Positions 1 through 54,968 of a DNA stretch of 54,968 nucleotides are shown here, in pieces. The position numbers and the translations under genes are program-made. The notes below the pieces were generated by a model. The model searched no databases and was not told where the DNA came from. It was given only the letters and a program-made list of their open reading frames with translations. Each line of letters starts with the position of its first letter. The stretch's first letter is position 1. Origin of the DNA: a virus; the IMG/VR virus record IMGVR_UViG_3300013005_000003, positions 1 through 54,968 of that record. One strand, written 5' to 3'.

Positions 1-123
1 TTAATCCTCCCTGCGGATGATGCCACGATCAGCAATCTGGCGGATATCTTCGCCGTTCAACGCGGCGACGGATCGGTCGTAGAATCCTTGCCAGATCGGG
101 ATGATCTCTTCGTTCTTGAGGAA
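1..123. repeat. Left copy of 123-bp terminal direct repeat (contig circle joint)
   Basis: Bases 1-123 are identical to 54846-54968. The 3' end of the adaptor gene lies in this copy, and the same bases follow the homing-endonuclease start at the right end. The genes therefore read continuously across the joint, with TAATG (stop TAA, start ATG) bridging position 54846 = 1. An exact overlap this short is typical of an assembler closing a circular or circularly permuted genome, though a real short terminal repeat cannot be excluded. Confidence 0.9.
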
Positions 124-654
124 CGGGGCGGCCTCCATAAGCGAGGCGTAGAGCAAGGCGTTTGGCGCGTATTCCGTGAACCAGTTCGTTTGAACGTCGT
201 CACCGAGAAGCGGCGGCAGTTCATAATAGATCAGTTCGTAAGGGAACGGGGCGTTCGGTGTAGGCGCGAAGAACCAGTGCGAATAATCATAATCAGCATA
301 AAACCTCGGCGTCCCGGTCAGCGTCTGGTTCGGCCAGTACTGGCGCATATATTCATACGCGCGCGGAAAGACTTCCTGCGTGGTGTTATAGCCGGCGCCC
401 GTGCCAACCCGGATGCTGACGGTTTCGCGCCAGCGGTCGGGCTTGGGGTAGGTAGGCTCTCCCACAGTCATGGTCGATGAGACCACAGTGACGGTACCTT
501 GGATCTTCAGTTCCCGGGCGAGGCGGCGCTCAGCGAGGCCGATCAGGCTGGGAAGCTGGAGGTAGACCGAAGGATCCGTTGCAAGCGTTGCCCCGCGCTC
601 CAGATAGTTCCGGAGGTCGTTCAGCAAGCTGCTATAGGTCATCGCTGTGGCCAT
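1..654 (-). CDS. Head-tail adaptor protein (SU10 adaptor-like)
   Basis: 217 aa. It resembles the adaptor proteins of short-tailed phages, which sit between the portal ring and the tail hub: an N-terminal helical part (SSLLNDLRNYLERG...LIGLAERRLARELK), a central beta part (GEPTYPKPDRWRETVSIRVG) and the ending YELPPLL...WFTEYAPNALLYASL, characteristic of these families. The ATG at 654 has AAGG seven bases upstream. The stop TAA overlaps the ATG of the GIY-YIG gene by one base across the circle joint. Family assignment is from recalled sequence pattern; the role is inferred from it and from the late-operon position. Confidence 0.65.
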   Translation of the reverse strand: MATAMTYSSLLNDLRNYLERGATLATDPSVYLQLPSLIGLAERRLARELKIQGTVTVVSSTMTVGEPTYPKPDRWRETVSIRVGTGAGYNTTQEVFPRAYEYMRQYWPNQTLTGTPRFYADYDYSHWFFAPTPNAPFPYELIYYELPPLLGDDVQTNWFTEYAPNALLYASLMEAAPFLKNEEIIPIWQGFYDRSVAALNGEDIRQIADRGIIRRED

Positions 655-674
655 GATGCGACCTTATACCACTT

Positions 675-914
675 TCAGGGGGCTACGCCAGCAGGACAAT
701 CTGATTCGCACAAGCAAACCCATTTGCTGTTATGGGCCTCTACCGCCGCTACTGTCTCAGCCGTATCTTTAGTGGCGTCATAGCCAAGTGGCCGGGCAAT
801 CGCGCAGTAGCTATTAACGGGAACGGTCGAAACGGTCGCGCAGCCGCTCATCACGGACAGGGTCAGGCACAGCGACAACCGCCTCACCAAGTTCAATTTG
901 GTGTTTGATGACAT
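675..914 (-). CDS. Outer-membrane spanin lipoprotein (Rz1-like)
   Basis: 79 aa with a lipoprotein signal: basic LVRR, a hydrophobic stretch, then the lipobox VMSGC with Cys25 as the lipidation site. The 55-residue mature part has the SYCAIARP...AHNSKW pattern seen in many small lysis lipoproteins. The first 101 bases overlap the end of the inner-membrane spanin gene in another frame, the standard Rz/Rz1 layout. Together the pair would bridge the periplasm and fuse the two membranes in the last step of lysis. Confidence 0.8.
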   Translation of the reverse strand: MSSNTKLNLVRRLSLCLTLSVMSGCATVSTVPVNSYCAIARPLGYDATKDTAETVAAVEAHNSKWVCLCESDCPAGVAP

Positions 915-1026
915 CGTCCATTTCCTTAACCGCTTCCTGACGCCCCTGTGTCTGCAACTTCACGTCCCTCCTGTGGGTAAACAGGCGGTCAAGTAGCGAC
1001 AGCAGGAGCGTTACGAGTTTAATCAC
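814..1026 (-). CDS. Inner-membrane spanin (Rz-like)
   Basis: 70 aa starting with GTG. An N-terminal hydrophobic stretch (IKLVTLLLSLL) is followed by a charged helix suited to a coiled coil (RRDVKLQTQGRQEAVKEMDD) and the ending RDERLRDRFDRS, common in phage i-spanins. The GTG overlaps the holin stop (GTGA), so translation is probably coupled. It is shorter than lambda Rz (153 aa), and the membrane anchor is short and contains charged flanks. The o-spanin gene starts inside its 3' part. Confidence 0.7.
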   Translation of the reverse strand: MIKLVTLLLSLLDRLFTHRRDVKLQTQGRQEAVKEMDDVIKHQIELGEAVVAVPDPVRDERLRDRFDRSR

Positions 1027-1199
1027 GCGCTGGGCTTTTCCGCCAAGACAATTGCAACCAAGCCAGCAATAGCGGCGATAACTGACGATGCGGCGGCGTA
1101 CAGGTCGCTGGAGACACCAAAGGCCAGCGCGAGGCCCGACAGGCCGGCGTAGGTTGATGGCTCCTTGAGCCGCGTCAGGACGAAGGTTACGATATTCAT
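1023..1199 (-). CDS. Holin (small hydrophobic, two-span)
   Basis: 58 aa, short enough to be missed by length cut-offs. The ATG at 1199 is preceded by AGGAGAGTGAC. The protein reads MNIVTFVLTRLKEPSTYAGL, then two hydrophobic segments (about residues 17-30 and 36-53: LSGLALAFGV and SVIAAIAGLVAIVLA) and a charged tail AEKPSA. The KEPSTYAGL motif followed by two short spans is typical of small holins found directly after endolysin genes. It would form the inner-membrane hole that releases the endolysin. It lies between endolysin and spanins and overlaps the i-spanin start by four bases. Confidence 0.75.
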   Translation of the reverse strand: MNIVTFVLTRLKEPSTYAGLSGLALAFGVSSDLYAAASSVIAAIAGLVAIVLAEKPSA

Positions 1200-1200
1200 G

Positions 1201-1641
1201 TCACTCTCCTAATGGGTATTGCTTCCACGGTAATTCAAAGTGCGGGCCGTCCGGAAATGACCGGCTAAGAATCTTCGCTGTTATTGGCCCCTGTATCGCT
1301 GATAGCAGCTTCCAAGTTCCGCCCCACCGTATCGGCACTTTTTCATGGGCGGACGCCGCGCGCATTACGTCTGCCAGACGGTAATAAAGTGGCCAGTCCC
1401 AAGCCACACTGCCACTTATCATTGGCGCCAGATCAACAGCATGCCCGGTCAGGTGCCGAGAATTAAGCACTCTGGTGGCTTTTTCCGCCAGCAATTGCTT
1501 CTGACGATCCAACGTCCGCCACCCTTCCAGAACGGTAAAATCCAGACTGGACATAGCAGCGGCGCGGTGGACGACGCGCACCAGATCTGAATGCACGTCC
1601 GTAAGGCGCGAGATAGACCGGGGACCAAGGACAATGCTCAC
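1201..1641 (-). CDS. Endolysin, M15 family L,D-/D,D-peptidase
   Basis: 146 aa. The zinc ligands of the M15 (VanY/VanX-like) peptidases are present: the SxHxxGxAxD motif as SRHLTGHAVD (H63, D70) and the C-terminal PHFELPW (H134). The N-terminal VLEGWRTLDRQ matches the family's YRSxxxQ segment. It would cleave the peptide part of peptidoglycan. No signal peptide is seen, so release depends on the adjoining holin. Start is GTG at 1641 with CAGGGG about nine bases upstream. Order endolysin, holin, i-spanin, o-spanin forms a complete lysis cassette. Confidence 0.88.
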   Translation of the reverse strand: MSIVLGPRSISRLTDVHSDLVRVVHRAAAMSSLDFTVLEGWRTLDRQKQLLAEKATRVLNSRHLTGHAVDLAPMISGSVAWDWPLYYRLADVMRAASAHEKVPIRWGGTWKLLSAIQGPITAKILSRSFPDGPHFELPWKQYPLGE

Positions 1642-1696
1642 TGTTTAACGCCCCTGCGTTTTCCATATCTGAAGACGTAATACCATAGAAGGTCGA

Positions 1697-2743
1697 TCAT
1701 AGGCCAGCCTTTCTGCGCTTGTACGTCAGGAAGGCCGCGCCTTCTTGCACGTCCTCGAACACGCTGACCGCCGGGGCAGCGCCGTCGCGCGGCGTGATGA
1801 CCGTGACCACTGACTGTCCGCTGCGCTGTTCTGCAAACTGACCTTTCAGCGCGTAGTCGTCGGACTCTTTGTAACCCTTGGCGCGCACCAGCGTGTACCG
1901 CCGCCCGCCAGCAAACTCGCCTTGACCGGTGCCAAAAGTATGCTTGTGAAACGCTGCGTAGATGTCGGCATGTTCGTCAATCATTGCCGCCCGCTTCAGG
2001 CCGTGCAGTTCATTGTACATCGAATGGCCTTTGAAGTCGTGCCGCGCCCAGACACGGGTGACGCCGCCGCATGGTGAGATTAATTGTAGCTTGGCGTCCC
2101 AATCGCGCATCCGGATGCGTTCGGTGTTCATGCCTTCAAAAATTCTTTTTCCGTAATTCCATGTGTCGTGGTTGCCCAAAATCCACAGCAACCAATTGAC
2201 GCCTAGATGCTTCAGCGCCCACTCGACCAGTTCCCAGCCTTCTGATACCGTGGCGGACTGTTCGCCATACAAGCGCTCCAACTTGCCGACCCAGTTGTTA
2301 ATTGAGTCCCCGCCGTTTGCGCCATACAGCCCTTCGGTTTCCGCGCAGGTTGTGGCGTCACGCTCAAAGCCGACCAGATCGCAGTACGGATCGTCAAGGT
2401 GCGGATCGCCGAACCAGCAGATGGCGTATGGCCCTTTGATCGGTATCCGCACGGTCTGCCATGCTTGCGCCTGCGCGTGCGCAATCCGCAAGGCGTTGCG
2501 CTTCTTCATCAACGCCAGCCGCTCTGCGAACGGCAGATCAAACGGCGGCAGCGGGTCTGCCTTGGGTCTGTCGAGCGATAAAACAGCGGCTGACCGTTCC
2601 AGATGGCGACGGCAGGCGTTTTGGACAGCCGCTTTACTGACGCCCAGTTTACGCGCTGCGGCGCTTTGGCTGCCAAGAACGGAGGCTAACTCAGCTATCT
2701 TAGCGTCGCCCTTTGGGTCAACGTCATACTGATTGACTGCCAT
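1697..2743 (-). CDS. Metallophosphoesterase with N-terminal helix-turn-helix
   Basis: 348 aa. Residues 15-45 look like a helix-turn-helix (SAAARKLGVSKAAVQNACRR). From about 105 on it is a calcineurin-like phosphoesterase: GDPH (112-115), GGDSINN (144-150), GNHD (190-193) and the later histidine pairs ARHDFKGH and FHKHT (H266, H268), which supply the two-metal site. Proteins of this layout occur in many phages; the substrate is not known, and nucleic acid or nucleotide is likely given the DNA-binding domain. The ATG has AAGGTGA upstream. It lies in the late operon directly before the lysis genes. Confidence 0.8.
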   Translation of the reverse strand: MAVNQYDVDPKGDAKIAELASVLGSQSAAARKLGVSKAAVQNACRRHLERSAAVLSLDRPKADPLPPFDLPFAERLALMKKRNALRIAHAQAQAWQTVRIPIKGPYAICWFGDPHLDDPYCDLVGFERDATTCAETEGLYGANGGDSINNWVGKLERLYGEQSATVSEGWELVEWALKHLGVNWLLWILGNHDTWNYGKRIFEGMNTERIRMRDWDAKLQLISPCGGVTRVWARHDFKGHSMYNELHGLKRAAMIDEHADIYAAFHKHTFGTGQGEFAGGRRYTLVRAKGYKESDDYALKGQFAEQRSGQSVVTVITPRDGAAPAVSVFEDVQEGAAFLTYKRRKAGL

Positions 2744-2784
2744 AAATCACCTTGTGAAGCAGCCTTTCAGACAGACTGCGGTGG

Positions 2785-2952
2785 TTAGCTAATCTTTAGT
2801 ACGATAGTGAGCAGTAGCATGATGATTGTGCCTGCTGCGCCAATCCCAATGTTTTCAAGGCGTTTCAGACGTGCGCAGATGCCTTCATAGCGAATCGCGC
2901 ATACCTCCTCATGGGTGTTCAGCCGCGCTTGGGTTTCGTCTATTTCAGCCAT
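2785..2952 (-). CDS. Small XhlA-like membrane protein, probable lysis accessory
   Basis: 55 aa, starting MAEIDETQARLNTHEEVCAI. An N-terminal charged amphipathic helix with the EVCAIRYEGICARLKRLE pattern is followed by one C-terminal membrane span (GIGAAGTIIMLLLTIVL). This is the build of the XhlA/hemolysin-type holin-associated proteins and of similar short phage proteins. It sits upstream of the phosphoesterase and lysis cassette. It may help anchor or regulate lysis; that role is inference. Confidence 0.6.
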   Translation of the reverse strand: MAEIDETQARLNTHEEVCAIRYEGICARLKRLENIGIGAAGTIIMLLLTIVLKIS

Positions 2953-2963
2953 AAATAATTCCG

Positions 2964-3326
2964 CTACTTAAGGTTTCGCAGCTTATAGATGGCGTCGAGG
3001 TAGACCCCCGTCACGTTGTCGATCCGGTTTGCAACGGCGCGGTTGCCTTTGCAGATCTCTTCGTGATGCTCCTCAATCCACTTAGCGTCGGCCTCTAGGC
3101 ACTTCAGGCTATCGCTCATCGTCTGCTCAGGAGCCGGGATGGCGCCGATCAGCGAGAAGGCACCCTGATACGCCTCGACGAGCGGGTCGATGGTGTCGAT
3201 CACGCCGTCATAGAATTCGCCCAGAGCTATGTGCTTGGCATAACTGCCCTCACCCTTGGCGCGCCAATGCTCGAAGTGCGCCAGATTGCGTGCGTAAAAC
3301 ACGCGAGAGATAAGCTCCTCAATCAT
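2964..3326 (-). CDS. Dps/ferritin-like protein
   Basis: 120 aa, predicted all-helical. Residues H20, H32, D47 and E51 have the spacings 12, 15 and 4 found between the ferroxidase ligands of Dps proteins (for example H31, H43, D58, E62 in Listeria Dps). The surrounding text NLAHFEHWRAKGEGSYAKH and ALGEFYDGVIDTIDPLVE reads like the first two Dps helices. Phage proteins of this kind are known as small ferritin-like families. Iron binding or oxidation, or DNA protection in the virion or cell, is possible but not shown. The stop-start overlap with the upstream fibre-type gene is one base. Confidence 0.6.
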   Translation of the reverse strand: MIEELISRVFYARNLAHFEHWRAKGEGSYAKHIALGEFYDGVIDTIDPLVEAYQGAFSLIGAIPAPEQTMSDSLKCLEADAKWIEEHHEEICKGNRAVANRIDNVTGVYLDAIYKLRNLK

Positions 3327-4021
3327 CAGGCAATCCGCATGGCGGGGCAGATGATGGATGGGATTGCAGGCGCGATGGCGCCGGCTGCGGTAAAATCAAT
3401 CGTTACGTCAACATCTTCCGGCAGCCACATGATTTCAATGTATTGGCCAGCCGTGACAGTGTCAAAAAAGCTTAGGCTGAAGAAGGTGGCGCCGCCGTCA
3501 GCGACTTTTGGAACGTTCACAATTGTGGCCGAGTTCGCAATATTGGTACCATTTTTGCGGAACCAGACGGTTGCGTCGTGATCGGCAGCGTCGGTGTTTT
3601 TAAACTGAATTGACGGCGAAAGCATGTACGTGCCAGCGACAGCAAACGTAATCTGCGTGCTGGCAACGACGCTGATGCCCGTACCGGTCAGGTCAGTATT
3701 AAACGTCACAGCGGTTGCCGCTGCTACGTTGCCCGTCTGATCCGTTAGGCTCGAAGGCTGAGCAAACGCGCGCCCTGCCAGATCGGCGTATGGCACAGTT
3801 GCAGCCGCCGTAAATGCGGACGTGCCGTTGCCCTTGACGTACCCTGTGAGCGTTGCCGCGCCGGTACCACCCGTGGCGACAGTGCGGACGTTCGTTGCCG
3901 TCGCCGCAATGTCAGAGGCTGCCACCTTGCGGCTAAAGCTGCTCTGGACGATCTCCAGCAGTTCGGTCCCCGCGAGCGGGGTGGTGGCTGCTGTAAGGTC
4001 AGGGATCTTTACGTTAGCCAT
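3326..4021 (-). CDS. Fibre-type structural protein with C1q-like C-terminal domain
   Basis: 231 aa. The N-terminal third (VKIPDLTAAT...LAGTELLEIVQ) is the usual short start of phage fibre proteins that attach to a baseplate or tail. The middle carries the GGTGAATLTGYVKGNGTSAF repeat unit shared with the big fibres at 46.9-54.2 kb. From about residue 95 the beta-rich part (SVVASTQITFAVAGTYML, VWFRKNGTNIANS, GQYIEIMW) matches a C1q/TNF-like jelly roll, often a trimeric tip. Probably a short tail or head fibre. It is separated from the main fibre cluster by the lysis genes. Confidence 0.6.
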   Translation of the reverse strand: MANVKIPDLTAATTPLAGTELLEIVQSSFSRKVAASDIAATATNVRTVATGGTGAATLTGYVKGNGTSAFTAAATVPYADLAGRAFAQPSSLTDQTGNVAAATAVTFNTDLTGTGISVVASTQITFAVAGTYMLSPSIQFKNTDAADHDATVWFRKNGTNIANSATIVNVPKVADGGATFFSLSFFDTVTAGQYIEIMWLPEDVDVTIDFTAAGAIAPAIPSIICPAMRIA

Positions 4022-4371
4022 TATGCCAATCCGTATAGCTGATTCAGGTAAAGCGAGAAAGCGTTAGCAGCGACTTCCTGAGCATCCGTCTGTGCGTCCT
4101 GAGAGTCTGGACGCGGATTCCTCACTGGCACGGGATCAGGACGCAGGAGCAGGCGGCTGAAATACGGCTGCGGAACATCGTCGCACGAAGCGCAGACGTA
4201 GAGCTTCAGACCCACTGGGGTCGAGCCGCCGCGATAGTCCTTCTTCTCCCGAAGGTGAGTGTGCTGCACGAGGAAGCCGCAGCCATCGCATATCGCAATA
4301 GCTCTCGGATTCTTCGCGTCGAACTCGGGCCCAGTCCGATGCTTCTTTCCCCGTCCATATGCGTACTGCAT
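4021..4371 (-). CDS. Zinc-ribbon virion-associated protein
   Basis: 116 aa. Two CxxC pairs, C28/C31 (ICDGCG) and C60/C63 (VCASCDD), indicate a zinc ribbon. The text around them (AICDGCGF...LREKKDYRGG...PQPYFSR...PDPVPVRNPRP) recurs in phage structural modules beside tail accessory genes. The ATG at 4371 overlaps the stop of the preceding gene by one base and its own stop overlaps the next ATG by one base, so it is translated in step with structural genes. Function unknown. Confidence 0.6.
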   Translation of the reverse strand: MQYAYGRGKKHRTGPEFDAKNPRAIAICDGCGFLVQHTHLREKKDYRGGSTPVGLKLYVCASCDDVPQPYFSRLLLRPDPVPVRNPRPDSQDAQTDAQEVAANAFSLYLNQLYGLA

Positions 4372-5057
4372 CAGTAGCCTCCGGTGGGATCAATGGTGAT
4401 GCGAAGCGGAACGCGCTCACGATCTTCGGCAGCGGCACGAGCGTAGGCGCCGTCAGCAAGTTCCTGCAGGAACGATAGGCGATCAGGCGCAAACTTAACG
4501 GACAGCTTCGCAGCCAGTCCGGCGGCAATGGCTTCCATCCAGCGGTTCGGAGCGTCCATGCTATCCGTGAATGCGCCTGCGTCCTCTTGGATCTTCATGC
4601 GGTGATAGAAGAGCGTGACGCCCGCGCTCTGCGGCGCCTGCCAGATGTAGATGCGAGGCGTGATGGTGCGCTCAAAATAATACTGGAACGGGCGCTGACC
4701 CAGCTGCGCCTTATTCGGGATGGCATCGTATTCAGCGCGGCTGATCGGCGACATCATAAGGTCAGTGGCCTGAGCGCCTGACATCGTGCGCGTATAGACC
4801 TGAAGCAGCGAGACCGTGCGTGGCTGCAGATCGTAGTAGAGCGTGCCCGGAGTGAGCACAATCGACTGCAGATCCACGGCCCACAGGTTTGGGCCGTTGT
4901 TCGCCCAGTCGGAGAACATGTAGTTGATCGAGCGACGGGCGCTGTCGATGTCGTTGGAGCTCAGCGACGAAGGGTTCCGCCCCACGCGCTCGTAGGCTTC
5001 CGTGATGATATCGATCTGTTCGGTGTTCCCGAACGTGTATGTCCCCGAAGTGGTCAT
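4371..5057 (-). CDS. Probable tail accessory/adaptor protein (P22 gp4-like position)
   Basis: 228 aa. Two helical segments with ITEAYERVGRNPSSLSSNDI and RRSINYMFSDWANNGPNLW open the protein, followed by a beta segment (IVLTPGTLYYDLQP) and a C-terminal helix-rich part (WMEAIAAGLAAKLSVKF...LQELADGAYARAAAEDRER). This is the usual pattern of head-completion/tail accessory factors that dock on the portal of short-tailed phages. It is encoded among head genes. The exact ring it forms is not determinable from sequence alone. Confidence 0.55.
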   Translation of the reverse strand: MTTSGTYTFGNTEQIDIITEAYERVGRNPSSLSSNDIDSARRSINYMFSDWANNGPNLWAVDLQSIVLTPGTLYYDLQPRTVSLLQVYTRTMSGAQATDLMMSPISRAEYDAIPNKAQLGQRPFQYYFERTITPRIYIWQAPQSAGVTLFYHRMKIQEDAGAFTDSMDAPNRWMEAIAAGLAAKLSVKFAPDRLSFLQELADGAYARAAAEDRERVPLRITIDPTGGY

Positions 5058-5293
5058 CGGAACCTCGCCGCCTTTTTGGCGATGGCTTTGGGCTGAGCGA
5101 CAAACTGCTTACCCGCCTTTTTGCCTTCGCGCTTGGCCTTAGTCGTAGCAGCATATTCGCTCGGAGTCAGCGATTTAATCGCCGCCGCGGGGAGATACCG
5201 CTCGCCAGTCTTGCTCGACGGCTTGCCGGACTTCGTCGTCCACTTCTGATCGGTCCAGTCCTTGAGAGACTGCTGGGGCTTTCTAATCGGCAT
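5054..5293 (-). CDS. Small lysine-rich protein (DUF5872-like)
   Basis: 79 aa, very basic. It contains QQSLKDWTDQKWTTKSGKPS, GERYLP and LTPSEYAATTKAKREGKKAGKQF, a pattern I associate with a family of short phage and environmental proteins (DUF5872). The charge suggests DNA binding, for example packaging or internal head protein, but no enzyme motif is visible. It overlaps the upstream gene by 11 bases and the downstream one by 4. Confidence 0.6.
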   Translation of the reverse strand: MPIRKPQQSLKDWTDQKWTTKSGKPSSKTGERYLPAAAIKSLTPSEYAATTKAKREGKKAGKQFVAQPKAIAKKAARFR

Positions 5294-5471
5294 AACCGCC
5301 GCCTTTGGCTTTATATTCCTTGGCCAAAAGCTGCGCCTTGCGCGCGGACCATTGCCCCGCCTTGGTGCCGTGGGTCTCTCGGCCCTTGATGCTGTTAAAC
5401 AAACGCTCGCGGAGGCCGGGCTTGGTGTAGTTCCCGGCCTCGTTCACACGCGATTGTTTGCGGCCACGCAT
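5283..5471 (-). CDS. Small basic protein
   Basis: 62 aa. It contains NEAGNYTKPGLRERLFNSIK, GTKAGQWSARKAQLLAKEYK and ends KGGGYAD. This motif set recurs in short phage proteins and often sits beside the preceding family, so the two may act together. Highly basic, no cysteines, no membrane span. Probably DNA-associated; function unknown. Confidence 0.6.
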   Translation of the reverse strand: MRGRKQSRVNEAGNYTKPGLRERLFNSIKGRETHGTKAGQWSARKAQLLAKEYKAKGGGYAD

Positions 5472-5659
5472 TACTTGCCTTTGACCTTCGGCTTAGCGAC
5501 AGGGGCAGCAGCGGGTGCAGGCGCCGGAGCGGGGGCAGCCGGGGCCGTAAAGCCGAGCATGTCCTGCAGCTGCTCGTCCGTCAGGGCTTCCCACTCAGCA
5601 GCGGCCATAGCCACTTCCTGACGTTCTCCCTTGGCGTTCTGATATGCGCGAGTGATCAT
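5471..5659 (-). CDS. Small protein with Ala-Pro tail
   Basis: 62 aa. The N-terminal half (ITRAYQNAKGERQEVAMAAA, EWEALTDEQLQDMLGF) could form a short helical unit. The C-terminal half is a flexible Ala/Pro repeat ending in lysines (VAKPKVKGK). The ATG has GAGGGAG upstream, and its stop overlaps the next ATG by one base. Unknown function; a linker-like tail suggests a bound virion or packaging protein. Confidence 0.5.
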   Translation of the reverse strand: MITRAYQNAKGERQEVAMAAAEWEALTDEQLQDMLGFTAPAAPAPAPAPAAAPVAKPKVKGK

Positions 5660-5670
5660 GATAAGCTCCC

Positions 5671-6075
5671 TCAGTTGTAGTATTTGGTCATCTCAAGGAT
5701 GAGCGTGTAAGTATCGCCAGAAGATGCGTCAGCAGTACTTAGCAAAATATTCCCGGTTTTCCCAGCGCCAGCGTTGTTGCGAAGACCGCCGAAATTTGAC
5801 AAGTCGAATGTTGCTTGATTATTCTGGGCCGATCCAAAGAAAAACACGTTACTGGTCGCACCCCAGAAAAGACGAAACTCCATCCCGTGACATGCCGTGT
5901 GAATTTTTTGAACACTCACGCCCGTGCAGGCTTGGCCAAGAGCGTTGGCTGCGAGGTTAGCGACGTTAACCTTGGTCACGAGCGATTCGCCCGTAGCATC
6001 TGAAATGTTTGTGAACAGCATAACAGCGGTTGTCTGATTATCGACCAGCGTCTGAGAGGTTACTGCATCAGCCAT
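5671..6075 (-). CDS. Head structural protein of unknown role
   Basis: 134 aa, beta-rich with an N-terminal SQTLVDNQTTAVMLFTNISD and a C-terminal SGDTYTLILEMTKYYN. The fold is not identifiable by eye, but this pattern is common in short capsid-associated (decoration or minor head) proteins encoded just after the major capsid gene. The ATG overlaps the stop of the upstream 59-aa gene by one base. Confidence 0.5.
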   Translation of the reverse strand: MADAVTSQTLVDNQTTAVMLFTNISDATGESLVTKVNVANLAANALGQACTGVSVQKIHTACHGMEFRLFWGATSNVFFFGSAQNNQATFDLSNFGGLRNNAGAGKTGNILLSTADASSGDTYTLILEMTKYYN

Positions 6076-6254
6076 TATTTCATTCCTTTAAGTGTCATGG
6101 CAAAGCGAGCGCGCTGACCCAGCTTACCGGGCGCTTTTGCGGCGGCTTCGAGCTTACCTGCAGGGATCGGCATGCCAGCCTTTGCCCCGAGTTGTTTGCG
6201 GAGGGCGCCGGGCTTTTTAATGGCTTCGGCGATGAAGTTCTTCTTACCACGCAT
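6075..6254 (-). CDS. Small basic head-region protein
   Basis: 59 aa, too short for usual ORF cut-offs. It starts MRGKKNFIAEAIKKPGALRK and ends FAMTLKGMK; the segment KKPGALRKQLGAKAGMPIP with later LGQRARFAMTL recurs in small phage proteins. Basic and helical. It lies between two other small head-region genes with one-base overlap downstream and a one-base gap upstream, so it is surely part of the same message. Function unknown. Confidence 0.6.
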   Translation of the reverse strand: MRGKKNFIAEAIKKPGALRKQLGAKAGMPIPAGKLEAAAKAPGKLGQRARFAMTLKGMK

Positions 6255-6255
6255 G

Positions 6256-6501
6256 TCAGCAGTTCCACGCTTTGCGGGCGAGCCGCAGCCGAGAGTTAGG
6301 ATCCTTAGCAGCCTTCGGAAACATCTTCATCTGGCCAGCAGAGCGGGCGCAGTAGCTATCGCGACGAGAACCACCTTCCGGTTGCGGACGCTTCAGATTA
6401 CTCCCAGTGGCAGCATTGTAAGCCTTTCGGCCAGCCTCGTTGAGACCGCCCTTCGGGTTCTTATGCTTAGCCTTGAACTGGAAGTCTTTCTTCGCGCGCA
6501 T
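6256..6501 (-). CDS. Small basic protein (DUF6321-like)
   Basis: 81 aa when started at the ATG at 6501, which has GGAG six bases upstream; an upstream TTG lies inside a strong hairpin and is less likely. The motifs KNPKGGLNEAGRKAYNAATG, SNLKRPQPEGGSRRDSYCAR and the ending LARKAWNC match a short conserved family of phages and large DNA viruses (DUF6321, from memory). Function unknown. It is the fourth lysine/arginine-rich small protein in this cluster. Confidence 0.6.
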   Translation of the reverse strand: MRAKKDFQFKAKHKNPKGGLNEAGRKAYNAATGSNLKRPQPEGGSRRDSYCARSAGQMKMFPKAAKDPNSRLRLARKAWNC

Positions 6502-6519
6502 CCCGGTCTCCATATAACT

Positions 6520-6541
6520 GGGGCGACCCGAAGGCCGCCCC
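6520..6541 (-). terminator. UUCG-tetraloop hairpin after the 221-aa head gene
   Basis: On the minus strand this reads GGGGCGGCC-TTCG-GGTCGCCCC: a 9-bp stem with one G-T pair and a C(TTCG)G tetraloop, the most stable loop class. It follows the stop at 6547 by six bases and precedes the next start. No T-tract follows (AGTTATAT), so it is more likely a partial terminator or an mRNA-protecting element than a strong terminator. Confidence 0.6.
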
Positions 6542-6546
6542 AATCA

Positions 6547-7212
6547 TTAGGCTTGAGTGACGCCGTAAAGGCCAGTCTGAGTATCGTCATCAAGGACAAA
6601 CACCCAGAGCGTCAGGCGCTTCGTGCCATCAGCAGCGTCAGCGGGAGCAAAAGTACCGCGAACGTCGCCGGTGGTGGTCGTAGCAGGGCTTGTCGTAACA
6701 GCTGCTGTAAACGTGCCGGTTGTGACAAACGCGCCACCCCAAGCGGTCAGCACGTAGTTACGGCTGTCCGCACGGATCGGAAGACCGAAGACGTCACCAG
6801 TGCCAACGAAGAAATCGGTGGCAGCAGCGGATGCCGCGATGCTGGTAATCGTCTTGAAAGCCTTCTTACCGGCAACAGCAGTCGTGCCGTTCAGGGTGAT
6901 CGCTTCCGACATTGGGATACCGTAGACGTCAGTGCCCGTGATGGTCAGCACAGCCGTAGCAGCGCCAGCAGCGTCGACAACGACGTTCCGGGGAACGTCG
7001 AGGGTGACGGTGCCCCCCGAAGCCAAGGCGCCGTTCAGCGTAGCGTTGCCAGCCGCAGCCAGCGTCTGTTGAGCGCAGATGCCGTCGGCGTCCAGCGTAG
7101 CCGGAACCACGTCATAGACGTTGATCGGCGACATGAAGACGCCGGGCTGATTAGCGGTGCCGTTGTTGGCGAAGTTCCTGCCTGCCCGAACGCCGTCAGA
7201 GAAATGAGTCAT
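6547..7212 (-). CDS. Head structural/decoration-type protein
   Basis: 221 aa, beta-rich, with PGVFMSPINVYDVVPATLDA near the start, a middle region TVTLDVPRNVVVDAAGAATA and VLTITGTDVYGIPMSEAITL, and an ending WVFVLDDDTQTGLYGVTQA. Proteins of this type directly follow the major capsid gene in several short-tailed phages. It has its own GGAGA ribosome site and is bracketed by two UUCG hairpins, which suggests a separately tuned, abundant virion protein. The exact role is not known. Confidence 0.55.
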   Translation of the reverse strand: MTHFSDGVRAGRNFANNGTANQPGVFMSPINVYDVVPATLDADGICAQQTLAAAGNATLNGALASGGTVTLDVPRNVVVDAAGAATAVLTITGTDVYGIPMSEAITLNGTTAVAGKKAFKTITSIAASAAATDFFVGTGDVFGLPIRADSRNYVLTAWGGAFVTTGTFTAAVTTSPATTTTGDVRGTFAPADAADGTKRLTLWVFVLDDDTQTGLYGVTQA

Positions 7213-7231
7213 GAGTTTTCTCCATAGCTAA

Positions 7232-7253
7232 GGGTGGGGCCGAAGCCCCACCC
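7232..7253 (-). terminator. UUCG-tetraloop hairpin after the major capsid gene
   Basis: On the minus strand GGGTGGGGC-TTCG-GCCCCACCC: a perfect 9-bp GC-rich stem with a UUCG loop, seven bases after the capsid stop. The following TTAGC is not a T-tract. It has the same size and loop as the hairpin at 6520-6541. Likely a partial terminator or 3' stabiliser that raises the capsid message relative to downstream genes. Confidence 0.65.
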
Positions 7254-7260
7254 CCGGGAT

Positions 7261-8166
7261 TTAGGAAGCGCCCTGCGAACCCCAGCCTGCGCGGAAGTTC
7301 GAGCAGCCGAACGAGTAACGCTCAATGGCCTTCGCCTTGAGGTTGTCGGTGTCGAAGTCCGTGTAGACGTCGGTTTCCAGCTTTTCACGCTCGTAGTACT
7401 TGAAGCCGTTCGGAGCGTCGGTCAGCAAGAACCAGCCGTTCGTGTCGGTCAGGAACATGTTAACGCGATGACCCTGCGGAACCGCAGAGTTGTTGTAAAT
7501 CGCGTTAATGTCGTTGTTCGCCGTGTCGACGCGGAACTGCGACTGGAGCAGGCGGGTAGCCGTCCACTGCAGTTCAGCCGGAACGATCAGCTTCGTCGGC
7601 TTCGTCATGATGCGGAGGCCCGCAGCATCACGGAAGCGCTGAACGCCAACGATGGCGTCCTGAAGCGAGGTTTCGTTCAGGTCGGCTTGGACCGAGAAGG
7701 TGTTCGCGACCGTACCGTTGTCGATGGGGTGAGCCGTCGAGAACAGCGGCTGGCCATCACCAATCGGGAAGTTCGACGAGAAGCCGTTGTTCAGAACGGA
7801 CGCGCCGAGAACTTCCTTGGTCTGTTCCATCGACTGGCGAAGAGCCTTCGCCTGCAGCGGGAACGACGACTGATACAGGTTATCCTTGATAGCCTGACGG
7901 GTGATGATGAAGCCGATGCTGGTGTAGCGGTTCACGTAGTTCGTGACGAACCGCTGACCCATTTCACCGTAGGCGGTCGAGGCGCCTTCAGCCTTGATCT
8001 GAGCCAGACCAAGCAGCTTGACTTCGACTTCGATTTCAACGGCCTTATCGGACGTGTGCTTCTCGAAGATTTCCGACCACTGACCCGGATACATGGGATA
8101 GTCGCCAAAAACGGCGGCCAAACCGGGCCGGAGCAGGTCGCGGATTGCGGTAGTGTTAATAGCCAT
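7261..8166 (-). CDS. Major capsid protein (HK97 fold)
   Basis: 301 aa. The N-terminal MAINTTAIRDLLRPGLAAVF, then VEVKLLGLAQIKAEGASTAY, the helix RFVTNYVNRYTSIGFIITRQ, the TKEVLGASVLNNGF segment, LFSTAHP and the C-terminal YEREKLETDVYTDFDTDNLK...AIERYSFG match the Mu gpT-like branch of HK97-fold capsid proteins. The ribosome site AGGAGA eight bases before the ATG is strong. It lies downstream of scaffold and a decoration-type gene, as expected, and its 3' end carries a stable hairpin. Confidence 0.88.
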   Translation of the reverse strand: MAINTTAIRDLLRPGLAAVFGDYPMYPGQWSEIFEKHTSDKAVEIEVEVKLLGLAQIKAEGASTAYGEMGQRFVTNYVNRYTSIGFIITRQAIKDNLYQSSFPLQAKALRQSMEQTKEVLGASVLNNGFSSNFPIGDGQPLFSTAHPIDNGTVANTFSVQADLNETSLQDAIVGVQRFRDAAGLRIMTKPTKLIVPAELQWTATRLLQSQFRVDTANNDINAIYNNSAVPQGHRVNMFLTDTNGWFLLTDAPNGFKYYEREKLETDVYTDFDTDNLKAKAIERYSFGCSNFRAGWGSQGAS

Positions 8167-8190
8167 TTTTCAAATCTCCTGCTGGACCGA

Positions 8191-8787
8191 TCAGAGGCCA
8201 GTCACCCCACCCCGATAGAGGTGGTTGTTGATGACAACGAGCCAGTTCGCGAAGTTTCCAATGGCGTTACCCGGGGTCGGGTCCAGCTGCAGGATCTTCA
8301 GGTTCAGCGTCGAGGTTGCAGCTTCAGTCGAGTTGTCGAGCGACACGGCTGAAGTACCCGTTGCGGTAGAACCGGCGGTGTACAGGAAGTTCGCGTTCAG
8401 ACCACGATCAGCAAGGGCCAACGGGGTGCCCGCAGCGCCAGAAGCATTCGTTTCCTGAATGGTGAACACGGTGTTCGGATCGTCGATCACGAGAGCTTCA
8501 ACGACCGAACCGGTGAGAACACCGGGGTTACCCGGCCAGTAGTTCTCGAAACGGACGCGGCCAGTGCTGTCGATGAACTTGACGCCCCAGAAAACGCCAA
8601 TAGTGGTTGCACCCGCGACGCCCACGCCAAGCGTGCCATCGGAGAGAGTGGTGACGGGATCGCCACGGAAGAGTGCGGTCGCGTAAGCGTTAGCAATCTG
8701 ATACGGATTAGTCGCGCCAGTCCAAGCAGAGCCATCCAGCTTCTTGACGGGGACGAGCCCCTGAGGCGCATTGGTACCGTAAGCCAT
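8191..8787 (-). CDS. Capsid decoration/structural protein preceding the major capsid gene
   Basis: 198 aa using the ATG at 8787, which has GGAGA seven bases upstream; a longer frame to 8841 would read through the leader hairpins and is rejected. It begins MAYGTNAPQGLVPVKKLDGS, then IANAYATALFRGDPVTTLSD, and is otherwise beta-rich. Proteins with this opening are encoded immediately before the capsid gene in a number of podovirus-like phages and are virion components. First gene of the capsid operon driven by the promoter at 8933-8961. Confidence 0.6.
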   Translation of the reverse strand: MAYGTNAPQGLVPVKKLDGSAWTGATNPYQIANAYATALFRGDPVTTLSDGTLGVGVAGATTIGVFWGVKFIDSTGRVRFENYWPGNPGVLTGSVVEALVIDDPNTVFTIQETNASGAAGTPLALADRGLNANFLYTAGSTATGTSAVSLDNSTEAATSTLNLKILQLDPTPGNAIGNFANWLVVINNHLYRGGVTGL

Positions 8788-8823
8788 ACGGATTCTCCAT
8801 GCTGAAGTTGAGGGTTGGTTTCT

Positions 8824-8839
8824 GCCGGTACGTAACGGC
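8824..8839 (-). promoter_or_regulatory. Leader palindrome 3 (conserved core TACGTAAC)
   Basis: GCCGGTACGTAACGGC on the plus strand: 4-bp arms GCCG/CGGC around the core GTACGTAA. It belongs to a set of three with the core [A/G]TACGT[A/G]A and different but matched arms. It lies 37 bases upstream of the decoration-protein ATG, in the untranslated leader. May act as an operator or an RNA hairpin. Confidence 0.55.
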
Positions 8840-8851
8840 AATCGTTTTTTT

Positions 8852-8871
8852 GCTACGATACGTGACGTAGC
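8852..8871 (-). promoter_or_regulatory. Leader palindrome 2 (6-bp arms, core ATACGTGA)
   Basis: GCTACGATACGTGACGTAGC: arms GCTACG/CGTAGC around ATACGTGA. Shares its core with the palindromes at 8824-8839 and 8900-8917, while the outer arm bases differ in a paired way. Centre-to-centre distances within the set are 30 and 47 bases. Confidence 0.6.
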
Positions 8872-8899
8872 CTCGAAGTGAGCCTGCCATGCTCAGGGA

Positions 8900-8917
8900 C
8901 CACGGTACGTGACGTGG
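8900..8917 (-). promoter_or_regulatory. Leader palindrome 1 (5-bp arms, core GTACGTGA)
   Basis: CCACGGTACGTGACGTGG: arms CCACG/CGTGG around GTACGTGA. It begins about nine bases after the predicted transcription start of the capsid promoter, the position of a classical operator, and would be the first hairpin of the leader RNA. Confidence 0.6.
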
Positions 8918-8932
8918 CGTCGATGTAGATGT

Positions 8933-8961
8933 AAATTATGCTTAAATAGGACTGCTGTCAA
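8933..8961 (-). promoter_or_regulatory. Sigma-70 type promoter of the capsid operon
   Basis: Minus strand: a perfect -35 TTGACA (8961-8956), then 15 bases and CATAAT (8940-8935), or 17 bases and TAATTT as the -10. It lies just after a terminator and about 150 bases before the first capsid-operon gene, so a fresh transcript here makes sense. The TTGACA sits in the palindrome TGCTGTTGACAGCA, which could bind a regulator. Start of transcription is expected near 8926. Confidence 0.55.
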
Positions 8962-8969
8962 CAGCATAC

Positions 8970-9003
8970 AAAAAGACCCCCGCCCAGTTTCCCGAGCGGG
9001 GGT
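8970..9003 (-). terminator. Rho-independent terminator between scaffold and capsid units
   Basis: Minus strand: ACCCCCGC ... GCGGGGGT (8-bp GC-rich stem, 12-base loop, 9003-8976) followed directly by CTTTTTG. It lies 41 bases after the stop of the 159-aa gene. It separates the terminase-portal-scaffold transcript from the capsid transcript, which restarts at 8933-8961. Confidence 0.75.
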
Positions 9004-9043
9004 AAGTTGCCACAGCGAAGGGAAACACACTGTGGACCGGAGG

Positions 9044-9523
9044 TTAGTCCTTGAACGAAGTGACGCGCTCAAACGCCACTCCGGTGCCCTTATCCTCAAA
9101 GCGCGGCAGGTTCGGGTCGTTCTGACCGGTCCATGCCACATCCTGCAGGGTTTCGATGTTTTCCAGATCGCGCTCGCGATTGCGCTCCTCGACGTCGCGG
9201 GTCGGGCATTCACAGAGCATCAGACCACCGCGACGGATAACCATCACTTCGGTGCCTTCATAGCCCGGAAGCGGAGGTGGAACCATCTCCGGGTGACGGC
9301 CAGCGGGAACCGGCTGCCAGCCGCGGATCATGCGGTCGGTCATGTTATCGGGATCCGGCTCGTTTAGAGTCGACTCACGAACCCAAGCGTAGGTCATGCC
9401 CGCCGGGATCTTATCCTTCGGGACATAGAGCTTGGATTGGAAGTGCGTCTCAGGGCGCTTGCGCAACCCAGCTTCACGAGTTTCGGTGGCACGCGTGGTG
9501 CTAATGCGAGAAGAACGAGCCAT
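9044..9523 (-). CDS. Head-region protein of unknown function
   Basis: 159 aa, highly charged. The middle reads KLYVPKDKIPAGMTYAWVRE and GWQPVPAGRHPEMVPPPLPG, then VMVIRRGGLMLCECPTRDVE. This pattern is found in proteins encoded between scaffold and capsid in related phages, but I know of no assigned function. Its ATG overlaps the scaffold stop by one base. It is the last gene before the terminator. Confidence 0.55.
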   Translation of the reverse strand: MARSSRISTTRATETREAGLRKRPETHFQSKLYVPKDKIPAGMTYAWVRESTLNEPDPDNMTDRMIRGWQPVPAGRHPEMVPPPLPGYEGTEVMVIRRGGLMLCECPTRDVEERNRERDLENIETLQDVAWTGQNDPNLPRFEDKGTGVAFERVTSFKD

Positions 9524-10149
9524 TAGTTTGCTCCCTTTTTAGTTTTCAGGATGTAGATTGCATGATATTTTTCAGCTTCCAAGTCATTCATGCGACTGCC
9601 GTTTGGATTCCGATACGCGCCTGACTGCGCCATCTGGTGCGCCATGCGACGCTCATCAGCGCTCAGACGAATGCTCGTCGACTTCTTCGGAGGCTGCCCC
9701 GGAGCGGTGCGCTGGACGGGTGCAGCATTTGAATCACGGCTCATTGGCGGTGCCCTCTTAGTTGGAGTTGATTGCGCTGCGAACGCGTCGGGAAACTCCC
9801 GGCGCATATGGCGGTCGATCTCCGTGAAGTAGTCGAGGCTGCCAATTTCGTCATCGCGACCCTCAGCGCGGAAGCGGCGCTCTACGCGGCGTGCGTAGAG
9901 GGTGGCCTCTTCGTGCATCTCAGGATCGAAATCCTCGGACTTGGGCTGGAACCACGTATTCTTCTGGATCCAGCTTGCCGTGCGAGGCTCAAGCGTAACC
10001 TGCTGCTGCGATGGCTGAGGCGCCGCTGGCTCAACAGGGCGAGACGCCTTGTTCTGCTGCTCACGCTCCCAGTTCGTGACCGCTTCGAGGTCATTCATCG
10101 TCTTGTTGAACTGATACTGAAGATCGTCAATCTTCTCGTTGTCCATCAT
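9523..10149 (-). CDS. Scaffolding protein, C-terminal part (second frame)
   Basis: 208 aa. It opens with a helix (EKIDDLQYQFNKTMNDLEAV), then WIQKNTWFQP, DFDPEMHEEATLYARRVERR, DRHMRREFPDAF and ends with PPKKSTSIRLSADERRMAHQ...NDLEAEKYHAIYILK. The last part is a typical capsid-binding end of scaffolds of this phage group, which in relatives I recall follows the acidic coiled-coil part in one protein. Here it is in the +1 frame relative to the upstream ORF, 10 bases after that ORF's TGA. ATG codons at 10149 and 10146 lack a good ribosome site, so it may be made by frameshift or reinitiation. Confidence 0.65.
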   Translation of the reverse strand: MMDNEKIDDLQYQFNKTMNDLEAVTNWEREQQNKASRPVEPAAPQPSQQQVTLEPRTASWIQKNTWFQPKSEDFDPEMHEEATLYARRVERRFRAEGRDDEIGSLDYFTEIDRHMRREFPDAFAAQSTPTKRAPPMSRDSNAAPVQRTAPGQPPKKSTSIRLSADERRMAHQMAQSGAYRNPNGSRMNDLEAEKYHAIYILKTKKGAN

Positions 10150-10159
10150 GGAACGAGCT

Positions 10160-10552
10160 TCAGAGCTTCTGCTTCAGGTCCATCGCAGTGACGCTCAGGT
10201 TGTTCCTGTAATGCGTCATCATCGCCTGCTCAGACTGCTCGCGCAGCTGCGACTCCTTCTGCAGACGAGCCTCCAGTGCCTGAGCGCGCTGCTCTGCCTC
10301 AGCCGCCTTACGGGCCAATTCAGAGATACGCTTCTCAGGCGAGCGACGGCGCTTGGGAGCTTCTTCCTCTTCAGGCTCTTCCTGTTCGGCTACCTCTTCA
10401 GGCGCCTCAGGCTGTTCCTCTTCGGGCTCTTCCTGCTGCTCGTAGTCCTCAAGGCTCTCGCCAAGATCCTCTTCCGTAATCTCGATATCGACGTCCTCGG
10501 TCGGACCGTCGTCGGTATACGGAAGCTCTTGATTTTCTGGATCAATAGACAT
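10160..10552 (-). CDS. Scaffolding protein, N-terminal part (first frame)
   Basis: 130 aa from the ATG at 10552 (AGGAG seven bases upstream). The first 70 residues are strongly acidic (runs such as YEQQEEPEEEQPEAPEEVAE), then KRRRSPEKRISELARKAA starts a long coiled coil reaching MMTHYRNNLSVTAMDLKQKL. It stops at CTC-TGA in mid-helix. Scaffolds normally continue into a basic capsid-binding end, which here is encoded in the +1 frame immediately downstream. Confidence 0.7.
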   Translation of the reverse strand: MSIDPENQELPYTDDGPTEDVDIEITEEDLGESLEDYEQQEEPEEEQPEAPEEVAEQEEPEEEEAPKRRRSPEKRISELARKAAEAEQRAQALEARLQKESQLREQSEQAMMTHYRNNLSVTAMDLKQKL

Positions 10553-10562
10553 GCTTAGCTCC

Positions 10563-11021
10563 TCAGAAGTTTCCAGCAAACTTACCTGACATCACATCTT
10601 CCGGCCCGCTGATCACGGCCATCACACGGTCGTCGGGGAGCAGAGCCATCGCAACGCCGCGATAGGAAACCATCGTCGACTCGTAGCGCGGAATCAGGAT
10701 CCAATCGCCGACCTTGCACCAAGGCCCGGAACGTTCGAACTTTTCGCCCTGATAGGCTTCGGGACCAACGGCGCACACCAGCGCGGACACGGAGGAATAC
10801 TTGTCCTCGGCGCGCACGGTATCCGGCAGATACAGCGTGACTTCCGTCCCGTCTTCCTGCGTAATCGTCTTAAGCTCTTCAGGACGCACGTAAATTTTTA
10901 CGGCCACGAGGTAGCCCGCTGGCTGCATATCGAACGAACGACCCGTGATGGCCGTGAATTCTTCGTCGATCAACTCCTTAGCCAGAGCCTCTTCGTGCGG
11001 CTCGATCTTGCTCATACTCAT
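10563..11021 (-). CDS. GroES-like co-chaperonin
   Basis: 152 aa from the ATG at 11021 (its A overlaps the upstream TGA; GGGAG about ten bases before). The region PAGYLVAVKIYVRPEE...DTVRAEDKYSSVSALVCAVGP...GPWCKVGDWILIPRYEST...YRGVAMALLPDDRVMAVI follows the GroES beta-barrel pattern, with the mobile loop replaced by EDGTEVTLYLPDTVR. Phage GroES-like proteins replace or adapt the host cap of GroEL to fold the capsid protein. Position next to the scaffold fits. Confidence 0.7.
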   Translation of the reverse strand: MSMSKIEPHEEALAKELIDEEFTAITGRSFDMQPAGYLVAVKIYVRPEELKTITQEDGTEVTLYLPDTVRAEDKYSSVSALVCAVGPEAYQGEKFERSGPWCKVGDWILIPRYESTMVSYRGVAMALLPDDRVMAVISGPEDVMSGKFAGNF

Positions 11022-11302
11022 CAATACATACTCCCTTTTCTGGTATCCGGTTTTTTATCGTCGTCTGGCTGCAACATACGCTTGTACTCGTCGTTGATGA
11101 CGCTAATCGCAGCCGTGTAGGCGCGCACCAACGCATTACCCTCCAGAACCTGAAGGGCAATCTCTTCTGCCGTCAGCGCAGGGATGTGCTTCTCCCCGAA
11201 GCTCGACGGCCTAAAACGGACATTAAGACTATATTCGGTGGCGCGGTCGCGCAGTTCGCCTATGCGCTCAATCGCGCGGCGCCCGAGTTCCTCGGCTGAC
11301 AT
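11021..11302 (-). CDS. Conserved small head-region protein
   Basis: 93 aa, helical, with ELGRRAIERIGELRDRATEY, LTAEEIALQVLEGNALVRAY and ISVINDEYKRMLQPDDDKKP. The ATG at 11302 has GGAGAG upstream, and the 5' end overlaps the preceding gene by 35 bases. I do not recognise a family with a known role. Confidence 0.5.
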   Translation of the reverse strand: MSAEELGRRAIERIGELRDRATEYSLNVRFRPSSFGEKHIPALTAEEIALQVLEGNALVRAYTAAISVINDEYKRMLQPDDDKKPDTRKGSMY

Positions 11303-11450
11303 TCACACTCTCCGGTAGTTTTTTGTAACTCTTTGTTGCAGCAGTGAATTCTTTGCCCACTTTCTGCGAAATTCCAACCTTCTTAGCGAAGGCCGGGTTA
11401 TGCGCGGCTGCACTCATCAAGCGATACTGACGCTTTGATCTTGCAGGCAC
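11268..11450 (-). CDS. Small basic protein of the MPxxSxxQxRLM type
   Basis: 60 aa starting with GTG. MPARSKRQYRLMSAAAHNPA, then FAKKVGISQKVGKEF and KSYKKLPESV form a pattern common to short phage proteins sometimes grouped near DUF3008. Strongly basic, no cysteine. Possibly nucleic-acid binding. No close ribosome site is evident (AAGGG lies about 14 bases off). Confidence 0.5.
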   Translation of the reverse strand: MPARSKRQYRLMSAAAHNPAFAKKVGISQKVGKEFTAATKSYKKLPESVNVSRGTRAPRD

Positions 11451-11466
11451 AGCCGCGCACTCGCCC

Positions 11467-13008
11467 TTATTTGCCGCGCATCTTGTTCATGACGTCGATG
11501 ATGTTGCCCTCAGGCGTCATCATGCCCTTGCGGACCTTCGCAGCGCCGCCCTGAGCCTTCTTGATCGGCGCCTGACCCTTGCGCGTCTTACCAGCGCCGC
11601 CAGCTGCGTAGCCCATCGGAGAGCCGCCACCCATGTAACCCATCGGGTCACCGCCCATAGCCATAGCACGCGTCACCTTCGACGCTTCCATGTCCTTCGA
11701 GCCAGCAGCCATCGCGCCGCCATTCATCTTCTTGGCCGGCTTCATCGGCTTACCAATGGCGATCATGACAGCCAGACTGTTCTTCGGCTTGGCTTCCTTG
11801 ACCTTGCCGCCCTTCTTGTAGCCCGGGTTCATCGTCATATCGACAAACTGAGATACCAAATCGGGATTGGCCTTGCGGCCAGCCTCAAGGGATCTCTTCT
11901 TGCGCTCCTGTTCCGCCCTATAGCCAGACATCTTGCGCACATTTTCAGCTTCAGCACGAACCGCCTCGCGGGCTTGCTCCATGTTCATTGGAGATCCGAA
12001 CAAACCTCGGTCTTTGGCCATTAGCTTTTTAGCTTCAGCGTCAAGATTGAAGCCGGTGTTGAGGTTGCGAATAACCGAAGACATGGGTGAGCCCGTGTTA
12101 ACCGGCTTGTTCGCAGGGGCGGCAGGCGGATTGCCACGAGTCGGGGCGGCAGCAGCAGGCGCATTCCCGCGCGTGGCAGGCGCCGGAGCAGCAGCTGGAG
12201 CGGCAGCGCGAGTCGGAGCCGGAGCAGCCGCGCGAGTCGGAGCAGCCTTCGACGTTTCACCCGCCATCTTGGTGTTGTAGGTGTTACCCCGCCAAGTGAA
12301 GACGCCATTCGGGCCCTGATCGCGGCGCGCTTCAGCAAAGGCTTCCTTGAACGACTTGCCCTTCGCCGCTTCGGAAGTTTCCTTGGCGCGCACAGTGTTC
12401 AGGTTGCGGGCTTCCGCCACCCTGTTCTCAAGATTCGGTAGCGGGGCACGGGGCCGGGACATTTCCTCCAGACCCTTCATGTCGAGCTCAACGGGCTTAA
12501 CCTTGCCGCCCTTTCTCATGCCGCCCATCTCGGTGGCCAGCTTGCGTGCGGTATCCGACGACGTCTGAACGCCGCCCTTAGCGAAACCCTTAACGCCGCG
12601 CCCCTTGAGGACATCGGCCCGAGTGACCTTACCATCACCGGTAAGATCGGGCATCTTACCGCCCTCAGCCATCCTCATCTTGCGCATCTCAGCGCCTTCT
12701 TCGCGCGCCATGCGGTTGCCCGACTTCACGGACTCTGCAGGCGACGGCATCGGACGCTTCTTCTTCTCCATCATCTCCATGAACCGCATCTCATCGGCTT
12801 CTTCACGCGCCATGCGGTTCCCAGAAGCTGCGCTCTCAGCAGGCGTCGGCATCTTCTTCACCGGACCGCCAACCTTATAGGTCGGGATCGGGCGAGCGTT
12901 CGCGCGCTGCTGCAGCGCCTTCGCACCGTTCGGCTGGTTCGGCATGGGCTCAGCAATCGCCGGGCCGAAAATCGCACGAGCCTTGGCCCGCATATCAGTC
13001 GTCTTCAT
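11467..13008 (-). CDS. Low-complexity basic virion-associated protein following portal
   Basis: 513 aa, rich in Lys, Ala, Gly, Met. Residues 54-115 hold a duplicated unit around PAES..SGNRMAREE.AEM. A dockerin-like calcium loop follows (DLTGDGKVTRADVL), then Ala-Pro-Thr repeats and a glycine/methionine-rich tail with KKGGKV and MRKGGKVK motifs. GGAGG precedes the ATG, which overlaps the portal stop by four bases. KKGGKV motifs also occur in the internal virion protein at 40930-41877. Location suggests a head or internal protein; no enzyme motif is visible. Confidence 0.5.
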   Translation of the reverse strand: MKTTDMRAKARAIFGPAIAEPMPNQPNGAKALQQRANARPIPTYKVGGPVKKMPTPAESAASGNRMAREEADEMRFMEMMEKKKRPMPSPAESVKSGNRMAREEGAEMRKMRMAEGGKMPDLTGDGKVTRADVLKGRGVKGFAKGGVQTSSDTARKLATEMGGMRKGGKVKPVELDMKGLEEMSRPRAPLPNLENRVAEARNLNTVRAKETSEAAKGKSFKEAFAEARRDQGPNGVFTWRGNTYNTKMAGETSKAAPTRAAAPAPTRAAAPAAAPAPATRGNAPAAAAPTRGNPPAAPANKPVNTGSPMSSVIRNLNTGFNLDAEAKKLMAKDRGLFGSPMNMEQAREAVRAEAENVRKMSGYRAEQERKKRSLEAGRKANPDLVSQFVDMTMNPGYKKGGKVKEAKPKNSLAVMIAIGKPMKPAKKMNGGAMAAGSKDMEASKVTRAMAMGGDPMGYMGGGSPMGYAAGGAGKTRKGQAPIKKAQGGAAKVRKGMMTPEGNIIDVMNKMRGK

Positions 13009-15353
13009 TGAAAACCTCCAAGGTTCCGCAGGGCCTCCGACTGCAGCTTCATTGCCGCAATCTTCTCTCTCGATGCGCGATTCGCCGCGTCAGTCTGAGC
13101 TTCCATCTGAGCCTTCGCAAGCTCCACCTGAGCATCACGCTCATTATCCGCCTGTTTGATCTGCAGCTTCTGCATCTCAACCTGCGCCATCTGATCGACC
13201 TCAGGCTGCGGCTTATACATCGGCGCCAGCTGCTGCATAGCCTGCGCAACCATGACCGCCAGCTGGTTCTCAAGCTCCGGAGGCATCGGCATGCCCGGAG
13301 GCGGCAGCGGCTGACCAATGATCTGCTCAACCTGCTGACGCATCTTCAGCGCCAAGTGCTCGTTAATGTGCGCCTGCAGAATCGGATTATCCTGCGCAAT
13401 CGGCGCGTGTGCCGCGATGTGCGCGTCGTGATCCTGATACGCACCCGCCACCAGCGGCATGCCCACAATCGCGTTCTGGTTCTCCGTCAGCGGATCCAAC
13501 GGACGCGGCTTCTGACGCTCCGGCGCCAGAATCAATTCAATCTTCTCAGGCGCAACGCCCATCTCGACGTACATCTGCCGATACGCTTCCCGCAGATTGT
13601 GCTGATCCGGCTGCTGCGTCGCAAACCGCAGCAACGCCTCCGCCCGCATCATCCGCTGGGCCGACGACGAAATGTTCGGATCCGACACCGGGATCACGTC
13701 GATGTTATTCGCGAAATCCTCGCGCATAATCGCCGCCATGCCGCCCCGAACCGGGAACGGATACGGCTCATCCGGCAGATACTTCCCGAACAGATCCGCA
13801 ATCAGCTTCAGTTCGCGGCTAAACGCCCTGTGGCAGCGCTTCAGCGTCGCCGACTGCAGACGGGTCGCCGCCTCCATCAACGCCACTGTCGTGCCTACAG
13901 GCGCATCCTGACGCCCCTCGCCGACCGCAATCTCCGTCGTGTTCGCCAGATTCCGGGCGGCTTCGTAGGTTTCCTTCAGCAGCGCCAGCGATACCTGTGA
14001 CGGCTCCTTATACGGCATCGTCATGATCGCGTTCTGGATCGGCAAGCCGCCGGTATCGATCTCACGGAACTCCGTCGGACCAATCCCAATGTTATTGTCC
14101 TCCAGCCGCATGCCCTTCACGCGCAAGCCGCCCGGGAAGTTATTCAGCGTGCCCGCATCAATCAGCTGACGGCGGATCGACGTCGCCGTCTTCGCCGAAT
14201 TCCCCAGCAAGTGCGCATAACCCAGACCGTAAAACCCCACCCCCGGCATGAACTTATAGTGCGTGAACGGGTTCTTCCGCTGAAACGTCGGATCCCCCTC
14301 GTCGTAGTTCCGATAAACCGACAGAACCTTCCGGGTCCCCTCTTCAATCGTCACGACATACGGCAGCGGGATGCCATCCTCGTTCTCATACCCCACAAGG
14401 TTCAGATCCGCGTACACTTCGTAGATCCGGTACTCCTCAGTGCCCTCAGCACCCGGCTCCACGCCCTGAACGCCGTCCACTTCCGCCTGAATCGGCGTCT
14501 GCGAGCTATCGTCCGCCTGCGGATCACCCAGATCGATGTCCCGATACACGCCCGCCAGCTGCGCCAACCGGAAATTCCGGCGCGTCATCGGCGTGATGTG
14601 GCAGAACCGCGGCGACGTCGCCAAATCCGTCGTGCCATACGACGCGATGAAGTTATCCGGCAGCACGAAACGGCTCACCGGACGCCCCAGAAGCCGATCC
14701 TGATACGTCTTCTTGAACGTCGAACCCACCAGCGGCAGCCAAAACAGCATCTGGTCGAATTCTTCGTAGAATTCCGGCGCCAATTCCGTCAGGTACAGGT
14801 TCATAAACTGCTGCACCCGGGACGCCTGCGCCTCCAGCTGCTCGTTCGCGACCCCAATCACCTGCGTTTTCACCGGTCCAGCCGCCGGCATCAACTCACC
14901 AGCGGCCACAGCCTGCCAGCGCACCACAGCCTCAGCCATCAGCGGGTCATAGACGCCGCACGCACCCTTAAACGGCATCGTGCGGTCCTCAATCTTCAGA
15001 CCCATCAGCTTGATGCCCTCAGACATCGTCGCTTCCCAGTCCCCACGCGACTGCTTGTCTTCCTCGACACCGCTCAGCAACGTCTCGCCGAGCGTGTTCA
15101 TGTCCATATCGTCCATGTACAACGCCAGATTCGCGTCAAACGGCGCATCTTCCAGCCGCTCGACCTCCGGCTCGAAATCAATTTCGACCCCGCCGTCGTC
15201 CAGTTCCGTGAACTCCGCGCCGTCAACCATCGCCGGGCCGTCGTCGTCGATCTCAATATCGGCGGCATCCAACGGCAAATCCACATCGACGCCGCCAATT
15301 CCCTCGAACGCAGGGCGGAGCGTGTCAGCGAGCGATGTCGGTCTGCGTGCCAT
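13005..15353 (-). CDS. Portal protein (P22-like)
   Basis: 782 aa from the ATG at 15353 (AAGGTGG six bases upstream; a longer frame to 15368 is unlikely). The acidic N-terminal part precedes the portal core: MKLMGL-type segment, YDPLMAEAVVRWQAVAAGEL, QFMNLYLTELAPEFYEEFDQ, then RPVSRFVLPDNFIASYGTTD and TPMTRRNFRLAQLAGVYRDI. The ending is a long helical barrel rich in Gln/Met/Ala. Size matches P22 gp1 (725 aa) and its relatives. It forms the 12-fold ring through which DNA is packaged by the adjacent terminase. Confidence 0.88.
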   Translation of the reverse strand: MARRPTSLADTLRPAFEGIGGVDVDLPLDAADIEIDDDGPAMVDGAEFTELDDGGVEIDFEPEVERLEDAPFDANLALYMDDMDMNTLGETLLSGVEEDKQSRGDWEATMSEGIKLMGLKIEDRTMPFKGACGVYDPLMAEAVVRWQAVAAGELMPAAGPVKTQVIGVANEQLEAQASRVQQFMNLYLTELAPEFYEEFDQMLFWLPLVGSTFKKTYQDRLLGRPVSRFVLPDNFIASYGTTDLATSPRFCHITPMTRRNFRLAQLAGVYRDIDLGDPQADDSSQTPIQAEVDGVQGVEPGAEGTEEYRIYEVYADLNLVGYENEDGIPLPYVVTIEEGTRKVLSVYRNYDEGDPTFQRKNPFTHYKFMPGVGFYGLGYAHLLGNSAKTATSIRRQLIDAGTLNNFPGGLRVKGMRLEDNNIGIGPTEFREIDTGGLPIQNAIMTMPYKEPSQVSLALLKETYEAARNLANTTEIAVGEGRQDAPVGTTVALMEAATRLQSATLKRCHRAFSRELKLIADLFGKYLPDEPYPFPVRGGMAAIMREDFANNIDVIPVSDPNISSSAQRMMRAEALLRFATQQPDQHNLREAYRQMYVEMGVAPEKIELILAPERQKPRPLDPLTENQNAIVGMPLVAGAYQDHDAHIAAHAPIAQDNPILQAHINEHLALKMRQQVEQIIGQPLPPPGMPMPPELENQLAVMVAQAMQQLAPMYKPQPEVDQMAQVEMQKLQIKQADNERDAQVELAKAQMEAQTDAANRASREKIAAMKLQSEALRNLGGFQ

Positions 15354-15361
15354 AGTCCACC

Positions 15362-16897
15362 TTACCAATAGAAGCTTACAGGTTCAAGCGGCGTGTCATA
15401 CACGGGTTCATACGGATCTTCCGTGTTCGCCACCCAGCCACTCTGCTTAATCCGCAAAAACGCCATCGTCATCGTGTCGACCCAGTCCCGCGAATCCGCC
15501 GCCGGAAATTGCACGCACTGCTCCATAAAATCCCGCGCCCACGGCCTCAACTGATCCGGCGAATTCTTCATCGTCGGCAGCCATACCCGACCGTTCTCAA
15601 TCAAATCCGTCACCAGCCGCACACGCGCAATCTTATCGCCGAACTTATCCGGGTTAAACGGCGTCGCCACAATCCCGGCCCGACCCAGATCCTGTATCAG
15701 CATCTGACCGTTCGCCTTCGCCTCCACCAGCACCGTATCCGGCGCCCGCTCCCGCGATGCCTTGATCGGCAGCTTATAGTTATCGTCCCGGTAATCCGTC
15801 GCCATCCGCTGCACCATGCGCCTCAGAATCGGCCACTCAGCCCGCTCCCGCCACACACTCAGCAAAATCAGGTTTGGAATCCCATTGTCGTCGTCAAACA
15901 CACCCCACGTCGTCGACGCGCTAAACGCCGACGTCTTGTTCGCCGTCAGCGCCGTGTCCCATGCCTGCAAAACATACTTCACCTTCGGCGGCTCGGGGGA
16001 GCGCCACCACTTAAACCACGTCTGATCGATGATACCCCCATCATCAACCACCGGGTTCTGCTGATACAACGACGACCAGATCCTAGACGTCGTCGATGGC
16101 TGGCGGCGGATATTCTCAAGTTCCTCTTTCGGGAACTGCTCCGGCCACAGTGCATCCCCGGGCTTGCGCCCAAGAATGTCCTTATCCACCGCCATAGCGG
16201 GCAATATCACCCGCTCCCACTTCTCCCCCTCACCATCCCTCTCCGCCTGATCCAGACGACCCATGTGGTCACCCAGATGCCAGCGCGTCCCAATCAAAAC
16301 TATCGGCGTGTCCTTGTTCTTCCGGCGCGTGAAAAAATCCGCGCCATACCACGACCACAACTTGTTACGCTCACTCTCACTCTCCGCCGCCTGAATCCCA
16401 GACAGCAAATCGTCCCCAATCAATATGTCCCCACGACGACCCGTCACGTTCGCCCCAACCGCGGTCGCGTGATAACCACCACTCCCAGTCGTCATCCACT
16501 CCCCAGCCGCCGTCTTGTCCGCGCTGATCCCAACGCCCGGGAACAGCCGCCGATGCTCGTCACCCTTGATGACGTTGCGCACCTTCAAACCAAACGAATC
16601 CGACAACTCCTGCTTGTGTGTCGCAAAAATCACATTCCGGTCAGGGTTCTTCGACAGATAATACGCCGGGAAATAGTGAGACGCCGCAAACGACTTCCCG
16701 TGACCCGGAGGCATGCTGATCATCAAACGGCGAATCTCACCCCGCGCAACCGCATCCAGCTTCTCACACACCAACCGCAAATGCGGCGGCGGCGTCAACC
16801 CACTCACATACTCAACATACTTCGCAAACGACGATATCGCCTCCTCGCGGGAAACCAACTCCGCCAGCAATTCATCCAGCGTCAGGTCGTCGTTCAT
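15362..16897 (-). CDS. terL: Terminase large subunit (ATPase-nuclease)
   Basis: 511 aa. Walker A is MPPGHGKS (62-69), Walker B ILIGDDLL (158-165), coupling motif IVLIGTRWH (199-207); the RNase H-type nuclease begins with QAWDTA (D314) and continues through VLVEAKANGQ. It pumps DNA into the prohead and cuts it. The ATG follows the TAG of the preceding HTH gene directly, and the portal gene follows within nine bases. Confidence 0.93.
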   Translation of the reverse strand: MNDDLTLDELLAELVSREEAISSFAKYVEYVSGLTPPPHLRLVCEKLDAVARGEIRRLMISMPPGHGKSFAASHYFPAYYLSKNPDRNVIFATHKQELSDSFGLKVRNVIKGDEHRRLFPGVGISADKTAAGEWMTTGSGGYHATAVGANVTGRRGDILIGDDLLSGIQAAESESERNKLWSWYGADFFTRRKNKDTPIVLIGTRWHLGDHMGRLDQAERDGEGEKWERVILPAMAVDKDILGRKPGDALWPEQFPKEELENIRRQPSTTSRIWSSLYQQNPVVDDGGIIDQTWFKWWRSPEPPKVKYVLQAWDTALTANKTSAFSASTTWGVFDDDNGIPNLILLSVWRERAEWPILRRMVQRMATDYRDDNYKLPIKASRERAPDTVLVEAKANGQMLIQDLGRAGIVATPFNPDKFGDKIARVRLVTDLIENGRVWLPTMKNSPDQLRPWARDFMEQCVQFPAADSRDWVDTMTMAFLRIKQSGWVANTEDPYEPVYDTPLEPVSFYW

Positions 16898-17251
16898 CTA
16901 AACAGCCAAATCCAAGGGCAGAAACTCAACCCAGTTTTTAACGGTTTTTTCCGTTGCACCCACCGCCACGCCGCACTCTCTCCAAGTCGACCCCTGCCTG
17001 CGCATAATCACAATCCGCCTTATCTTCGCTGGGCTGCTTTTACCGCCTAACCTGCAGTTGCCGCCCCGAAACCATTTTTCGTAATCAGCCAATGGCAGAA
17101 TAGGCTTCGCCTGTATCGCAATTCTACTCCCGTTGTGAGGCGCAGAAATTATCAAACCCGAACTCTTGGTAACAGCAGGACTGTATATCCTGTTACCCAA
17201 ATACATTCTGGCAATCGTGCCGTTTCTCATCCCAGTCAGACGCTGCGTCAT
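16898..17251 (-). CDS. Helix-turn-helix protein between the terminase genes
   Basis: 117 aa, basic. The C-terminal half (about residues 74-110) is a helix-turn-helix: SPAKIRRIVIMRRQGSTWRE followed by CGVAVGATEKTVKNWV. The N-terminal half has no recognisable fold. The ATG overlaps the small-terminase stop (ATGA). It might help DNA recognition for packaging, or be an inserted HNH/mobile-like remnant lacking its nuclease; the sequence gives no HNH residues to support the latter. Confidence 0.55.
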   Translation of the reverse strand: MTQRLTGMRNGTIARMYLGNRIYSPAVTKSSGLIISAPHNGSRIAIQAKPILPLADYEKWFRGGNCRLGGKSSPAKIRRIVIMRRQGSTWRECGVAVGATEKTVKNWVEFLPLDLAV

Positions 17252-17763
17252 ACATCATCTCCAATGCCCCGGACCAACGTCCCCTCAATCACCTTCACCG
17301 GCCTCGCCCGATCCGCAACCATCGCCCTGAGCGTCGCCAAATCCAGATCCTTCGCGCTCACCGAGTGGTTCACATTCACCGTCTGATCCAACATCCCCAG
17401 CAACTGTGCCTGCGTCTTCACAGCACTAATCGCACTCGGATACGCACCCTTGTCCATCGCCGCCTGAACAACAGCCTGCAACTCATCCAAAAACAAATCC
17501 CGCGTGTATTCCCGGCGCTCAACATCAACACCCGAAGCCTCAGCCGCCATAATCAAACGCTGAACCTCAGGCCGCGCCAATTGCCTCGATGCAACAATCG
17601 ACATGTTCAACTCAGGACTCGTAATCCCAGCCCTGACGCACGCAATCTCAGCCGCGTTCCCCTTCTTCAGCGCACGCTGCTCAACATAAACACGCGCGAA
17701 AATCGCGTCCCGCTCCTCAGCGGTTATCGTGTCTAAATCATCCATGCCAGCAAACATAATCAT
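17248..17763 (-). CDS. terS: Terminase small subunit
   Basis: 171 aa. The N-terminal part looks like a DNA-binding helix-turn-helix (AEIACVRAGITSPELNMSIV...QLARPEVQRLI), the middle is helical (YTRDLFLDELQAVVQAAMDK...AISAVKTQAQLLGMLDQTV), matching small terminases that select phage DNA. Possible starts are ATG at 17763, 17757 and 17745; none has a strong ribosome site, so the true N-terminus is uncertain. First gene of the late block, 25 bases after a TATAAT box. Confidence 0.7.
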   Translation of the reverse strand: MIMFAGMDDLDTITAEERDAIFARVYVEQRALKKGNAAEIACVRAGITSPELNMSIVASRQLARPEVQRLIMAAEASGVDVERREYTRDLFLDELQAVVQAAMDKGAYPSAISAVKTQAQLLGMLDQTVNVNHSVSAKDLDLATLRAMVADRARPVKVIEGTLVRGIGDDV

Positions 17764-18116
17764 CCAAACCGTTCAGCGCAATAAATTATTATATATGGAA
17801 CCACAGTTAAAACGAAAGGGGGGTGTTTTAGCGGGTGGGGGGTCTGTGCGTAGCCCAGACGGATTTGGAGCGAAATGTGGGGGAGAGTGGGTATATATAG
17901 GATAAAACCCCGGCCTCGCGGGCGCGAGTGGGTGGGTGGGGGTGCGCGGGCAGTGCCAGAGCCGCCCCCAGCCGGAAACGGGCAGGGCATTGCACCACAT
18001 CCGGCTGAATATATGTCCGCATCTGGTGCGGTCTGTTGAAGTGGGCTGTTGACGCTATGTGTTGCGATATGGCAGGCTCAAAAGAAAAAACTGCAGCACA
18101 GAGAGGAAAAACGAAG
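17764..18116. promoter_or_regulatory. Divergent control region between late and early blocks
   Basis: 353 bases without a credible gene. The left part (17781-17800) is AT-rich and holds the late-block -10 box. From 17815 to 17955 the plus strand is strongly G-rich, including a four-run G-quadruplex motif at 17930-17950. A 14-bp palindrome, CTCGCGGGCGCGAG, is at 17915-17928. GTATATATAG at 17891-17900 could be a -10 on either strand. An inverted repeat GCACCA/TGGTGC lies at 17992-17997 and 18024-18029. TTGACG at 18049-18054 lacks a good -10 at 16-18 bases. Confidence 0.6.
17788..17793 (-). promoter_or_regulatory. Late-block -10 box TATAAT
   Basis: On the minus strand a perfect TATAAT lies 25 bases upstream of the first small-terminase ATG. 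No good TTGACA is found at 16-18 bases (TTCGTT at 17), so it may need an activator. It would start the terminase-portal-scaffold transcript. Confidence 0.4.
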
Positions 18117-18458
18117 ATGACAATTTACGTAATCACCAGCCGCTACACGTGGGGCGAGACCGAATGCGAAACCATTATGGAAGTAACGGCTCGCGCGACA
18201 GATGCAGAATTCTACCGCGCACATTTTCACGTCACTGAAGAGCCTGACGCCAGCGACGAAGAGCTGGCGCGTGTTGTCGACCTGAACGAATGGCTGCACG
18301 CCAACTACAACGCCGGGGCGCACTGGATTGTTGAGACAACAGGCGACAGCCGCCACGTTGTAGAAATGCGCCGCCAAACGCCGGGGCAGTATCGCGTTGC
18401 GTTGCAGCGCCAATGGGAGACCATGGACGAATATCGCGACGACATTTGCAACGCCTGA
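18117..18458 (+). CDS. Early protein of unknown function
   Basis: 113 aa from the ATG at 18117, with AGAGG ten bases upstream; the longer frame to 18036 has no ribosome site. It starts MTIYVITSRYTWGETECETI and later has YNAGAHWIVETTGDSRHVVE and QTPGQYRVALQRQWETMDEY. Acidic, no recognisable motif or membrane span. First gene of the early block and so a candidate for host takeover, which is inference from position only. Confidence 0.6.
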   Translation: MTIYVITSRYTWGETECETIMEVTARATDAEFYRAHFHVTEEPDASDEELARVVDLNEWLHANYNAGAHWIVETTGDSRHVVEMRRQTPGQYRVALQRQWETMDEYRDDICNA

Positions 18459-18466
18459 CCACCACA

Positions 18467-18488
18467 GGGCCGGCCACAGCGCCGGCCC
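18467..18488 (+). terminator. GC hairpin in intergenic cassette
   Basis: GGGCCGGC-cacagc-GCCGGCCC: 8-bp perfect stem with a six-base loop, no T-tract. Flanked by copies of CCACCACAGGG. An equivalent hairpin lies after the next long gene at 19361-19383. It may limit read-through or protect the message. Confidence 0.5.
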
Positions 18489-18511
18489 GCCACCACAGGG
18501 AGCAACAGACA

Positions 18512-18646
18512 ATGATTGACCGCAGCGAAGTCGCCCGCGCTATGGCGAAGGCCATCGCCTACAAGCAATGCGGCAAGCAACGCGAGGCGGAACAATGGGC
18601 GCGAGAGCTAGTGCGCTTGCTCGAGTGTGCCGAGATATTGCGTTAA
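18512..18646 (+). CDS. Small early protein
   Basis: 44 aa. It starts MIDRSEVARAMAKAIAYKQC and continues GKQREAEQWARELVRLLE. It is helical, and the GKxREAxxWARxLVxLL pattern is common to small phage proteins. The leader GGGAGCAACAGACA before the ATG is the same as that of the next gene. Unknown function. Confidence 0.55.
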   Translation: MIDRSEVARAMAKAIAYKQCGKQREAEQWARELVRLLECAEILR

Positions 18647-18670
18647 CCGAGAGAGAGGGAGCAACAGACA

Positions 18671-19348
18671 ATGACAACCCATTACATCCAAGTCACCCGC
18701 AAAAGCCGCAACAGCAAAACGGGTGATATCCCCGTCACCACTACCAGTGAGGAAACATGCCCCCATGCATGTCCGCTCAAGGCAAATGGTTGCTATGCAG
18801 AAGCCGGTCCGCTGGCGATACTGTGGCGCAAGGTGACGGCCCACAAGATGGGCATGGCATGGGATGCCGCAATGTCCGAAATCGCCGCGCTTCCCAATGG
18901 TACGCTATGGCGCCACAATCAAGCCGGGGATCTCCCCGGCATTGGTGATGCAATTGACGTTGCCGCGCTCGCTGCACTGGTAAAGGCCAATCGCGGCAAG
19001 CGCGGCTTTACCTATACCCATAAGCCGCTCGCTGGCGGCAACGGTGGCGCGATAGCGGCGGCAAACGCTATGGGTTTCACGGTAAACCTAAGCGCCAACA
19101 ATCTGGCGCATGCTGATGAACTAGCCGCCAGCAACGCCGGCCCTGTTGTTGTTGTGCTGCCGGCTGATGCAACGCGCGCCACTGTCACGCCGGATGGCCG
19201 CAAGGTTGCCATATGCCCAGCAACGATATCGGACAACGTGACGTGCAAAACATGCGGGCTTTGCGCCATTGCCAACCGCAAGGCCATTATCGGCTTTCCG
19301 GCGCATGGCCCTAGCAAGCGCAAGGCAAGCGCCATCGCCGCCGCCTAA
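18671..19348 (+). CDS. Cysteine-cluster protein (DUF7227-like)
   Basis: 225 aa with seven Cys in two groups: C30, C34, C41 in TCPHACPLKANGCYAEAGP and C182, C192, C195, C198 in ICPAT...TCKTCGLCA. Between them are WRHNQAGDLPG, GFTYTHKPL and TVNLSANN, spaced like the strands of a TIM-type barrel. The family occurs in phages under the name DUF7227 as far as I recall. An iron-sulphur or zinc site is likely; a radical-SAM-like reaction is possible but the CxxxCxxC motif is absent. It has the same leader as the gene before it. Confidence 0.55.
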   Translation: MTTHYIQVTRKSRNSKTGDIPVTTTSEETCPHACPLKANGCYAEAGPLAILWRKVTAHKMGMAWDAAMSEIAALPNGTLWRHNQAGDLPGIGDAIDVAALAALVKANRGKRGFTYTHKPLAGGNGGAIAAANAMGFTVNLSANNLAHADELAASNAGPVVVVLPADATRATVTPDGRKVAICPATISDNVTCKTCGLCAIANRKAIIGFPAHGPSKRKASAIAAA

Positions 19349-19360
19349 AGCCACCATAGG

Positions 19361-19383
19361 GCCGCCCGTCACGCGCGGGCGGC
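19361..19383 (+). terminator. GC hairpin in second intergenic cassette
   Basis: GCCGCCCG-tcacgcg-CGGGCGGC: 8-bp stem, seven-base loop, no T-tract. It is preceded by CCACCATAGG and followed by GGGAGCAAGAGACC before the next ATG, paralleling the arrangement at 18459-18511. Confidence 0.5.
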
Positions 19384-19421
19384 TATATGGCCGCTTCTGG
19401 CCAGATAGGGAGCAAGAGACC

Positions 19422-19670
19422 ATGAACACCGCCACCGCCGCCCGCCCGCTGCATGCCATCGCGCGCGATATCCAGCGCGACTGGACAAAGCCGAATTATG
19501 CCGCCGTGCCATATCTTACCGCGATGCGCGCGTTGTCCGATATCAGCGACAGATATTACTACGATGATGCCGAGAGCGTTGTCCGGTATTTCCTCTCGAA
19601 TGCTACATCATGGCGCGGGGACAAGGCTCGCGAGATCAAAGCGGAGCTAAAGGCCATGCTGGCGCGCTGA
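19422..19670 (+). CDS. Small early protein
   Basis: 82 aa from the ATG at 19422 (leader GGGAGCAAGAGACC). It includes PLHAIARDIQRDWTKPNYAA, VPYLTAMRALSDISDRYYYD and WRGDKAREIKAELKAMLAR. This pattern is common in phage and mobile-element proteins of unknown function. Last gene of the first early unit; a clear terminator follows 25 bases later. Confidence 0.6.
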   Translation: MNTATAARPLHAIARDIQRDWTKPNYAAVPYLTAMRALSDISDRYYYDDAESVVRYFLSNATSWRGDKAREIKAELKAMLAR

Positions 19671-19671
19671 T

Positions 19672-19794
19672 CCACATCCCCCAGCCCCAAACTGGCCCGG
19701 CCTTAGCGCCGGGCTTTTTTTGCCCGCTGCACAGGCCCAGAGGCGCGCTGGCAGCGCCTGTCTGTCGCCAGCGCCCCCACATCCCCCAGCCCCA
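19672..19794. repeat. 18-bp direct repeats CCACATCCCCCAGCCCCA
   Basis: Exact 18-bp copies lie at 19672-19689 and 19777-19794, one on each side of the terminator and 105 bases apart. They may come from a local duplication or recombination. The bases between them include a GC-rich stretch with repeated CAGCGCC elements but no gene. Confidence 0.7.
19695..19721 (+). terminator. Rho-independent terminator of first early unit
   Basis: GCCCGGC-cttagc-GCCGGGC followed by seven T. Seven-base-pair GC stem, 25 bases after the stop of the 82-aa gene. It separates the first early unit from the rest of the early block. Confidence 0.88.
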
Positions 19795-20276
19795 GAGAGG
19801 CGTTCAGCGGGCTTTAAAATCGGCCATGCCGACAGAGCATGTCTGGCAACCCGGCTGTTGCAGCGCCTGTTGACGCGACAGACAGCGCCTATCTGCTGTG
19901 TCACGGGCTAAGAGCTTGTTTTCGCTGCATAAAAAGGCGCTTTGAAACAGAAAAACGCCATTTGTCACACCCCCCGTTTCACTCCAAGCCTTTGAAAAAC
20001 CATCCCTTTTCTTATTATTATTATAAATGAAACGAGATTTAGATATATATAGTTATAAGGAGGTGGTGCGTTGTATACATAATACAGTAGGGGGTGTGTG
20101 TTATATATGGGGCTATATTTCCCGAAAAACCGTTTCATTTCGATTTTTGCCCCGATTTAGGTAATGTTATCAGCGCCTTGGAGTGAAACAGCCAACCGTC
20201 ACAGGGGCGTTTCACCCGTTTCAAAACGCTGTTTTATCGTTTGGTTTCAGGGGCTTGGCCCGTGACATTTTGTTTC
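19722..20276. other. Long intergenic region with GTTTCA array (possible origin or regulator site)
   Basis: About 550 bases with no convincing gene. Its right part (19930-20277) is much more AT-rich than the flanks and carries nine exact GTTTCA/TGAAAC hexamers. Start positions are 19943, 20028 and 20184 (as TGAAAC) and 19976, 20132, 20209, 20218, 20244 and 20272 (as GTTTCA, the last running to 20277). Two of them sit in a longer form, GTCACA-N6/7-CGTTTCAC. A possible promoter, TTGAAA (19992) with TATTAT (20016, 18-base spacing), and an isolated AAGGAGGTG (20057-20065) lie within. The region is a good candidate for a replication origin or an array of regulator sites. Confidence 0.5.
20066..20164 (+). 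CDS. Possible 32-codon ORF beside a perfect Shine-Dalgarno
   Basis: GTG at 20066 is only two bases after AAGGAGG, too close for normal initiation, and gives MRCIHNTVGGVCYIWGYISR plus 12 more residues. A TTG at 20071, at ideal spacing, would give only three residues. No similarity is recognised. Listed because the ribosome site is the strongest in the window and has no clear gene. Confidence 0.15.
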   Translation: MRCIHNTVGGVCYIWGYISRKTVSFRFLPRFR

Positions 20277-20438
20277 ATGAGCAATCTCAATGGGTTAAGC
20301 CTTCGTTGTAAGACAATCTTAATCGACGGATGGCGTTTCCCTGTCGATCCGATTGCGGATGTGAAAGCTCCGTTTTCGGTGCTGATTTACTGTTGCGTGA
20401 ACCGTCATGCTGAATTAGAGGCTGCGTTACGGTTCTGA
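20277..20438 (+). CDS. Doubtful small ORF after GTTTCA array
   Basis: 53 aa from the ATG at 20277, MSNLNGLSLRCKTILIDGWR onward, ending HAELEAALRF. No ribosome site precedes the ATG, which overlaps the last GTTTCA copy. No family recognised. It may be a real leader gene of the second early unit or chance. Confidence 0.25.
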   Translation: MSNLNGLSLRCKTILIDGWRFPVDPIADVKAPFSVLIYCCVNRHAELEAALRF

Positions 20439-20466
20439 CGGGCCGTTTGATACGGAGGGTTTAGAA

Positions 20467-20670
20467 ATGACTGTTGGATTGTTCACCGTTTACGAGGCGT
20501 CCGGGGTTGCACACCGCACCCTTCGCGGCACATTCGAGACGTTCGAGGCGGCTTGCGATTACGTGCAGGCGCTGAACCCGATTTGCTTTGAAGTGGACAC
20601 TGATCATCCGGGTTGCGCTGATGCGTTCCTGCCGGGTGGTGTGATTTATGCGATTGAGGCGCGGGCATGA
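20467..20670 (+). CDS. Small early protein
   Basis: 67 aa, with GGAGG ahead of the ATG. It contains FTVYEASGVAHRTLRGTFET, FEAACDYVQALNP and GGVIYAIEARA, suggesting a small alpha/beta fold. No known family. First well-supported gene of the second early unit. Its stop overlaps the next ATG (ATGA). Confidence 0.55.
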   Translation: MTVGLFTVYEASGVAHRTLRGTFETFEAACDYVQALNPICFEVDTDHPGCADAFLPGGVIYAIEARA

Positions 20671-20744
20671 GCGAAAGCCGCTTGCAGTCCGCGCTGGCTG
20701 TTGCCGCGCTGGTGATTATCTTGGCCGTTCTGGCCGCTGTTTGA
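20667..20744 (+). CDS. 25-residue single-span membrane peptide
   Basis: MSESRLQSALAVAALVIILA then VLAAV: a polar start and one hydrophobic segment that fills the rest. It overlaps the upstream stop by ATGA and is followed after 13 bases by the next gene with its own GGGAGA site. Short peptides of this build are often missed. Could be a membrane-acting regulator; function unknown. Confidence 0.45.
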   Translation: MSESRLQSALAVAALVIILAVLAAV

Positions 20745-20757
20745 GGGAGATTGTGTG

Positions 20758-21090
20758 ATGCTGAATTTGGATTATGCCCGCCGGGGCGAGGGCCATTACT
20801 ATGGCCACGGCGCGGCGCTGATTGCCGAGTGGGTGGCGCTGGCTGCGAGCAAGCGCAAAAGCTGCAAGGGCCGGGCGAAGGCCGCCTATGACGCGATGTG
20901 CAAGTTTGCGGCTGCTATCGGCTGCAACCCGGACAAGGAATGCTTCATCCGGCAGGAAGGCGACAGCTGGCGCGTATCGTTCGAGGCTGGCCCGTATGAA
21001 TGGGCCATCGTGGCGAGTGAGGCGCTGTGCCAGTGCGGGATATTTGCGGAGCCGCATTACAGTTTCGACCTCTGTTTCTACCCGGAGTGA
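20758..21090 (+). CDS. Conserved early protein
   Basis: 110 aa from the ATG at 20758 (GGGAGA before it). Motifs HGAALIAEWVALAASKRKSC, RAKAAYDAMCKFAAAIGC and DSWRVSFEAGPYEWAIVASE. The GPYEWA region recurs in phage and plasmid proteins of unknown role. Four cysteines, no clear metal motif. Confidence 0.55.
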   Translation: MLNLDYARRGEGHYYGHGAALIAEWVALAASKRKSCKGRAKAAYDAMCKFAAAIGCNPDKECFIRQEGDSWRVSFEAGPYEWAIVASEALCQCGIFAEPHYSFDLCFYPE

Positions 21091-21095
21091 AGGGC

Positions 21096-21350
21096 ATGAT
21101 CACACCCACGTTGAACCACAACGGCAGCAGCGCCAGCGATTTGATCGACCCGCGCATCGCCGCCTATGACGCCCTGCAGGACGCCATCAAGGCGTTGCAA
21201 CAGGTGACGCCGCATGGCCGGGATTATCCGGGCGACATTGACCGCTGCACTATCGACCGCAACGCGCACTATGACCGGCTGAACACGCTGCACGTCATGG
21301 CGGCTGAGATTGTCGCTGAGGCGGTTGCTATCAGGGAGCAGGGAGCATGA
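21096..21350 (+). CDS. Conserved small phage protein
   Basis: 84 aa from the ATG at 21096; GGAG lies at the end of the previous gene. NGSSASDLIDPRIAAYDALQ, then DAIKALQQVTPHGRDYPGD and a helical end. The NGSSxxxL...PHGRDY pattern is widespread in prophage early genes; function unknown. Stop overlaps the next start (ATGA). Confidence 0.6.
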   Translation: MITPTLNHNGSSASDLIDPRIAAYDALQDAIKALQQVTPHGRDYPGDIDRCTIDRNAHYDRLNTLHVMAAEIVAEAVAIREQGA

Positions 21351-21643
21351 GCGCGACGCACACGCCGGGGCCGTGGTTTGCGGTCGGATATCAGGTGGAA
21401 ATTGAGCGAGAGAATGTCGCGGATATCTGCACGACGAACGCCCACTCGTTTGGACAACCCGGCTTGCATAACGATGCAACGGCGATGGCGAATGCCCGCC
21501 TGATCGCTGCCGCGCCTGACATGCTGAAAATGCTGGAGGTCGCGCGTGATTCTCTGGAGGTGTCGAATTACGAGGGCGAGGAAGACGAAGTGCTGGCGGC
21601 GATTGCGGCAGTGATAGCGAAAGCGAAGGGAGAAGTGAAATGA
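21347..21643 (+). CDS. HTPGPW / NARLIAAAPDML protein, copy 1
   Basis: 98 aa. It begins MSATHTPGPWFAVGYQ, and contains ANARLIAAAPDMLKMLEVAR, the hallmark of a large group of small phage proteins (sometimes annotated Ea22-like). The fold and function are unknown. A second copy of the same type lies at 21912-22232. Its end reads KAKGEVK, with the next ribosome site AAGGGAG coded within it. Confidence 0.65.
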   Translation: MSATHTPGPWFAVGYQVEIERENVADICTTNAHSFGQPGLHNDATAMANARLIAAAPDMLKMLEVARDSLEVSNYEGEEDEVLAAIAAVIAKAKGEVK

Positions 21644-21915
21644 CGAAGGGTGTGATGGAAACGCTGGTCGCTGCGGCTGGTTCACTGGCCTATGCAGCGG
21701 ATGCGCTGGAGGCCCCGGCTGGCTCGCACATGCGCGAGGTAATGCACGATCTGAGGCGGGCGGCGGATACGACGCTGCGGATATTGGCCACACTGGAGCA
21801 TCTGGTTGAGAGGCATGGCGCGTTAAGGGACTCACCGTCTTGGGACGTGCGAGACGAAATTCTTCAGGACGATGCTCGCTGGCAAATCGCGAATGCGAAG
21901 GGGGAATTGAAATGA
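21640..21915 (+). CDS. Small helical early protein
   Basis: 91 aa: ETLVAAAGSLAYAADALEAP, RRAADTTLRILATLEHLVER and a charged ending ANAKGELK. Predicted helical. It lies between the two HTPGPW proteins, and start and stop overlap both neighbours by four bases. Unknown function. Confidence 0.55.
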   Translation: MTKGVMETLVAAAGSLAYAADALEAPAGSHMREVMHDLRRAADTTLRILATLEHLVERHGALRDSPSWDVRDEILQDDARWQIANAKGELK

Positions 21916-22232
21916 CGGGACACACGCCGGGGCCGTGGTTCGTTACCCGCAAGGGGTTCGGGATCAAGAAAGGGGTTGAGGCGCTGTGCGAGCCGGGGCC
22001 TGATGGCGAGGCACGCTGGCTGCCAGTCTGCACCATGGAGAAAGATTGGGACGCGCAGACCGCAGATGCGAATGCGCGATTGATCGCTGCCGCGCCTGAC
22101 ATGCTGGAGGTGCTGGAGGAGCTTTTGTGGCTGAGGGAGCAGCAGTTTAAATCGGCGGTGAAGAAGAAGAACGCCTACGAGCGGGCGATGTCAATGACGC
22201 CGATGGGCCTTATAAAAGGAACGATGAAATGA
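21912..22232 (+). CDS. HTPGPW / NARLIAAAPDML protein, copy 2
   Basis: 106 aa from the ATG at 21912. MTGHTPGPWFVTRKGFGIKK, then DANARLIAAAPDMLEVLEEL and a helical charged tail. Clearly paralogous to 21347-21643: the DNA for the AAAPDML stretch is nearly identical in both, so the pair arose by duplication. Unknown function. Confidence 0.65.
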   Translation: MTGHTPGPWFVTRKGFGIKKGVEALCEPGPDGEARWLPVCTMEKDWDAQTADANARLIAAAPDMLEVLEELLWLREQQFKSAVKKKNAYERAMSMTPMGLIKGTMK

Positions 22233-22387
22233 CGGGACAGCAGGCATTGCAGGCGCTGGATGCAGCGATTGCGGAGCAGGAGCGGGCGCGGTGGGTTCAT
22301 GCCCGCCGGGTGCGTGACGAGGCCGCGCAGGTGGCGCGTGAGGCGCTGGCGCGGTGGACGCAGGCTGAGAGGGAGCGGCGGAAATGA
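22229..22387 (+). CDS. Small Ala/Arg-rich helical protein
   Basis: 52 aa: MTGQQALQALDAAIAEQERA continuing into ALARWTQAERERRK, a single long amphipathic helix. ATGA overlaps on both sides. Probably a coiled-coil peptide; unknown function. Confidence 0.5.
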   Translation: MTGQQALQALDAAIAEQERARWVHARRVRDEAAQVAREALARWTQAERERRK

Positions 22388-22545
22388 TGGAAGAAATACT
22401 GGATATGCTGGCCGAGTGCGCGGAATTTCTGGATCGGTATGCCGATTACGAATCCGACGGCTATGGCGGCATGGAGCCGAATAGCGCGGCGCGGTTGCTG
22501 TATGACGTGCAGCAGATGATTAACAGGGTAGAGGGGACGGAGTGA
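22384..22545 (+). CDS. Small acidic protein
   Basis: 53 aa: MMEEILDMLAECAEFLDRYA, then SDGYGGMEPNSAARLLYDVQ and MINRVEGTE. ATGs at 22384 and 22387 are both possible. Acidic and helical; no family recognised. Stop overlaps next start (TGATG). Confidence 0.5.
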   Translation: MMEEILDMLAECAEFLDRYADYESDGYGGMEPNSAARLLYDVQQMINRVEGTE

Positions 22546-22727
22546 TGTTCACGCACGATAATACCGATTACGTTTACACCGCCGACGAACTAGCCGCGCT
22601 GAATGAGGCGCTGAAGATTCGCATGGCGGCTGGTGAGCGGGTCAAAGGCGCGATGGACGCCATCAACAACTATTGGTTCGACGGCGCAACCGTTGCCGAT
22701 CTTATCTGCGAAGGCGCGGCGAATTAA
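22545..22727 (+). CDS. Small early protein
   Basis: 60 aa: MFTHDNTDYVYTADELAALN, EALKIRMAAGERVKGAMDAI and NYWFDGATVADLICEGAAN. No family known to me. The 3' end lies in the first of four GGCGAATTAAT repeats, which supply the TAA stop, so its C-terminus may have been shaped by repeat growth. Confidence 0.5.
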   Translation: MFTHDNTDYVYTADELAALNEALKIRMAAGERVKGAMDAINNYWFDGATVADLICEGAAN

Positions 22728-22771
22728 TTTCGAGGCGCGGCGAATTAATGGCGAGTTAATGGCGAATTAAT
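22718..22771. repeat. Four GGC-GA[A/G]TTAAT short repeats
   Basis: Copies of the 11-mer GGCGAATTAAT lie at 22718-22728, 22739-22749, 22750-22760 (one change, AGTTAAT) and 22761-22771. The last three are in perfect tandem. Probably replication slippage; each copy contains TTAA and a stop codon. Confidence 0.75.
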
Positions 22772-22799
22772 TTGAGGGGATGTGTGATGGGCGAGGGCG

Positions 22800-23264
22800 A
22801 TGTCGGATAGGCGTGTGATTATCCACGACCGTAGGTTCATGTGGTGGGATGGGCAGAAGTTGACGCCTGTGCGCCTGTCTGAGAAAGCGCGGGCGCACCT
22901 GTCGCAGGTGAAGGCGGTGATTGCGCGAGGGACTCCGGTGCCGGAGATTTTCCCGGCGCTGGCGGATCGCAGCAATGAGGAACTGGCGCAGCGGCTGGAC
23001 GTGGATCGAGAGACTGTCCGGTTGTGGCGCAAGGACACGGGGCTGCACCGCCGTCGTGGGCCGAGAACGCTGCCGGCGCCGGGCCAGTATGACGAGACGT
23101 TGACTCTCTCGGAACTGGGCCGGGCGTGTGGCTGGGGCTGTCTATCGAGATTTGGCGAGGCGCTGAAGAAGAACCGGCCAGAGATACACGCACGGGCTGT
23201 GGCGAATGGCCGAGCGCGGAGCATGGGCCACCTGAGGCAGATGAAGAAGGAGAAGGGGGAATGA
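22800..23264 (+). CDS. Helix-turn-helix DNA-binding protein
   Basis: 154 aa. Residues 59-82 (NEELAQRLDVDRETVRLWRK) form a helix-turn-helix. A second helical region follows (TLSELGRACGWGCLSRFGEA). The start at 22800 has GAGGGC upstream. It may be the early regulator of this phage; targets such as the GTTTCA array or the TACGTRA palindromes are possible but unproven. ATGA overlap with the next gene. Confidence 0.6.
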   Translation: MSDRRVIIHDRRFMWWDGQKLTPVRLSEKARAHLSQVKAVIARGTPVPEIFPALADRSNEELAQRLDVDRETVRLWRKDTGLHRRRGPRTLPAPGQYDETLTLSELGRACGWGCLSRFGEALKKNRPEIHARAVANGRARSMGHLRQMKKEKGE

Positions 23265-23680
23265 CGCGACCCGTCTATGAAAGCGATGCGGATCGCGTCA
23301 ATCAGGCGGGCGTCATCGCAAAACTGGAGCGCGCTTTCGGGTTGACGGCCACTGCGCCCAGAGACCCGTTCGCGCCATACGATGCCGTTTTCCGCTGCCA
23401 GCCGCGACCCCGTGTCGTTGAGATCAAAGTGCGTAGGAATGAGCGCGCGCGATACGAAACCTATCTGCTGAGTCAGCATAAATACAATGCGCTATGCGCC
23501 ATCGACGCGAGGGGCGCTGACGCGCTGCTGGCGGTGCAGTGGACGGATGAACTGGGCATCGTGCAGGTGCCTGTCGAACACACGGTATCCACCGGGGGCC
23601 GCTATGACCGGGACGACAGCCGCGATGTCGAGCGCGTGGTGCTGATACCGACGAGCAGTTTTATCACTGTGACGGAGTGA
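23261..23680 (+). CDS. PD-(D/E)XK-type nuclease-like protein
   Basis: 139 aa from the ATG at 23261. The arrangement D41 (PYDAVF), E54 and K56 (VVEIKVR), with YETYLLSQHKYNAL after it, matches the small resolvase/restriction-type PD-(D/E)XK core (D-x12-ExK). No zinc motif. Likely a DNA-processing or repair nuclease, but an inactive or partner protein is possible. Confidence 0.5.
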   Translation: MTRPVYESDADRVNQAGVIAKLERAFGLTATAPRDPFAPYDAVFRCQPRPRVVEIKVRRNERARYETYLLSQHKYNALCAIDARGADALLAVQWTDELGIVQVPVEHTVSTGGRYDRDDSRDVERVVLIPTSSFITVTE

Positions 23681-23685
23681 CTGAG

Positions 23686-23925
23686 ATGATTGCGACTGCG
23701 ACATACGAAAGCGAAGACCTGCGGGTGACGTTCGTCTGCCAGATGGAGCGCGCCGACTACGGTGTGCCGCGCTCACCATCATGGTGGGAGCCTGTGCAGG
23801 AGACCGCTGAGATCGACGAGCTTGAGATACTGGGCGTGTCTGTGGATGCGGCGGCGCTGCCGAAGGATTTGCGTGACGCGATTTACGGACTGACCGACGG
23901 AATCGATTGGGAGGGGGAAATATGA
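23686..23925 (+). CDS. Conserved early protein
   Basis: 79 aa from the ATG at 23686 (GGAG nine bases upstream); a GTG at 23677 that overlaps the previous stop is an alternative. It has YESEDLRVTFVCQMERADYG, PSWWEPVQETAEIDELEILG and LRDAIYGLTDG. Small alpha/beta protein; unknown function. Confidence 0.5.
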   Translation: MIATATYESEDLRVTFVCQMERADYGVPRSPSWWEPVQETAEIDELEILGVSVDAAALPKDLRDAIYGLTDGIDWEGEI

Positions 23926-24230
23926 AACACCATGAATTCAATCTGTGCTTCGGCATCAGGGCCGAGGATGAGACTGAGGCGTGGGCGCAGTTGGGCGACC
24001 TGCTGAAGTCGATCACGCGGGATCAGTTGATCAGCGCGATGCATCTGGAGAAGCCGGGCGACCTGACGGCGCGCGATGCTGGCCGGGCGCTGCGGGTGCT
24101 GGACAATCTGGTGGATGCGTTCGACGCATTCACGGATGACAGCATCATACCGGGTCGCCTGTATGCCGAGATGGAGCGGGCGCTGGATCTGCTCCGGGAA
24201 TACGGCATGCGGCCAGCCGCGAAGCACTGA
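23922..24230 (+). CDS. Small early protein
   Basis: 102 aa from the ATG at 23922, with GGAGGGGG before it. HEFNLCFGIRAEDETEAWAQ, LGDLLKSITRDQLISAMHLE and RVLDNLVDAFDAFTDDS. Mostly helical, acidic. No family recognised. Confidence 0.5.
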   Translation: MKHHEFNLCFGIRAEDETEAWAQLGDLLKSITRDQLISAMHLEKPGDLTARDAGRALRVLDNLVDAFDAFTDDSIIPGRLYAEMERALDLLREYGMRPAAKH

Positions 24231-24243
24231 GGGGAGGGGGAGC

Positions 24244-24441
24244 ATGACTGAGAATGAAGTGATTGCGGCTGCGGCTGCTGAGTTTGACAGGCGCGATGCG
24301 CTGAAGTTGCAGATGGATGCCGTTGACGCGGAGATTGCGGAGTTGGTGAAGCACTACAGCGAGGCGATGCGGATGTGGGGATTCACCCCGCTGATGCTGC
24401 GCCGTGCGGTTGAAGCGCGGACGGGCCGGAGGGCGGGCTGA
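24244..24441 (+). CDS. Small helical protein
   Basis: 65 aa. MTENEVIAAAAAEFDRRDAL, QMDAVDAEIAELVKHYSEAM and WGFTPLMLRRAVEARTGRR; a two-helix coiled coil with a short basic end. GGGAGGGGGAG lies before the ATG. The stop and next ATG overlap by one base (TGATG). Confidence 0.5.
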   Translation: MTENEVIAAAAAEFDRRDALKLQMDAVDAEIAELVKHYSEAMRMWGFTPLMLRRAVEARTGRRAG

Positions 24442-24776
24442 TGCGGTTTGCGAACCGTTGCACCGAAGATGGGAGTATCCTGCCCTTCGAGGTGCTGGAG
24501 CCTGTCAGTCCGACCGAGATGATCATCTGCGAGATGGATTGCACCCTGCGTAAAGGCTGGAAGCCGATCATGCTGTTGGGTAACTGCACGAACGAGCAGG
24601 AGCAGCAGTGGGACATCAAGGTTGATCCAGAGGCACTGATGTTGCGGATTCGGCTGACGAAGTTCGGGGAGTGGAAGGACGCGCAGGGTCACACCTATGT
24701 GCTGTCGGAAATCCCTAAGCGTTTCCATAGGTTTAGCTTTGTCAGTGGCATTTACGATGCTGATGCTGACGAATAA
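24441..24776 (+). CDS. Conserved early protein
   Basis: 111 aa: MRFANRCTEDGSILPFEVLE, MIICEMDCTLRKGWKPIMLL and LRIRLTKFGEWKDAQGHTYV. Beta-rich. I do not recognise it. It is followed by 89 bases without a gene, then the replication genes. Confidence 0.5.
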   Translation: MRFANRCTEDGSILPFEVLEPVSPTEMIICEMDCTLRKGWKPIMLLGNCTNEQEQQWDIKVDPEALMLRIRLTKFGEWKDAQGHTYVLSEIPKRFHRFSFVSGIYDADADE

Positions 24777-24865
24777 TTTTGCTGACAGGCTTGTCAGTTC
24801 AATTTGAAACTGTAGCATTGGCGCCCCCGCGTTTGACGGCGCGGATACAGAGGGATAATATCGAA

Positions 24866-25258
24866 ATGACCGGGAATTGTGGCGATGTCCAAGGCTTGCC
24901 TAAAAACCACAAGAGCGGCGGGAGGCGTGCTCCCCCCTGTTCCCCCGCCGTATCCGTCAAGTCCCGGTCTTACTCCATCCGTGACATCAAGGATCGCCTG
25001 AGCCCGTCTCACATTGAGGCGCTGTGCCGTGACTGGTTGCCGGGTGGCAAGCGGCAGGGCGGTTGGTATCTGGCGTGTGCGCCGTGGCGCGACGACCGCA
25101 ACCCATCGCTGGGCGTATCGTTCAGCACCGGGCGCTGGCAGGACTTCGCGACGGGCGAGAAGGGCGACATGATTGATCTGTCCATGAAGCTGTTCGGCGA
25201 CAGCCTGCAGGAAACCATCAATGGCTTCGCCGAAATGCTGGGCCTGACCCATGCGTAA
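24866..25258 (+). CDS. Primase N-terminal-type protein without zinc ligands
   Basis: 130 aa from the ATG at 24866. It contains IEALCRDWLPGGKRQGGWYL, CAPWRDDRNPSLGVSFSTGR, WQDFATGEKGDMIDLSMKLF, the pattern of the leading domain of bacterial and phage primases (zinc-binding in DnaG), but only scattered cysteines are present. Its end overlaps the primase-helicase gene by eight bases, so the two probably form one primase split in two proteins. Confidence 0.6.
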   Translation: MTGNCGDVQGLPKNHKSGGRRAPPCSPAVSVKSRSYSIRDIKDRLSPSHIEALCRDWLPGGKRQGGWYLACAPWRDDRNPSLGVSFSTGRWQDFATGEKGDMIDLSMKLFGDSLQETINGFAEMLGLTHA

Positions 25259-27659
25259 GGTAGACCTGAAGGCGCTGGCGATTGCTGAGGACATCACGGC
25301 TAAGGCCGAGATCGTCACGCCGATGCCTGAGCCGGTGGTGATCCCGGACTCGCTGCGGAAGTCTCTCGGCCCAGAGCCTGATGCGATGTGGATCTACCGC
25401 ATGGCTGATGGCGCCGCGTTTGGGGCGGTGGCACGGTGGAATCCGCCGGGTGCGCGCAAAGAGATCAGGCCGATTGTCTGGGACGGGAAGAAGTTTCTCA
25501 CGTCCGGGTTCGGCAAGGAGCGCCCGCTGTATAACGGCGACCTGTTGGCGGCATCGCCGAGCGCACCGGTGCTGATCGTCGAGGGCGAGAAGGCCGCCGA
25601 TGGTGCAGCGCAATATGTGCCTGAGGGCTGGGTCATTACGACGTGGCAGGGCGGGGCGAAGGCTGTCGACCAGACGGACTGGAGCCTTCTGGCTGGGCAT
25701 AGCTGCGTGGTCTGGCCTGACAACGACACGCCGGGCATCGAGGCGGCGCTGGAGATTCAGAAGAAACTGGGTGAGCACCGTGTGCCGGTGTCGATTGTGA
25801 CGCTGAGTGCGGTGTTCCCGGATGGCTGGGATCTGGCCGACACGCTGCCGTTGAAGGCGAAGCCGCAGCAGATCACGGACATCCTGCGCCGGGAACTGAA
25901 GCGCGCGGCGGTGCCTGAGGTGGTCGTCGATGTGACACCGCTGGAGGGCGATGACCCTGACGAGGAGCCCGCGCGTGAGTGGCGACCGCTGGGGTTCGAT
26001 AAAAATAAATTTATGGTTATGTCGCAGGCCGGGCAGCAGGTGGACACATACGATCCGAGCTATTTGATGAGCCAGAAGGGGTGCATCAATATCTATCCAG
26101 ACCCGGGGCACTGGGGCGCGCCTCAGGGCAAACCGGATGGGAAGAACGTTGATTGGATTATGGCTGGCGCGCGAATTATGAAGATGTGTCACGACGTTGA
26201 CGTGTATGATTCGAGGCGACTGCGCGGGCGCGGTGTCTGGATTGATAAGGCAGAGGACGGCGTTGAACGGGCGATTATGAACACGGGCGGCAAGCTGATC
26301 GTCAGCCGGCCCGGTGCGGAAACGCGCAATATTTCGTTCGTTCGGATTAAGAGCCGCTGGATTTACAGTAAAAGTCAAAGCCTTATCTTGGATGTGCATG
26401 ATTACAGCCAGCAGGCGACCGACGATGATGGGCGCAAAATCCGTGAACTGTGCAACAAGGTGCAATGGGATGCCCCGATCTACGGAGACCTGCTGGCTGG
26501 CTGGATTGCAACGGCGGTGGTGTGTGGTGGACTGGATTGGCGCACCCACGCATGGGTCACGGGTAACCAAGGGTCAGGGAAGTCCACAATCGTGAATCTT
26601 GTGGCGGGTTCTTGCCTTGGCGGTCTAGGGCTCTATCCACTGGGGGCTACGACGGAAGCTGGCATCCGGCAGATGATCGATAACGACGCCATGCCTGTGA
26701 TTTTCGACGAAGCTGAAGACGGCGACGATAAGTATAAGATGCAGATGGCGGCGCGTCGTAAGGCGGTGCTTGATCTGATGCGGCAGGCGTCGACCGAAGG
26801 GCGTGGGCGCATCATGAAGGGGTCAGCGAACCACCAAGCGCGGGCCTTCACCATGCGGTCTGCGTTCCTGATGTCGTCGATTGGCGTGGGCCTGAAGGAA
26901 GCTGCCGACCTGACGCGCACGGCGGTGCTGACGATCAGGCCAATGGAATCGTTCACGGCTGAGGAGCGGCGCAAGAAGGAGGAGAATTTCAAGGAATTCC
27001 TCAATCTGGCCGCTGGGATACCAGACGACATGCCGCAAAGGCTGTTGGCGCGGCAACTGCACAACCTGTTCACGCTGCGCCATAACATTGGTGTCTTCAA
27101 AGAAACGATTGCGACGGTGCTGGCCAACCGCCGCATCGGTGACCAGCTAGGGACGCTGATGGCTGGGAACTTCAGCCTCTACAGCACGAAGCGGTTGGAC
27201 ATGAAGCAGTGCGAGAAATACCTGAACACGGTGAACCTCGACGAGTTTCTGCAAGTGAAGTCGGAGCGTGAGGATCGGGTGCTGCTTGATCATATCGTGC
27301 AGAGTGCGATCCGCGTTGAAACCGTGCATGGCGTGCAAGACCGGACGATTGGTGAGCTTCTGCTGATCTCCTTCACCCGGCAAGAGCACGCAGACGTGGG
27401 CCTGAAGATTGCGGACGAGTCGCTGTCGCGCGTCGGCTTGAAGGTTGAGATCGAGCATGGGCTGGCGGTCGGGGTGTGGATTGGTCAGAGCATCGTCGGC
27501 ATGAACAAGATAATGCAGACGTCGACCTATTACGAAGGATGGTCGGGCGTGTTGCTGCGCCATCCGAGTGCGCGGAAGAGTGAAAACTCGATCCGCTTCA
27601 AGGGGGCGATGTCGCGCGGGATCTTTCTGCCGAAACATGAGTGGCCAGTAGGGTTATGA
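25251..27659 (+). CDS. Primase-helicase (Toprim + AAA ATPase)
   Basis: 802 aa. A Toprim-type domain includes VLIVEGEKAAD (EGEK 111-114) and WPDNDTPG (155-162), the metal-binding acidic motifs that catalyse primer synthesis. The C-terminal ATPase has Walker A GNQGSGKST (438-446) and Walker B PVIFDEAE (482-489). It would prime and unwind DNA at the replication fork. The protein is one of the few replication enzymes here and follows the primase-type N-terminal protein with an eight-base overlap. Confidence 0.82.
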   Translation: MRKVDLKALAIAEDITAKAEIVTPMPEPVVIPDSLRKSLGPEPDAMWIYRMADGAAFGAVARWNPPGARKEIRPIVWDGKKFLTSGFGKERPLYNGDLLAASPSAPVLIVEGEKAADGAAQYVPEGWVITTWQGGAKAVDQTDWSLLAGHSCVVWPDNDTPGIEAALEIQKKLGEHRVPVSIVTLSAVFPDGWDLADTLPLKAKPQQITDILRRELKRAAVPEVVVDVTPLEGDDPDEEPAREWRPLGFDKNKFMVMSQAGQQVDTYDPSYLMSQKGCINIYPDPGHWGAPQGKPDGKNVDWIMAGARIMKMCHDVDVYDSRRLRGRGVWIDKAEDGVERAIMNTGGKLIVSRPGAETRNISFVRIKSRWIYSKSQSLILDVHDYSQQATDDDGRKIRELCNKVQWDAPIYGDLLAGWIATAVVCGGLDWRTHAWVTGNQGSGKSTIVNLVAGSCLGGLGLYPLGATTEAGIRQMIDNDAMPVIFDEAEDGDDKYKMQMAARRKAVLDLMRQASTEGRGRIMKGSANHQARAFTMRSAFLMSSIGVGLKEAADLTRTAVLTIRPMESFTAEERRKKEENFKEFLNLAAGIPDDMPQRLLARQLHNLFTLRHNIGVFKETIATVLANRRIGDQLGTLMAGNFSLYSTKRLDMKQCEKYLNTVNLDEFLQVKSEREDRVLLDHIVQSAIRVETVHGVQDRTIGELLLISFTRQEHADVGLKIADESLSRVGLKVEIEHGLAVGVWIGQSIVGMNKIMQTSTYYEGWSGVLLRHPSARKSENSIRFKGAMSRGIFLPKHEWPVGL

Positions 27660-27829
27660 AACTGACGAAGAGATCGAAGGGCTTCGAGCTTGCGCTCCAG
27701 ACGGTGCGCGCATGGCCTGATTCCACACTGATGGAACGTGAGCCGCACGAGTTGACATACACGTTTGGTATTAGCTCTGATGAAGCAAACGTGATATTTA
27801 GGGACGAGCGGTATCGCCGTGACTTATAA
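27656..27829 (+). CDS. Small basic early protein
   Basis: 57 aa from the ATG at 27656, overlapping the helicase stop (ATGA). It includes RSKGFELALQTVRAWPDST and FGISSDEANVIFRDERYRRD, perhaps a small DNA-binding helical unit. No family known to me. Confidence 0.5.
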   Translation: MKLTKRSKGFELALQTVRAWPDSTLMEREPHELTYTFGISSDEANVIFRDERYRRDL

Positions 27830-27851
27830 GTTTAAAAAACCGGAGGACAGA

Positions 27852-28079
27852 ATGACATTCCAAGTTGAAGATGGTTACGCAATCCCGGCAGCGCGCCAGC
27901 CTAGCAGCCGGCGTCCGAAGTATCCGTGGACGAAGCTGGAAGTGGGGCAGAGCTTCTTCGTCGAGGGCGCACCGCTCCGCTCGATGACCAGCACTGCGTC
28001 ACATGCGGGTCGGCGCTACGGTAAGAAGTTCGTCGTCCGCTTGGCCGATGGCGGTGTGCGCGTGTGGCGTTACGAGTAA
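27852..28079 (+). CDS. Small protein (DUF7303-like)
   Basis: 75 aa from the ATG at 27852 (CGGAGG upstream). RRPKYPWTKLEVGQSFFVEG and GKKFVVRLADGGVRVWRYE follow a common phage protein pattern with a compact beta fold, which I recall as DUF7303. Basic. Unknown function, often encoded close to replication genes. Confidence 0.6.
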   Translation: MTFQVEDGYAIPAARQPSSRRPKYPWTKLEVGQSFFVEGAPLRSMTSTASHAGRRYGKKFVVRLADGGVRVWRYE

Positions 28080-28101
28080 GCTGAGAAACAGGAGATCTGA
28101 C

Positions 28102-28278
28102 ATGAAGAAACTGATTATCGCCGCTGTGATTGCAGTGACCGCCGCCACCCCGGCGCTGGCTCTGGCGAGCTACCTCGTCGCTGAGTGGTATGCCAACGGC
28201 AATCACTTCTGCCGCTACGACAACGGCACTGTGCTGAACGTCGGCTATCGCATCTGCCCGCTGAAGATTGAGGGGTAA
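28102..28278 (+). CDS. Small exported two-cysteine protein
   Basis: 58 aa from the ATG at 28102 (AGGAGA upstream). MKKLIIAAVIAVTAATPALA is a classical Sec signal peptide with cleavage expected near ALALA. The mature part is about 35 residues, EWYANGNHFCRYDNGTVLNV then GYRICPLKIEG, with two cysteines that could form a disulphide in the periplasm. Exported early phage proteins are often superinfection or envelope effectors; role here unproven. Confidence 0.6.
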   Translation: MKKLIIAAVIAVTAATPALALASYLVAEWYANGNHFCRYDNGTVLNVGYRICPLKIEG

Positions 28279-28284
28279 TTCGAA

Positions 28285-28506
28285 ATGGTTGCGAATCTAG
28301 AATACGACCTGCAAAACGATGGTCATTACCTGACGGGCCTTCTCAAAGAGGAGATGGAGCACTGCGGGTTTACCAAAGAGCAAATCGCCGCTCTGTCCTT
28401 GAGATTCAACAAGCGCGGCTTGATGGTTGTGGATGTGAACGACCAACTATGCGGCCCGCCATTCGAGTGGGGCACTCACATGTGGATCAGGGGGGATCAG
28501 GGGTAA
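28285..28506 (+). CDS. Small early protein
   Basis: 73 aa. MVANLEYDLQNDGHYLTGLL, EEMEHCGFTKEQIAALSLRF and NKRGLMVVDVNDQLCGPP. Mixed alpha/beta. Unknown function. GAGGGGTAATTCGAA lies before the ATG. Confidence 0.5.
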   Translation: MVANLEYDLQNDGHYLTGLLKEEMEHCGFTKEQIAALSLRFNKRGLMVVDVNDQLCGPPFEWGTHMWIRGDQG

Positions 28507-28508
28507 CT

Positions 28509-28637
28509 ATGTCGGGCCGATACCTGCTGGCAGTCATGGTCGCGACGTTTGCGACTGCGATCTTCCTGATCGTCCGTAACAAGGCGACCGAGCAGGAGAC
28601 GCTGGACATGCTATACGACGACGACATCTGGCCATGA
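28509..28637 (+). CDS. 42-residue membrane protein
   Basis: MSGRYLLAVMVATFATAIFL then IVRNKATEQETLDMLYDDDI and WP: one N-terminal span and an acidic cytoplasmic tail. Overlaps the next start by four bases. Unknown function; one of several very short membrane proteins in this block. Confidence 0.5.
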   Translation: MSGRYLLAVMVATFATAIFLIVRNKATEQETLDMLYDDDIWP

Positions 28638-29173
28638 GTAGCCGGGACATCCCCCTGCACCAGTATGTCTGGGTGTCGAGCGCCCTGATCCGGCGCGACG
28701 GGGAAGGCTGGGAGCCTGCGGTGTGGTTCGCCATACGCAGTGAACCGGGTCGGGCTTGGGGTTGCCACGTCATGCTGGAGTGCGGCGCCGTTTACCGCGG
28801 TGTCCCACCTCATGCGATTGCGTTCAGTCCCAAGCCCGGTCAGCCACACTGGACGCTGAGGCAGGCGGAGGTGTGGGATTGCTACGGCCATGAGTTCGAC
28901 GTCGTGCGCTATGCGTATCTGTCGGATCTCACGGCGCGCTATGACTGCACAGATCACCGGGCGCGTTATCTGTTCACGGCTTGCCCGCGGGACGATGGGT
29001 TCAGCGCGGCGCCGGAGCAGAGCAAAGAGTTTATGTTTATGCGGACGGAGGGGGACAGGCTCCTGATTCGACCGACGAATATGCTGCTGTTCGAGGAGCG
29101 CAGTTTCACTGAGGACTTCGGCTGGCCGAGCAATCTGGCTACGTCCAGCGAGATATGGAGGTGCGAACAATGA
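28634..29173 (+). CDS. Conserved early protein
   Basis: 179 aa. RDIPLHQYVWVSSALIRRDG, VWFAIRSEPGRAWGCHVMLE, AVYRGVPPHAIAF and FTEDFGWPSNLATSSEIWRC. The pattern of a beta-sheet-rich domain with conserved Trp/Tyr is seen in phage proteins of unknown role. No enzyme motif identified. ATGA overlaps at both ends. Confidence 0.5.
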   Translation: MSSRDIPLHQYVWVSSALIRRDGEGWEPAVWFAIRSEPGRAWGCHVMLECGAVYRGVPPHAIAFSPKPGQPHWTLRQAEVWDCYGHEFDVVRYAYLSDLTARYDCTDHRARYLFTACPRDDGFSAAPEQSKEFMFMRTEGDRLLIRPTNMLLFEERSFTEDFGWPSNLATSSEIWRCEQ

Positions 29174-29334
29174 CTATTCTGATTGCACTTGCTCTGCTGG
29201 CAGCTATCTTTGCCTTGATGCACGTCGAGGGAAAGCTGCGCCGTGAGCTTCACGAGCTAAAGATGGAATGCGAGACGATGTTCCATCGCGACCGAAAGAC
29301 CGGGCGTATCGCCAAGGGCCGGCGCAAAGATTGA
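29170..29334 (+). CDS. 54-residue membrane protein with basic tail
   Basis: MTILIALALLAAIFALMHVE followed by charged KLRRELHELKMECETMFHRD and KTGRIAKGRRKD. One N-terminal span, cytoplasmic coiled-coil-like, very basic tail. It overlaps the upstream stop by ATGA. About 100 bases without a gene follow before the helicase. Confidence 0.5.
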   Translation: MTILIALALLAAIFALMHVEGKLRRELHELKMECETMFHRDRKTGRIAKGRRKD

Positions 29335-29437
29335 TTAGAGCTTGGACGGGCCGGGAAGACTTTCCAATATTGGGGAGTCGGCACGTCGCCCCCCGCTGGC
29401 AGACCGGGCCAAGATGTCTGCCAAACAAGGACATACA

Positions 29438-30925
29438 ATGCAGCTTCGAGATTACCAAGAATCCGCCGTGCAGGCGGTGCGCGATAGCTTTCGCTCTGGT
29501 CACAAGAACACCCTGCTGGTCAGCCCGACCGGTTCAGGGAAGACGGTGATCTTTTCATACATCGCCGCCGGCATGGCCCGGAACAACAAGCGCATCCTGA
29601 TCGTGGCCCACCGCCGCGAACTGCTGAAGCAGATCAGTGCCGCCTTGAAGAAGGTTGGCGTGGCGCATGCGGTGATGACCGGCGGGTATCGCGGCGTGCC
29701 TACGGCGAACGTCGTCGTGGCCTCCGTGTTCACGCTCGTGAAGCGAATCAAAGGCATGCAGCCATTCGATCTCATCATCGGCGACGAGGCCCATCACTTC
29801 ACGCCTGACTCCAGCTGGGGCAAGGTTGTCGCCGGTTTCCCGGGCGCCCGCGTATTGGGCGTCACAGCCACCCCTGAGCGCCTCGACGGCAAGGGACTGG
29901 GTCAGATGTTCGGCGACATGGTGATGGGCCCTACGGTGGCTGAATTGACCGCTCAGGGGTTCCTATCCCACGCCATCGTCTATGCGCCGAGCGCACCGGA
30001 TCTGAACGGGGTGGGCACGCGCATGGGCGACTACGTGCAGAAGCAGCTTGAGGAGGCGATGGTGAAGACCGTCATCACCGGGAGCGCGGTCAAGCACTAC
30101 GGGAAATATGCGCCGGGCAAGAAGGCTATCGCGTTCTGCGTGAGCGTGAGACACGCCAAGGATGTGGCTGCAGAATTCCGGGAGGCTGGCTACACGGCCA
30201 GTCACATCGACGGCGGCATGAACGAAGAGGAACGCGATGGCGTCCTGAAGGCGTTCGAGGAAGGCCGGGTGCAGGTGCTGACCAGCTGCGATCTGGTGAG
30301 CGAGGGCTTCGACCTGCCGGCGGTGGAGGTGGCGATCCTGCTGCGCCCGACGAAGTCTCTGGGCCTATACCTGCAGCAATGCGGGCGCGCGATTCGTCCT
30401 CACCCTGACAAGGAGAAGACCATCATCCTCGACCACGCTGGCAACACGGCGCGGCATGGGTTCATCGACGACGACCGCGAGTGGTCGCTGGCTGATGGGT
30501 TCGTTCAGGAACGTGGCAAGGGCGAAAAGGCGGAGACGGTTCGGACCTGCACCGCCTGCTTTGCCATGCACAAGCCGAGCCCCACCTGCCCGGTGTGTGG
30601 CCATGTCTATCCCGTGAAGCCGCGGATGGTGAAGCACGTCGATGGCGATCTGGTGATGATGGCCCGTGAGGGTGAGGAGAATGTCGCGACCCCAGAGGGC
30701 ATGCTCCAGAACAAGTTCAAGGTGCTGACCAGCGTCGCGCGCAAGCGTGGGTATAAGAACCCGACGCACTGGGCGTTCAATGTCATCTGCGGGCAGGAGG
30801 CTGCGCGCATTGCGAAGAAGGTGGGGGCGCGCAACGCTCAGACCACGAACGGGCTAACCGAAGAAGAGAGGACAGCAATATGGAAGATGACGATGGGAAC
30901 GAGCCAGAGCTCGATGCGGTCTTGA
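29438..30925 (+). CDS. SF2 DNA helicase with C-terminal zinc finger
   Basis: 495 aa from the ATG at 29438 (AAGGAC upstream). Motif I SPTGSGKT (29-36), II DEAH (116-119), III TATP (143-146), VI QQCGRAIRP (313-321), then a CxxC...CxxC zinc finger (C371, C374, C384, C387). The domain order resembles ResIII/UvsW-like helicases. Probably acts in phage recombination or replication restart, close to YqaJ and RecT. Its 3' end overlaps the next gene by 46 bases. Confidence 0.87.
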   Translation: MQLRDYQESAVQAVRDSFRSGHKNTLLVSPTGSGKTVIFSYIAAGMARNNKRILIVAHRRELLKQISAALKKVGVAHAVMTGGYRGVPTANVVVASVFTLVKRIKGMQPFDLIIGDEAHHFTPDSSWGKVVAGFPGARVLGVTATPERLDGKGLGQMFGDMVMGPTVAELTAQGFLSHAIVYAPSAPDLNGVGTRMGDYVQKQLEEAMVKTVITGSAVKHYGKYAPGKKAIAFCVSVRHAKDVAAEFREAGYTASHIDGGMNEEERDGVLKAFEEGRVQVLTSCDLVSEGFDLPAVEVAILLRPTKSLGLYLQQCGRAIRPHPDKEKTIILDHAGNTARHGFIDDDREWSLADGFVQERGKGEKAETVRTCTACFAMHKPSPTCPVCGHVYPVKPRMVKHVDGDLVMMAREGEENVATPEGMLQNKFKVLTSVARKRGYKNPTHWAFNVICGQEAARIAKKVGARNAQTTNGLTEEERTAIWKMTMGTSQSSMRS

Positions 30926-31104
30926 TACCGCTCTCGCTGATACAGGCGCTGTCAGTTGGCCTGCTGCGGGCACTGGATGAGTGGCAGGAAGAGCGCGGCA
31001 TCGAGGAGATCGAGGCCAGCAGGTGCTTCGTGGCGATGGCCGCAGCGGTCAACGCCGCAATGGATTGCCTGAGCGGTGAGACGGAAGGGGTGACGCTGCA
31101 ATGA
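30880..31104 (+). CDS. Small acidic early protein
   Basis: 74 aa. It begins MEDDDGNEPELDAVLIPLSL and continues ALSVGLLRALDEWQEERGIE. Acidic and helical, in a different frame from the helicase it overlaps. GAGAGGACAGCAAT precedes the ATG. Unknown role. Confidence 0.5.
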   Translation: MEDDDGNEPELDAVLIPLSLIQALSVGLLRALDEWQEERGIEEIEASRCFVAMAAAVNAAMDCLSGETEGVTLQ

Positions 31105-31421
31105 AAGAAGCAATCCTCCAAGCCGAGATCCGTCTCGCTTTAGGGCGGCGCACGGACATCATGATGTTCCGCATCAACGTGGGTAAGTTCCGCCCTCTGG
31201 ACGGCGGGGCTCGCGTGATTCAGTCGGCGCCGGAGGGAACCCCGGACTTGCTGGGTGTCATTACCCCGGGTCGCGCGTTTGCCATCGAGGTGAAAGCACA
31301 GCGCGGTAAGCAGCGTCAGGTGCAGGCTGCGTGGCAGCTTGCATGGGAAAGGCGCGGCGGAATCTATATCTTAGCCCGCTCTCTCGATGACGTTTACAAG
31401 GGGCTTGACATAAAACCGTAG
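31101..31421 (+). CDS. VRR-NUC nuclease
   Basis: 106 aa. The nuclease core has E9, D49 (EGTPDLLG), E63 and K65 (FAIEVKAQRGK) and Q72-Q74, the PD-(D/E)XK VRR-NUC pattern of phage Holliday-junction or flap nucleases. It lies just before the exonuclease/annealase pair, consistent with resolving recombination intermediates. ATGA overlap upstream. Confidence 0.85.
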   Translation: MKEAILQAEIRLALGRRTDIMMFRINVGKFRPLDGGARVIQSAPEGTPDLLGVITPGRAFAIEVKAQRGKQRQVQAAWQLAWERRGGIYILARSLDDVYKGLDIKP

Positions 31422-31467
31422 ACAGCGGTATGCCTGTAAGCCCACAACAACAATACCGGAGGCATAC

Positions 31468-32406
31468 ATGGGAGCACTATCCGTCCGTGACCAGACGCAC
31501 TGGCACGAGCTACGATCTCAACACATCGGCGCAAGCGAAGTCGCGGCGCTGTTCGACATGTCCCCGTTCACGACGCTATGGCAGCTGTGGATGGAGAAGT
31601 CTGGCAAGCTGCCGCCCGAAGATCTCTCGGGCAACAAATCCGTTCAGGCCGGCACCTTCCTCGAAAGCGGCATCGCTAACTGGGCGGCGCATCGTTGGGA
31701 CATGAAGATCGAGAAGGTCGTCGATTACTATACCGCAGACGACTGTCCCGGCATGGGCGCATCGCTGGACTTCCAGACGGACGGCGGTCACCCGGTCGAG
31801 ATCAAGTGGTCGGCCCACGGTGACGGCTGGGAATACGAAGGTGACACGATCACCTGCGCTCCCGACAACTACGTCCTTCAGGTTCTGCACCAGATGGCTT
31901 GCACTGGCGCTGAGTATGGCTGGCTGATTGCGCTGATACGGAACGAGCCACGCCGCATGAAGGTTCCTCGCAGCGTGGAAATAATTTCGAAAATTAAATC
32001 TCATGTCGCGAAGTTCTGGGACAGCGTCCGGGCAGGCGAAGAACCACCGGTGGACTTCAATAAGGACGGAGACGCCGTCGTGCGCCTGCTGGACTTCGTG
32101 CCCATGTCTGAGGTGACGCTCACCACGGAGCATGCCCACTTGTTCCAGACGTATCAGGAGAACGCTGCGATTGAGAAGGAGGCCAAGGCCAAGAAGGACG
32201 CAGCGAAGACCGAGCTTCTGACCCTCAGCATCGAGGAGATGAAGAAGATGAACACGTCGCAGGACAAGGCCGTCGTGAAGTGCGGCGACCACAAGCTGTC
32301 GATCAGCACCATTAAGGCGTCGGTCGGCACTGAGATCACGGAGCAGATGATCGGCACGTTCTACGGCGCTCGCTCCGGCTACAAGAAAGTGACGGTGTCA
32401 AAGTGA
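31468..32406 (+). CDS. YqaJ-family phage exonuclease/recombinase
   Basis: 312 aa. Motifs of the lambda-exo/YqaJ nuclease family: IGASE (20-24), AGTFLESGIA (E66), ASLDF (D101), VEIKW (E111, K113) and YVLQVLHQM (Q138, Q142). It would resect double-stranded DNA ends 5' to 3' to give ssDNA for the RecT-like annealase encoded downstream. The C-terminal helical region (about 215-270) is a coiled coil. Ribosome site GGAGG precedes the ATG. Confidence 0.85.
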   Translation: MGALSVRDQTHWHELRSQHIGASEVAALFDMSPFTTLWQLWMEKSGKLPPEDLSGNKSVQAGTFLESGIANWAAHRWDMKIEKVVDYYTADDCPGMGASLDFQTDGGHPVEIKWSAHGDGWEYEGDTITCAPDNYVLQVLHQMACTGAEYGWLIALIRNEPRRMKVPRSVEIISKIKSHVAKFWDSVRAGEEPPVDFNKDGDAVVRLLDFVPMSEVTLTTEHAHLFQTYQENAAIEKEAKAKKDAAKTELLTLSIEEMKKMNTSQDKAVVKCGDHKLSISTIKASVGTEITEQMIGTFYGARSGYKKVTVSK

Positions 32407-32570
32407 AGAAAGAAGACGTGATGATGCGGGTAAACCGCGAACTGCTGGGCAAGCTACGCTCAGTGGCTGGACGCCACCCGCTCAAGCCCACCCTGCGCGC
32501 CACCGTTGAGCGCGCGATTGAACTCATGATCGAAGACATGGAAGAGGAGCAGAACAATGCAAACAAGTAA
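32403..32570 (+). CDS. Small ribbon-helix-helix-like protein
   Basis: 55 aa starting with GTG (GTGA overlaps the exonuclease stop). VKKEDVMMRVNRELLGKLRS, HPLKPTLRATVERAIELMIE has the strand-helix-helix pattern of Arc-type proteins. Small DNA-binding or protein-pairing role is possible. It overlaps the recT start by 14 bases, so the three are coupled. Confidence 0.45.
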   Translation: MKKEDVMMRVNRELLGKLRSVAGRHPLKPTLRATVERAIELMIEDMEEEQNNANK

Positions 32571-33597
32571 CCTCCCGGCCAAACCGATGGACCGGTTCAA
32601 GCAGGAGCTCGCCATGCGCGAGAGCCACCTGCGCAGCCTGCTTCCGCAGGCCATGACCGTCGATAAGTTCCAAGGCATCGTCGTCGCCGCTGTGGCCGAC
32701 AACATGGATCTGCTGGAGTGCGACCGAGGCTCGCTGCTGAAGGCATGCCTGAGCGCCGCAGAACTGGGCCTGAGCCTCAACAAGAACATGGGTGAGGCAG
32801 ATATCCTGAAGGTGTGGGATGGGCGCCTGAAGAAGAACGTGGCGCAATTCCGGCCCCGCTATAAGGGCCTGATGAAGCTGGCCATGCAGTCGGGTGAGGT
32901 GCTGAAGATCGAGAGCCGGCTGGTCCACGAGAACGATCTGTTCGAGGTTGTGGAAGGTCTGGACTCCAGCATCGTCCACAAGCACGGCCTGTCCAATCGC
33001 GGCGCGATGGTCGGTGCCTACTGCGTGTGGAAGCTGAAGAACGGCGAGACCCAGTTCGAGGTGATGAGCAAAGAACAGATCCTTGCTATCCGTGATCGCT
33101 CATCGGCCAAGACCAAGGACGGCAACATCGTCGGCCCGTGGAAGACGGACGAAGCCGAGATGTGGCGTAAGACCGTGGTCCGCCGGGCCAGCAAGTACAT
33201 GCCGCTCTCGACCGAAGCGCAGCGCGCCGTGGCCGTGGACAATCAGGCGGAAGGCGTGGTCGAAGCTGACGAGTACGCCGGCAGCGAGGTCGACATCACG
33301 GACTTCGAGGAAGCCCCAGCTGCAGAAGTGCAGGTGCAGAGCCTCGAAGAGAAGCTGGCTGCCAAGACAACGGCAGCACCGCGTCAGAAGAAGGAACTCC
33401 ACATCGACATTCTGGAGCCGCAGGAAGAAGGCGACATGGTCGATTGGGATGAATGGTGCGAGGCCGCATGCGAAATCGTCGCGAAGCTGACACCGGAAGA
33501 GCGTGGCGAGTGGCGAGATCTGCACAACGGCTATCTCGACGAAGCCGAACTGATGGCACCGCGCGGCGCCTTGAAGCTGCGCAAACTGTTTAACTGA
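32557..33597 (+). CDS. recT: RecT-family ssDNA annealing protein
   Basis: 346 aa. KACLSAAELGLSLNKNMGEA, QFRPRYKGLMKLAMQSGEVL, KIESRLVHENDLFEV and SKEQILAIRDRSSA, MWRKTVVRRASKYMP match the RecT core; the C-terminal tail is acidic, ending REWRDLHNGYLDEAE... It anneals complementary ssDNA made by the YqaJ-type exonuclease encoded upstream. Pairing with SSB-like protein and nuclease makes a self-contained recombination set. Confidence 0.88.
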   Translation: MQTSNLPAKPMDRFKQELAMRESHLRSLLPQAMTVDKFQGIVVAAVADNMDLLECDRGSLLKACLSAAELGLSLNKNMGEADILKVWDGRLKKNVAQFRPRYKGLMKLAMQSGEVLKIESRLVHENDLFEVVEGLDSSIVHKHGLSNRGAMVGAYCVWKLKNGETQFEVMSKEQILAIRDRSSAKTKDGNIVGPWKTDEAEMWRKTVVRRASKYMPLSTEAQRAVAVDNQAEGVVEADEYAGSEVDITDFEEAPAAEVQVQSLEEKLAAKTTAAPRQKKELHIDILEPQEEGDMVDWDEWCEAACEIVAKLTPEERGEWRDLHNGYLDEAELMAPRGALKLRKLFN

Positions 33598-33608
33598 GGA
33601 GAGAGTGA

Positions 33609-33908
33609 ATGGGTAAGAAATACGATCTGGTCGTCAAGGTTGGCGAATACACTGACGGCCAAGGCCAGACCAAGGGCCGCTTCAAGAATGTCGGCGTCGT
33701 GATGGATGGGCAGAACGGCCCCTACATCCTGCTCGACCGCACGTTCAATCCTGCTGGTGTCGGCGGCAACGATGGCCGCGAGAGCATCATCGTCTCGATG
33801 TATGAGCCCAAGCAGGACGGCGCTCAGCCCGCCCAGCAGCGGTCAGCGGCACCCGCTCAGCGGCAGCCTGCGCCGCAGCGTCCGCTGGACGACGAAGTCC
33901 CGTTCTGA
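33609..33908 (+). CDS. SSB-like protein
   Basis: 99 aa. An N-terminal beta part (KKYDLVVKVGEYTDGQGQTK, GRFKNVGVVMDGQNGPYILL) precedes a flexible Gln/Ala/Pro linker and an acidic tip ending DDEVPF, like the C-terminal tail that SSB proteins use to recruit partners. It is not a classical OB-fold SSB by eye and is shorter. Last gene of the early block, next to recT. Confidence 0.65.
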   Translation: MGKKYDLVVKVGEYTDGQGQTKGRFKNVGVVMDGQNGPYILLDRTFNPAGVGGNDGRESIIVSMYEPKQDGAQPAQQRSAAPAQRQPAPQRPLDDEVPF

Positions 33909-33917
33909 GGGATGAGA

Positions 33918-33941
33918 GAGGCGACCTTAGCGGGTCGCCTC
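33918..33941. terminator. Bidirectional hairpin between converging blocks
   Basis: GAGGCGACC-ttagcg-GGTCGCCTC: 9-bp perfect stem. The plus-strand side is followed by TTCT and the minus side by TCTCATC, so T-tracts are weak. The loop contains the TAA stop (33927-33929) of the giant polyvalent protein, so the last codons of that gene form the stem. Confidence 0.7.
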
Positions 33942-36900
33942 TTCTACCTGATTGTAGATCCGGTTGAAGCGCACGAACTCCGCATCGGTGCGCTCCCGAA
34001 GAGCTTCAAGGCGCTCAGCCTTCACACCCTCATCGATATCCAGATTCCGAATGCGCTTGCGCTCTTCGTTCAGTTTACGAACCGCAGAGCGGGTAGCGGT
34101 CAAGGCCGACTGGACACGCGGATTGGTTTCCGCCGGGAACTTCTCGATCAGCGCACGCCTTTCAAGACCCGTCAGATCCTTCATCTGCTGGTTCACGACG
34201 CGCGCCCGCTCTTCGCGTTCGTAATACTCACCCACGTTGCGCCCCTTACCCGGCTGCCCAACAAGGCGGCGGACCACAGGAGCGGCCACGGCATCACCCT
34301 CTTCACCCGTCCGATAGAGTGACTTGGCCAGATTGGTCACGCCACCGAAGGCAAACTCTGTGAGGTATTCGAAGCTCTCAGCAGGGGCATTCAGGTTGCC
34401 CTTCAGCTTGCCCTCTCCGCCGCTGATGTCGTTCAGGAACTGAGACAGTTCCTTGTAACCCTCAGGCGTATTGAACCGGGCGACAGAGGCGTAGGACTGA
34501 CCCTTGTCGAACGGCTCATTGTAGATCGGCTTGCCCATGAAGTTCTCGTTGAGCATGAGTTCAACGAACGGCTTGCCCATCGTCGGCGTTGCCGCGCGGG
34601 CAATCGAACTGGGGATGTTGCCGGCACTGAACTGCACTGGCGAGAAGTTGCCAAGGCCGGCAGTTGCGATGTCCAGACCGACAGCGCCGAGATCGTCACC
34701 GCGACGGGCGGCATCCATCGTCCGGGTTGCCAGATACGGGAAGAAGCCAAAGCCGTAGGGCATCGGGATCTTGGTATAGGTCTTACCGTCCAGCGGGTTC
34801 ATGATGATGAGGTTGCGCTCTTTCTCGTAGTCCGGGATCTTATCCCAGAAGAGCTTGCCGTCATCGTCTTCGTCGGACAGCGCCGCGTTCGCAGCTGCCA
34901 ACGTGGCAGCCGTGGTCATCATGCCGAGCAGCGCCGCCTGCGTGGTGGACAGCTTGCCGGTCTTCAACGGGTTGTTCGACAGCGCCCGCGCGGTGCGGAC
35001 GCTACCCTGAATGCCGGCATTGAAGAAGGCGTACAGAGCGTTCAGCAGAGCGCCAGCCTCACCCCGACGGTTGAAGTCCACGGTCGCCTCGCGCGAGATC
35101 ATAGCCGCCTGCTCGCGGGTCATGCCGATTTCGAGCGCCGCCCTGTAAGCGGCGAAGCGGACACTGTTTTCGAAGGTGGCGTTGGTGCTTTCGAGGGCAC
35201 CGACCATCGCGCGGAAGCCCTTGCCGGTCGGATTCCACACAGCTTCGATAGCCTGCTTGGCGCTGCGGGCGTCCTTCAAATCCTTCAGGCTGTCATTGAC
35301 CGTCTTCAGATCCTTCTGGATCCGAGCCGCGGCCTCTTGCGGCGTCTCGCGCTGCACCCACGACACCGATCCACCGTCGAGTTTGAACTGCTCGTACAGT
35401 TCGCGCAGCGCGGGATCTCCACCCTCACGGCCATACTCGAAGGCGGCGACACTACGGAATGCCTTGCCGTCCTTAATCTTATCCCTGAACGCCTTCAGCA
35501 GACCGGGCGCCTCAGCACCAAGGTTCAGCGCCGCGGACTGCAGATCGCGGAAGACGTTCGGCACGAAGAAGTCCGGGTTCGCCGTCGTGAACGAGCGTGA
35601 CAGCATGCGCGTCAGGTTGCTCGAAATCTGCAGGAGCGAGTTCATCTGCTGCGGGTTCAGGTTCTTCGCAGCCTTCGCCAACAGGGGGTCATCGATGCGC
35701 AGGTAGAACGTGTCGCCGCCGCGCTTCACCACCATGAAGTTCGGGTCGAACGGCGACGGGCGCTGGATGTCGCCGTTCCGATTGCGCGGCGGGTTCCGAT
35801 AGCTGAACACCTTCCACGACTCAGACGGGTTATCGATGAAGAACGTCATCAGCTTCTGGCCAACGCGGTTGCGCTCGCCGCGAACGATGGACGTGCCCAC
35901 ATCGGAGACAAACGTGCCAAGCGGAGAGAAGCCCAGACTGGTGCGACCGCGCGTATCGTACCACTCGCGGACGCTGACACCGAAGCCGCTGCCGCCGTAG
36001 CCCATCACGTCCTCGAAGTCCTCAGCGGGCTCAGTCAGGTTCTCGTCAATGATGGATCCCTTCATCGGGACGTAGTCAGGCTCTTCGCGCAGCAGCTGCT
36101 CGCCGATCTCGCGGGACACGAGGCCGCGCTGGATGTTATTCTCCATCCGCTCCTTGTTGGCACGGTTGAAGATCTCGCCGATGCGCTCAAGGGCCGGGAA
36201 GTAATCCTGACTTCGGTAGCCGTTCATTATTCGGTCGGCTTCCTGATCCGTCATGCCGGAACCGGATTCAGGAATCTTGCCGTCAGCTGCGGCCTTTGCA
36301 ATCGCCGCCTGAACGTCGGCGTCCGCGTCAATGATGGCTGTTTGGATTTCCGCTTCGGTAGCGCCATCAGCCTCCATCTCGCTGATGATTTTATTGTACA
36401 TCTTGGTGCGGATCTCGTTCTCCGCCTTGGCCTTCAGGCGCGCGTTACGAGCCCGCGCCGCACGGGCGTAGAGATAGGCGTCAACTGTTTCCAGACTGAG
36501 CCCAGCCTCCTTCATGATCTTTTCAATAGGCTGGAAGTAGTCCCGGTTGAACTTCGCCATCAGTTCACCGGCACGGCTATCGAACTTGCGGGCAGCCTCG
36601 TAGAAACCCTCGATGCCAGCGCGCAGCTGGCCAAGGTTTTGCACCACGCGCAGCCGCTCGAAGCGGTCGATGATCTTGCGAACCCAGCCTTCGACGCGCG
36701 TCTCTTTGGTCGGCGTGATGGGAGGCGGCGGCGACGGGGCAGGCTGCTGCGGCGGAGGCTGCTGCGGAGGAGGTGGCGGCGGGGGCTGCTGCGGAGGAGG
36801 CGGGGGTGATGGCGGCGTGGGCGAAGGGGGTGATGACGGAATCCCCCCAAACTCAACTGCAGACGCCACAACGCCAGCGGTCACATCAGCAATCCCCGCC

Positions 36901-39476
36901 TGACTTTCTGGAATGATCCTGTCAGAAATCTCAATCAGCCGAGCGAGTGCGTTCTGATCTTTTGGACCCACGCCAAGCAGTTTACCGATGTAGCGCACGA
37001 AGTCGGTGAACGCATTGCCCGTCTTGGTCGGGATGGTCTTCAGATAGTTCTGAAAATTGCTGTCAGTCAGGCCCCACGCGAGTATCTCGTTGGGATCTTG
37101 ACGGTAAAGCCTAAACTTCTTAGTCCATCCAAGCGTCCCAGCTTTCTCGTCTTCACGCATCCTCTTTGCAACGACCCTAGACAGGGCCTTCAAATCTTTA
37201 ACCGCCTTGCTGATTTCAGAGTTGGGAGGGAGTTTATCCGCCTTATCAATCGCAAGTATAGTAACCGCGTGGATAAGCTCGTGAGCCAGAGTTCTTTCAG
37301 CTGTGCCGGGGATAATCGCATCCATGCCGCCCACAACGACGCTCACCGACGGTTCCCGCAATCGCCAAGAAGTCTGACCCCGCTCAGTCGTTTTAAGCTG
37401 AATGCCGGGCAGGCCCTGCTTGCCCTTAGTCTGAACGCCAATGCGAAGCTGGATACCAACTTTCTCGAACTCATCCAAAATGTTTGCAACGCGCGGCATG
37501 ATGGTGCGAGTGGTGTCGAGGATGGCATTCTGACCCAGTTCGCGCGCCACCTGCGGCATCGTCTTGCCGGCAATCATCTTCTGGATTTCAGCCGTCGCAG
37601 TCTCCGCAGCGGCGAACTGCTCAGGCGTGATCGGCTCGACGTCCTCAATCGGAGTGGCGGATATGGCTCCCTTCGGAGGGGTTATATCAATCGGACCTGA
37701 CGGCGTTTCGACCGATGCAAACCTAGACACGGGTTCAGCGGAAGGCGCCTCGACTGGCGGTGCGGTAGGCGCAAACTCTTGGTTGCGCTTAATAATATCA
37801 GGCAGAACGTCAACAAGATCTCCGTTTCGGTTTTCCCAAACATGCTCCAGCTGATCGATGGAGATGGGGCCTTCCTTGCCCACGAGGTTCTCGCTTTTAC
37901 CTACAAGGGTAAACTCACCCTCCTTAGGCCGCGCAAACACACCGGTTGGCACTGCCGTATCGGATTCCCCAAAATAAATCTGCGCAGATTTCTGCTTACC
38001 GTAACCACCGGGTTTTGGGCGCACCAAGCCGGATGAAATCATATCGTCAATTTGATCTTGCTTCGTACCACGGACAACGAAAGGCTTATCCGTTTGCTCC
38101 ACAGTAATTTTGGGAACGCCGCTCCCTCGGAATACATCGTCTGGACGTACAACTGCAGCCCTAGCGGACGTCGGCTCAGTCTCCGCCGCGCGCTCAGCGT
38201 TCGCCGTTTCCTCTGAAGGCGGCGTCGCAGCCGCCTTCTGTCTTGCCTCCCACTCCTCACGGGGGATGGTCTCGATCCTGCCATCCGGATATTCGATAGT
38301 TACTTCGTCGTCTTCAATCGTGACAGTCGCGCCAGCAGGGCCAGCAGGCGGTGGCTTAGAGACGGGCGGAACACCGAACGGTGTAGCCGGGACGCCAAGC
38401 CCAGCCTCAGGCTCCCCAGCCGGCGGCGGCGGAGGCGGCTCTGTTCCCGGCTCAGCTTCCGGCTCAGCTTCCGGCCCACGCAAGCCGCTAATAGCGCCTG
38501 CTCCGCCGCCCATCGTTCCGCCAAGGATCAGACCGGCAGCCGCGCGACCGCCGAGACCTTCGGTGAGTTCCACGTTCGGATCGATGGCCTGCGCGCCGAC
38601 GTTTTCAGCGACGCCCTGCCCGGTTTCCTGAACGATTTCGGTGCCGCCTTCACGGATGGCACCTTCAGCCCCACCGCGAAGAACACCCCGACGCAAGCCA
38701 CCGGTCAGCAACGCGGCTTCAATTCCAAGCGGGCCAGTGACAGCCGCAATCGGAACGGCGACAGCAGCAGCGCGGCGAGCAGCAGAGATAGCCGCAGCGT
38801 TACGTGCCTCTTCAGGTGTTGCCCCTTCAGCGATGGCGGCCTGATATGCGTCTGAGCGTGCCACCACTTCCTGCGGCATCTGGCTCACGCGGTCATAGGT
38901 AGCCTGCGCCGCGTCGCCACCAACGATGGCCGACTCGCCAGTGGCAGCGCCTACCAGAGCGCCACGCTTTGCTGCCTGCTGGCCAATCAGACGTCCAGCC
39001 AGAGCGCGACCAGCAAGGCCAGCGCCGCCCGTACCGATCATAGCCGGCGCCGTCTGGGCAATGCCTGCCGCCAGCGACAGAGGATCGGTCAGTAGTTCTT
39101 TGGCCTGCTGCCCGAAGCCAGAGAGGAAGCCTTCCTTCCCGGCCTCTTCAACGCGCGCCGCCTGCTGGCGCTGGCGCTCACGGAAAGCCTCCGTCTGGAG
39201 CTCTTCGCCGAACTCCTCGACAGACCGACCGGCGCGCGTAGAGATGTTGTCCATGTCGCCGGTAACAAGGCCGGCAAGCTGGCCGGGAAGAGATACGATC
39301 TGACCAGCGCCGCGCACGAGCGCGCCACCCACGTCACGGAGGACGGAGGTTTCAGCTTTCGGAATGCTCGCAGCATTTGCCTGCACGTATGCGATAGCAT
39401 CCTGCTGGGTCGCCCCTTCAGGTGCATTCACCTCATACATTGTTCCATCTGGGGACTTAACGCGGAACCTAGGCAT
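33927..39476 (-). CDS. Giant polyvalent virion protein (zincin + LPD38-like)
   Basis: 1849 aa. N-terminal F.VKSPDGTMYEVNAPEGATQ domain, then Gly/Ala-rich hydrophobic segments (about 130-340) typical of ejected internal proteins. HELIH (732-736) in ERTLAHELIHAVTI is a zincin protease motif. A Pro-rich linker spans about 883-920, then long helical regions. The C-terminal part (about 1370-1750: SREATVDFNRRGEAGALLNA, MPYGFGFFPYLATRT) matches LPD38 of polyvalent proteins, recalled from the literature on these families. Such proteins enter the cell with phage DNA. Last late gene; its stop lies in the terminator loop. Confidence 0.75.
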   Translation of the reverse strand: MPRFRVKSPDGTMYEVNAPEGATQQDAIAYVQANAASIPKAETSVLRDVGGALVRGAGQIVSLPGQLAGLVTGDMDNISTRAGRSVEEFGEELQTEAFRERQRQQAARVEEAGKEGFLSGFGQQAKELLTDPLSLAAGIAQTAPAMIGTGGAGLAGRALAGRLIGQQAAKRGALVGAATGESAIVGGDAAQATYDRVSQMPQEVVARSDAYQAAIAEGATPEEARNAAAISAARRAAAVAVPIAAVTGPLGIEAALLTGGLRRGVLRGGAEGAIREGGTEIVQETGQGVAENVGAQAIDPNVELTEGLGGRAAAGLILGGTMGGGAGAISGLRGPEAEPEAEPGTEPPPPPPAGEPEAGLGVPATPFGVPPVSKPPPAGPAGATVTIEDDEVTIEYPDGRIETIPREEWEARQKAAATPPSEETANAERAAETEPTSARAAVVRPDDVFRGSGVPKITVEQTDKPFVVRGTKQDQIDDMISSGLVRPKPGGYGKQKSAQIYFGESDTAVPTGVFARPKEGEFTLVGKSENLVGKEGPISIDQLEHVWENRNGDLVDVLPDIIKRNQEFAPTAPPVEAPSAEPVSRFASVETPSGPIDITPPKGAISATPIEDVEPITPEQFAAAETATAEIQKMIAGKTMPQVARELGQNAILDTTRTIMPRVANILDEFEKVGIQLRIGVQTKGKQGLPGIQLKTTERGQTSWRLREPSVSVVVGGMDAIIPGTAERTLAHELIHAVTILAIDKADKLPPNSEISKAVKDLKALSRVVAKRMREDEKAGTLGWTKKFRLYRQDPNEILAWGLTDSNFQNYLKTIPTKTGNAFTDFVRYIGKLLGVGPKDQNALARLIEISDRIIPESQAGIADVTAGVVASAVEFGGIPSSPPSPTPPSPPPPPQQPPPPPPPQQPPPQQPAPSPPPPITPTKETRVEGWVRKIIDRFERLRVVQNLGQLRAGIEGFYEAARKFDSRAGELMAKFNRDYFQPIEKIMKEAGLSLETVDAYLYARAARARNARLKAKAENEIRTKMYNKIISEMEADGATEAEIQTAIIDADADVQAAIAKAAADGKIPESGSGMTDQEADRIMNGYRSQDYFPALERIGEIFNRANKERMENNIQRGLVSREIGEQLLREEPDYVPMKGSIIDENLTEPAEDFEDVMGYGGSGFGVSVREWYDTRGRTSLGFSPLGTFVSDVGTSIVRGERNRVGQKLMTFFIDNPSESWKVFSYRNPPRNRNGDIQRPSPFDPNFMVVKRGGDTFYLRIDDPLLAKAAKNLNPQQMNSLLQISSNLTRMLSRSFTTANPDFFVPNVFRDLQSAALNLGAEAPGLLKAFRDKIKDGKAFRSVAAFEYGREGGDPALRELYEQFKLDGGSVSWVQRETPQEAAARIQKDLKTVNDSLKDLKDARSAKQAIEAVWNPTGKGFRAMVGALESTNATFENSVRFAAYRAALEIGMTREQAAMISREATVDFNRRGEAGALLNALYAFFNAGIQGSVRTARALSNNPLKTGKLSTTQAALLGMMTTAATLAAANAALSDEDDDGKLFWDKIPDYEKERNLIIMNPLDGKTYTKIPMPYGFGFFPYLATRTMDAARRGDDLGAVGLDIATAGLGNFSPVQFSAGNIPSSIARAATPTMGKPFVELMLNENFMGKPIYNEPFDKGQSYASVARFNTPEGYKELSQFLNDISGGEGKLKGNLNAPAESFEYLTEFAFGGVTNLAKSLYRTGEEGDAVAAPVVRRLVGQPGKGRNVGEYYEREERARVVNQQMKDLTGLERRALIEKFPAETNPRVQSALTATRSAVRKLNEERKRIRNLDIDEGVKAERLEALRERTDAEFVRFNRIYNQVEEATR

Positions 39477-39490
39477 GCCCGGACCCTATA

Positions 39491-40930
39491 TTAAAACTTA
39501 ATGGCTGACCACCCTGCGCCACCGGTCGGAGCAGCTATCGCCGTGCGTGTCGAGGCGCCCCTTCCCTGACCCGGGGCAGGAGCAGCAGGGGTGCCATCCG
39601 GTAGAAGCATCGGGCCAGCGCCGCCCGGGGGACGCCCAAACGTCTTCTGAAAAGCAAGACGCATGGCCTCCCTGCGGTTGAGGGCCGCCTTGTATTTTGC
39701 GAATTTAGCCGCGTCCATGCCGGCTTTAACACCCTTAGCCTGTTCGTAATCTGCCTTATACTCTTCGAGGGCCTCTCGCATTTTTTCGTCAGCCGCGATG
39801 AAATTTTGCTCGGCGGTGTACTGCTGATTGGCAGTCATTTCGCGCGCCCGATCAGCAGGCCCACGCCGGTTTTCGTCGGCTTGTGATCGTGTCAAATCAA
39901 GACCAGCCTGCGCCTCTGCCTCCGCATATTTTGCGTTGACCCCAGCCGTCTGGGCCTGCGCCAAGGCGGTATCAAGAACCGGCTTACCCAGAGCAATATT
40001 TCGAACTAAGCCTTCGCTCGCAGTGGCAAGTTCCAATGTGCCCTTGTCATAGTCACGACCGGACCGGATGATGTCTCTGGCCTCCTTCTGGGCCTGCTTT
40101 AGTGCATCATAATTCCTGAGCACCAGATCGTCGCGGGCCTCACCTACACGCTCAATGCCTGACAATCTCTGCTGACGAGACTGTTCATACTTCTCAGTCC
40201 CAGCTTGAAGACCACGGCTCAGCGCTTCGACGAGGCTCTCACCGTCACGACCCTGAGCCAACGCGGCGCCGCCAGCAATCAGCGCCTCCCACGGGGAGCG
40301 GGCCCTCGCTTCCTCCATCAATTCTTCGCGGCGGGCTAATCGCGCTTCTTGATTCGTCAAAGCGGCCCGCACTTCCTCTGGGATCTGGGCATTCTCTGTG
40401 GCCAGCGCCTCGCCTTCCAGCGCGCCCGCGCGGTCGGTCAGCATTTGCAAACGAGTCTGTAAACGAGTCCGGTCGAGGATGTTGTCTTTGTTTGCTGGCA
40501 TGGCAGCCAGCGCGGTTTGAACTTCCGCGATCTGTTGCTGCGTGCTTGCCAGCGCCTGCCGATAGCTCGACTGAGGAGCCGCCCTCTCAGGGGCTGCACG
40601 CTGCGGGGCGGCGGCCACGGGCAGTTCTTGCACCTGCGGCTGAGGGGCCTGCGGTGGCGCCATCGGCGGAGCCTGCGGCGGCGCCACCGGAACCGTTGGC
40701 TTAGGAGCAACCAGCTGTACGCCGGGTTGCATTGGAGCAGGCGTGGCAGGCGTCACAGTGCGCGGCGCCGCCATCAGTGCTGCGCTAATCGCCGTACCGG
40801 GCGCACCCGCACCCTCTGCTTTTGCAATGATCTGCTGCACAAGATCTTCTCTGGTCAGACCATCATTCTGCCCGGACATGATCAACTGCTCAGCGAGAGC
40901 GCGAGCCTTTCTAATATCCATCCGTGCCAT
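39491..40930 (-). CDS. Internal virion protein, coiled-coil
   Basis: 479 aa. A short N-terminal helix (IRKARALAEQLIMSGQNDGL), a long Pro/Ala/Gln linker (about 55-120), a coiled coil (about 120-260, many Gln/Glu/Arg), then helical segments and a Gly/Pro tail. It sits between the giant polyvalent protein and two proteins that look like internal core proteins, so it is probably carried in the head. No catalytic motif. One-base overlap with the upstream gene. Confidence 0.5.
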   Translation of the reverse strand: MARMDIRKARALAEQLIMSGQNDGLTREDLVQQIIAKAEGAGAPGTAISAALMAAPRTVTPATPAPMQPGVQLVAPKPTVPVAPPQAPPMAPPQAPQPQVQELPVAAAPQRAAPERAAPQSSYRQALASTQQQIAEVQTALAAMPANKDNILDRTRLQTRLQMLTDRAGALEGEALATENAQIPEEVRAALTNQEARLARREELMEEARARSPWEALIAGGAALAQGRDGESLVEALSRGLQAGTEKYEQSRQQRLSGIERVGEARDDLVLRNYDALKQAQKEARDIIRSGRDYDKGTLELATASEGLVRNIALGKPVLDTALAQAQTAGVNAKYAEAEAQAGLDLTRSQADENRRGPADRAREMTANQQYTAEQNFIAADEKMREALEEYKADYEQAKGVKAGMDAAKFAKYKAALNRREAMRLAFQKTFGRPPGGAGPMLLPDGTPAAPAPGQGRGASTRTAIAAPTGGAGWSAIKF

Positions 40931-41877
40931 CAGCGTACATCCTTCAGCCAGCCAAGCCCGTGCATCGGGCTCTTAATGTTACGCTTACCGTCCTTGACGG
41001 GGCTCTCGACCTTGCCGCCTTTCTTGAATCCACCAAACCCACCGAATCTACCGAACGCCCCCAAGGCTTGGCTTGCTAAGCCCAAAATGGCGGCAGTGTT
41101 ATTCCTACCCGGCTCGTCGGTAATCCGCGTCCCAGTCCCCTGCGCCGAAGGCGTGCCGCCAATGCCTGCCAACTGCTGCAACTGCGTGAGCGGGTAATCA
41201 CGCTGACGCTCAAAATCGCTATACGCCAGATTCGCAGACGTCTGACCCAGTTCCTGACGCTTCGCGCCGATAGCCTCAAGGCCGGTCAATTCACGCAAGC
41301 GCTGCTCTTGAGCGCTTTGTCCCAGCTGCGAATATTGTTGAGCCCCCGTCAGCGCGCGGGCGGCTTCATTGCCATACAGATCAGCGCCCGCCCCATATGC
41401 GTCGGCCAGCGCTGCTGTCTGCTTGTCCAACGCCTGACTCTGCGTGTCGCGAACCGCACGGCGCATGAACTCAGCACTGCGCGAGCCGCCGAACGTGCCG
41501 CTGCCCACGAAGGTGCGATTAAGCTGAGGCAGAATATTCTCAGACAGGTTGCGCGCTGCCGTCGATCCAATCCCAGAAATGACGTTCTGGATGTACGGAT
41601 TCATGTATCGCTGAGCCACGCCGGGATCCGTGAACGATCCCGTGCCCCGATTGAGCGCCTGCGTGGCAGAGTTCACGTAGGGCTGATACGAGCCCATGCC
41701 CTGCTTAAACAGGTCGAACGCCTGCTGCTGCTCCTGCTGGAACGGCGCAATGCGGGCAACGTCATACCGCTGATACGGCTGCGAAGTGGCGGCTTGCGCC
41801 TTGGTCAGAAGGTTCGTGGCGTAATCAGTATACCACTGCGGCAAGATAGTCTGGGTCTGGGTAGTCTGCGTAGCCAT
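40930..41877 (-). CDS. Internal virion / DNA-transfer protein
   Basis: 315 aa. It starts QTILPQWYTDYATNLLTKAQ, then PFQQEQQQAFDLFKQGMGSY, and FVGSGTFGGSRSAEFMRRAV, a motif set found in putative DNA-transfer proteins of short-tailed phages. It ends with Gly/Phe repeats and FKKGGKVESPVKDGKRNIKS. One-base overlaps at both ends fix its place in the operon. Likely ejected with DNA or part of an inner core. Confidence 0.6.
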   Translation of the reverse strand: MATQTTQTQTILPQWYTDYATNLLTKAQAATSQPYQRYDVARIAPFQQEQQQAFDLFKQGMGSYQPYVNSATQALNRGTGSFTDPGVAQRYMNPYIQNVISGIGSTAARNLSENILPQLNRTFVGSGTFGGSRSAEFMRRAVRDTQSQALDKQTAALADAYGAGADLYGNEAARALTGAQQYSQLGQSAQEQRLRELTGLEAIGAKRQELGQTSANLAYSDFERQRDYPLTQLQQLAGIGGTPSAQGTGTRITDEPGRNNTAAILGLASQALGAFGRFGGFGGFKKGGKVESPVKDGKRNIKSPMHGLGWLKDVR

Positions 41878-44750
41878 TACACTGCACCTCCGACAGCCTT
41901 CAGCATATCTTCAATTCCACGCTGCGGCTTCGCAATCTTTTTCACGTCTTTACGTCCCGCCTGCTGACGCACCATCTTCCGCATACGGTCAAGGCGGCGG
42001 ACGCCTTCAGCGTTCGAACCATCGCCAAGATCGGAGACATCCTGCGCACTCCAGACATACTCGCCGTCCGAAAGCCAAGCGGGGATCTTGTCCTCCTGAC
42101 CGCTGCCGATGCCCTTAACCTCTCCCGGGCCTATGTGACCGCCACCCTTACGATACTCAATAAGGTGCCTTACCATATCGTCGTCGACTTCACCACCTTC
42201 GGCCATCGCCGGGCCGTCGGTTATAGTGCGGGTTCCGAAGAACTGACCTTGATCGTTAATGCCGTAGTTCTCATACCCCGGATTCGCCGCGCGAACCTGA
42301 TCGAGCGTCACCGGAGCACCCGCCGTGGTCGTGGTTACGTTGCGGTAACCGTAGAACCTACCGTCGGGACCCTGCTCGATACGAGTAAAGCCCGGATTGG
42401 CAGCCTGATAATCAGCAAGCGTAGGCGCGCGCGTCGATGCCGGCGTTGTACGCGTGCCAACATACTGCCCAGCCGCGTTCTGCGTAATATTCTGATAGGT
42501 GGGATTCGCCGCGCGGATCTGTTCAAGCGTCATGCCCGGCGCCCCGGGAACGTCAACTGTCCGCGACCCGACGTATTGCCCAGCCGCGTTCCGCTCAATG
42601 CTCTCAAAGCCCGGGTTGAAAAGCCCGTAGTCTTCAACCGTCGGGTTAAAGGTGCCTCCAGCAGTTACACGCAAACCAGTCGGAGCCGGTCCGCTCGCCG
42701 TGTAACCGGGAATAGGTTCGCCAAACCACCGTCCATCAGCGGCCTGACGAATATTGGTATACCCCGGGAAGGCCGCGCTAACTTCAGCGGCGGTCGCGGC
42801 GGGGCCCGGTGTACCAGCCGTCGTCCTGCCAGTCGTTGTAGTGCCGGTTGTTCCCGTCGTTGTGGTGCCGGTTGTTCCCGTCGTTGTGGTGCCGGTTGTT
42901 CCCGTCCCGCCAATGCCGGTCACGGTGCCAGTCGTAGCGGGCGCGTTGCGGAAGAAATCAAACTCGCCTTCGCGCTGACCATAGGTGAACGGATCAAAGG
43001 TTGCAGGATTCCGAATCCGACCACCGCCGATTCCTCCCACGGGAAGACCGGGGCCGGCATCAATAGTACCGCCACCGCCACCGCCGCCACCAACAGCCTC
43101 AGCGAGCAAACCAATCAGCGGCGTGAGGCCACCAATAGTTTTTAGCGCGGACAGGACTTTCTGCTTCGTAGTCGGGCCCGCTTGGCTGTCGCCCAAGATT
43201 TGCTGAACAGTTATGGCTGAGAGCACTTCAGGGGGCAGCAATTCGAACGGCATGCGCTGCTCATTGGTGCTCGTATTCGAGGGCGTTTGAACCGGCAGAA
43301 CAACGGTTTCGGTGCGGCTTGTAGGAGTATTCGTGCTTGGAGTCTGTATCGGCACCACAGGCGTCGTCGTGTCGCCGCCACCGGTATCCGTGTTTGAACC
43401 CACAGGCGGCACAGGCGGTGTTGTCGTGTCGCCACCCTGCTGAGCGGCAGTGTTTGAACCCACAGGCGGCACAGGCGGTGTTGTCGTGTCGCCACCCTGC
43501 TGAGCGGCAGTGTTTGAACCCACAGGCGGCACAGGCGGTGTTGTCGTGTCACCACCACCGGTATCAGTGTTTACAGTAGACCCAGCGAGCGCTCCCCCAA
43601 TGCCGGCGATAGTACTGGCGCCCGCTCCCGCACCTGCGTTCGCCAAGGTTGAGGCTGCGCTACCCGCAACGTTACCTGCGGCGCCAGCTTTCAAAGACAC
43701 TGCAAAGTCTAAGGCCGCCTGACTTCCGGGGATTAGCCCGGTTTCGATGATGTTCCCGGCGGCGTCGCTAAGCTGCCCAGCATTTGTAAGCAAATACCCC
43801 TCAGGGTATCCGTTCATAAATGCGTTATACGCAGCGCGACCGCCAAAGTCTTCGGGCTTCAGGCTGTTAATATAATCTACAGATCTCTGATTTGCATTGG
43901 CCTGATTAACAACATCCCGACCAATATCGCCTACGCCCGCGGACGCGAGGTTTCCAACAATGCTACCAAGAGTTGTATTCAAGCCGGCGCCCGCTATCCG
44001 GGGACCAAGCACCGTTATAAGAGCATCATCAAGGGCGCTAGAAGCAACGTTGCTACCAATACCGGCGCCAACGTTGGCAGCACCCGGTGCGATATTAGAC
44101 GCGGTCGCTCCGAGCTTCTGACCTAAGACATCGGTGGAAGCGCCTACATCCGGCATGATACCCTTGAACGCGCCGGCAGTCAGACCCGATATGCCCGCAT
44201 TGATCAAAGATTGTTCGAGATTTCTGCCAACCGCTAAGTTGCCAGCAAGCGAGCCAGCCGCAGTGCCCAGACCGGCACCAAGGGCGGAGGCGCTGCCCGC
44301 AATCTGCCCGGCCTGAATTAACGGGCCCAACGTGCCGGCGCTTATGACGGAAAGCGCAAGCGGTATGAGGGTCTCAAGGGCCCCCATGTTGTTTTCTTTG
44401 TTGGCGTAAATGTCGTTAAACGCCGTGATCGCCTCACCTGATCGCGTCGCGGCTTGCACTTCCTGCTGCAGACGCACGTCAACCGCGGCACCGCCCTGAG
44501 CGGAAATCTTATTCGCGGCATCTACTAGCGCGGCAACCTCTGCCGGCGAAGACGCCGTTCCAATTACATTGCCGCCAACCACAAGCCTGTAGTTCGTTCC
44601 CGGCAGCGGCTGAAAATCAAGATTTTCGTATTCCGTGTTGCCCTTCAGGGACAGGATTGGCGCGGTCTTCGCATAGTTATACAGCGGATCAAACTCGCTG
44701 AGCGTGCCAGCCTGAAGCGAGCCAAGTCCTCCTGCACCTGCAATCGCCAT
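41877..44750 (-). CDS. Long internal virion/injection-type protein with tandem repeats
   Basis: 957 aa. N-terminal domain (about 1-130), then hydrophobic Gly/Ala segments (about 125-360: IPLALSVISAGTLGPLIQAG) as in ejection proteins. A Thr/Pro/Gly repeat region follows: three copies of GGDTTTPPVPPVGSNTAAQQ, then a Thr/Gly block with eight-residue repeats. Five repeats of about 32-36 residues with the pattern ANPxYxxxxxxxxGQYxGTRT come next. The end is KKGGG-type: IGPGEVKGIGSGQEDKIPAW. Carried in the head or ejected; the repeats may grip DNA or glycans. Confidence 0.55.
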   Translation of the reverse strand: MAIAGAGGLGSLQAGTLSEFDPLYNYAKTAPILSLKGNTEYENLDFQPLPGTNYRLVVGGNVIGTASSPAEVAALVDAANKISAQGGAAVDVRLQQEVQAATRSGEAITAFNDIYANKENNMGALETLIPLALSVISAGTLGPLIQAGQIAGSASALGAGLGTAAGSLAGNLAVGRNLEQSLINAGISGLTAGAFKGIMPDVGASTDVLGQKLGATASNIAPGAANVGAGIGSNVASSALDDALITVLGPRIAGAGLNTTLGSIVGNLASAGVGDIGRDVVNQANANQRSVDYINSLKPEDFGGRAAYNAFMNGYPEGYLLTNAGQLSDAAGNIIETGLIPGSQAALDFAVSLKAGAAGNVAGSAASTLANAGAGAGASTIAGIGGALAGSTVNTDTGGGDTTTPPVPPVGSNTAAQQGGDTTTPPVPPVGSNTAAQQGGDTTTPPVPPVGSNTDTGGGDTTTPVVPIQTPSTNTPTSRTETVVLPVQTPSNTSTNEQRMPFELLPPEVLSAITVQQILGDSQAGPTTKQKVLSALKTIGGLTPLIGLLAEAVGGGGGGGGTIDAGPGLPVGGIGGGRIRNPATFDPFTYGQREGEFDFFRNAPATTGTVTGIGGTGTTGTTTTGTTGTTTTGTTGTTTTGRTTAGTPGPAATAAEVSAAFPGYTNIRQAADGRWFGEPIPGYTASGPAPTGLRVTAGGTFNPTVEDYGLFNPGFESIERNAAGQYVGSRTVDVPGAPGMTLEQIRAANPTYQNITQNAAGQYVGTRTTPASTRAPTLADYQAANPGFTRIEQGPDGRFYGYRNVTTTTAGAPVTLDQVRAANPGYENYGINDQGQFFGTRTITDGPAMAEGGEVDDDMVRHLIEYRKGGGHIGPGEVKGIGSGQEDKIPAWLSDGEYVWSAQDVSDLGDGSNAEGVRRLDRMRKMVRQQAGRKDVKKIAKPQRGIEDMLKAVGGAV
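42832..42905 (-). repeat. 24-bp tandem repeats in the Thr/Gly block
   Basis: Three near-identical 24-bp units (GTCGTTGTGGTGCCGGTTGTTCCC) code for the eight-residue unit GTTGTTTT. The copies are exact or differ in one base, so they are recent and likely vary in number. Confidence 0.75.
43391..43570 (-). repeat. 60-bp tandem repeats, three copies
   Basis: The period is exactly 60 bp (20 aa: GGDTTTPPVPPVGSNTAAQQ). Copies at 43391-43450 and 43451-43510 are identical; the third diverges at its end. Flanking sequence is related, so the array may have grown by unequal crossing-over. Confidence 0.85.
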
Positions 44751-44751
44751 C

Positions 44752-45009
44752 CTACGATCCCTGACTAATCACGTCGTTAAAACGCATCGCCCATTCGCGC
44801 CAATCGTCAAACTGATACGCATTGGGAACTCCAAGCTCGGCGAGGGACGCGATACTTGATAACCCAGAGGCCCAGTTTTTCCAATCTCTTTCGTCCATGA
44901 GGCGGACCGCCACGCCGAAGTCCTCGATGGAGGGGAACATGAAGTCCGCCCAGTCCACCACGTTGTCGACGATACGCGGATCGATGGTCGTCGTGACGCG
45001 CTTCAACAT
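44752..45009 (-). CDS. Small tail-region protein
   Basis: 85 aa. MLKRVTTTIDPRIVDNVVDW, ADFMFPSIEDFGVAVRLMDE and YQFDDWREWAMRFNDVISQ. Helical and acidic. It lies between the tail hub and an internal virion protein; the ATG overlaps the upstream stop by one base. Unknown function. Confidence 0.5.
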   Translation of the reverse strand: MLKRVTTTIDPRIVDNVVDWADFMFPSIEDFGVAVRLMDERDWKNWASGLSSIASLAELGVPNAYQFDDWREWAMRFNDVISQGS

Positions 45010-46613
45010 TAGCTCTGATACCTGCCGTCAGCCGGTTCAATGTGAACGATAACTTGCCCCATCTGGTAGTTGCCGCCCACCGTGTTCGACGCAAAGCGGA
45101 AACGAAGCTCGCGGCGCTGTTCCTTGAAAAACACCTGCTGCTCATACTTCTCAGCTGGCACTGCCGGGAACGTCCGCAGCGGACCATAAACCTCAGGCGC
45201 CCGCGCGTTGATGCGGCCCGTAATCTGCACGGTCATGTCGCCGGCCTGCACGAAGTCAGGCTCCATCATCTCGACGTGGATCGCCCGGTTCTTCGGCGGA
45301 TCCGAGACGATAAGCGCGATGTCGCCAGTCTCGAAAAAGCTCTCGACCGCATTGATCTGAGCGCCATCAATCTCGTCGACGCCGAACTCGTGCTGCCAGA
45401 TTTTATAGCGCGTCGGCCCATTGCTCACGACGCGGATCTGATTGTCCTCCGTGATGCGGGTGTCGTCGTTCTGCGCGATACGGATGTCAGGCACGCCCGG
45501 GCTGATCGGGTCGATGCCCGCGAGGATCGGTTCGTTCAGGGAGCCTGAGTAGATACCCGCAGAGCGCCCGGCGTTGGGCAGCTGCGTGTCGTACCACGTA
45601 TTCTCGCGGAAGTTATAGATCACCGCATGGGTGCATTCCGTCGCCTCGCCGCGCGGGTAGCACCACCAGATCTCCCCGAAGCGCGGAACCTTGTAGGCGA
45701 AAATCTTGTTCGCGAACGGCAGGTTCAGCCCGTCGAAGAAATAGTTGATATTCATGTTGTTAGGCACTTCGCGAACGACGCCGTTGTACATCATGAAGCG
45801 GCCATCACCGACCCAGAAGTAGATACCGTCATACTCGATCACGCTGTTGGCCGCGATGATCGACGACGACGAGCTAATCGTGTCGAACGCGAACACCTCC
45901 GGGCCACCCGTGTAATACGTGCGGATCAGGCTATCGAGCGTCCAGAAGAGGCCCGCCGGGTTCTGACCACCGCCACGCAGCGGCAGGCCCTTGACGATCT
46001 TCGAGGATGAAATGAACGCGTCGCCCGCGTCCCCTGTCACGAAGTTCGTCGGGTCGTTCGCGTCAGACCACTTCACGAATCCGTTCGAGGAAAACATAAA
46101 CAGATACGGGTGCAGCACCACAACGCCGCCCGAGACGCCGGATGTCGGGATTGGCGTCAGGGGCGCCGTGCCAATGACGTCGCCGATGTAGGCCGAGTAG
46201 ATCCCGTCAGTGGAAATGTCGTTCGCCGAATTGACCGCATGGGCGATCAGCGCCGTCGCGCTCCCAGCACCGTCATAGAGAGCATCGAACTGCCACATGA
46301 ACTCAGGGCCACCCACGTAGGTCGTAGGCGTCCGGTCCGTGACGGAGCTCGTGTTGCCGAGATTGTCGATGGTCATGCGCTGCAGCCCGGTGCCGTAGCC
46401 CATGTGCGTGTAGGTGAAATTGTTCTGCGCCTGCAGGTGAAACTGGCGCACGACCCCCTCAGCGAAATTGCTGATCTGCCGATAGCCGCCGATCTTACGC
46501 GGCAGCCCGCGCTGAAACCGGCACCACTGCCCGTCGACGTAGAAGTTCCCCTCGAACTTCGTGCCGTCGCGCTTGATGCCGGCCTCTGATCTGACGTTTA
46601 CGGGTACGAGCAT
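45009..46613 (-). CDS. Tail hub/DNA-stabilisation protein (P22 gp10-like)
   Basis: 534 aa, beta-rich. It opens MLVPVNVRSEAGIKRDGTKF and GNFYVDGQWCRFQRGLPRKI (the VDGQWCRFQxGxPRKIGGY motif is characteristic of gp10-like hubs), then has propeller-like repeats such as LHPYLFMFSSNGFVKWSDAN and VEIEYDG-type strands, and VPRFGEIWWCYPRGEATECT. It would close the portal channel and carry the fibres or needle. GAGCATG-type start; the upstream fibre genes lie 20 bases away. Confidence 0.75.
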   Translation of the reverse strand: MLVPVNVRSEAGIKRDGTKFEGNFYVDGQWCRFQRGLPRKIGGYRQISNFAEGVVRQFHLQAQNNFTYTHMGYGTGLQRMTIDNLGNTSSVTDRTPTTYVGGPEFMWQFDALYDGAGSATALIAHAVNSANDISTDGIYSAYIGDVIGTAPLTPIPTSGVSGGVVVLHPYLFMFSSNGFVKWSDANDPTNFVTGDAGDAFISSSKIVKGLPLRGGGQNPAGLFWTLDSLIRTYYTGGPEVFAFDTISSSSSIIAANSVIEYDGIYFWVGDGRFMMYNGVVREVPNNMNINYFFDGLNLPFANKIFAYKVPRFGEIWWCYPRGEATECTHAVIYNFRENTWYDTQLPNAGRSAGIYSGSLNEPILAGIDPISPGVPDIRIAQNDDTRITEDNQIRVVSNGPTRYKIWQHEFGVDEIDGAQINAVESFFETGDIALIVSDPPKNRAIHVEMMEPDFVQAGDMTVQITGRINARAPEVYGPLRTFPAVPAEKYEQQVFFKEQRRELRFRFASNTVGGNYQMGQVIVHIEPADGRYQS

Positions 46614-46634
46614 GTCGTGATTATCCTAGACAGA

Positions 46635-46904
46635 TCACGCGGGGGTGGGCGGCCAGACGATATCGTCGGGAAACCCTTCTTGTGCTGGTACGTCGCGCAG
46701 AGCTTGGCGGTACGCCGTATAGGCGTTTCGGGTCGCTTCAGGAACATCAGGAAGCTGGGTCCAGTCAGTAGCCGCAAGAAGGGCATCCCGGCGACAGCGT
46801 TCAGCAGCGGGGCGCTGAGCCTCGACTTCAGCCTGTGTGGCTTCGTACTGAGCGATATCCTCATCGGTCATGTCCATCAGGACACCATCAAGCATCTTTT
46901 TCAT
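46635..46904 (-). CDS. Tail fibre assembly chaperone, copy 1
   Basis: 89 aa from the ATG at 46904. The C-terminal RRDALLAATDWTQLPDVPEA, RNAYTAYRQALRDVPAQ and GFPDDIVWPPTP is the tail-assembly-chaperone motif (RDxLLxxTDW...YRQALRD...WP). Such proteins fold or attach the fibre encoded just before them; here that is the 841-aa fibre, one base upstream. Paralogous to 49444-49917. Confidence 0.75.
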   Translation of the reverse strand: MKKMLDGVLMDMTDEDIAQYEATQAEVEAQRPAAERCRRDALLAATDWTQLPDVPEATRNAYTAYRQALRDVPAQEGFPDDIVWPPTPA

Positions 46905-46905
46905 A

Positions 46906-49431
46906 TCAGCCAATCCCGTAGAGAGTGACGACACCGCCGTTAGTAAGCGTACCAATGTTGGAAAGTATTGCGGTTACAGGTAAACCGCTAAAGTAACCGG
47001 TGCTGCTAAAGTACGCATCTCCGCCAATATAAAAGCTCGTCATTAAAGTATACGACCATATGTTACTGGCAGTAGCAGTAGATTGGAGCAGCAGGCTACC
47101 ACCAAATATTTGATTGGCACTATGATTTTGTCCGCCGGTCAAAGCAAGTAAGTTAGCGCTTTGTGTGTAGGAACTAACAGAACTAGAAGGTAAGAAAGCT
47201 TGCCCGCGCCCAAGGACACTAACGGCGGAACTACTTGAGTTAAACCCGGTTAGTACAGGGGGCGATGCAGTATCCCCTCTTACGTTTTGGAACGTAATCT
47301 CAAACTGGGTGTACCCAGAGGGGAGGGTAAGAGCCACGTTACTCGGGCTACCCGAGATAACCGTTTGTGAAATAAGTTTCTTAAAGGCACCGCCGGTAGT
47401 AACCTGCACGGAGGTTGCGCTTAGCGCGCGGGCAACGATGCCATACGCAGACGGTGTTGTGGACAACGCCCCAGTAACCTGAAGGTAATACGCCAAGCCG
47501 GTTGTGAGCGCGCTCTGGTTAGTGTTTACCCCGCCAAGAGTTGTAACCGTGACCGCCGCACCTGTGGACACAGACTGCGTCGAGAACCCGATAAACTTAT
47601 CGGCAGTTGTTGAGAATGCGGCGGGCAAAACACCAATTGTAAGTGGTATCGTAGTAGTACTATTACGCGTTGTAATGCCACCACGTGCAAGTGTGGAGTC
47701 GTAAACGTAGGAAGTCCCTCTTGAGTAACCTGAACCCGAAAGGTTGGCTCCGTTCGTATATGCGATACTGGACGCAGTAAGCGTATAGGTCCACGTGTAC
47801 AGCCCGGTACCACCACCGGAGTCTGTACCGGCACAATACGCCACATTATTGACTGTGTCGTACGAATTAGCAAAACCATAATTTTCCCAAGCATAATATA
47901 TATTACTGCTTGGTACTGTAGTCGTATTTGTTACTTGGTAACCCGTATTTGGGTCAATTAACCGACTAACCGCAGAGCTTTGCATCGAGCTTTGCAAAAG
48001 AAAACGATTAATACTTGGGAAATATGCCGCACGAGCGAAGCCGCCAAACGTTTCACCAACAATAGTTCCTGCGTCAACAATCGTAATTGTATTACCGGCG
48101 GCATTAATTGAAACGGTAAGGGTCGCTAGACCACCAGCACCGGCTCGATAAAAAACTCTACCTGTGTTTGTGTTTGTATTGAACGCGGCAGCCATGGCAT
48201 TAGTGCTGCCGCCAGCCGTACTAAAGCTGCCGGTAGCTGTTTGACTAAACCCTACTCCGATAGTGTAGCTAAAAGCCCGAACACTCCCGCCACCGCTGTC
48301 GTTAGTTGTAACTAGAACAGTGCGATTGGAGAAGGTGTCAAAATATCCATCAAGCGCGGCTTTAGCCGAGCCCGGAACGCCGGCGAAAGCAGTCCCAGCA
48401 GTTGTCATAGCTCCAGTTGAGGTATTAAATGTAACGGCAGTCAAGAGATTCGATCCATACGCGCCATTGCAAAGTGCAATCATTATTGCACCAGAAGTGG
48501 TATCTTTGAACACAGAGCCACGCTGATACAGAAAGCTGCTATTAGTGGCTATAAAAACGATATTTAAGTTTGTAATAGCGCCAGCCGAGCTAACCTTATA
48601 CGACGATAAATAGACAGCTTCGTTACCACTACTACCGAGACCAATACCAGCGAAGTGCCACCCGGTGGACGAGTCGTAAAATGATCCAAAGCTGTAGTCA
48701 GCATAGCCATTGGTTGCACTAAAAGTAGTATCTGGAACAAACGTAGCGGTCTGACTAACACCAGTCGTCGTAGACACCGTGCCGTTCGAGTTAAGCGAAA
48801 CAGCCTGACCCGCTGTGATTGAGCCAGACGAGGTGAACTGCTGGGTGCCGCTTACAGCAGCCGCGCTCGTCCAAGTCGTCCCATTGCTCGTCAACACATT
48901 CCCTGTCGTCCCCGGAGCAACCGCTGTTACCGCAGACGTGCCGTTACCTATAAGCACAGCGTTAGCCGTCAGCGTCGCCGCACCCGTACCGCCATTGGCG
49001 ACGGGCAGCGTACCAGAGACCTCCGCGGTCAGGCTAACCGCGCCTGCCGTGAGCGCGCTCGTGCCGGTTCCCTTGACGACACCAGTCAGCGTCACCGCGC
49101 CGGTGCCCCCGCTAGCCACCGGCAGCGTGCCAGACACTTCCGTCGTTAGGCTAACCGTACCCGCCGTAAACGCCGATGTGCCGTTCCCCTTCACCACACC
49201 AGTCAGCGTTGGCGCACCCGTGCCGCCGTTGGCAACAGGCAGCGTGCCGGTGACGCCCGTCGTGAGCGGCAGCCCCGTCGCGTTCGCCAGCGTGATCGAA
49301 GGCCCGTTTGACAGCACCACGCTCCCAGCGCCAGTGGACGTCGTGACGCCCGTGCCGCCGTTGCCCACAGGCAAGGTTCCAGTGGCCGAAGCGAGGCTGA
49401 TCGGGGGAAGGATGGATGAGAGTGTCGTCAT
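46906..49431 (-). CDS. Long tail fibre protein 1
   Basis: 841 aa. The first 200 residues hold at least four copies of a GTLPVANGGTGA...GVVKGNGTSA unit, ending VLTSNGTTWTSAAA. A large beta-rich middle domain (about 210-640) has no clear match. The C-terminal part (about 690-841: SPSNVALTLPSGYTQFEITF onwards) looks like a tip. Likely receptor-binding. Directly followed by a fibre chaperone. The repeat unit is shared with three other proteins in this phage. Confidence 0.7.
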   Translation of the reverse strand: MTTLSSILPPISLASATGTLPVGNGGTGVTTSTGAGSVVLSNGPSITLANATGLPLTTGVTGTLPVANGGTGAPTLTGVVKGNGTSAFTAGTVSLTTEVSGTLPVASGGTGAVTLTGVVKGTGTSALTAGAVSLTAEVSGTLPVANGGTGAATLTANAVLIGNGTSAVTAVAPGTTGNVLTSNGTTWTSAAAVSGTQQFTSSGSITAGQAVSLNSNGTVSTTTGVSQTATFVPDTTFSATNGYADYSFGSFYDSSTGWHFAGIGLGSSGNEAVYLSSYKVSSAGAITNLNIVFIATNSSFLYQRGSVFKDTTSGAIMIALCNGAYGSNLLTAVTFNTSTGAMTTAGTAFAGVPGSAKAALDGYFDTFSNRTVLVTTNDSGGGSVRAFSYTIGVGFSQTATGSFSTAGGSTNAMAAAFNTNTNTGRVFYRAGAGGLATLTVSINAAGNTITIVDAGTIVGETFGGFARAAYFPSINRFLLQSSMQSSAVSRLIDPNTGYQVTNTTTVPSSNIYYAWENYGFANSYDTVNNVAYCAGTDSGGGTGLYTWTYTLTASSIAYTNGANLSGSGYSRGTSYVYDSTLARGGITTRNSTTTIPLTIGVLPAAFSTTADKFIGFSTQSVSTGAAVTVTTLGGVNTNQSALTTGLAYYLQVTGALSTTPSAYGIVARALSATSVQVTTGGAFKKLISQTVISGSPSNVALTLPSGYTQFEITFQNVRGDTASPPVLTGFNSSSSAVSVLGRGQAFLPSSSVSSYTQSANLLALTGGQNHSANQIFGGSLLLQSTATASNIWSYTLMTSFYIGGDAYFSSTGYFSGLPVTAILSNIGTLTNGGVVTLYGIG

Positions 49432-49443
49432 GCTTCTACCTTA

Positions 49444-49917
49444 TCACACAGCGGGAGGGGCGGGCCAGACGATGTTGAACGGGTCGCTCTGGATAGTTAT
49501 GTCCCTGAGCGCCTGCCGATAGGCATGCTGATTGTCGCTGATAATAGCGCCAGTTTCAGCGGCTTTCGTCACCCACCAGTCGGTGCGGGCCAGCAGTGCG
49601 TTACGCTCAGCGCGGATAACACCCCACTGCTCGCCGACCTTTGCCGCTGATGCGTCTGCGTCAAGGTCCGTTACGATGTAGTTCTGCGTCCACACGCCGT
49701 CGATCAGCAGCGCCGGGCCATGCTCACGGGCTTGCGTCGCAGGATCGAAGTACGGCGGCGTAACCAGCTTAAGCTGATGCACACCGAACTGCACGACCTG
49801 CTCAGGCGTCAGCTTGGCCACGCGGCAGAAGTTATCGTCGTCCCAGCGCGTCGGCTCGACATCGTGGATGTGCCGGATGAACGTGTCGCCTTGGGCTTGG
49901 ACGTAATAGAGGTTCAT
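49444..49917 (-). CDS. Tail fibre assembly chaperone, copy 2
   Basis: 157 aa. The C-terminal RAERNALLARTDWWVTKAAE, QHAYRQALRDITIQSDPFNI and VWPAPPA form the tail-assembly-chaperone domain. Longer than copy 1 by an N-terminal domain (MNLYYVQAQGDTFIRHIHDV...). It is between fibre genes, so it may serve the 709-aa fibre upstream or the 841-aa one downstream. ATGA overlap with the preceding gene. Confidence 0.78.
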   Translation of the reverse strand: MNLYYVQAQGDTFIRHIHDVEPTRWDDDNFCRVAKLTPEQVVQFGVHQLKLVTPPYFDPATQAREHGPALLIDGVWTQNYIVTDLDADASAAKVGEQWGVIRAERNALLARTDWWVTKAAETGAIISDNQHAYRQALRDITIQSDPFNIVWPAPPAV

Positions 49918-50219
49918 CCCTCGGCTTCCTTTGCCTTGCGCTTGGCAGTCACGCGAACCACCGCCGCTTCGTATTCCGCTTGATCGTCGATCTGGGCGTG
50001 CAGCGCGGCCATGACGGCCTCGACGTTGGCCATCTGCTTGCGAGTGGCATCGAGACGCTCTGCGACGTTAGCCGCAAATTCGTTGTCAGTGGCGTTGACC
50101 AGCAGATGCTCAAAATTGATGCGGTCGAAATCATAGTGAAAATACTCCACCTCGCGTGCGTACACGGCATCCGCGAGCGTGTCGTATTTGTAGGTTGTGG
50201 GGATTTGTGTGTATTGCAT
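49914..50219 (-). CDS. Fibre-cluster protein of unknown role
   Basis: 101 aa. MQYTQIPTTYKYDTLADAVY, AREVEYFHYDFDRINFEHLL, then a helical, charged end (AAVVRVTAKRKAKEAEG). It is found between a fibre gene and a chaperone gene. The YFHYDFDRINFEHLL segment recurs in similar clusters. It may be an assembly factor. Confidence 0.5.
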   Translation of the reverse strand: MQYTQIPTTYKYDTLADAVYAREVEYFHYDFDRINFEHLLVNATDNEFAANVAERLDATRKQMANVEAVMAALHAQIDDQAEYEAAVVRVTAKRKAKEAEG

Positions 50220-50231
50220 GTGGTGTCCTAT

Positions 50232-52361
50232 TTAAATCGTGGTAAACGCGACGCCGTAGCCATCGCCAGTCGGCAGCGTAGCGGGGTTGGTGAACTTAGT
50301 TCCGAAGCCAGCGCCAGACCACGGGTAGGCAGTAACGAAGGGCGATGTGGAGTGCGCTATAGCGATGGCGTCACCCGCAGGGCTGAATGCGATGCCGTTG
50401 CCAGTGCCAGTCGGCAGCGTAGCGGGGTTGGTAAACTTAGTTCCGAAGCCAGCGCCAGACCACGGGTAGGCAGTGACGAAGGGCGATGTGGAGTGCCCTA
50501 CAGCAATGGCGTCACCCGCAGGACTGAATGCAACGCTGTAACCAGTGCCAGTCGGCAGCGTAGCGGGGTCGGTGAACTTAGTTCCGAAGCCACTAATAGA
50601 CCACGGGTAGGCGGAGATAAATGGCGACACGCCGTGCGCTATAGCGATGGCGTCACCCGCAGGGCTGAATGCGACGCGGAGGCCAGTGCTAGCAGGCAGC
50701 GTAGCGGGGTTGGTGAACTTAGTTCCGAAGCCACTAATAGACCACGGGTAGGCGGAGATAAATGGCGACGTTGCGTGCCCTACAGCAATGGCGTCACTCG
50801 CAGGGCTGAATGCGACGCCAATGCCAGAGCCAGTAGGCAGCGTAGCTGGATTGGTGAATTTTGTTCCGAAACCAACGCCAGACCATGGGTAGGCGGAGAT
50901 ATATGGAGATGTATTGTGCGCTATAGCGATGGCGTCACCCGCAGGGCTGAATGCGACGTCGTTGCCAAGGCCAGTCGGCAGCGTAGCGGGGTTGGTGAAC
51001 TTAGTTCCGAAGCCAGCGCCAGACCACAGGTAAGCAGTAACGAAGGGCGACACGCCGTGCGCTATAGCGATGGCGTCACCCGCAGGGCTGAATGTGACGT
51101 TGTAACCATCACCAGTCGGCAGCGTAGCGGGGTTGGTGAATTTCGTTCCAAAGCCACTAACAGACCACGTATAAGCGGAGACAAAGGGCGTTGTGGTATG
51201 CGCTACGGCTATAGGGTTGCCAAAAGGCTGGGTGCTACCTGTTTGATATAGATAATTTGCCATCCACTTAGTTGCGGTAACTTTAATCGCCATTAAAGTG
51301 TTATTTGCAAAAACACCTATCGACCCCGTTGTTCCGCTACCAAAAACGAGCGTATCACTATTTATAAGGACGCCAACAGAAGCACCCCCATTCTCCACCG
51401 TGAACAACACCACAGTCCCAATCGGAAACGCAACGCTGCTGTTGGCTGGAATGGTGTATGTGCGAACATTAGCATCAGCAACCGGGTGAAATATCTGCTT
51501 GCCAGCATCGCTCAGCACAAGCGTGTAGTCGGCTGACTGGATATTCTGCGGGTATTGGACGGCGGTCGACAGCGTTGCAAACGTCGGGGCAACGCCAGCG
51601 CCGCCCGACGTCAGTACCTGACCAGCCGTACCTTCAGATATAGCTCCAAAGGCACCAGCGTTATTGACCTGCACTTGCCCTGTCGTGCCACTCGGGGTCG
51701 TTGCCGGGATAGCGGTGCTCGCCCACGTCGTCCCGTTGCTAATAAGCGCATTGCCCAACGTACCCGGAGATACAGTCGTTACTGCAGACGTGCCATTGCC
51801 GATGACGACAGCGTTTGCGGTCAGCGTAGTCGCACCAGTGCCACCCCGCGCCACACCAAGCGTACCGGTGGTCTGCGTGTTGATGTCGATGATCCCGCCA
51901 GCGCCGCCAGCCTGAGCGTACACCTGCCACGACGTTCCAGTGTAAATCAGCGTAATAGCGACGCCGCTGATATTGCAGATGAGGTCAGATGCAATACCTT
52001 CGATCAGTGAGCCGTTGCGGGCCACAGTAAGGTTGTTGACGCCCCATGATTCTGCAGCGTCTGTGATGATAAGCTGATCACCGCTCGCGGGCGTGGCTGG
52101 CAGCGTAACCGTGAAGGCACCGCCGGTCGTGTTAGTCTGAACACCCTCGCCCACCTGTGCGGCATAGTTCGCGGTCTTGACGGTCGTGTAGGAAAAACCA
52201 CCTGAAAATTCAACAACACTGCCACCAGCGTTTTTGAAAAACAGCTTCTCATCGGAAGTGTTGATAGCCAGTTCGCCAGCCGAGAGGTTGGCTGCAAGCG
52301 GAACAGCACCCGGCGTTGCCGTGCGATAGAGTTGAACAAGCGTGAAGCCTGAAGCCGCCAT
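50232..52361 (-). CDS. Long tail fibre protein 2 with seven-bladed propeller tip
   Basis: 709 aa. The N-terminal GFTLVQLYRTATPGAVPLAA...LSAGELAINTSDEKLFFKNA is the start seen in receptor-binding proteins of the Mtd-like type. A shared fibre module (GGTGATTLTANAVVIGNGTS) follows. The C-terminal half is seven near-identical 47-residue repeats (AxAHxxSPFxxAYPWSxxGFGTKF...NPATLPTGxG...SPAGDAIA), a likely seven-bladed propeller at the tip. The repeat number and length fit a closed ring. Confidence 0.75.
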   Translation of the reverse strand: MAASGFTLVQLYRTATPGAVPLAANLSAGELAINTSDEKLFFKNAGGSVVEFSGGFSYTTVKTANYAAQVGEGVQTNTTGGAFTVTLPATPASGDQLIITDAAESWGVNNLTVARNGSLIEGIASDLICNISGVAITLIYTGTSWQVYAQAGGAGGIIDINTQTTGTLGVARGGTGATTLTANAVVIGNGTSAVTTVSPGTLGNALISNGTTWASTAIPATTPSGTTGQVQVNNAGAFGAISEGTAGQVLTSGGAGVAPTFATLSTAVQYPQNIQSADYTLVLSDAGKQIFHPVADANVRTYTIPANSSVAFPIGTVVLFTVENGGASVGVLINSDTLVFGSGTTGSIGVFANNTLMAIKVTATKWMANYLYQTGSTQPFGNPIAVAHTTTPFVSAYTWSVSGFGTKFTNPATLPTGDGYNVTFSPAGDAIAIAHGVSPFVTAYLWSGAGFGTKFTNPATLPTGLGNDVAFSPAGDAIAIAHNTSPYISAYPWSGVGFGTKFTNPATLPTGSGIGVAFSPASDAIAVGHATSPFISAYPWSISGFGTKFTNPATLPASTGLRVAFSPAGDAIAIAHGVSPFISAYPWSISGFGTKFTDPATLPTGTGYSVAFSPAGDAIAVGHSTSPFVTAYPWSGAGFGTKFTNPATLPTGTGNGIAFSPAGDAIAIAHSTSPFVTAYPWSGAGFGTKFTNPATLPTGDGYGVAFTTI
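50281..51136 (-). repeat. Seven 141-bp tandem repeats
   Basis: The phrase GCGGGGTTGG (or one-to-three-base variants) recurs at 50281, 50422, 50563, 50704, 50845, 50986 and 51127, exactly 141 bp apart each time (47 codons). Copies are highly similar at the DNA level. The strict period with no indels shows selection to keep frame and blade number. Confidence 0.9.
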
Positions 52362-54229
52362 TAGAACGTCCCTCCGTCAATGCCACCGAACGCGGGGGCG
52401 GACGCGCCATTAGATAGCAAAACCTGACCGGCTGTTCCAGCGGCAGTAAAGGCGTAAGCCGTACCCGTACCATACGGCATAGCGCCAGCCGTCGGCGCAG
52501 CGGTTCCATTCGTGCCGCCATTGGCAACAGGAAGAACGCCAGAGACGCCCGTCGTCAGCGGCACGTAGCTCCAGCTTGCATTGGTGCCATCAGTGGTAAC
52601 GAACTTACCAGCGTTACCTGCTTGACCCGGAAGGGCCGTAACGAACGACGTCGCCGTTACGAAAGCGGTTGTTGCAATCTGGGTGGTACTGGTTCCGACG
52701 GTCGCCGTCGGGGCTGTTGGTATGCCGGTCAGTCCGGGGCTGGCAGCCAGCGCTACTACTGTGCCGGTGCCGCTCGTGCTGTAAGAGGTGCCCCACGCTG
52801 TACCCGTTGAGTATGCTATACCGACGCCCGGAAACGAGTCAGGGCCGGTGTTGGTAATCGTAATCGAGCCGGTGCCGTTCGTGACCGTGATCCCGGTGCC
52901 GGCGGTCAGCGTGGCCTTGGTCAGCGTGTTGCCGGTAGTGTTGCCGATCAGCAACTGTCCGTTCGTGTAGGTCGTCTGACCGGTGCCGCCCTGAACCACG
53001 CTGATTGGCGTCGTAAGGCCCGAGAGGGACGTGATGTCCGCGTTAGCGCCTGATGCAGCTGCACCAATGGATGCGCGTGCCACGGCAGCGTTGACGGCGG
53101 TAAAAATCCCGATACCCAGCGACGTGCCGCCGAGATTGATGAGCGCCGTACCTGCAGTGGTGGCGCCGGTACCGCCCTGAGCGATGGCGATTGGCGTCGA
53201 CAGGTTGTTGGTGTCTGCCTCGACGACGTTCGTGCCGTCGCAGTACAGGATTGCAGCGCCGTTCTGAACGACAGAAATGCCCGTGCCGGCAGCAGTTTTA
53301 ACGGTGAGCGTGTAGCTTCCGGTGGTCGTGTTTCGAACCCAGTATTGCTGAATCGTGTTCGGCACGATGATCTGCATGTTCGCGGTCAGGACGCCGCTGA
53401 ACTGGTAGGCGATGCGGTTCAGGTTGGTGCCCGAGAGCGTGTACGGGCTGGGCTGCCCAGTCAGGCTGATCGACACATAGTCGAACGCGAACGACGCGCT
53501 CTGGCCGTAGCCAATTGTGTAGAAGCTGGTGCCGTCAGTCAGGATCCGCGCGCTGTCACCCGGGTTGAACACCAGAGACGCTTGGCCGTTGATGAGCTCG
53601 CCGCCCGCAGGAGCGATGGTCAGACCGCCTGAGCCGGAGTTGCGCGCGTCGAAGAACCAGTCGTTTCCGACCGCAGCCGCTGACGGCATCGTGAACGTAC
53701 CAGCGCCGCCGTTCCACACGAGGACGCGAGCGCGGTCTGAAGCCGTGAGCGTGTAGTCCGCCGAGAGCAGAGTCGTCGGCGCAGCCTGATTCAGCGTCGT
53801 CGTGATGGCTTTGAGGCCGGCCCCAGCCAGCGCACTCGCGGACGGGGATGACGTGCCGGCGCCGTATTCAATCGCGCGCCATGTGCCGTTTACGGTCGAG
53901 TTGCCGGTGAGGTAGATCTGCCACGCTTCGCCGGAGGCAATCGTTTGAATCGTGTTGCCGCTGTTGTCAGCGACCGTGAACGAGAACGCGCCGACGTTGA
54001 AGAACAGCGCCGTCTCACCGACCGAAGCCTGCGAAGCGTCGGGCATGCGGATCGTGAAGCTGCCCGCAGACGGCGTGACGTCCATGATGGAGGCAACGAC
54101 GTTGGTGTTGGTGGCGACTTCAGTCGGCCACGTCAGAGTTACGTTAGCAGTCAGCGCGATGGCGCGATAGCTGACGTTCGCAGAGTAAATGTTTGTACCG
54201 CCGAAGGTGTTGACGAAGGACGGGCTCAT
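52361..54229 (-). CDS. Long tail fibre/tail protein with conserved N-terminal attachment domain
   Basis: 622 aa. The N-terminal 160 residues (NVSYRAIALTANVTLTWPTE, VASIMDVTPSAGSFTIRMPD, GEAWQIYLTGNSTVNGTWRA, YGAGTS and LAGAGLKAITTTLNQ) match a domain often found at the start of podovirus fibre or adaptor-attached proteins. Then several beta-domains and GGTGA modules (PIAIAQGGTGATTAGTALIN, VLPVANGGTNG). It is the most virion-proximal of the fibre set by order. One-base overlap with the next fibre gene. Confidence 0.68.
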   Translation of the reverse strand: MSPSFVNTFGGTNIYSANVSYRAIALTANVTLTWPTEVATNTNVVASIMDVTPSAGSFTIRMPDASQASVGETALFFNVGAFSFTVADNSGNTIQTIASGEAWQIYLTGNSTVNGTWRAIEYGAGTSSPSASALAGAGLKAITTTLNQAAPTTLLSADYTLTASDRARVLVWNGGAGTFTMPSAAAVGNDWFFDARNSGSGGLTIAPAGGELINGQASLVFNPGDSARILTDGTSFYTIGYGQSASFAFDYVSISLTGQPSPYTLSGTNLNRIAYQFSGVLTANMQIIVPNTIQQYWVRNTTTGSYTLTVKTAAGTGISVVQNGAAILYCDGTNVVEADTNNLSTPIAIAQGGTGATTAGTALINLGGTSLGIGIFTAVNAAVARASIGAAASGANADITSLSGLTTPISVVQGGTGQTTYTNGQLLIGNTTGNTLTKATLTAGTGITVTNGTGSITITNTGPDSFPGVGIAYSTGTAWGTSYSTSGTGTVVALAASPGLTGIPTAPTATVGTSTTQIATTAFVTATSFVTALPGQAGNAGKFVTTDGTNASWSYVPLTTGVSGVLPVANGGTNGTAAPTAGAMPYGTGTAYAFTAAGTAGQVLLSNGASAPAFGGIDGGTF

Positions 54230-54846
54230 GACACTTTCTCCACCCTCTGCGCATCTAGAGCTACCTTGGGTTTAATCCTAGCATCTCTTTGAGCTTGCGT
54301 CCAAGGCCTTCCCTTCAGAGCTTTTGACAGTTTTTGCCTAGCTTCTTCAGAGTTTACTCTACCTTTTTGAGCTTCCGACATTTTGCAACGAGTTTCTTCG
54401 CTACGCTTAGATCCGAGACGCTTGGCAACGCCCTTAGCAATGTGCTCCGGAGACTGCTTGACACCCCTTCTGCTATTGAAGTGGGCGCGCATTTTTTCAG
54501 TAACGATTCCGCGCTTCCGCCTGCCGGCTTCTATATGGACTTCAATCGGGACAGGTACACCATCACCTCCCCGAGTCATATTATAACCATTGGGAAGCAT
54601 GGAGTTCAGTTCGGCTATAAATTTAATTTCCTCAGCGCAGGCTTGAGCGTGGGTTTCGCATTCAACTAAAAGCTCAACTGAAAACGAGTCGTTTCCGTAG
54701 GCCCTTATCGCGTCGTACAGCGCGGTCTGTTTGCGCCAGCGCGCATTAAGAAGGTGCGCTTTAAAGCGCTCTTCGGCGGTCTTTCCTGTGTAGCCAATAT
54801 AAATCTTGCCATTCACAGAGCAGGAAATTTTGTACACCCTGTACAT
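54226..54846 (-). CDS. GIY-YIG homing endonuclease with NUMOD3
   Basis: 206 aa. N-terminal GIY-YIG-type core: VYKI (4-7), YIGYTGKT (16-23), ERFKAHL and E73. The NSMLPNGYNMTRGGDG segment is also typical. Two NUMOD3 DNA-binding repeats follow at about 148-180 (RSEETRCKMSEAQKGR and SEEARQKLSKALKGR). It is free-standing, with a one-base overlap with the adaptor stop across the circle joint and a four-base overlap with the first fibre gene, so it sits in the late message without breaking a neighbour. Confidence 0.85.
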   Translation of the reverse strand: MYRVYKISCSVNGKIYIGYTGKTAEERFKAHLLNARWRKQTALYDAIRAYGNDSFSVELLVECETHAQACAEEIKFIAELNSMLPNGYNMTRGGDGVPVPIEVHIEAGRRKRGIVTEKMRAHFNSRRGVKQSPEHIAKGVAKRLGSKRSEETRCKMSEAQKGRVNSEEARQKLSKALKGRPWTQAQRDARIKPKVALDAQRVEKVS

Positions 54847-54968
54847 TAATCCTCCCTGCGGATGATGCCACGATCAGCAATCTGGCGGATATCTTCGCCG
54901 TTCAACGCGGCGACGGATCGGTCGTAGAATCCTTGCCAGATCGGGATGATCTCTTCGTTCTTGAGGAA
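54846..54968. repeat. Right copy of 123-bp terminal direct repeat
   Basis: Identical to bases 1-123; it holds the last bases of the adaptor gene (minus strand) in duplicate. True unit length is therefore 54,845 bp. Any feature drawn here duplicates the left end and should not be counted twice. Confidence 0.9.

Follow-up and report, generated by a model that had tools for sequence, protein, structure and literature searches.

Tandem hairpins with a shared loop in the capsid-operon leader of uncultured phages: a candidate RNA family

The capsid-operon leader of an uncultured virus from IMG/VR (IMGVR_UViG_3300013005_000003, positions 1-54,968, analysed over its full length and called the window below) contains an array of short hairpins that carry the same loop, UNACGUAY, on stems of differing sequence. 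RNA-level selection on the pairing of these hairpins with a fixed loop, as put forward in an original prediction made from the window alone, was strongly supported by the covariation of the stems among related phages. As far as sequence comparison can tell, the hairpins are almost certainly recognised by some factor, and this factor is probably an RNA-binding protein. We assign a probability of about 0.5 to the reading that the array is a multi-site RNA operator, through which a trans-acting factor would set the stability or the translation of the capsid mRNA.

The functional strand of the leader was the minus strand, on which the downstream genes were also encoded. In minus-strand order, the locus consisted of a terminator, a promoter, a first type A hairpin (A1), a different hairpin (type B), the type A hairpins A2 and A3, the Shine-Dalgarno sequence GGAG, and the start codon of the first operon gene (Table 1). 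The capsid promoter was the sole exact match to TTGACA-N17-TAATTT in the whole window, and transcription was predicted to start near 8926, approximately 7 nt after the -10 box. Hairpin A3, the last of its type, ended 36 nt before the start codon. The best PDB matches of the first-gene protein were phage capsid-stabilising and decoration proteins with weak E values (0.008-0.08); an all-beta fold was predicted, and weak similarity to the capsid-stabilising proteins of phages Sf11 and TW1 was detected. This predicted fold fits an operon of decoration and major capsid proteins.

Table 1. Predicted features of the capsid-operon leader and the first two operon genes in the window
Feature	Position	Strand	Remark
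Intrinsic terminator of the upstream operon, 12-pair stem and U run	8976..9003	-	Before the promoter in most relatives too
Sigma-70-type promoter, TTGACA-N17-TAATTT	8933..8961 (-35 box 8961-8956)	-	Sequence match; kept in relatives with diverged spacer
Type A hairpin 1 (A1), CGAC + GCCACG[UCACGUAC]CGUGGU	8899..8922	-	Covariance model 31.0 bits
Type B hairpin between A1 and A2, UGAGC[AUGGCAG]GCUCA	8879..8895	-	
Type A hairpin 2 (A2), CGAG + GCUACG[UCACGUAU]CGUAGC	8852..8875	-	Covariance model 26.8 bits
Type A hairpin 3 (A3), CGAU + UGCCG[UUACGUAC]CGGCA	8823..8844	-	Covariance model 30.0 bits
Shine-Dalgarno GGAG, 24 nt beyond A3	8795..8798	-	AUGGAG kept in most relatives
First operon gene, 198 aa, probable capsid decoration/stabilising protein	8191..8787 (ATG at 8787)	-	Weak PDB matches
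Major capsid protein, Mu gpT-like	7261..8166	-	PF10124, E 9e-12; PHROG major head protein

Several other features were noticed in the window, all on the minus strand. A GC hairpin with a UUCG-type loop and no U run (GGGTGGGGC-TTCG-GCCCCACCC, 7253-7230) followed the capsid gene, and another strong GC hairpin with a UUCG-type loop and no U run (6541-6515) followed the next gene. Judged from their sequence, both look like mRNA processing or protective elements rather than terminators. A GroES-like co-chaperonin (10563-11024) was encoded within the head gene cluster, at the same place as in related phages. The virion cluster also encoded a 348-aa protein (1697-2743) with a weak Cro/YdaS-like helix-turn-helix match; few related phages had this protein.

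The three palindromes of the original prediction were recovered where it had placed them, as copies at 8823-8840, 8852-8871 and 8899-8918, with the terminator (9003-8976) upstream of them, as well as the TTGACA -35 box, and their position fits the proposed control of the capsid operon by hairpins. The description of the unit was corrected in two respects: the RNA corresponds to the minus strand, and its stems extend slightly beyond those originally given. At the RNA level, the unit consisted of CGAN and a 5-6 bp stem with a G-C pair at its top, closing an 8-nt loop, U(C/U/A)ACGUA(C/U). The core RTACGTRA was not rare by itself in the window (3 observed versus 2.6 expected). The window was then scanned for the loop T-N-A-C-G-T-A-Y on a stem of at least 4 pairs. 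Within 55 kb it returned these three copies only, clustered in 85 nt; their loops were perfect, and each stem comprised 6 pairs when outer G-U pairs were counted. Ten first-order random sequences of the same length and composition yielded one such hairpin in total. A covariance model built from the type A unit also detected the three copies as significant and nothing else, in agreement with the claim that the window held no further full copy.

Relatives were collected by a capsid-protein search of the IMG/VR collection, which gave 80 contigs with capsid proteins 97-100% identical, and the set was enlarged by a two-loop pattern and by searches with two more divergent capsid proteins. The resulting leader set comprised 90 distinct 230-nt regions upstream of first-gene homologues. 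Type A hairpins were present in all 79 regions with a close first-gene homologue, and absent from all 11 regions with a distant one (identity of 43% or less). Three copies were found in 69 of the 79 leaders, two in 8, and four in one, where one of the four is probably a chance match; the remaining leader, L258, had one strict and one deviant copy. All of the 228 copies in the 90 regions were in the sense orientation and none was antisense. In the leader L089, on the same contig as L024, a 47-nt block with a single hairpin of each type, A and B, was duplicated in tandem, showing that growth of the array by whole units is possible. More distant capsid leaders without the UNACGUAY loop carried other promoter-proximal hairpins, such as ATAGAGC-GGACCAA-GCTCTAT in L260 (about 2160-2250) and CCGC-TCGGT-GCGG in L243 (about 4320-4360), and capsid-leader hairpins with changing loops may be a wider theme.

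Pairing of the stems was evaluated with 76 distinct copies, picked by their location in the leader with no requirement for pairing and aligned by MAFFT without gaps; a few pattern matches outside leaders had been removed by eye. The covariation score of the six-pair helix was 0.795, compared with 0.198 (sd 0.021) for shuffled alignments and at most 0.245 for slid ones. Double changes occurred at every one of the six stem pairs, 88% of the cells were paired, and the top four column pairs by mutual information were all stem pairs. Where two copies had exactly two arm differences, these involved partner bases in 415 cases and other positions in 8, although this set had been prefiltered for the three top pairs and the 76-copy score is the cleaner test. 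As all of these counts refer to sequences and not to independent events, they overstate the number of independent changes. The 19 different four-pair arms counted were nearly all fully paired, and the top stem pair was G-C in 75 of the 76 copies. The alignments of the relatives thus bore out the predicted sign of RNA selection, arms that change together around a constant loop. The original prediction had named loss of pairing in relatives, or a lack of conservation before their capsid genes, as evidence against it, and this test did not refute it.

As the loop had been part of the search pattern, it was tested separately, using a hairpin finder blind to loop sequence on 76 leaders. UNACGUAY was by far the leading loop, accounting for 187 hairpins (TCACGTAT, 90; TCACGTAC, 48; TTACGTAC, 22; TTACGTAT, 16; TAACGTAC/T, 11), along with the rare variants TCACGTTAT, TCACGTCAC, TCACGCAT, TCACGCAC and TCACGCC. 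The base after ACG was U in all 76 aligned copies, rarely C elsewhere, and never a purine. The position before ACGU was mostly C, and U1, A7 and Y8 of the loop were conserved. CGAN directly 5' of the stem was also conserved; it had been included in the search pattern, yet its conservation was visible in the aligned leaders.

A two-fold DNA operator for a repressor or activator, the alternative offered in the original prediction, is extremely improbable in view of these data. Each site is indeed a near-perfect palindrome downstream of a promoter, but the core is asymmetric and was never inverted, and neither conserved half-sites nor free orientation, both of which were tested, was found. The arms varied freely while remaining paired, being all different within the leader in 61 of 78 leaders, and their compensatory changes were accompanied by occasional G-U pairs, 9-nt loops and 1-nt bulges. 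The helix-turn-helix protein encoded at 22800-23264 had been suggested as the regulator. A homologue was detected only in the closest of five long element-bearing relatives, whose possible incompleteness limits the inference; with the protein absent from the four other genomes, it is unlikely to be a conserved partner.

Many leaders contained, between or after the type A copies, the second hairpin with GG in its loop (type B), which in the window was TGAGC-ATGGCAG-GCTCA at 8895-8879. A paired change of its stem from GAGC/GCTC to GAGT/ACTC was observed in L370, and other stems were AAAGC/GCTTT and TTGGC/GCCAA; these units had been selected by pairing, so that the evidence of covariation is weaker than for type A. 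An H-type pseudoknot joining the GG loop of type B to the CCY that precedes its stem was rejected, as it was no better than re-dealt loops (188/2000). A CGC/GCG double change suggestive of this pseudoknot was seen in L077.

The array was found at a nearly constant distance from the promoter. Of 41 distinct promoters, 38 had the first CGAN starting 8-11 nt after the -10 hexamer; among the remaining three were contigs that end inside the leader. In 15 further divergent leaders the distance was 8-12 nt in 14 and 15 nt in one, and this last leader had an extra CGAT at about 10. Because the promoter spacers differed between relatives, the constant distance is not simply identity by descent. With transcription starting approximately 7 nt after the -10 box, as predicted, the array would start at the very 5' end of the capsid mRNA. 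Around the translation start site, a small hairpin was predicted for the window but not for every relative. In the leaders L095 and L129, the -35 box of the capsid promoter was located inside the loop of the upstream terminator hairpin, giving an overlap of terminator and promoter.

This position would also suit plain 5' hairpins that stabilise an abundant mRNA by slowing pyrophosphohydrolase and RNase E attack, with no loop-specific factor. The first hairpin begins a few nucleotides from the predicted start, and the more distant relatives have different hairpins in the same leader. We nevertheless regard plain stabilisers as very unlikely, as they leave unexplained an invariant loop and a conserved CGAN amid drifting stems. 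Hairpins at a comparable location are known from putL of phage HK022, a pair of stem-loops of about 70 nt immediately after PL (PMC9378689), and the capsid leader similarly has tandem stem-loops in nascent phage RNA directly after a promoter. If the array were a put-like RNA, the nascent hairpins would bind RNA polymerase or a Nus-type complex as soon as the promoter is cleared and render the enzyme resistant to pausing and termination through the long late gene cluster, in keeping with the promoter-proximal position and the fixed orientation. However, few convincing terminator-like sites were present downstream on the minus strand, leaving no evident need for antitermination. Moreover, HK022 put acts on RNA polymerase for early genes (PMC9378689) and has two different stem-loops, whereas the array precedes capsid genes and repeats an identical loop two or three times, in interchangeable units whose stems drift freely. 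We consider a put-like function unlikely.

The occurrence of the element was investigated beyond the capsid leaders. In element-bearing relatives of up to 56 kb, the covariance model gave strong scores at the capsid leader only. Two scans of the viral collection with different two-copy patterns gave credible matches only before decoration and capsid genes, and the other pattern matches in phages, all away from capsid leaders, appear to be due to chance. Across bacterial and archaeal genomes totalling 257 billion bases, the two-copy pattern matched 78 times, and clear model scores were obtained only for L212 and L230, short MAG contigs with the same phage leader and the start of the decoration gene; a bacterial chromosomal element was thus rejected. 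The element was absent near the capsid gene of characterised phages with capsid proteins 34-48% identical, as seen for the isolates HTVC027P, DSL-LC04, QDWS535 and Caulobacter phage RW, and near that of MW202675. The window had no match in Rfam 15 (covariance models, curated thresholds); the leader region gave weak hits only, the best of which was 22 bits against a cut-off of 50 and lay over the terminator, and none of nine divergent relatives exceeded the cut-off. Such an element was also not described in the literature searched, where subscription journals were mostly missing. We regard the element as a candidate RNA family that is well defined and has no known relative.

A multi-site RNA operator bound by a protein is the most economical explanation, and in T4 the operators of genes 43 and 32 provide precedents (PMC3014915). 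The capsid-operon mRNA would begin with two to three type A hairpins whose UNACGUAY loop stays the same while the stems are free to change as long as they pair. The loop and the CGAN 5' of the stem would form the recognition site of a trans-acting RNA-binding factor of phage or host origin, and at least two bound copies of this factor would determine how stable the decoration and capsid mRNA is or how well it is translated. The promoter resembles a host sigma-70 promoter, so that control over when or how much capsid protein is made would come in once transcription has been initiated. As the hairpins do not include the ribosome-binding site, the factor would more probably act through recruitment or 5'-end protection than by blocking the start site directly. 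The stem covariation, the fixed loop, the sense strand, the 5' position and the restriction to one operon support the operator. Against it stand a whole-leader folding energy no better than that of shuffled sequences (z -0.2), a value that is uninformative, and a predicted minimum-energy structure that pairs copies 1 and 2 together instead of forming both hairpins. The first operon protein was considered as the RNA binder and rejected, as it has a decoration-like beta fold (weak PDB matches) and no obvious RNA-binding character.

The nut boxB of lambda, which has a 5-nt loop and a boxA partner, is likewise a short hairpin of a phage whose loop is recognised while the transcript is nascent; the capsid-leader unit differs in its 8-nt loop, in CGAN in place of boxA, and in its several copies. 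In T4 and RB69, a hairpin approximately 40 nt upstream of the gene 43 start has a loop recognised by a phage protein (PMC3014915); the corresponding distance for A3 is 36 nt. The gene 43 and gene 32 operators and the capsid leader have in common a phage leader RNA structure upstream of the start codon (PMC3014915), with RNA-level selection and conserved recognition bases. The former consist of a single hairpin or pseudoknot in a replication gene, and the bound region reaches across the ribosome-binding site (PMC3014915), whereas the latter has two or three copies with a different loop before a capsid operon, and a putative protein partner.

With its self-complementary centre, ACGU, the loop could owe its conservation to loop-loop pairing rather than to protein binding, which also counts against the operator. 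In such an RNA-only arrangement, kissing ACGU loops would make the 5' end compact or dimeric and so protect the mRNA or sense a ligand, as the guanidine-II riboswitch does. At least two copies were always present, one of them slightly deviant in L258, and guanidine-II (mini-ykkC) itself has two similar ACGR-loop hairpins with C-G/G-C pairs across the loops (PMC5486947). The resemblance extends to at least two short, closely similar hairpins with near-identical ACG loops, a top G-C pair and a variable spacer (PMC5486947). In contrast to the ACGR tetraloop closed by G-C, the capsid leader has ACGU within the 8-nt UNACGUAY loop; its stems drift where those of guanidine-II are conserved, it precedes phage capsid genes rather than guanidine genes, and it gave no Rfam match. 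Furthermore, the base before ACGU, mostly C, would face the invariant A, so that the kissing helix stops short of six pairs; U1, A7 and Y8 are conserved without a pairing reason, and no expression platform for a ligand sensor was seen near the start codon. An RNA-only function is accordingly rather improbable in our estimation.

Capsid proteins are the most abundant products of infection. To our knowledge, hardly anything is known about how their level is set in uncultured dsDNA phages with host-type promoters. The present analysis reveals a well-supported structured RNA, absent from Rfam, in 79 distinct capsid leaders of uncultured phages. It is nearly as likely as not that the array of identical loops at the 5' end, together with the GG-loop hairpins, is read by a dedicated RNA-binding factor or by RNA polymerase, which would represent a new route for timing or boosting capsid synthesis. 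The compact loop consensus is directly testable, the covariance model can be used to find more such phages, and the element could become the source of a new RNA-protein pair comparable to those of MS2 or boxB.
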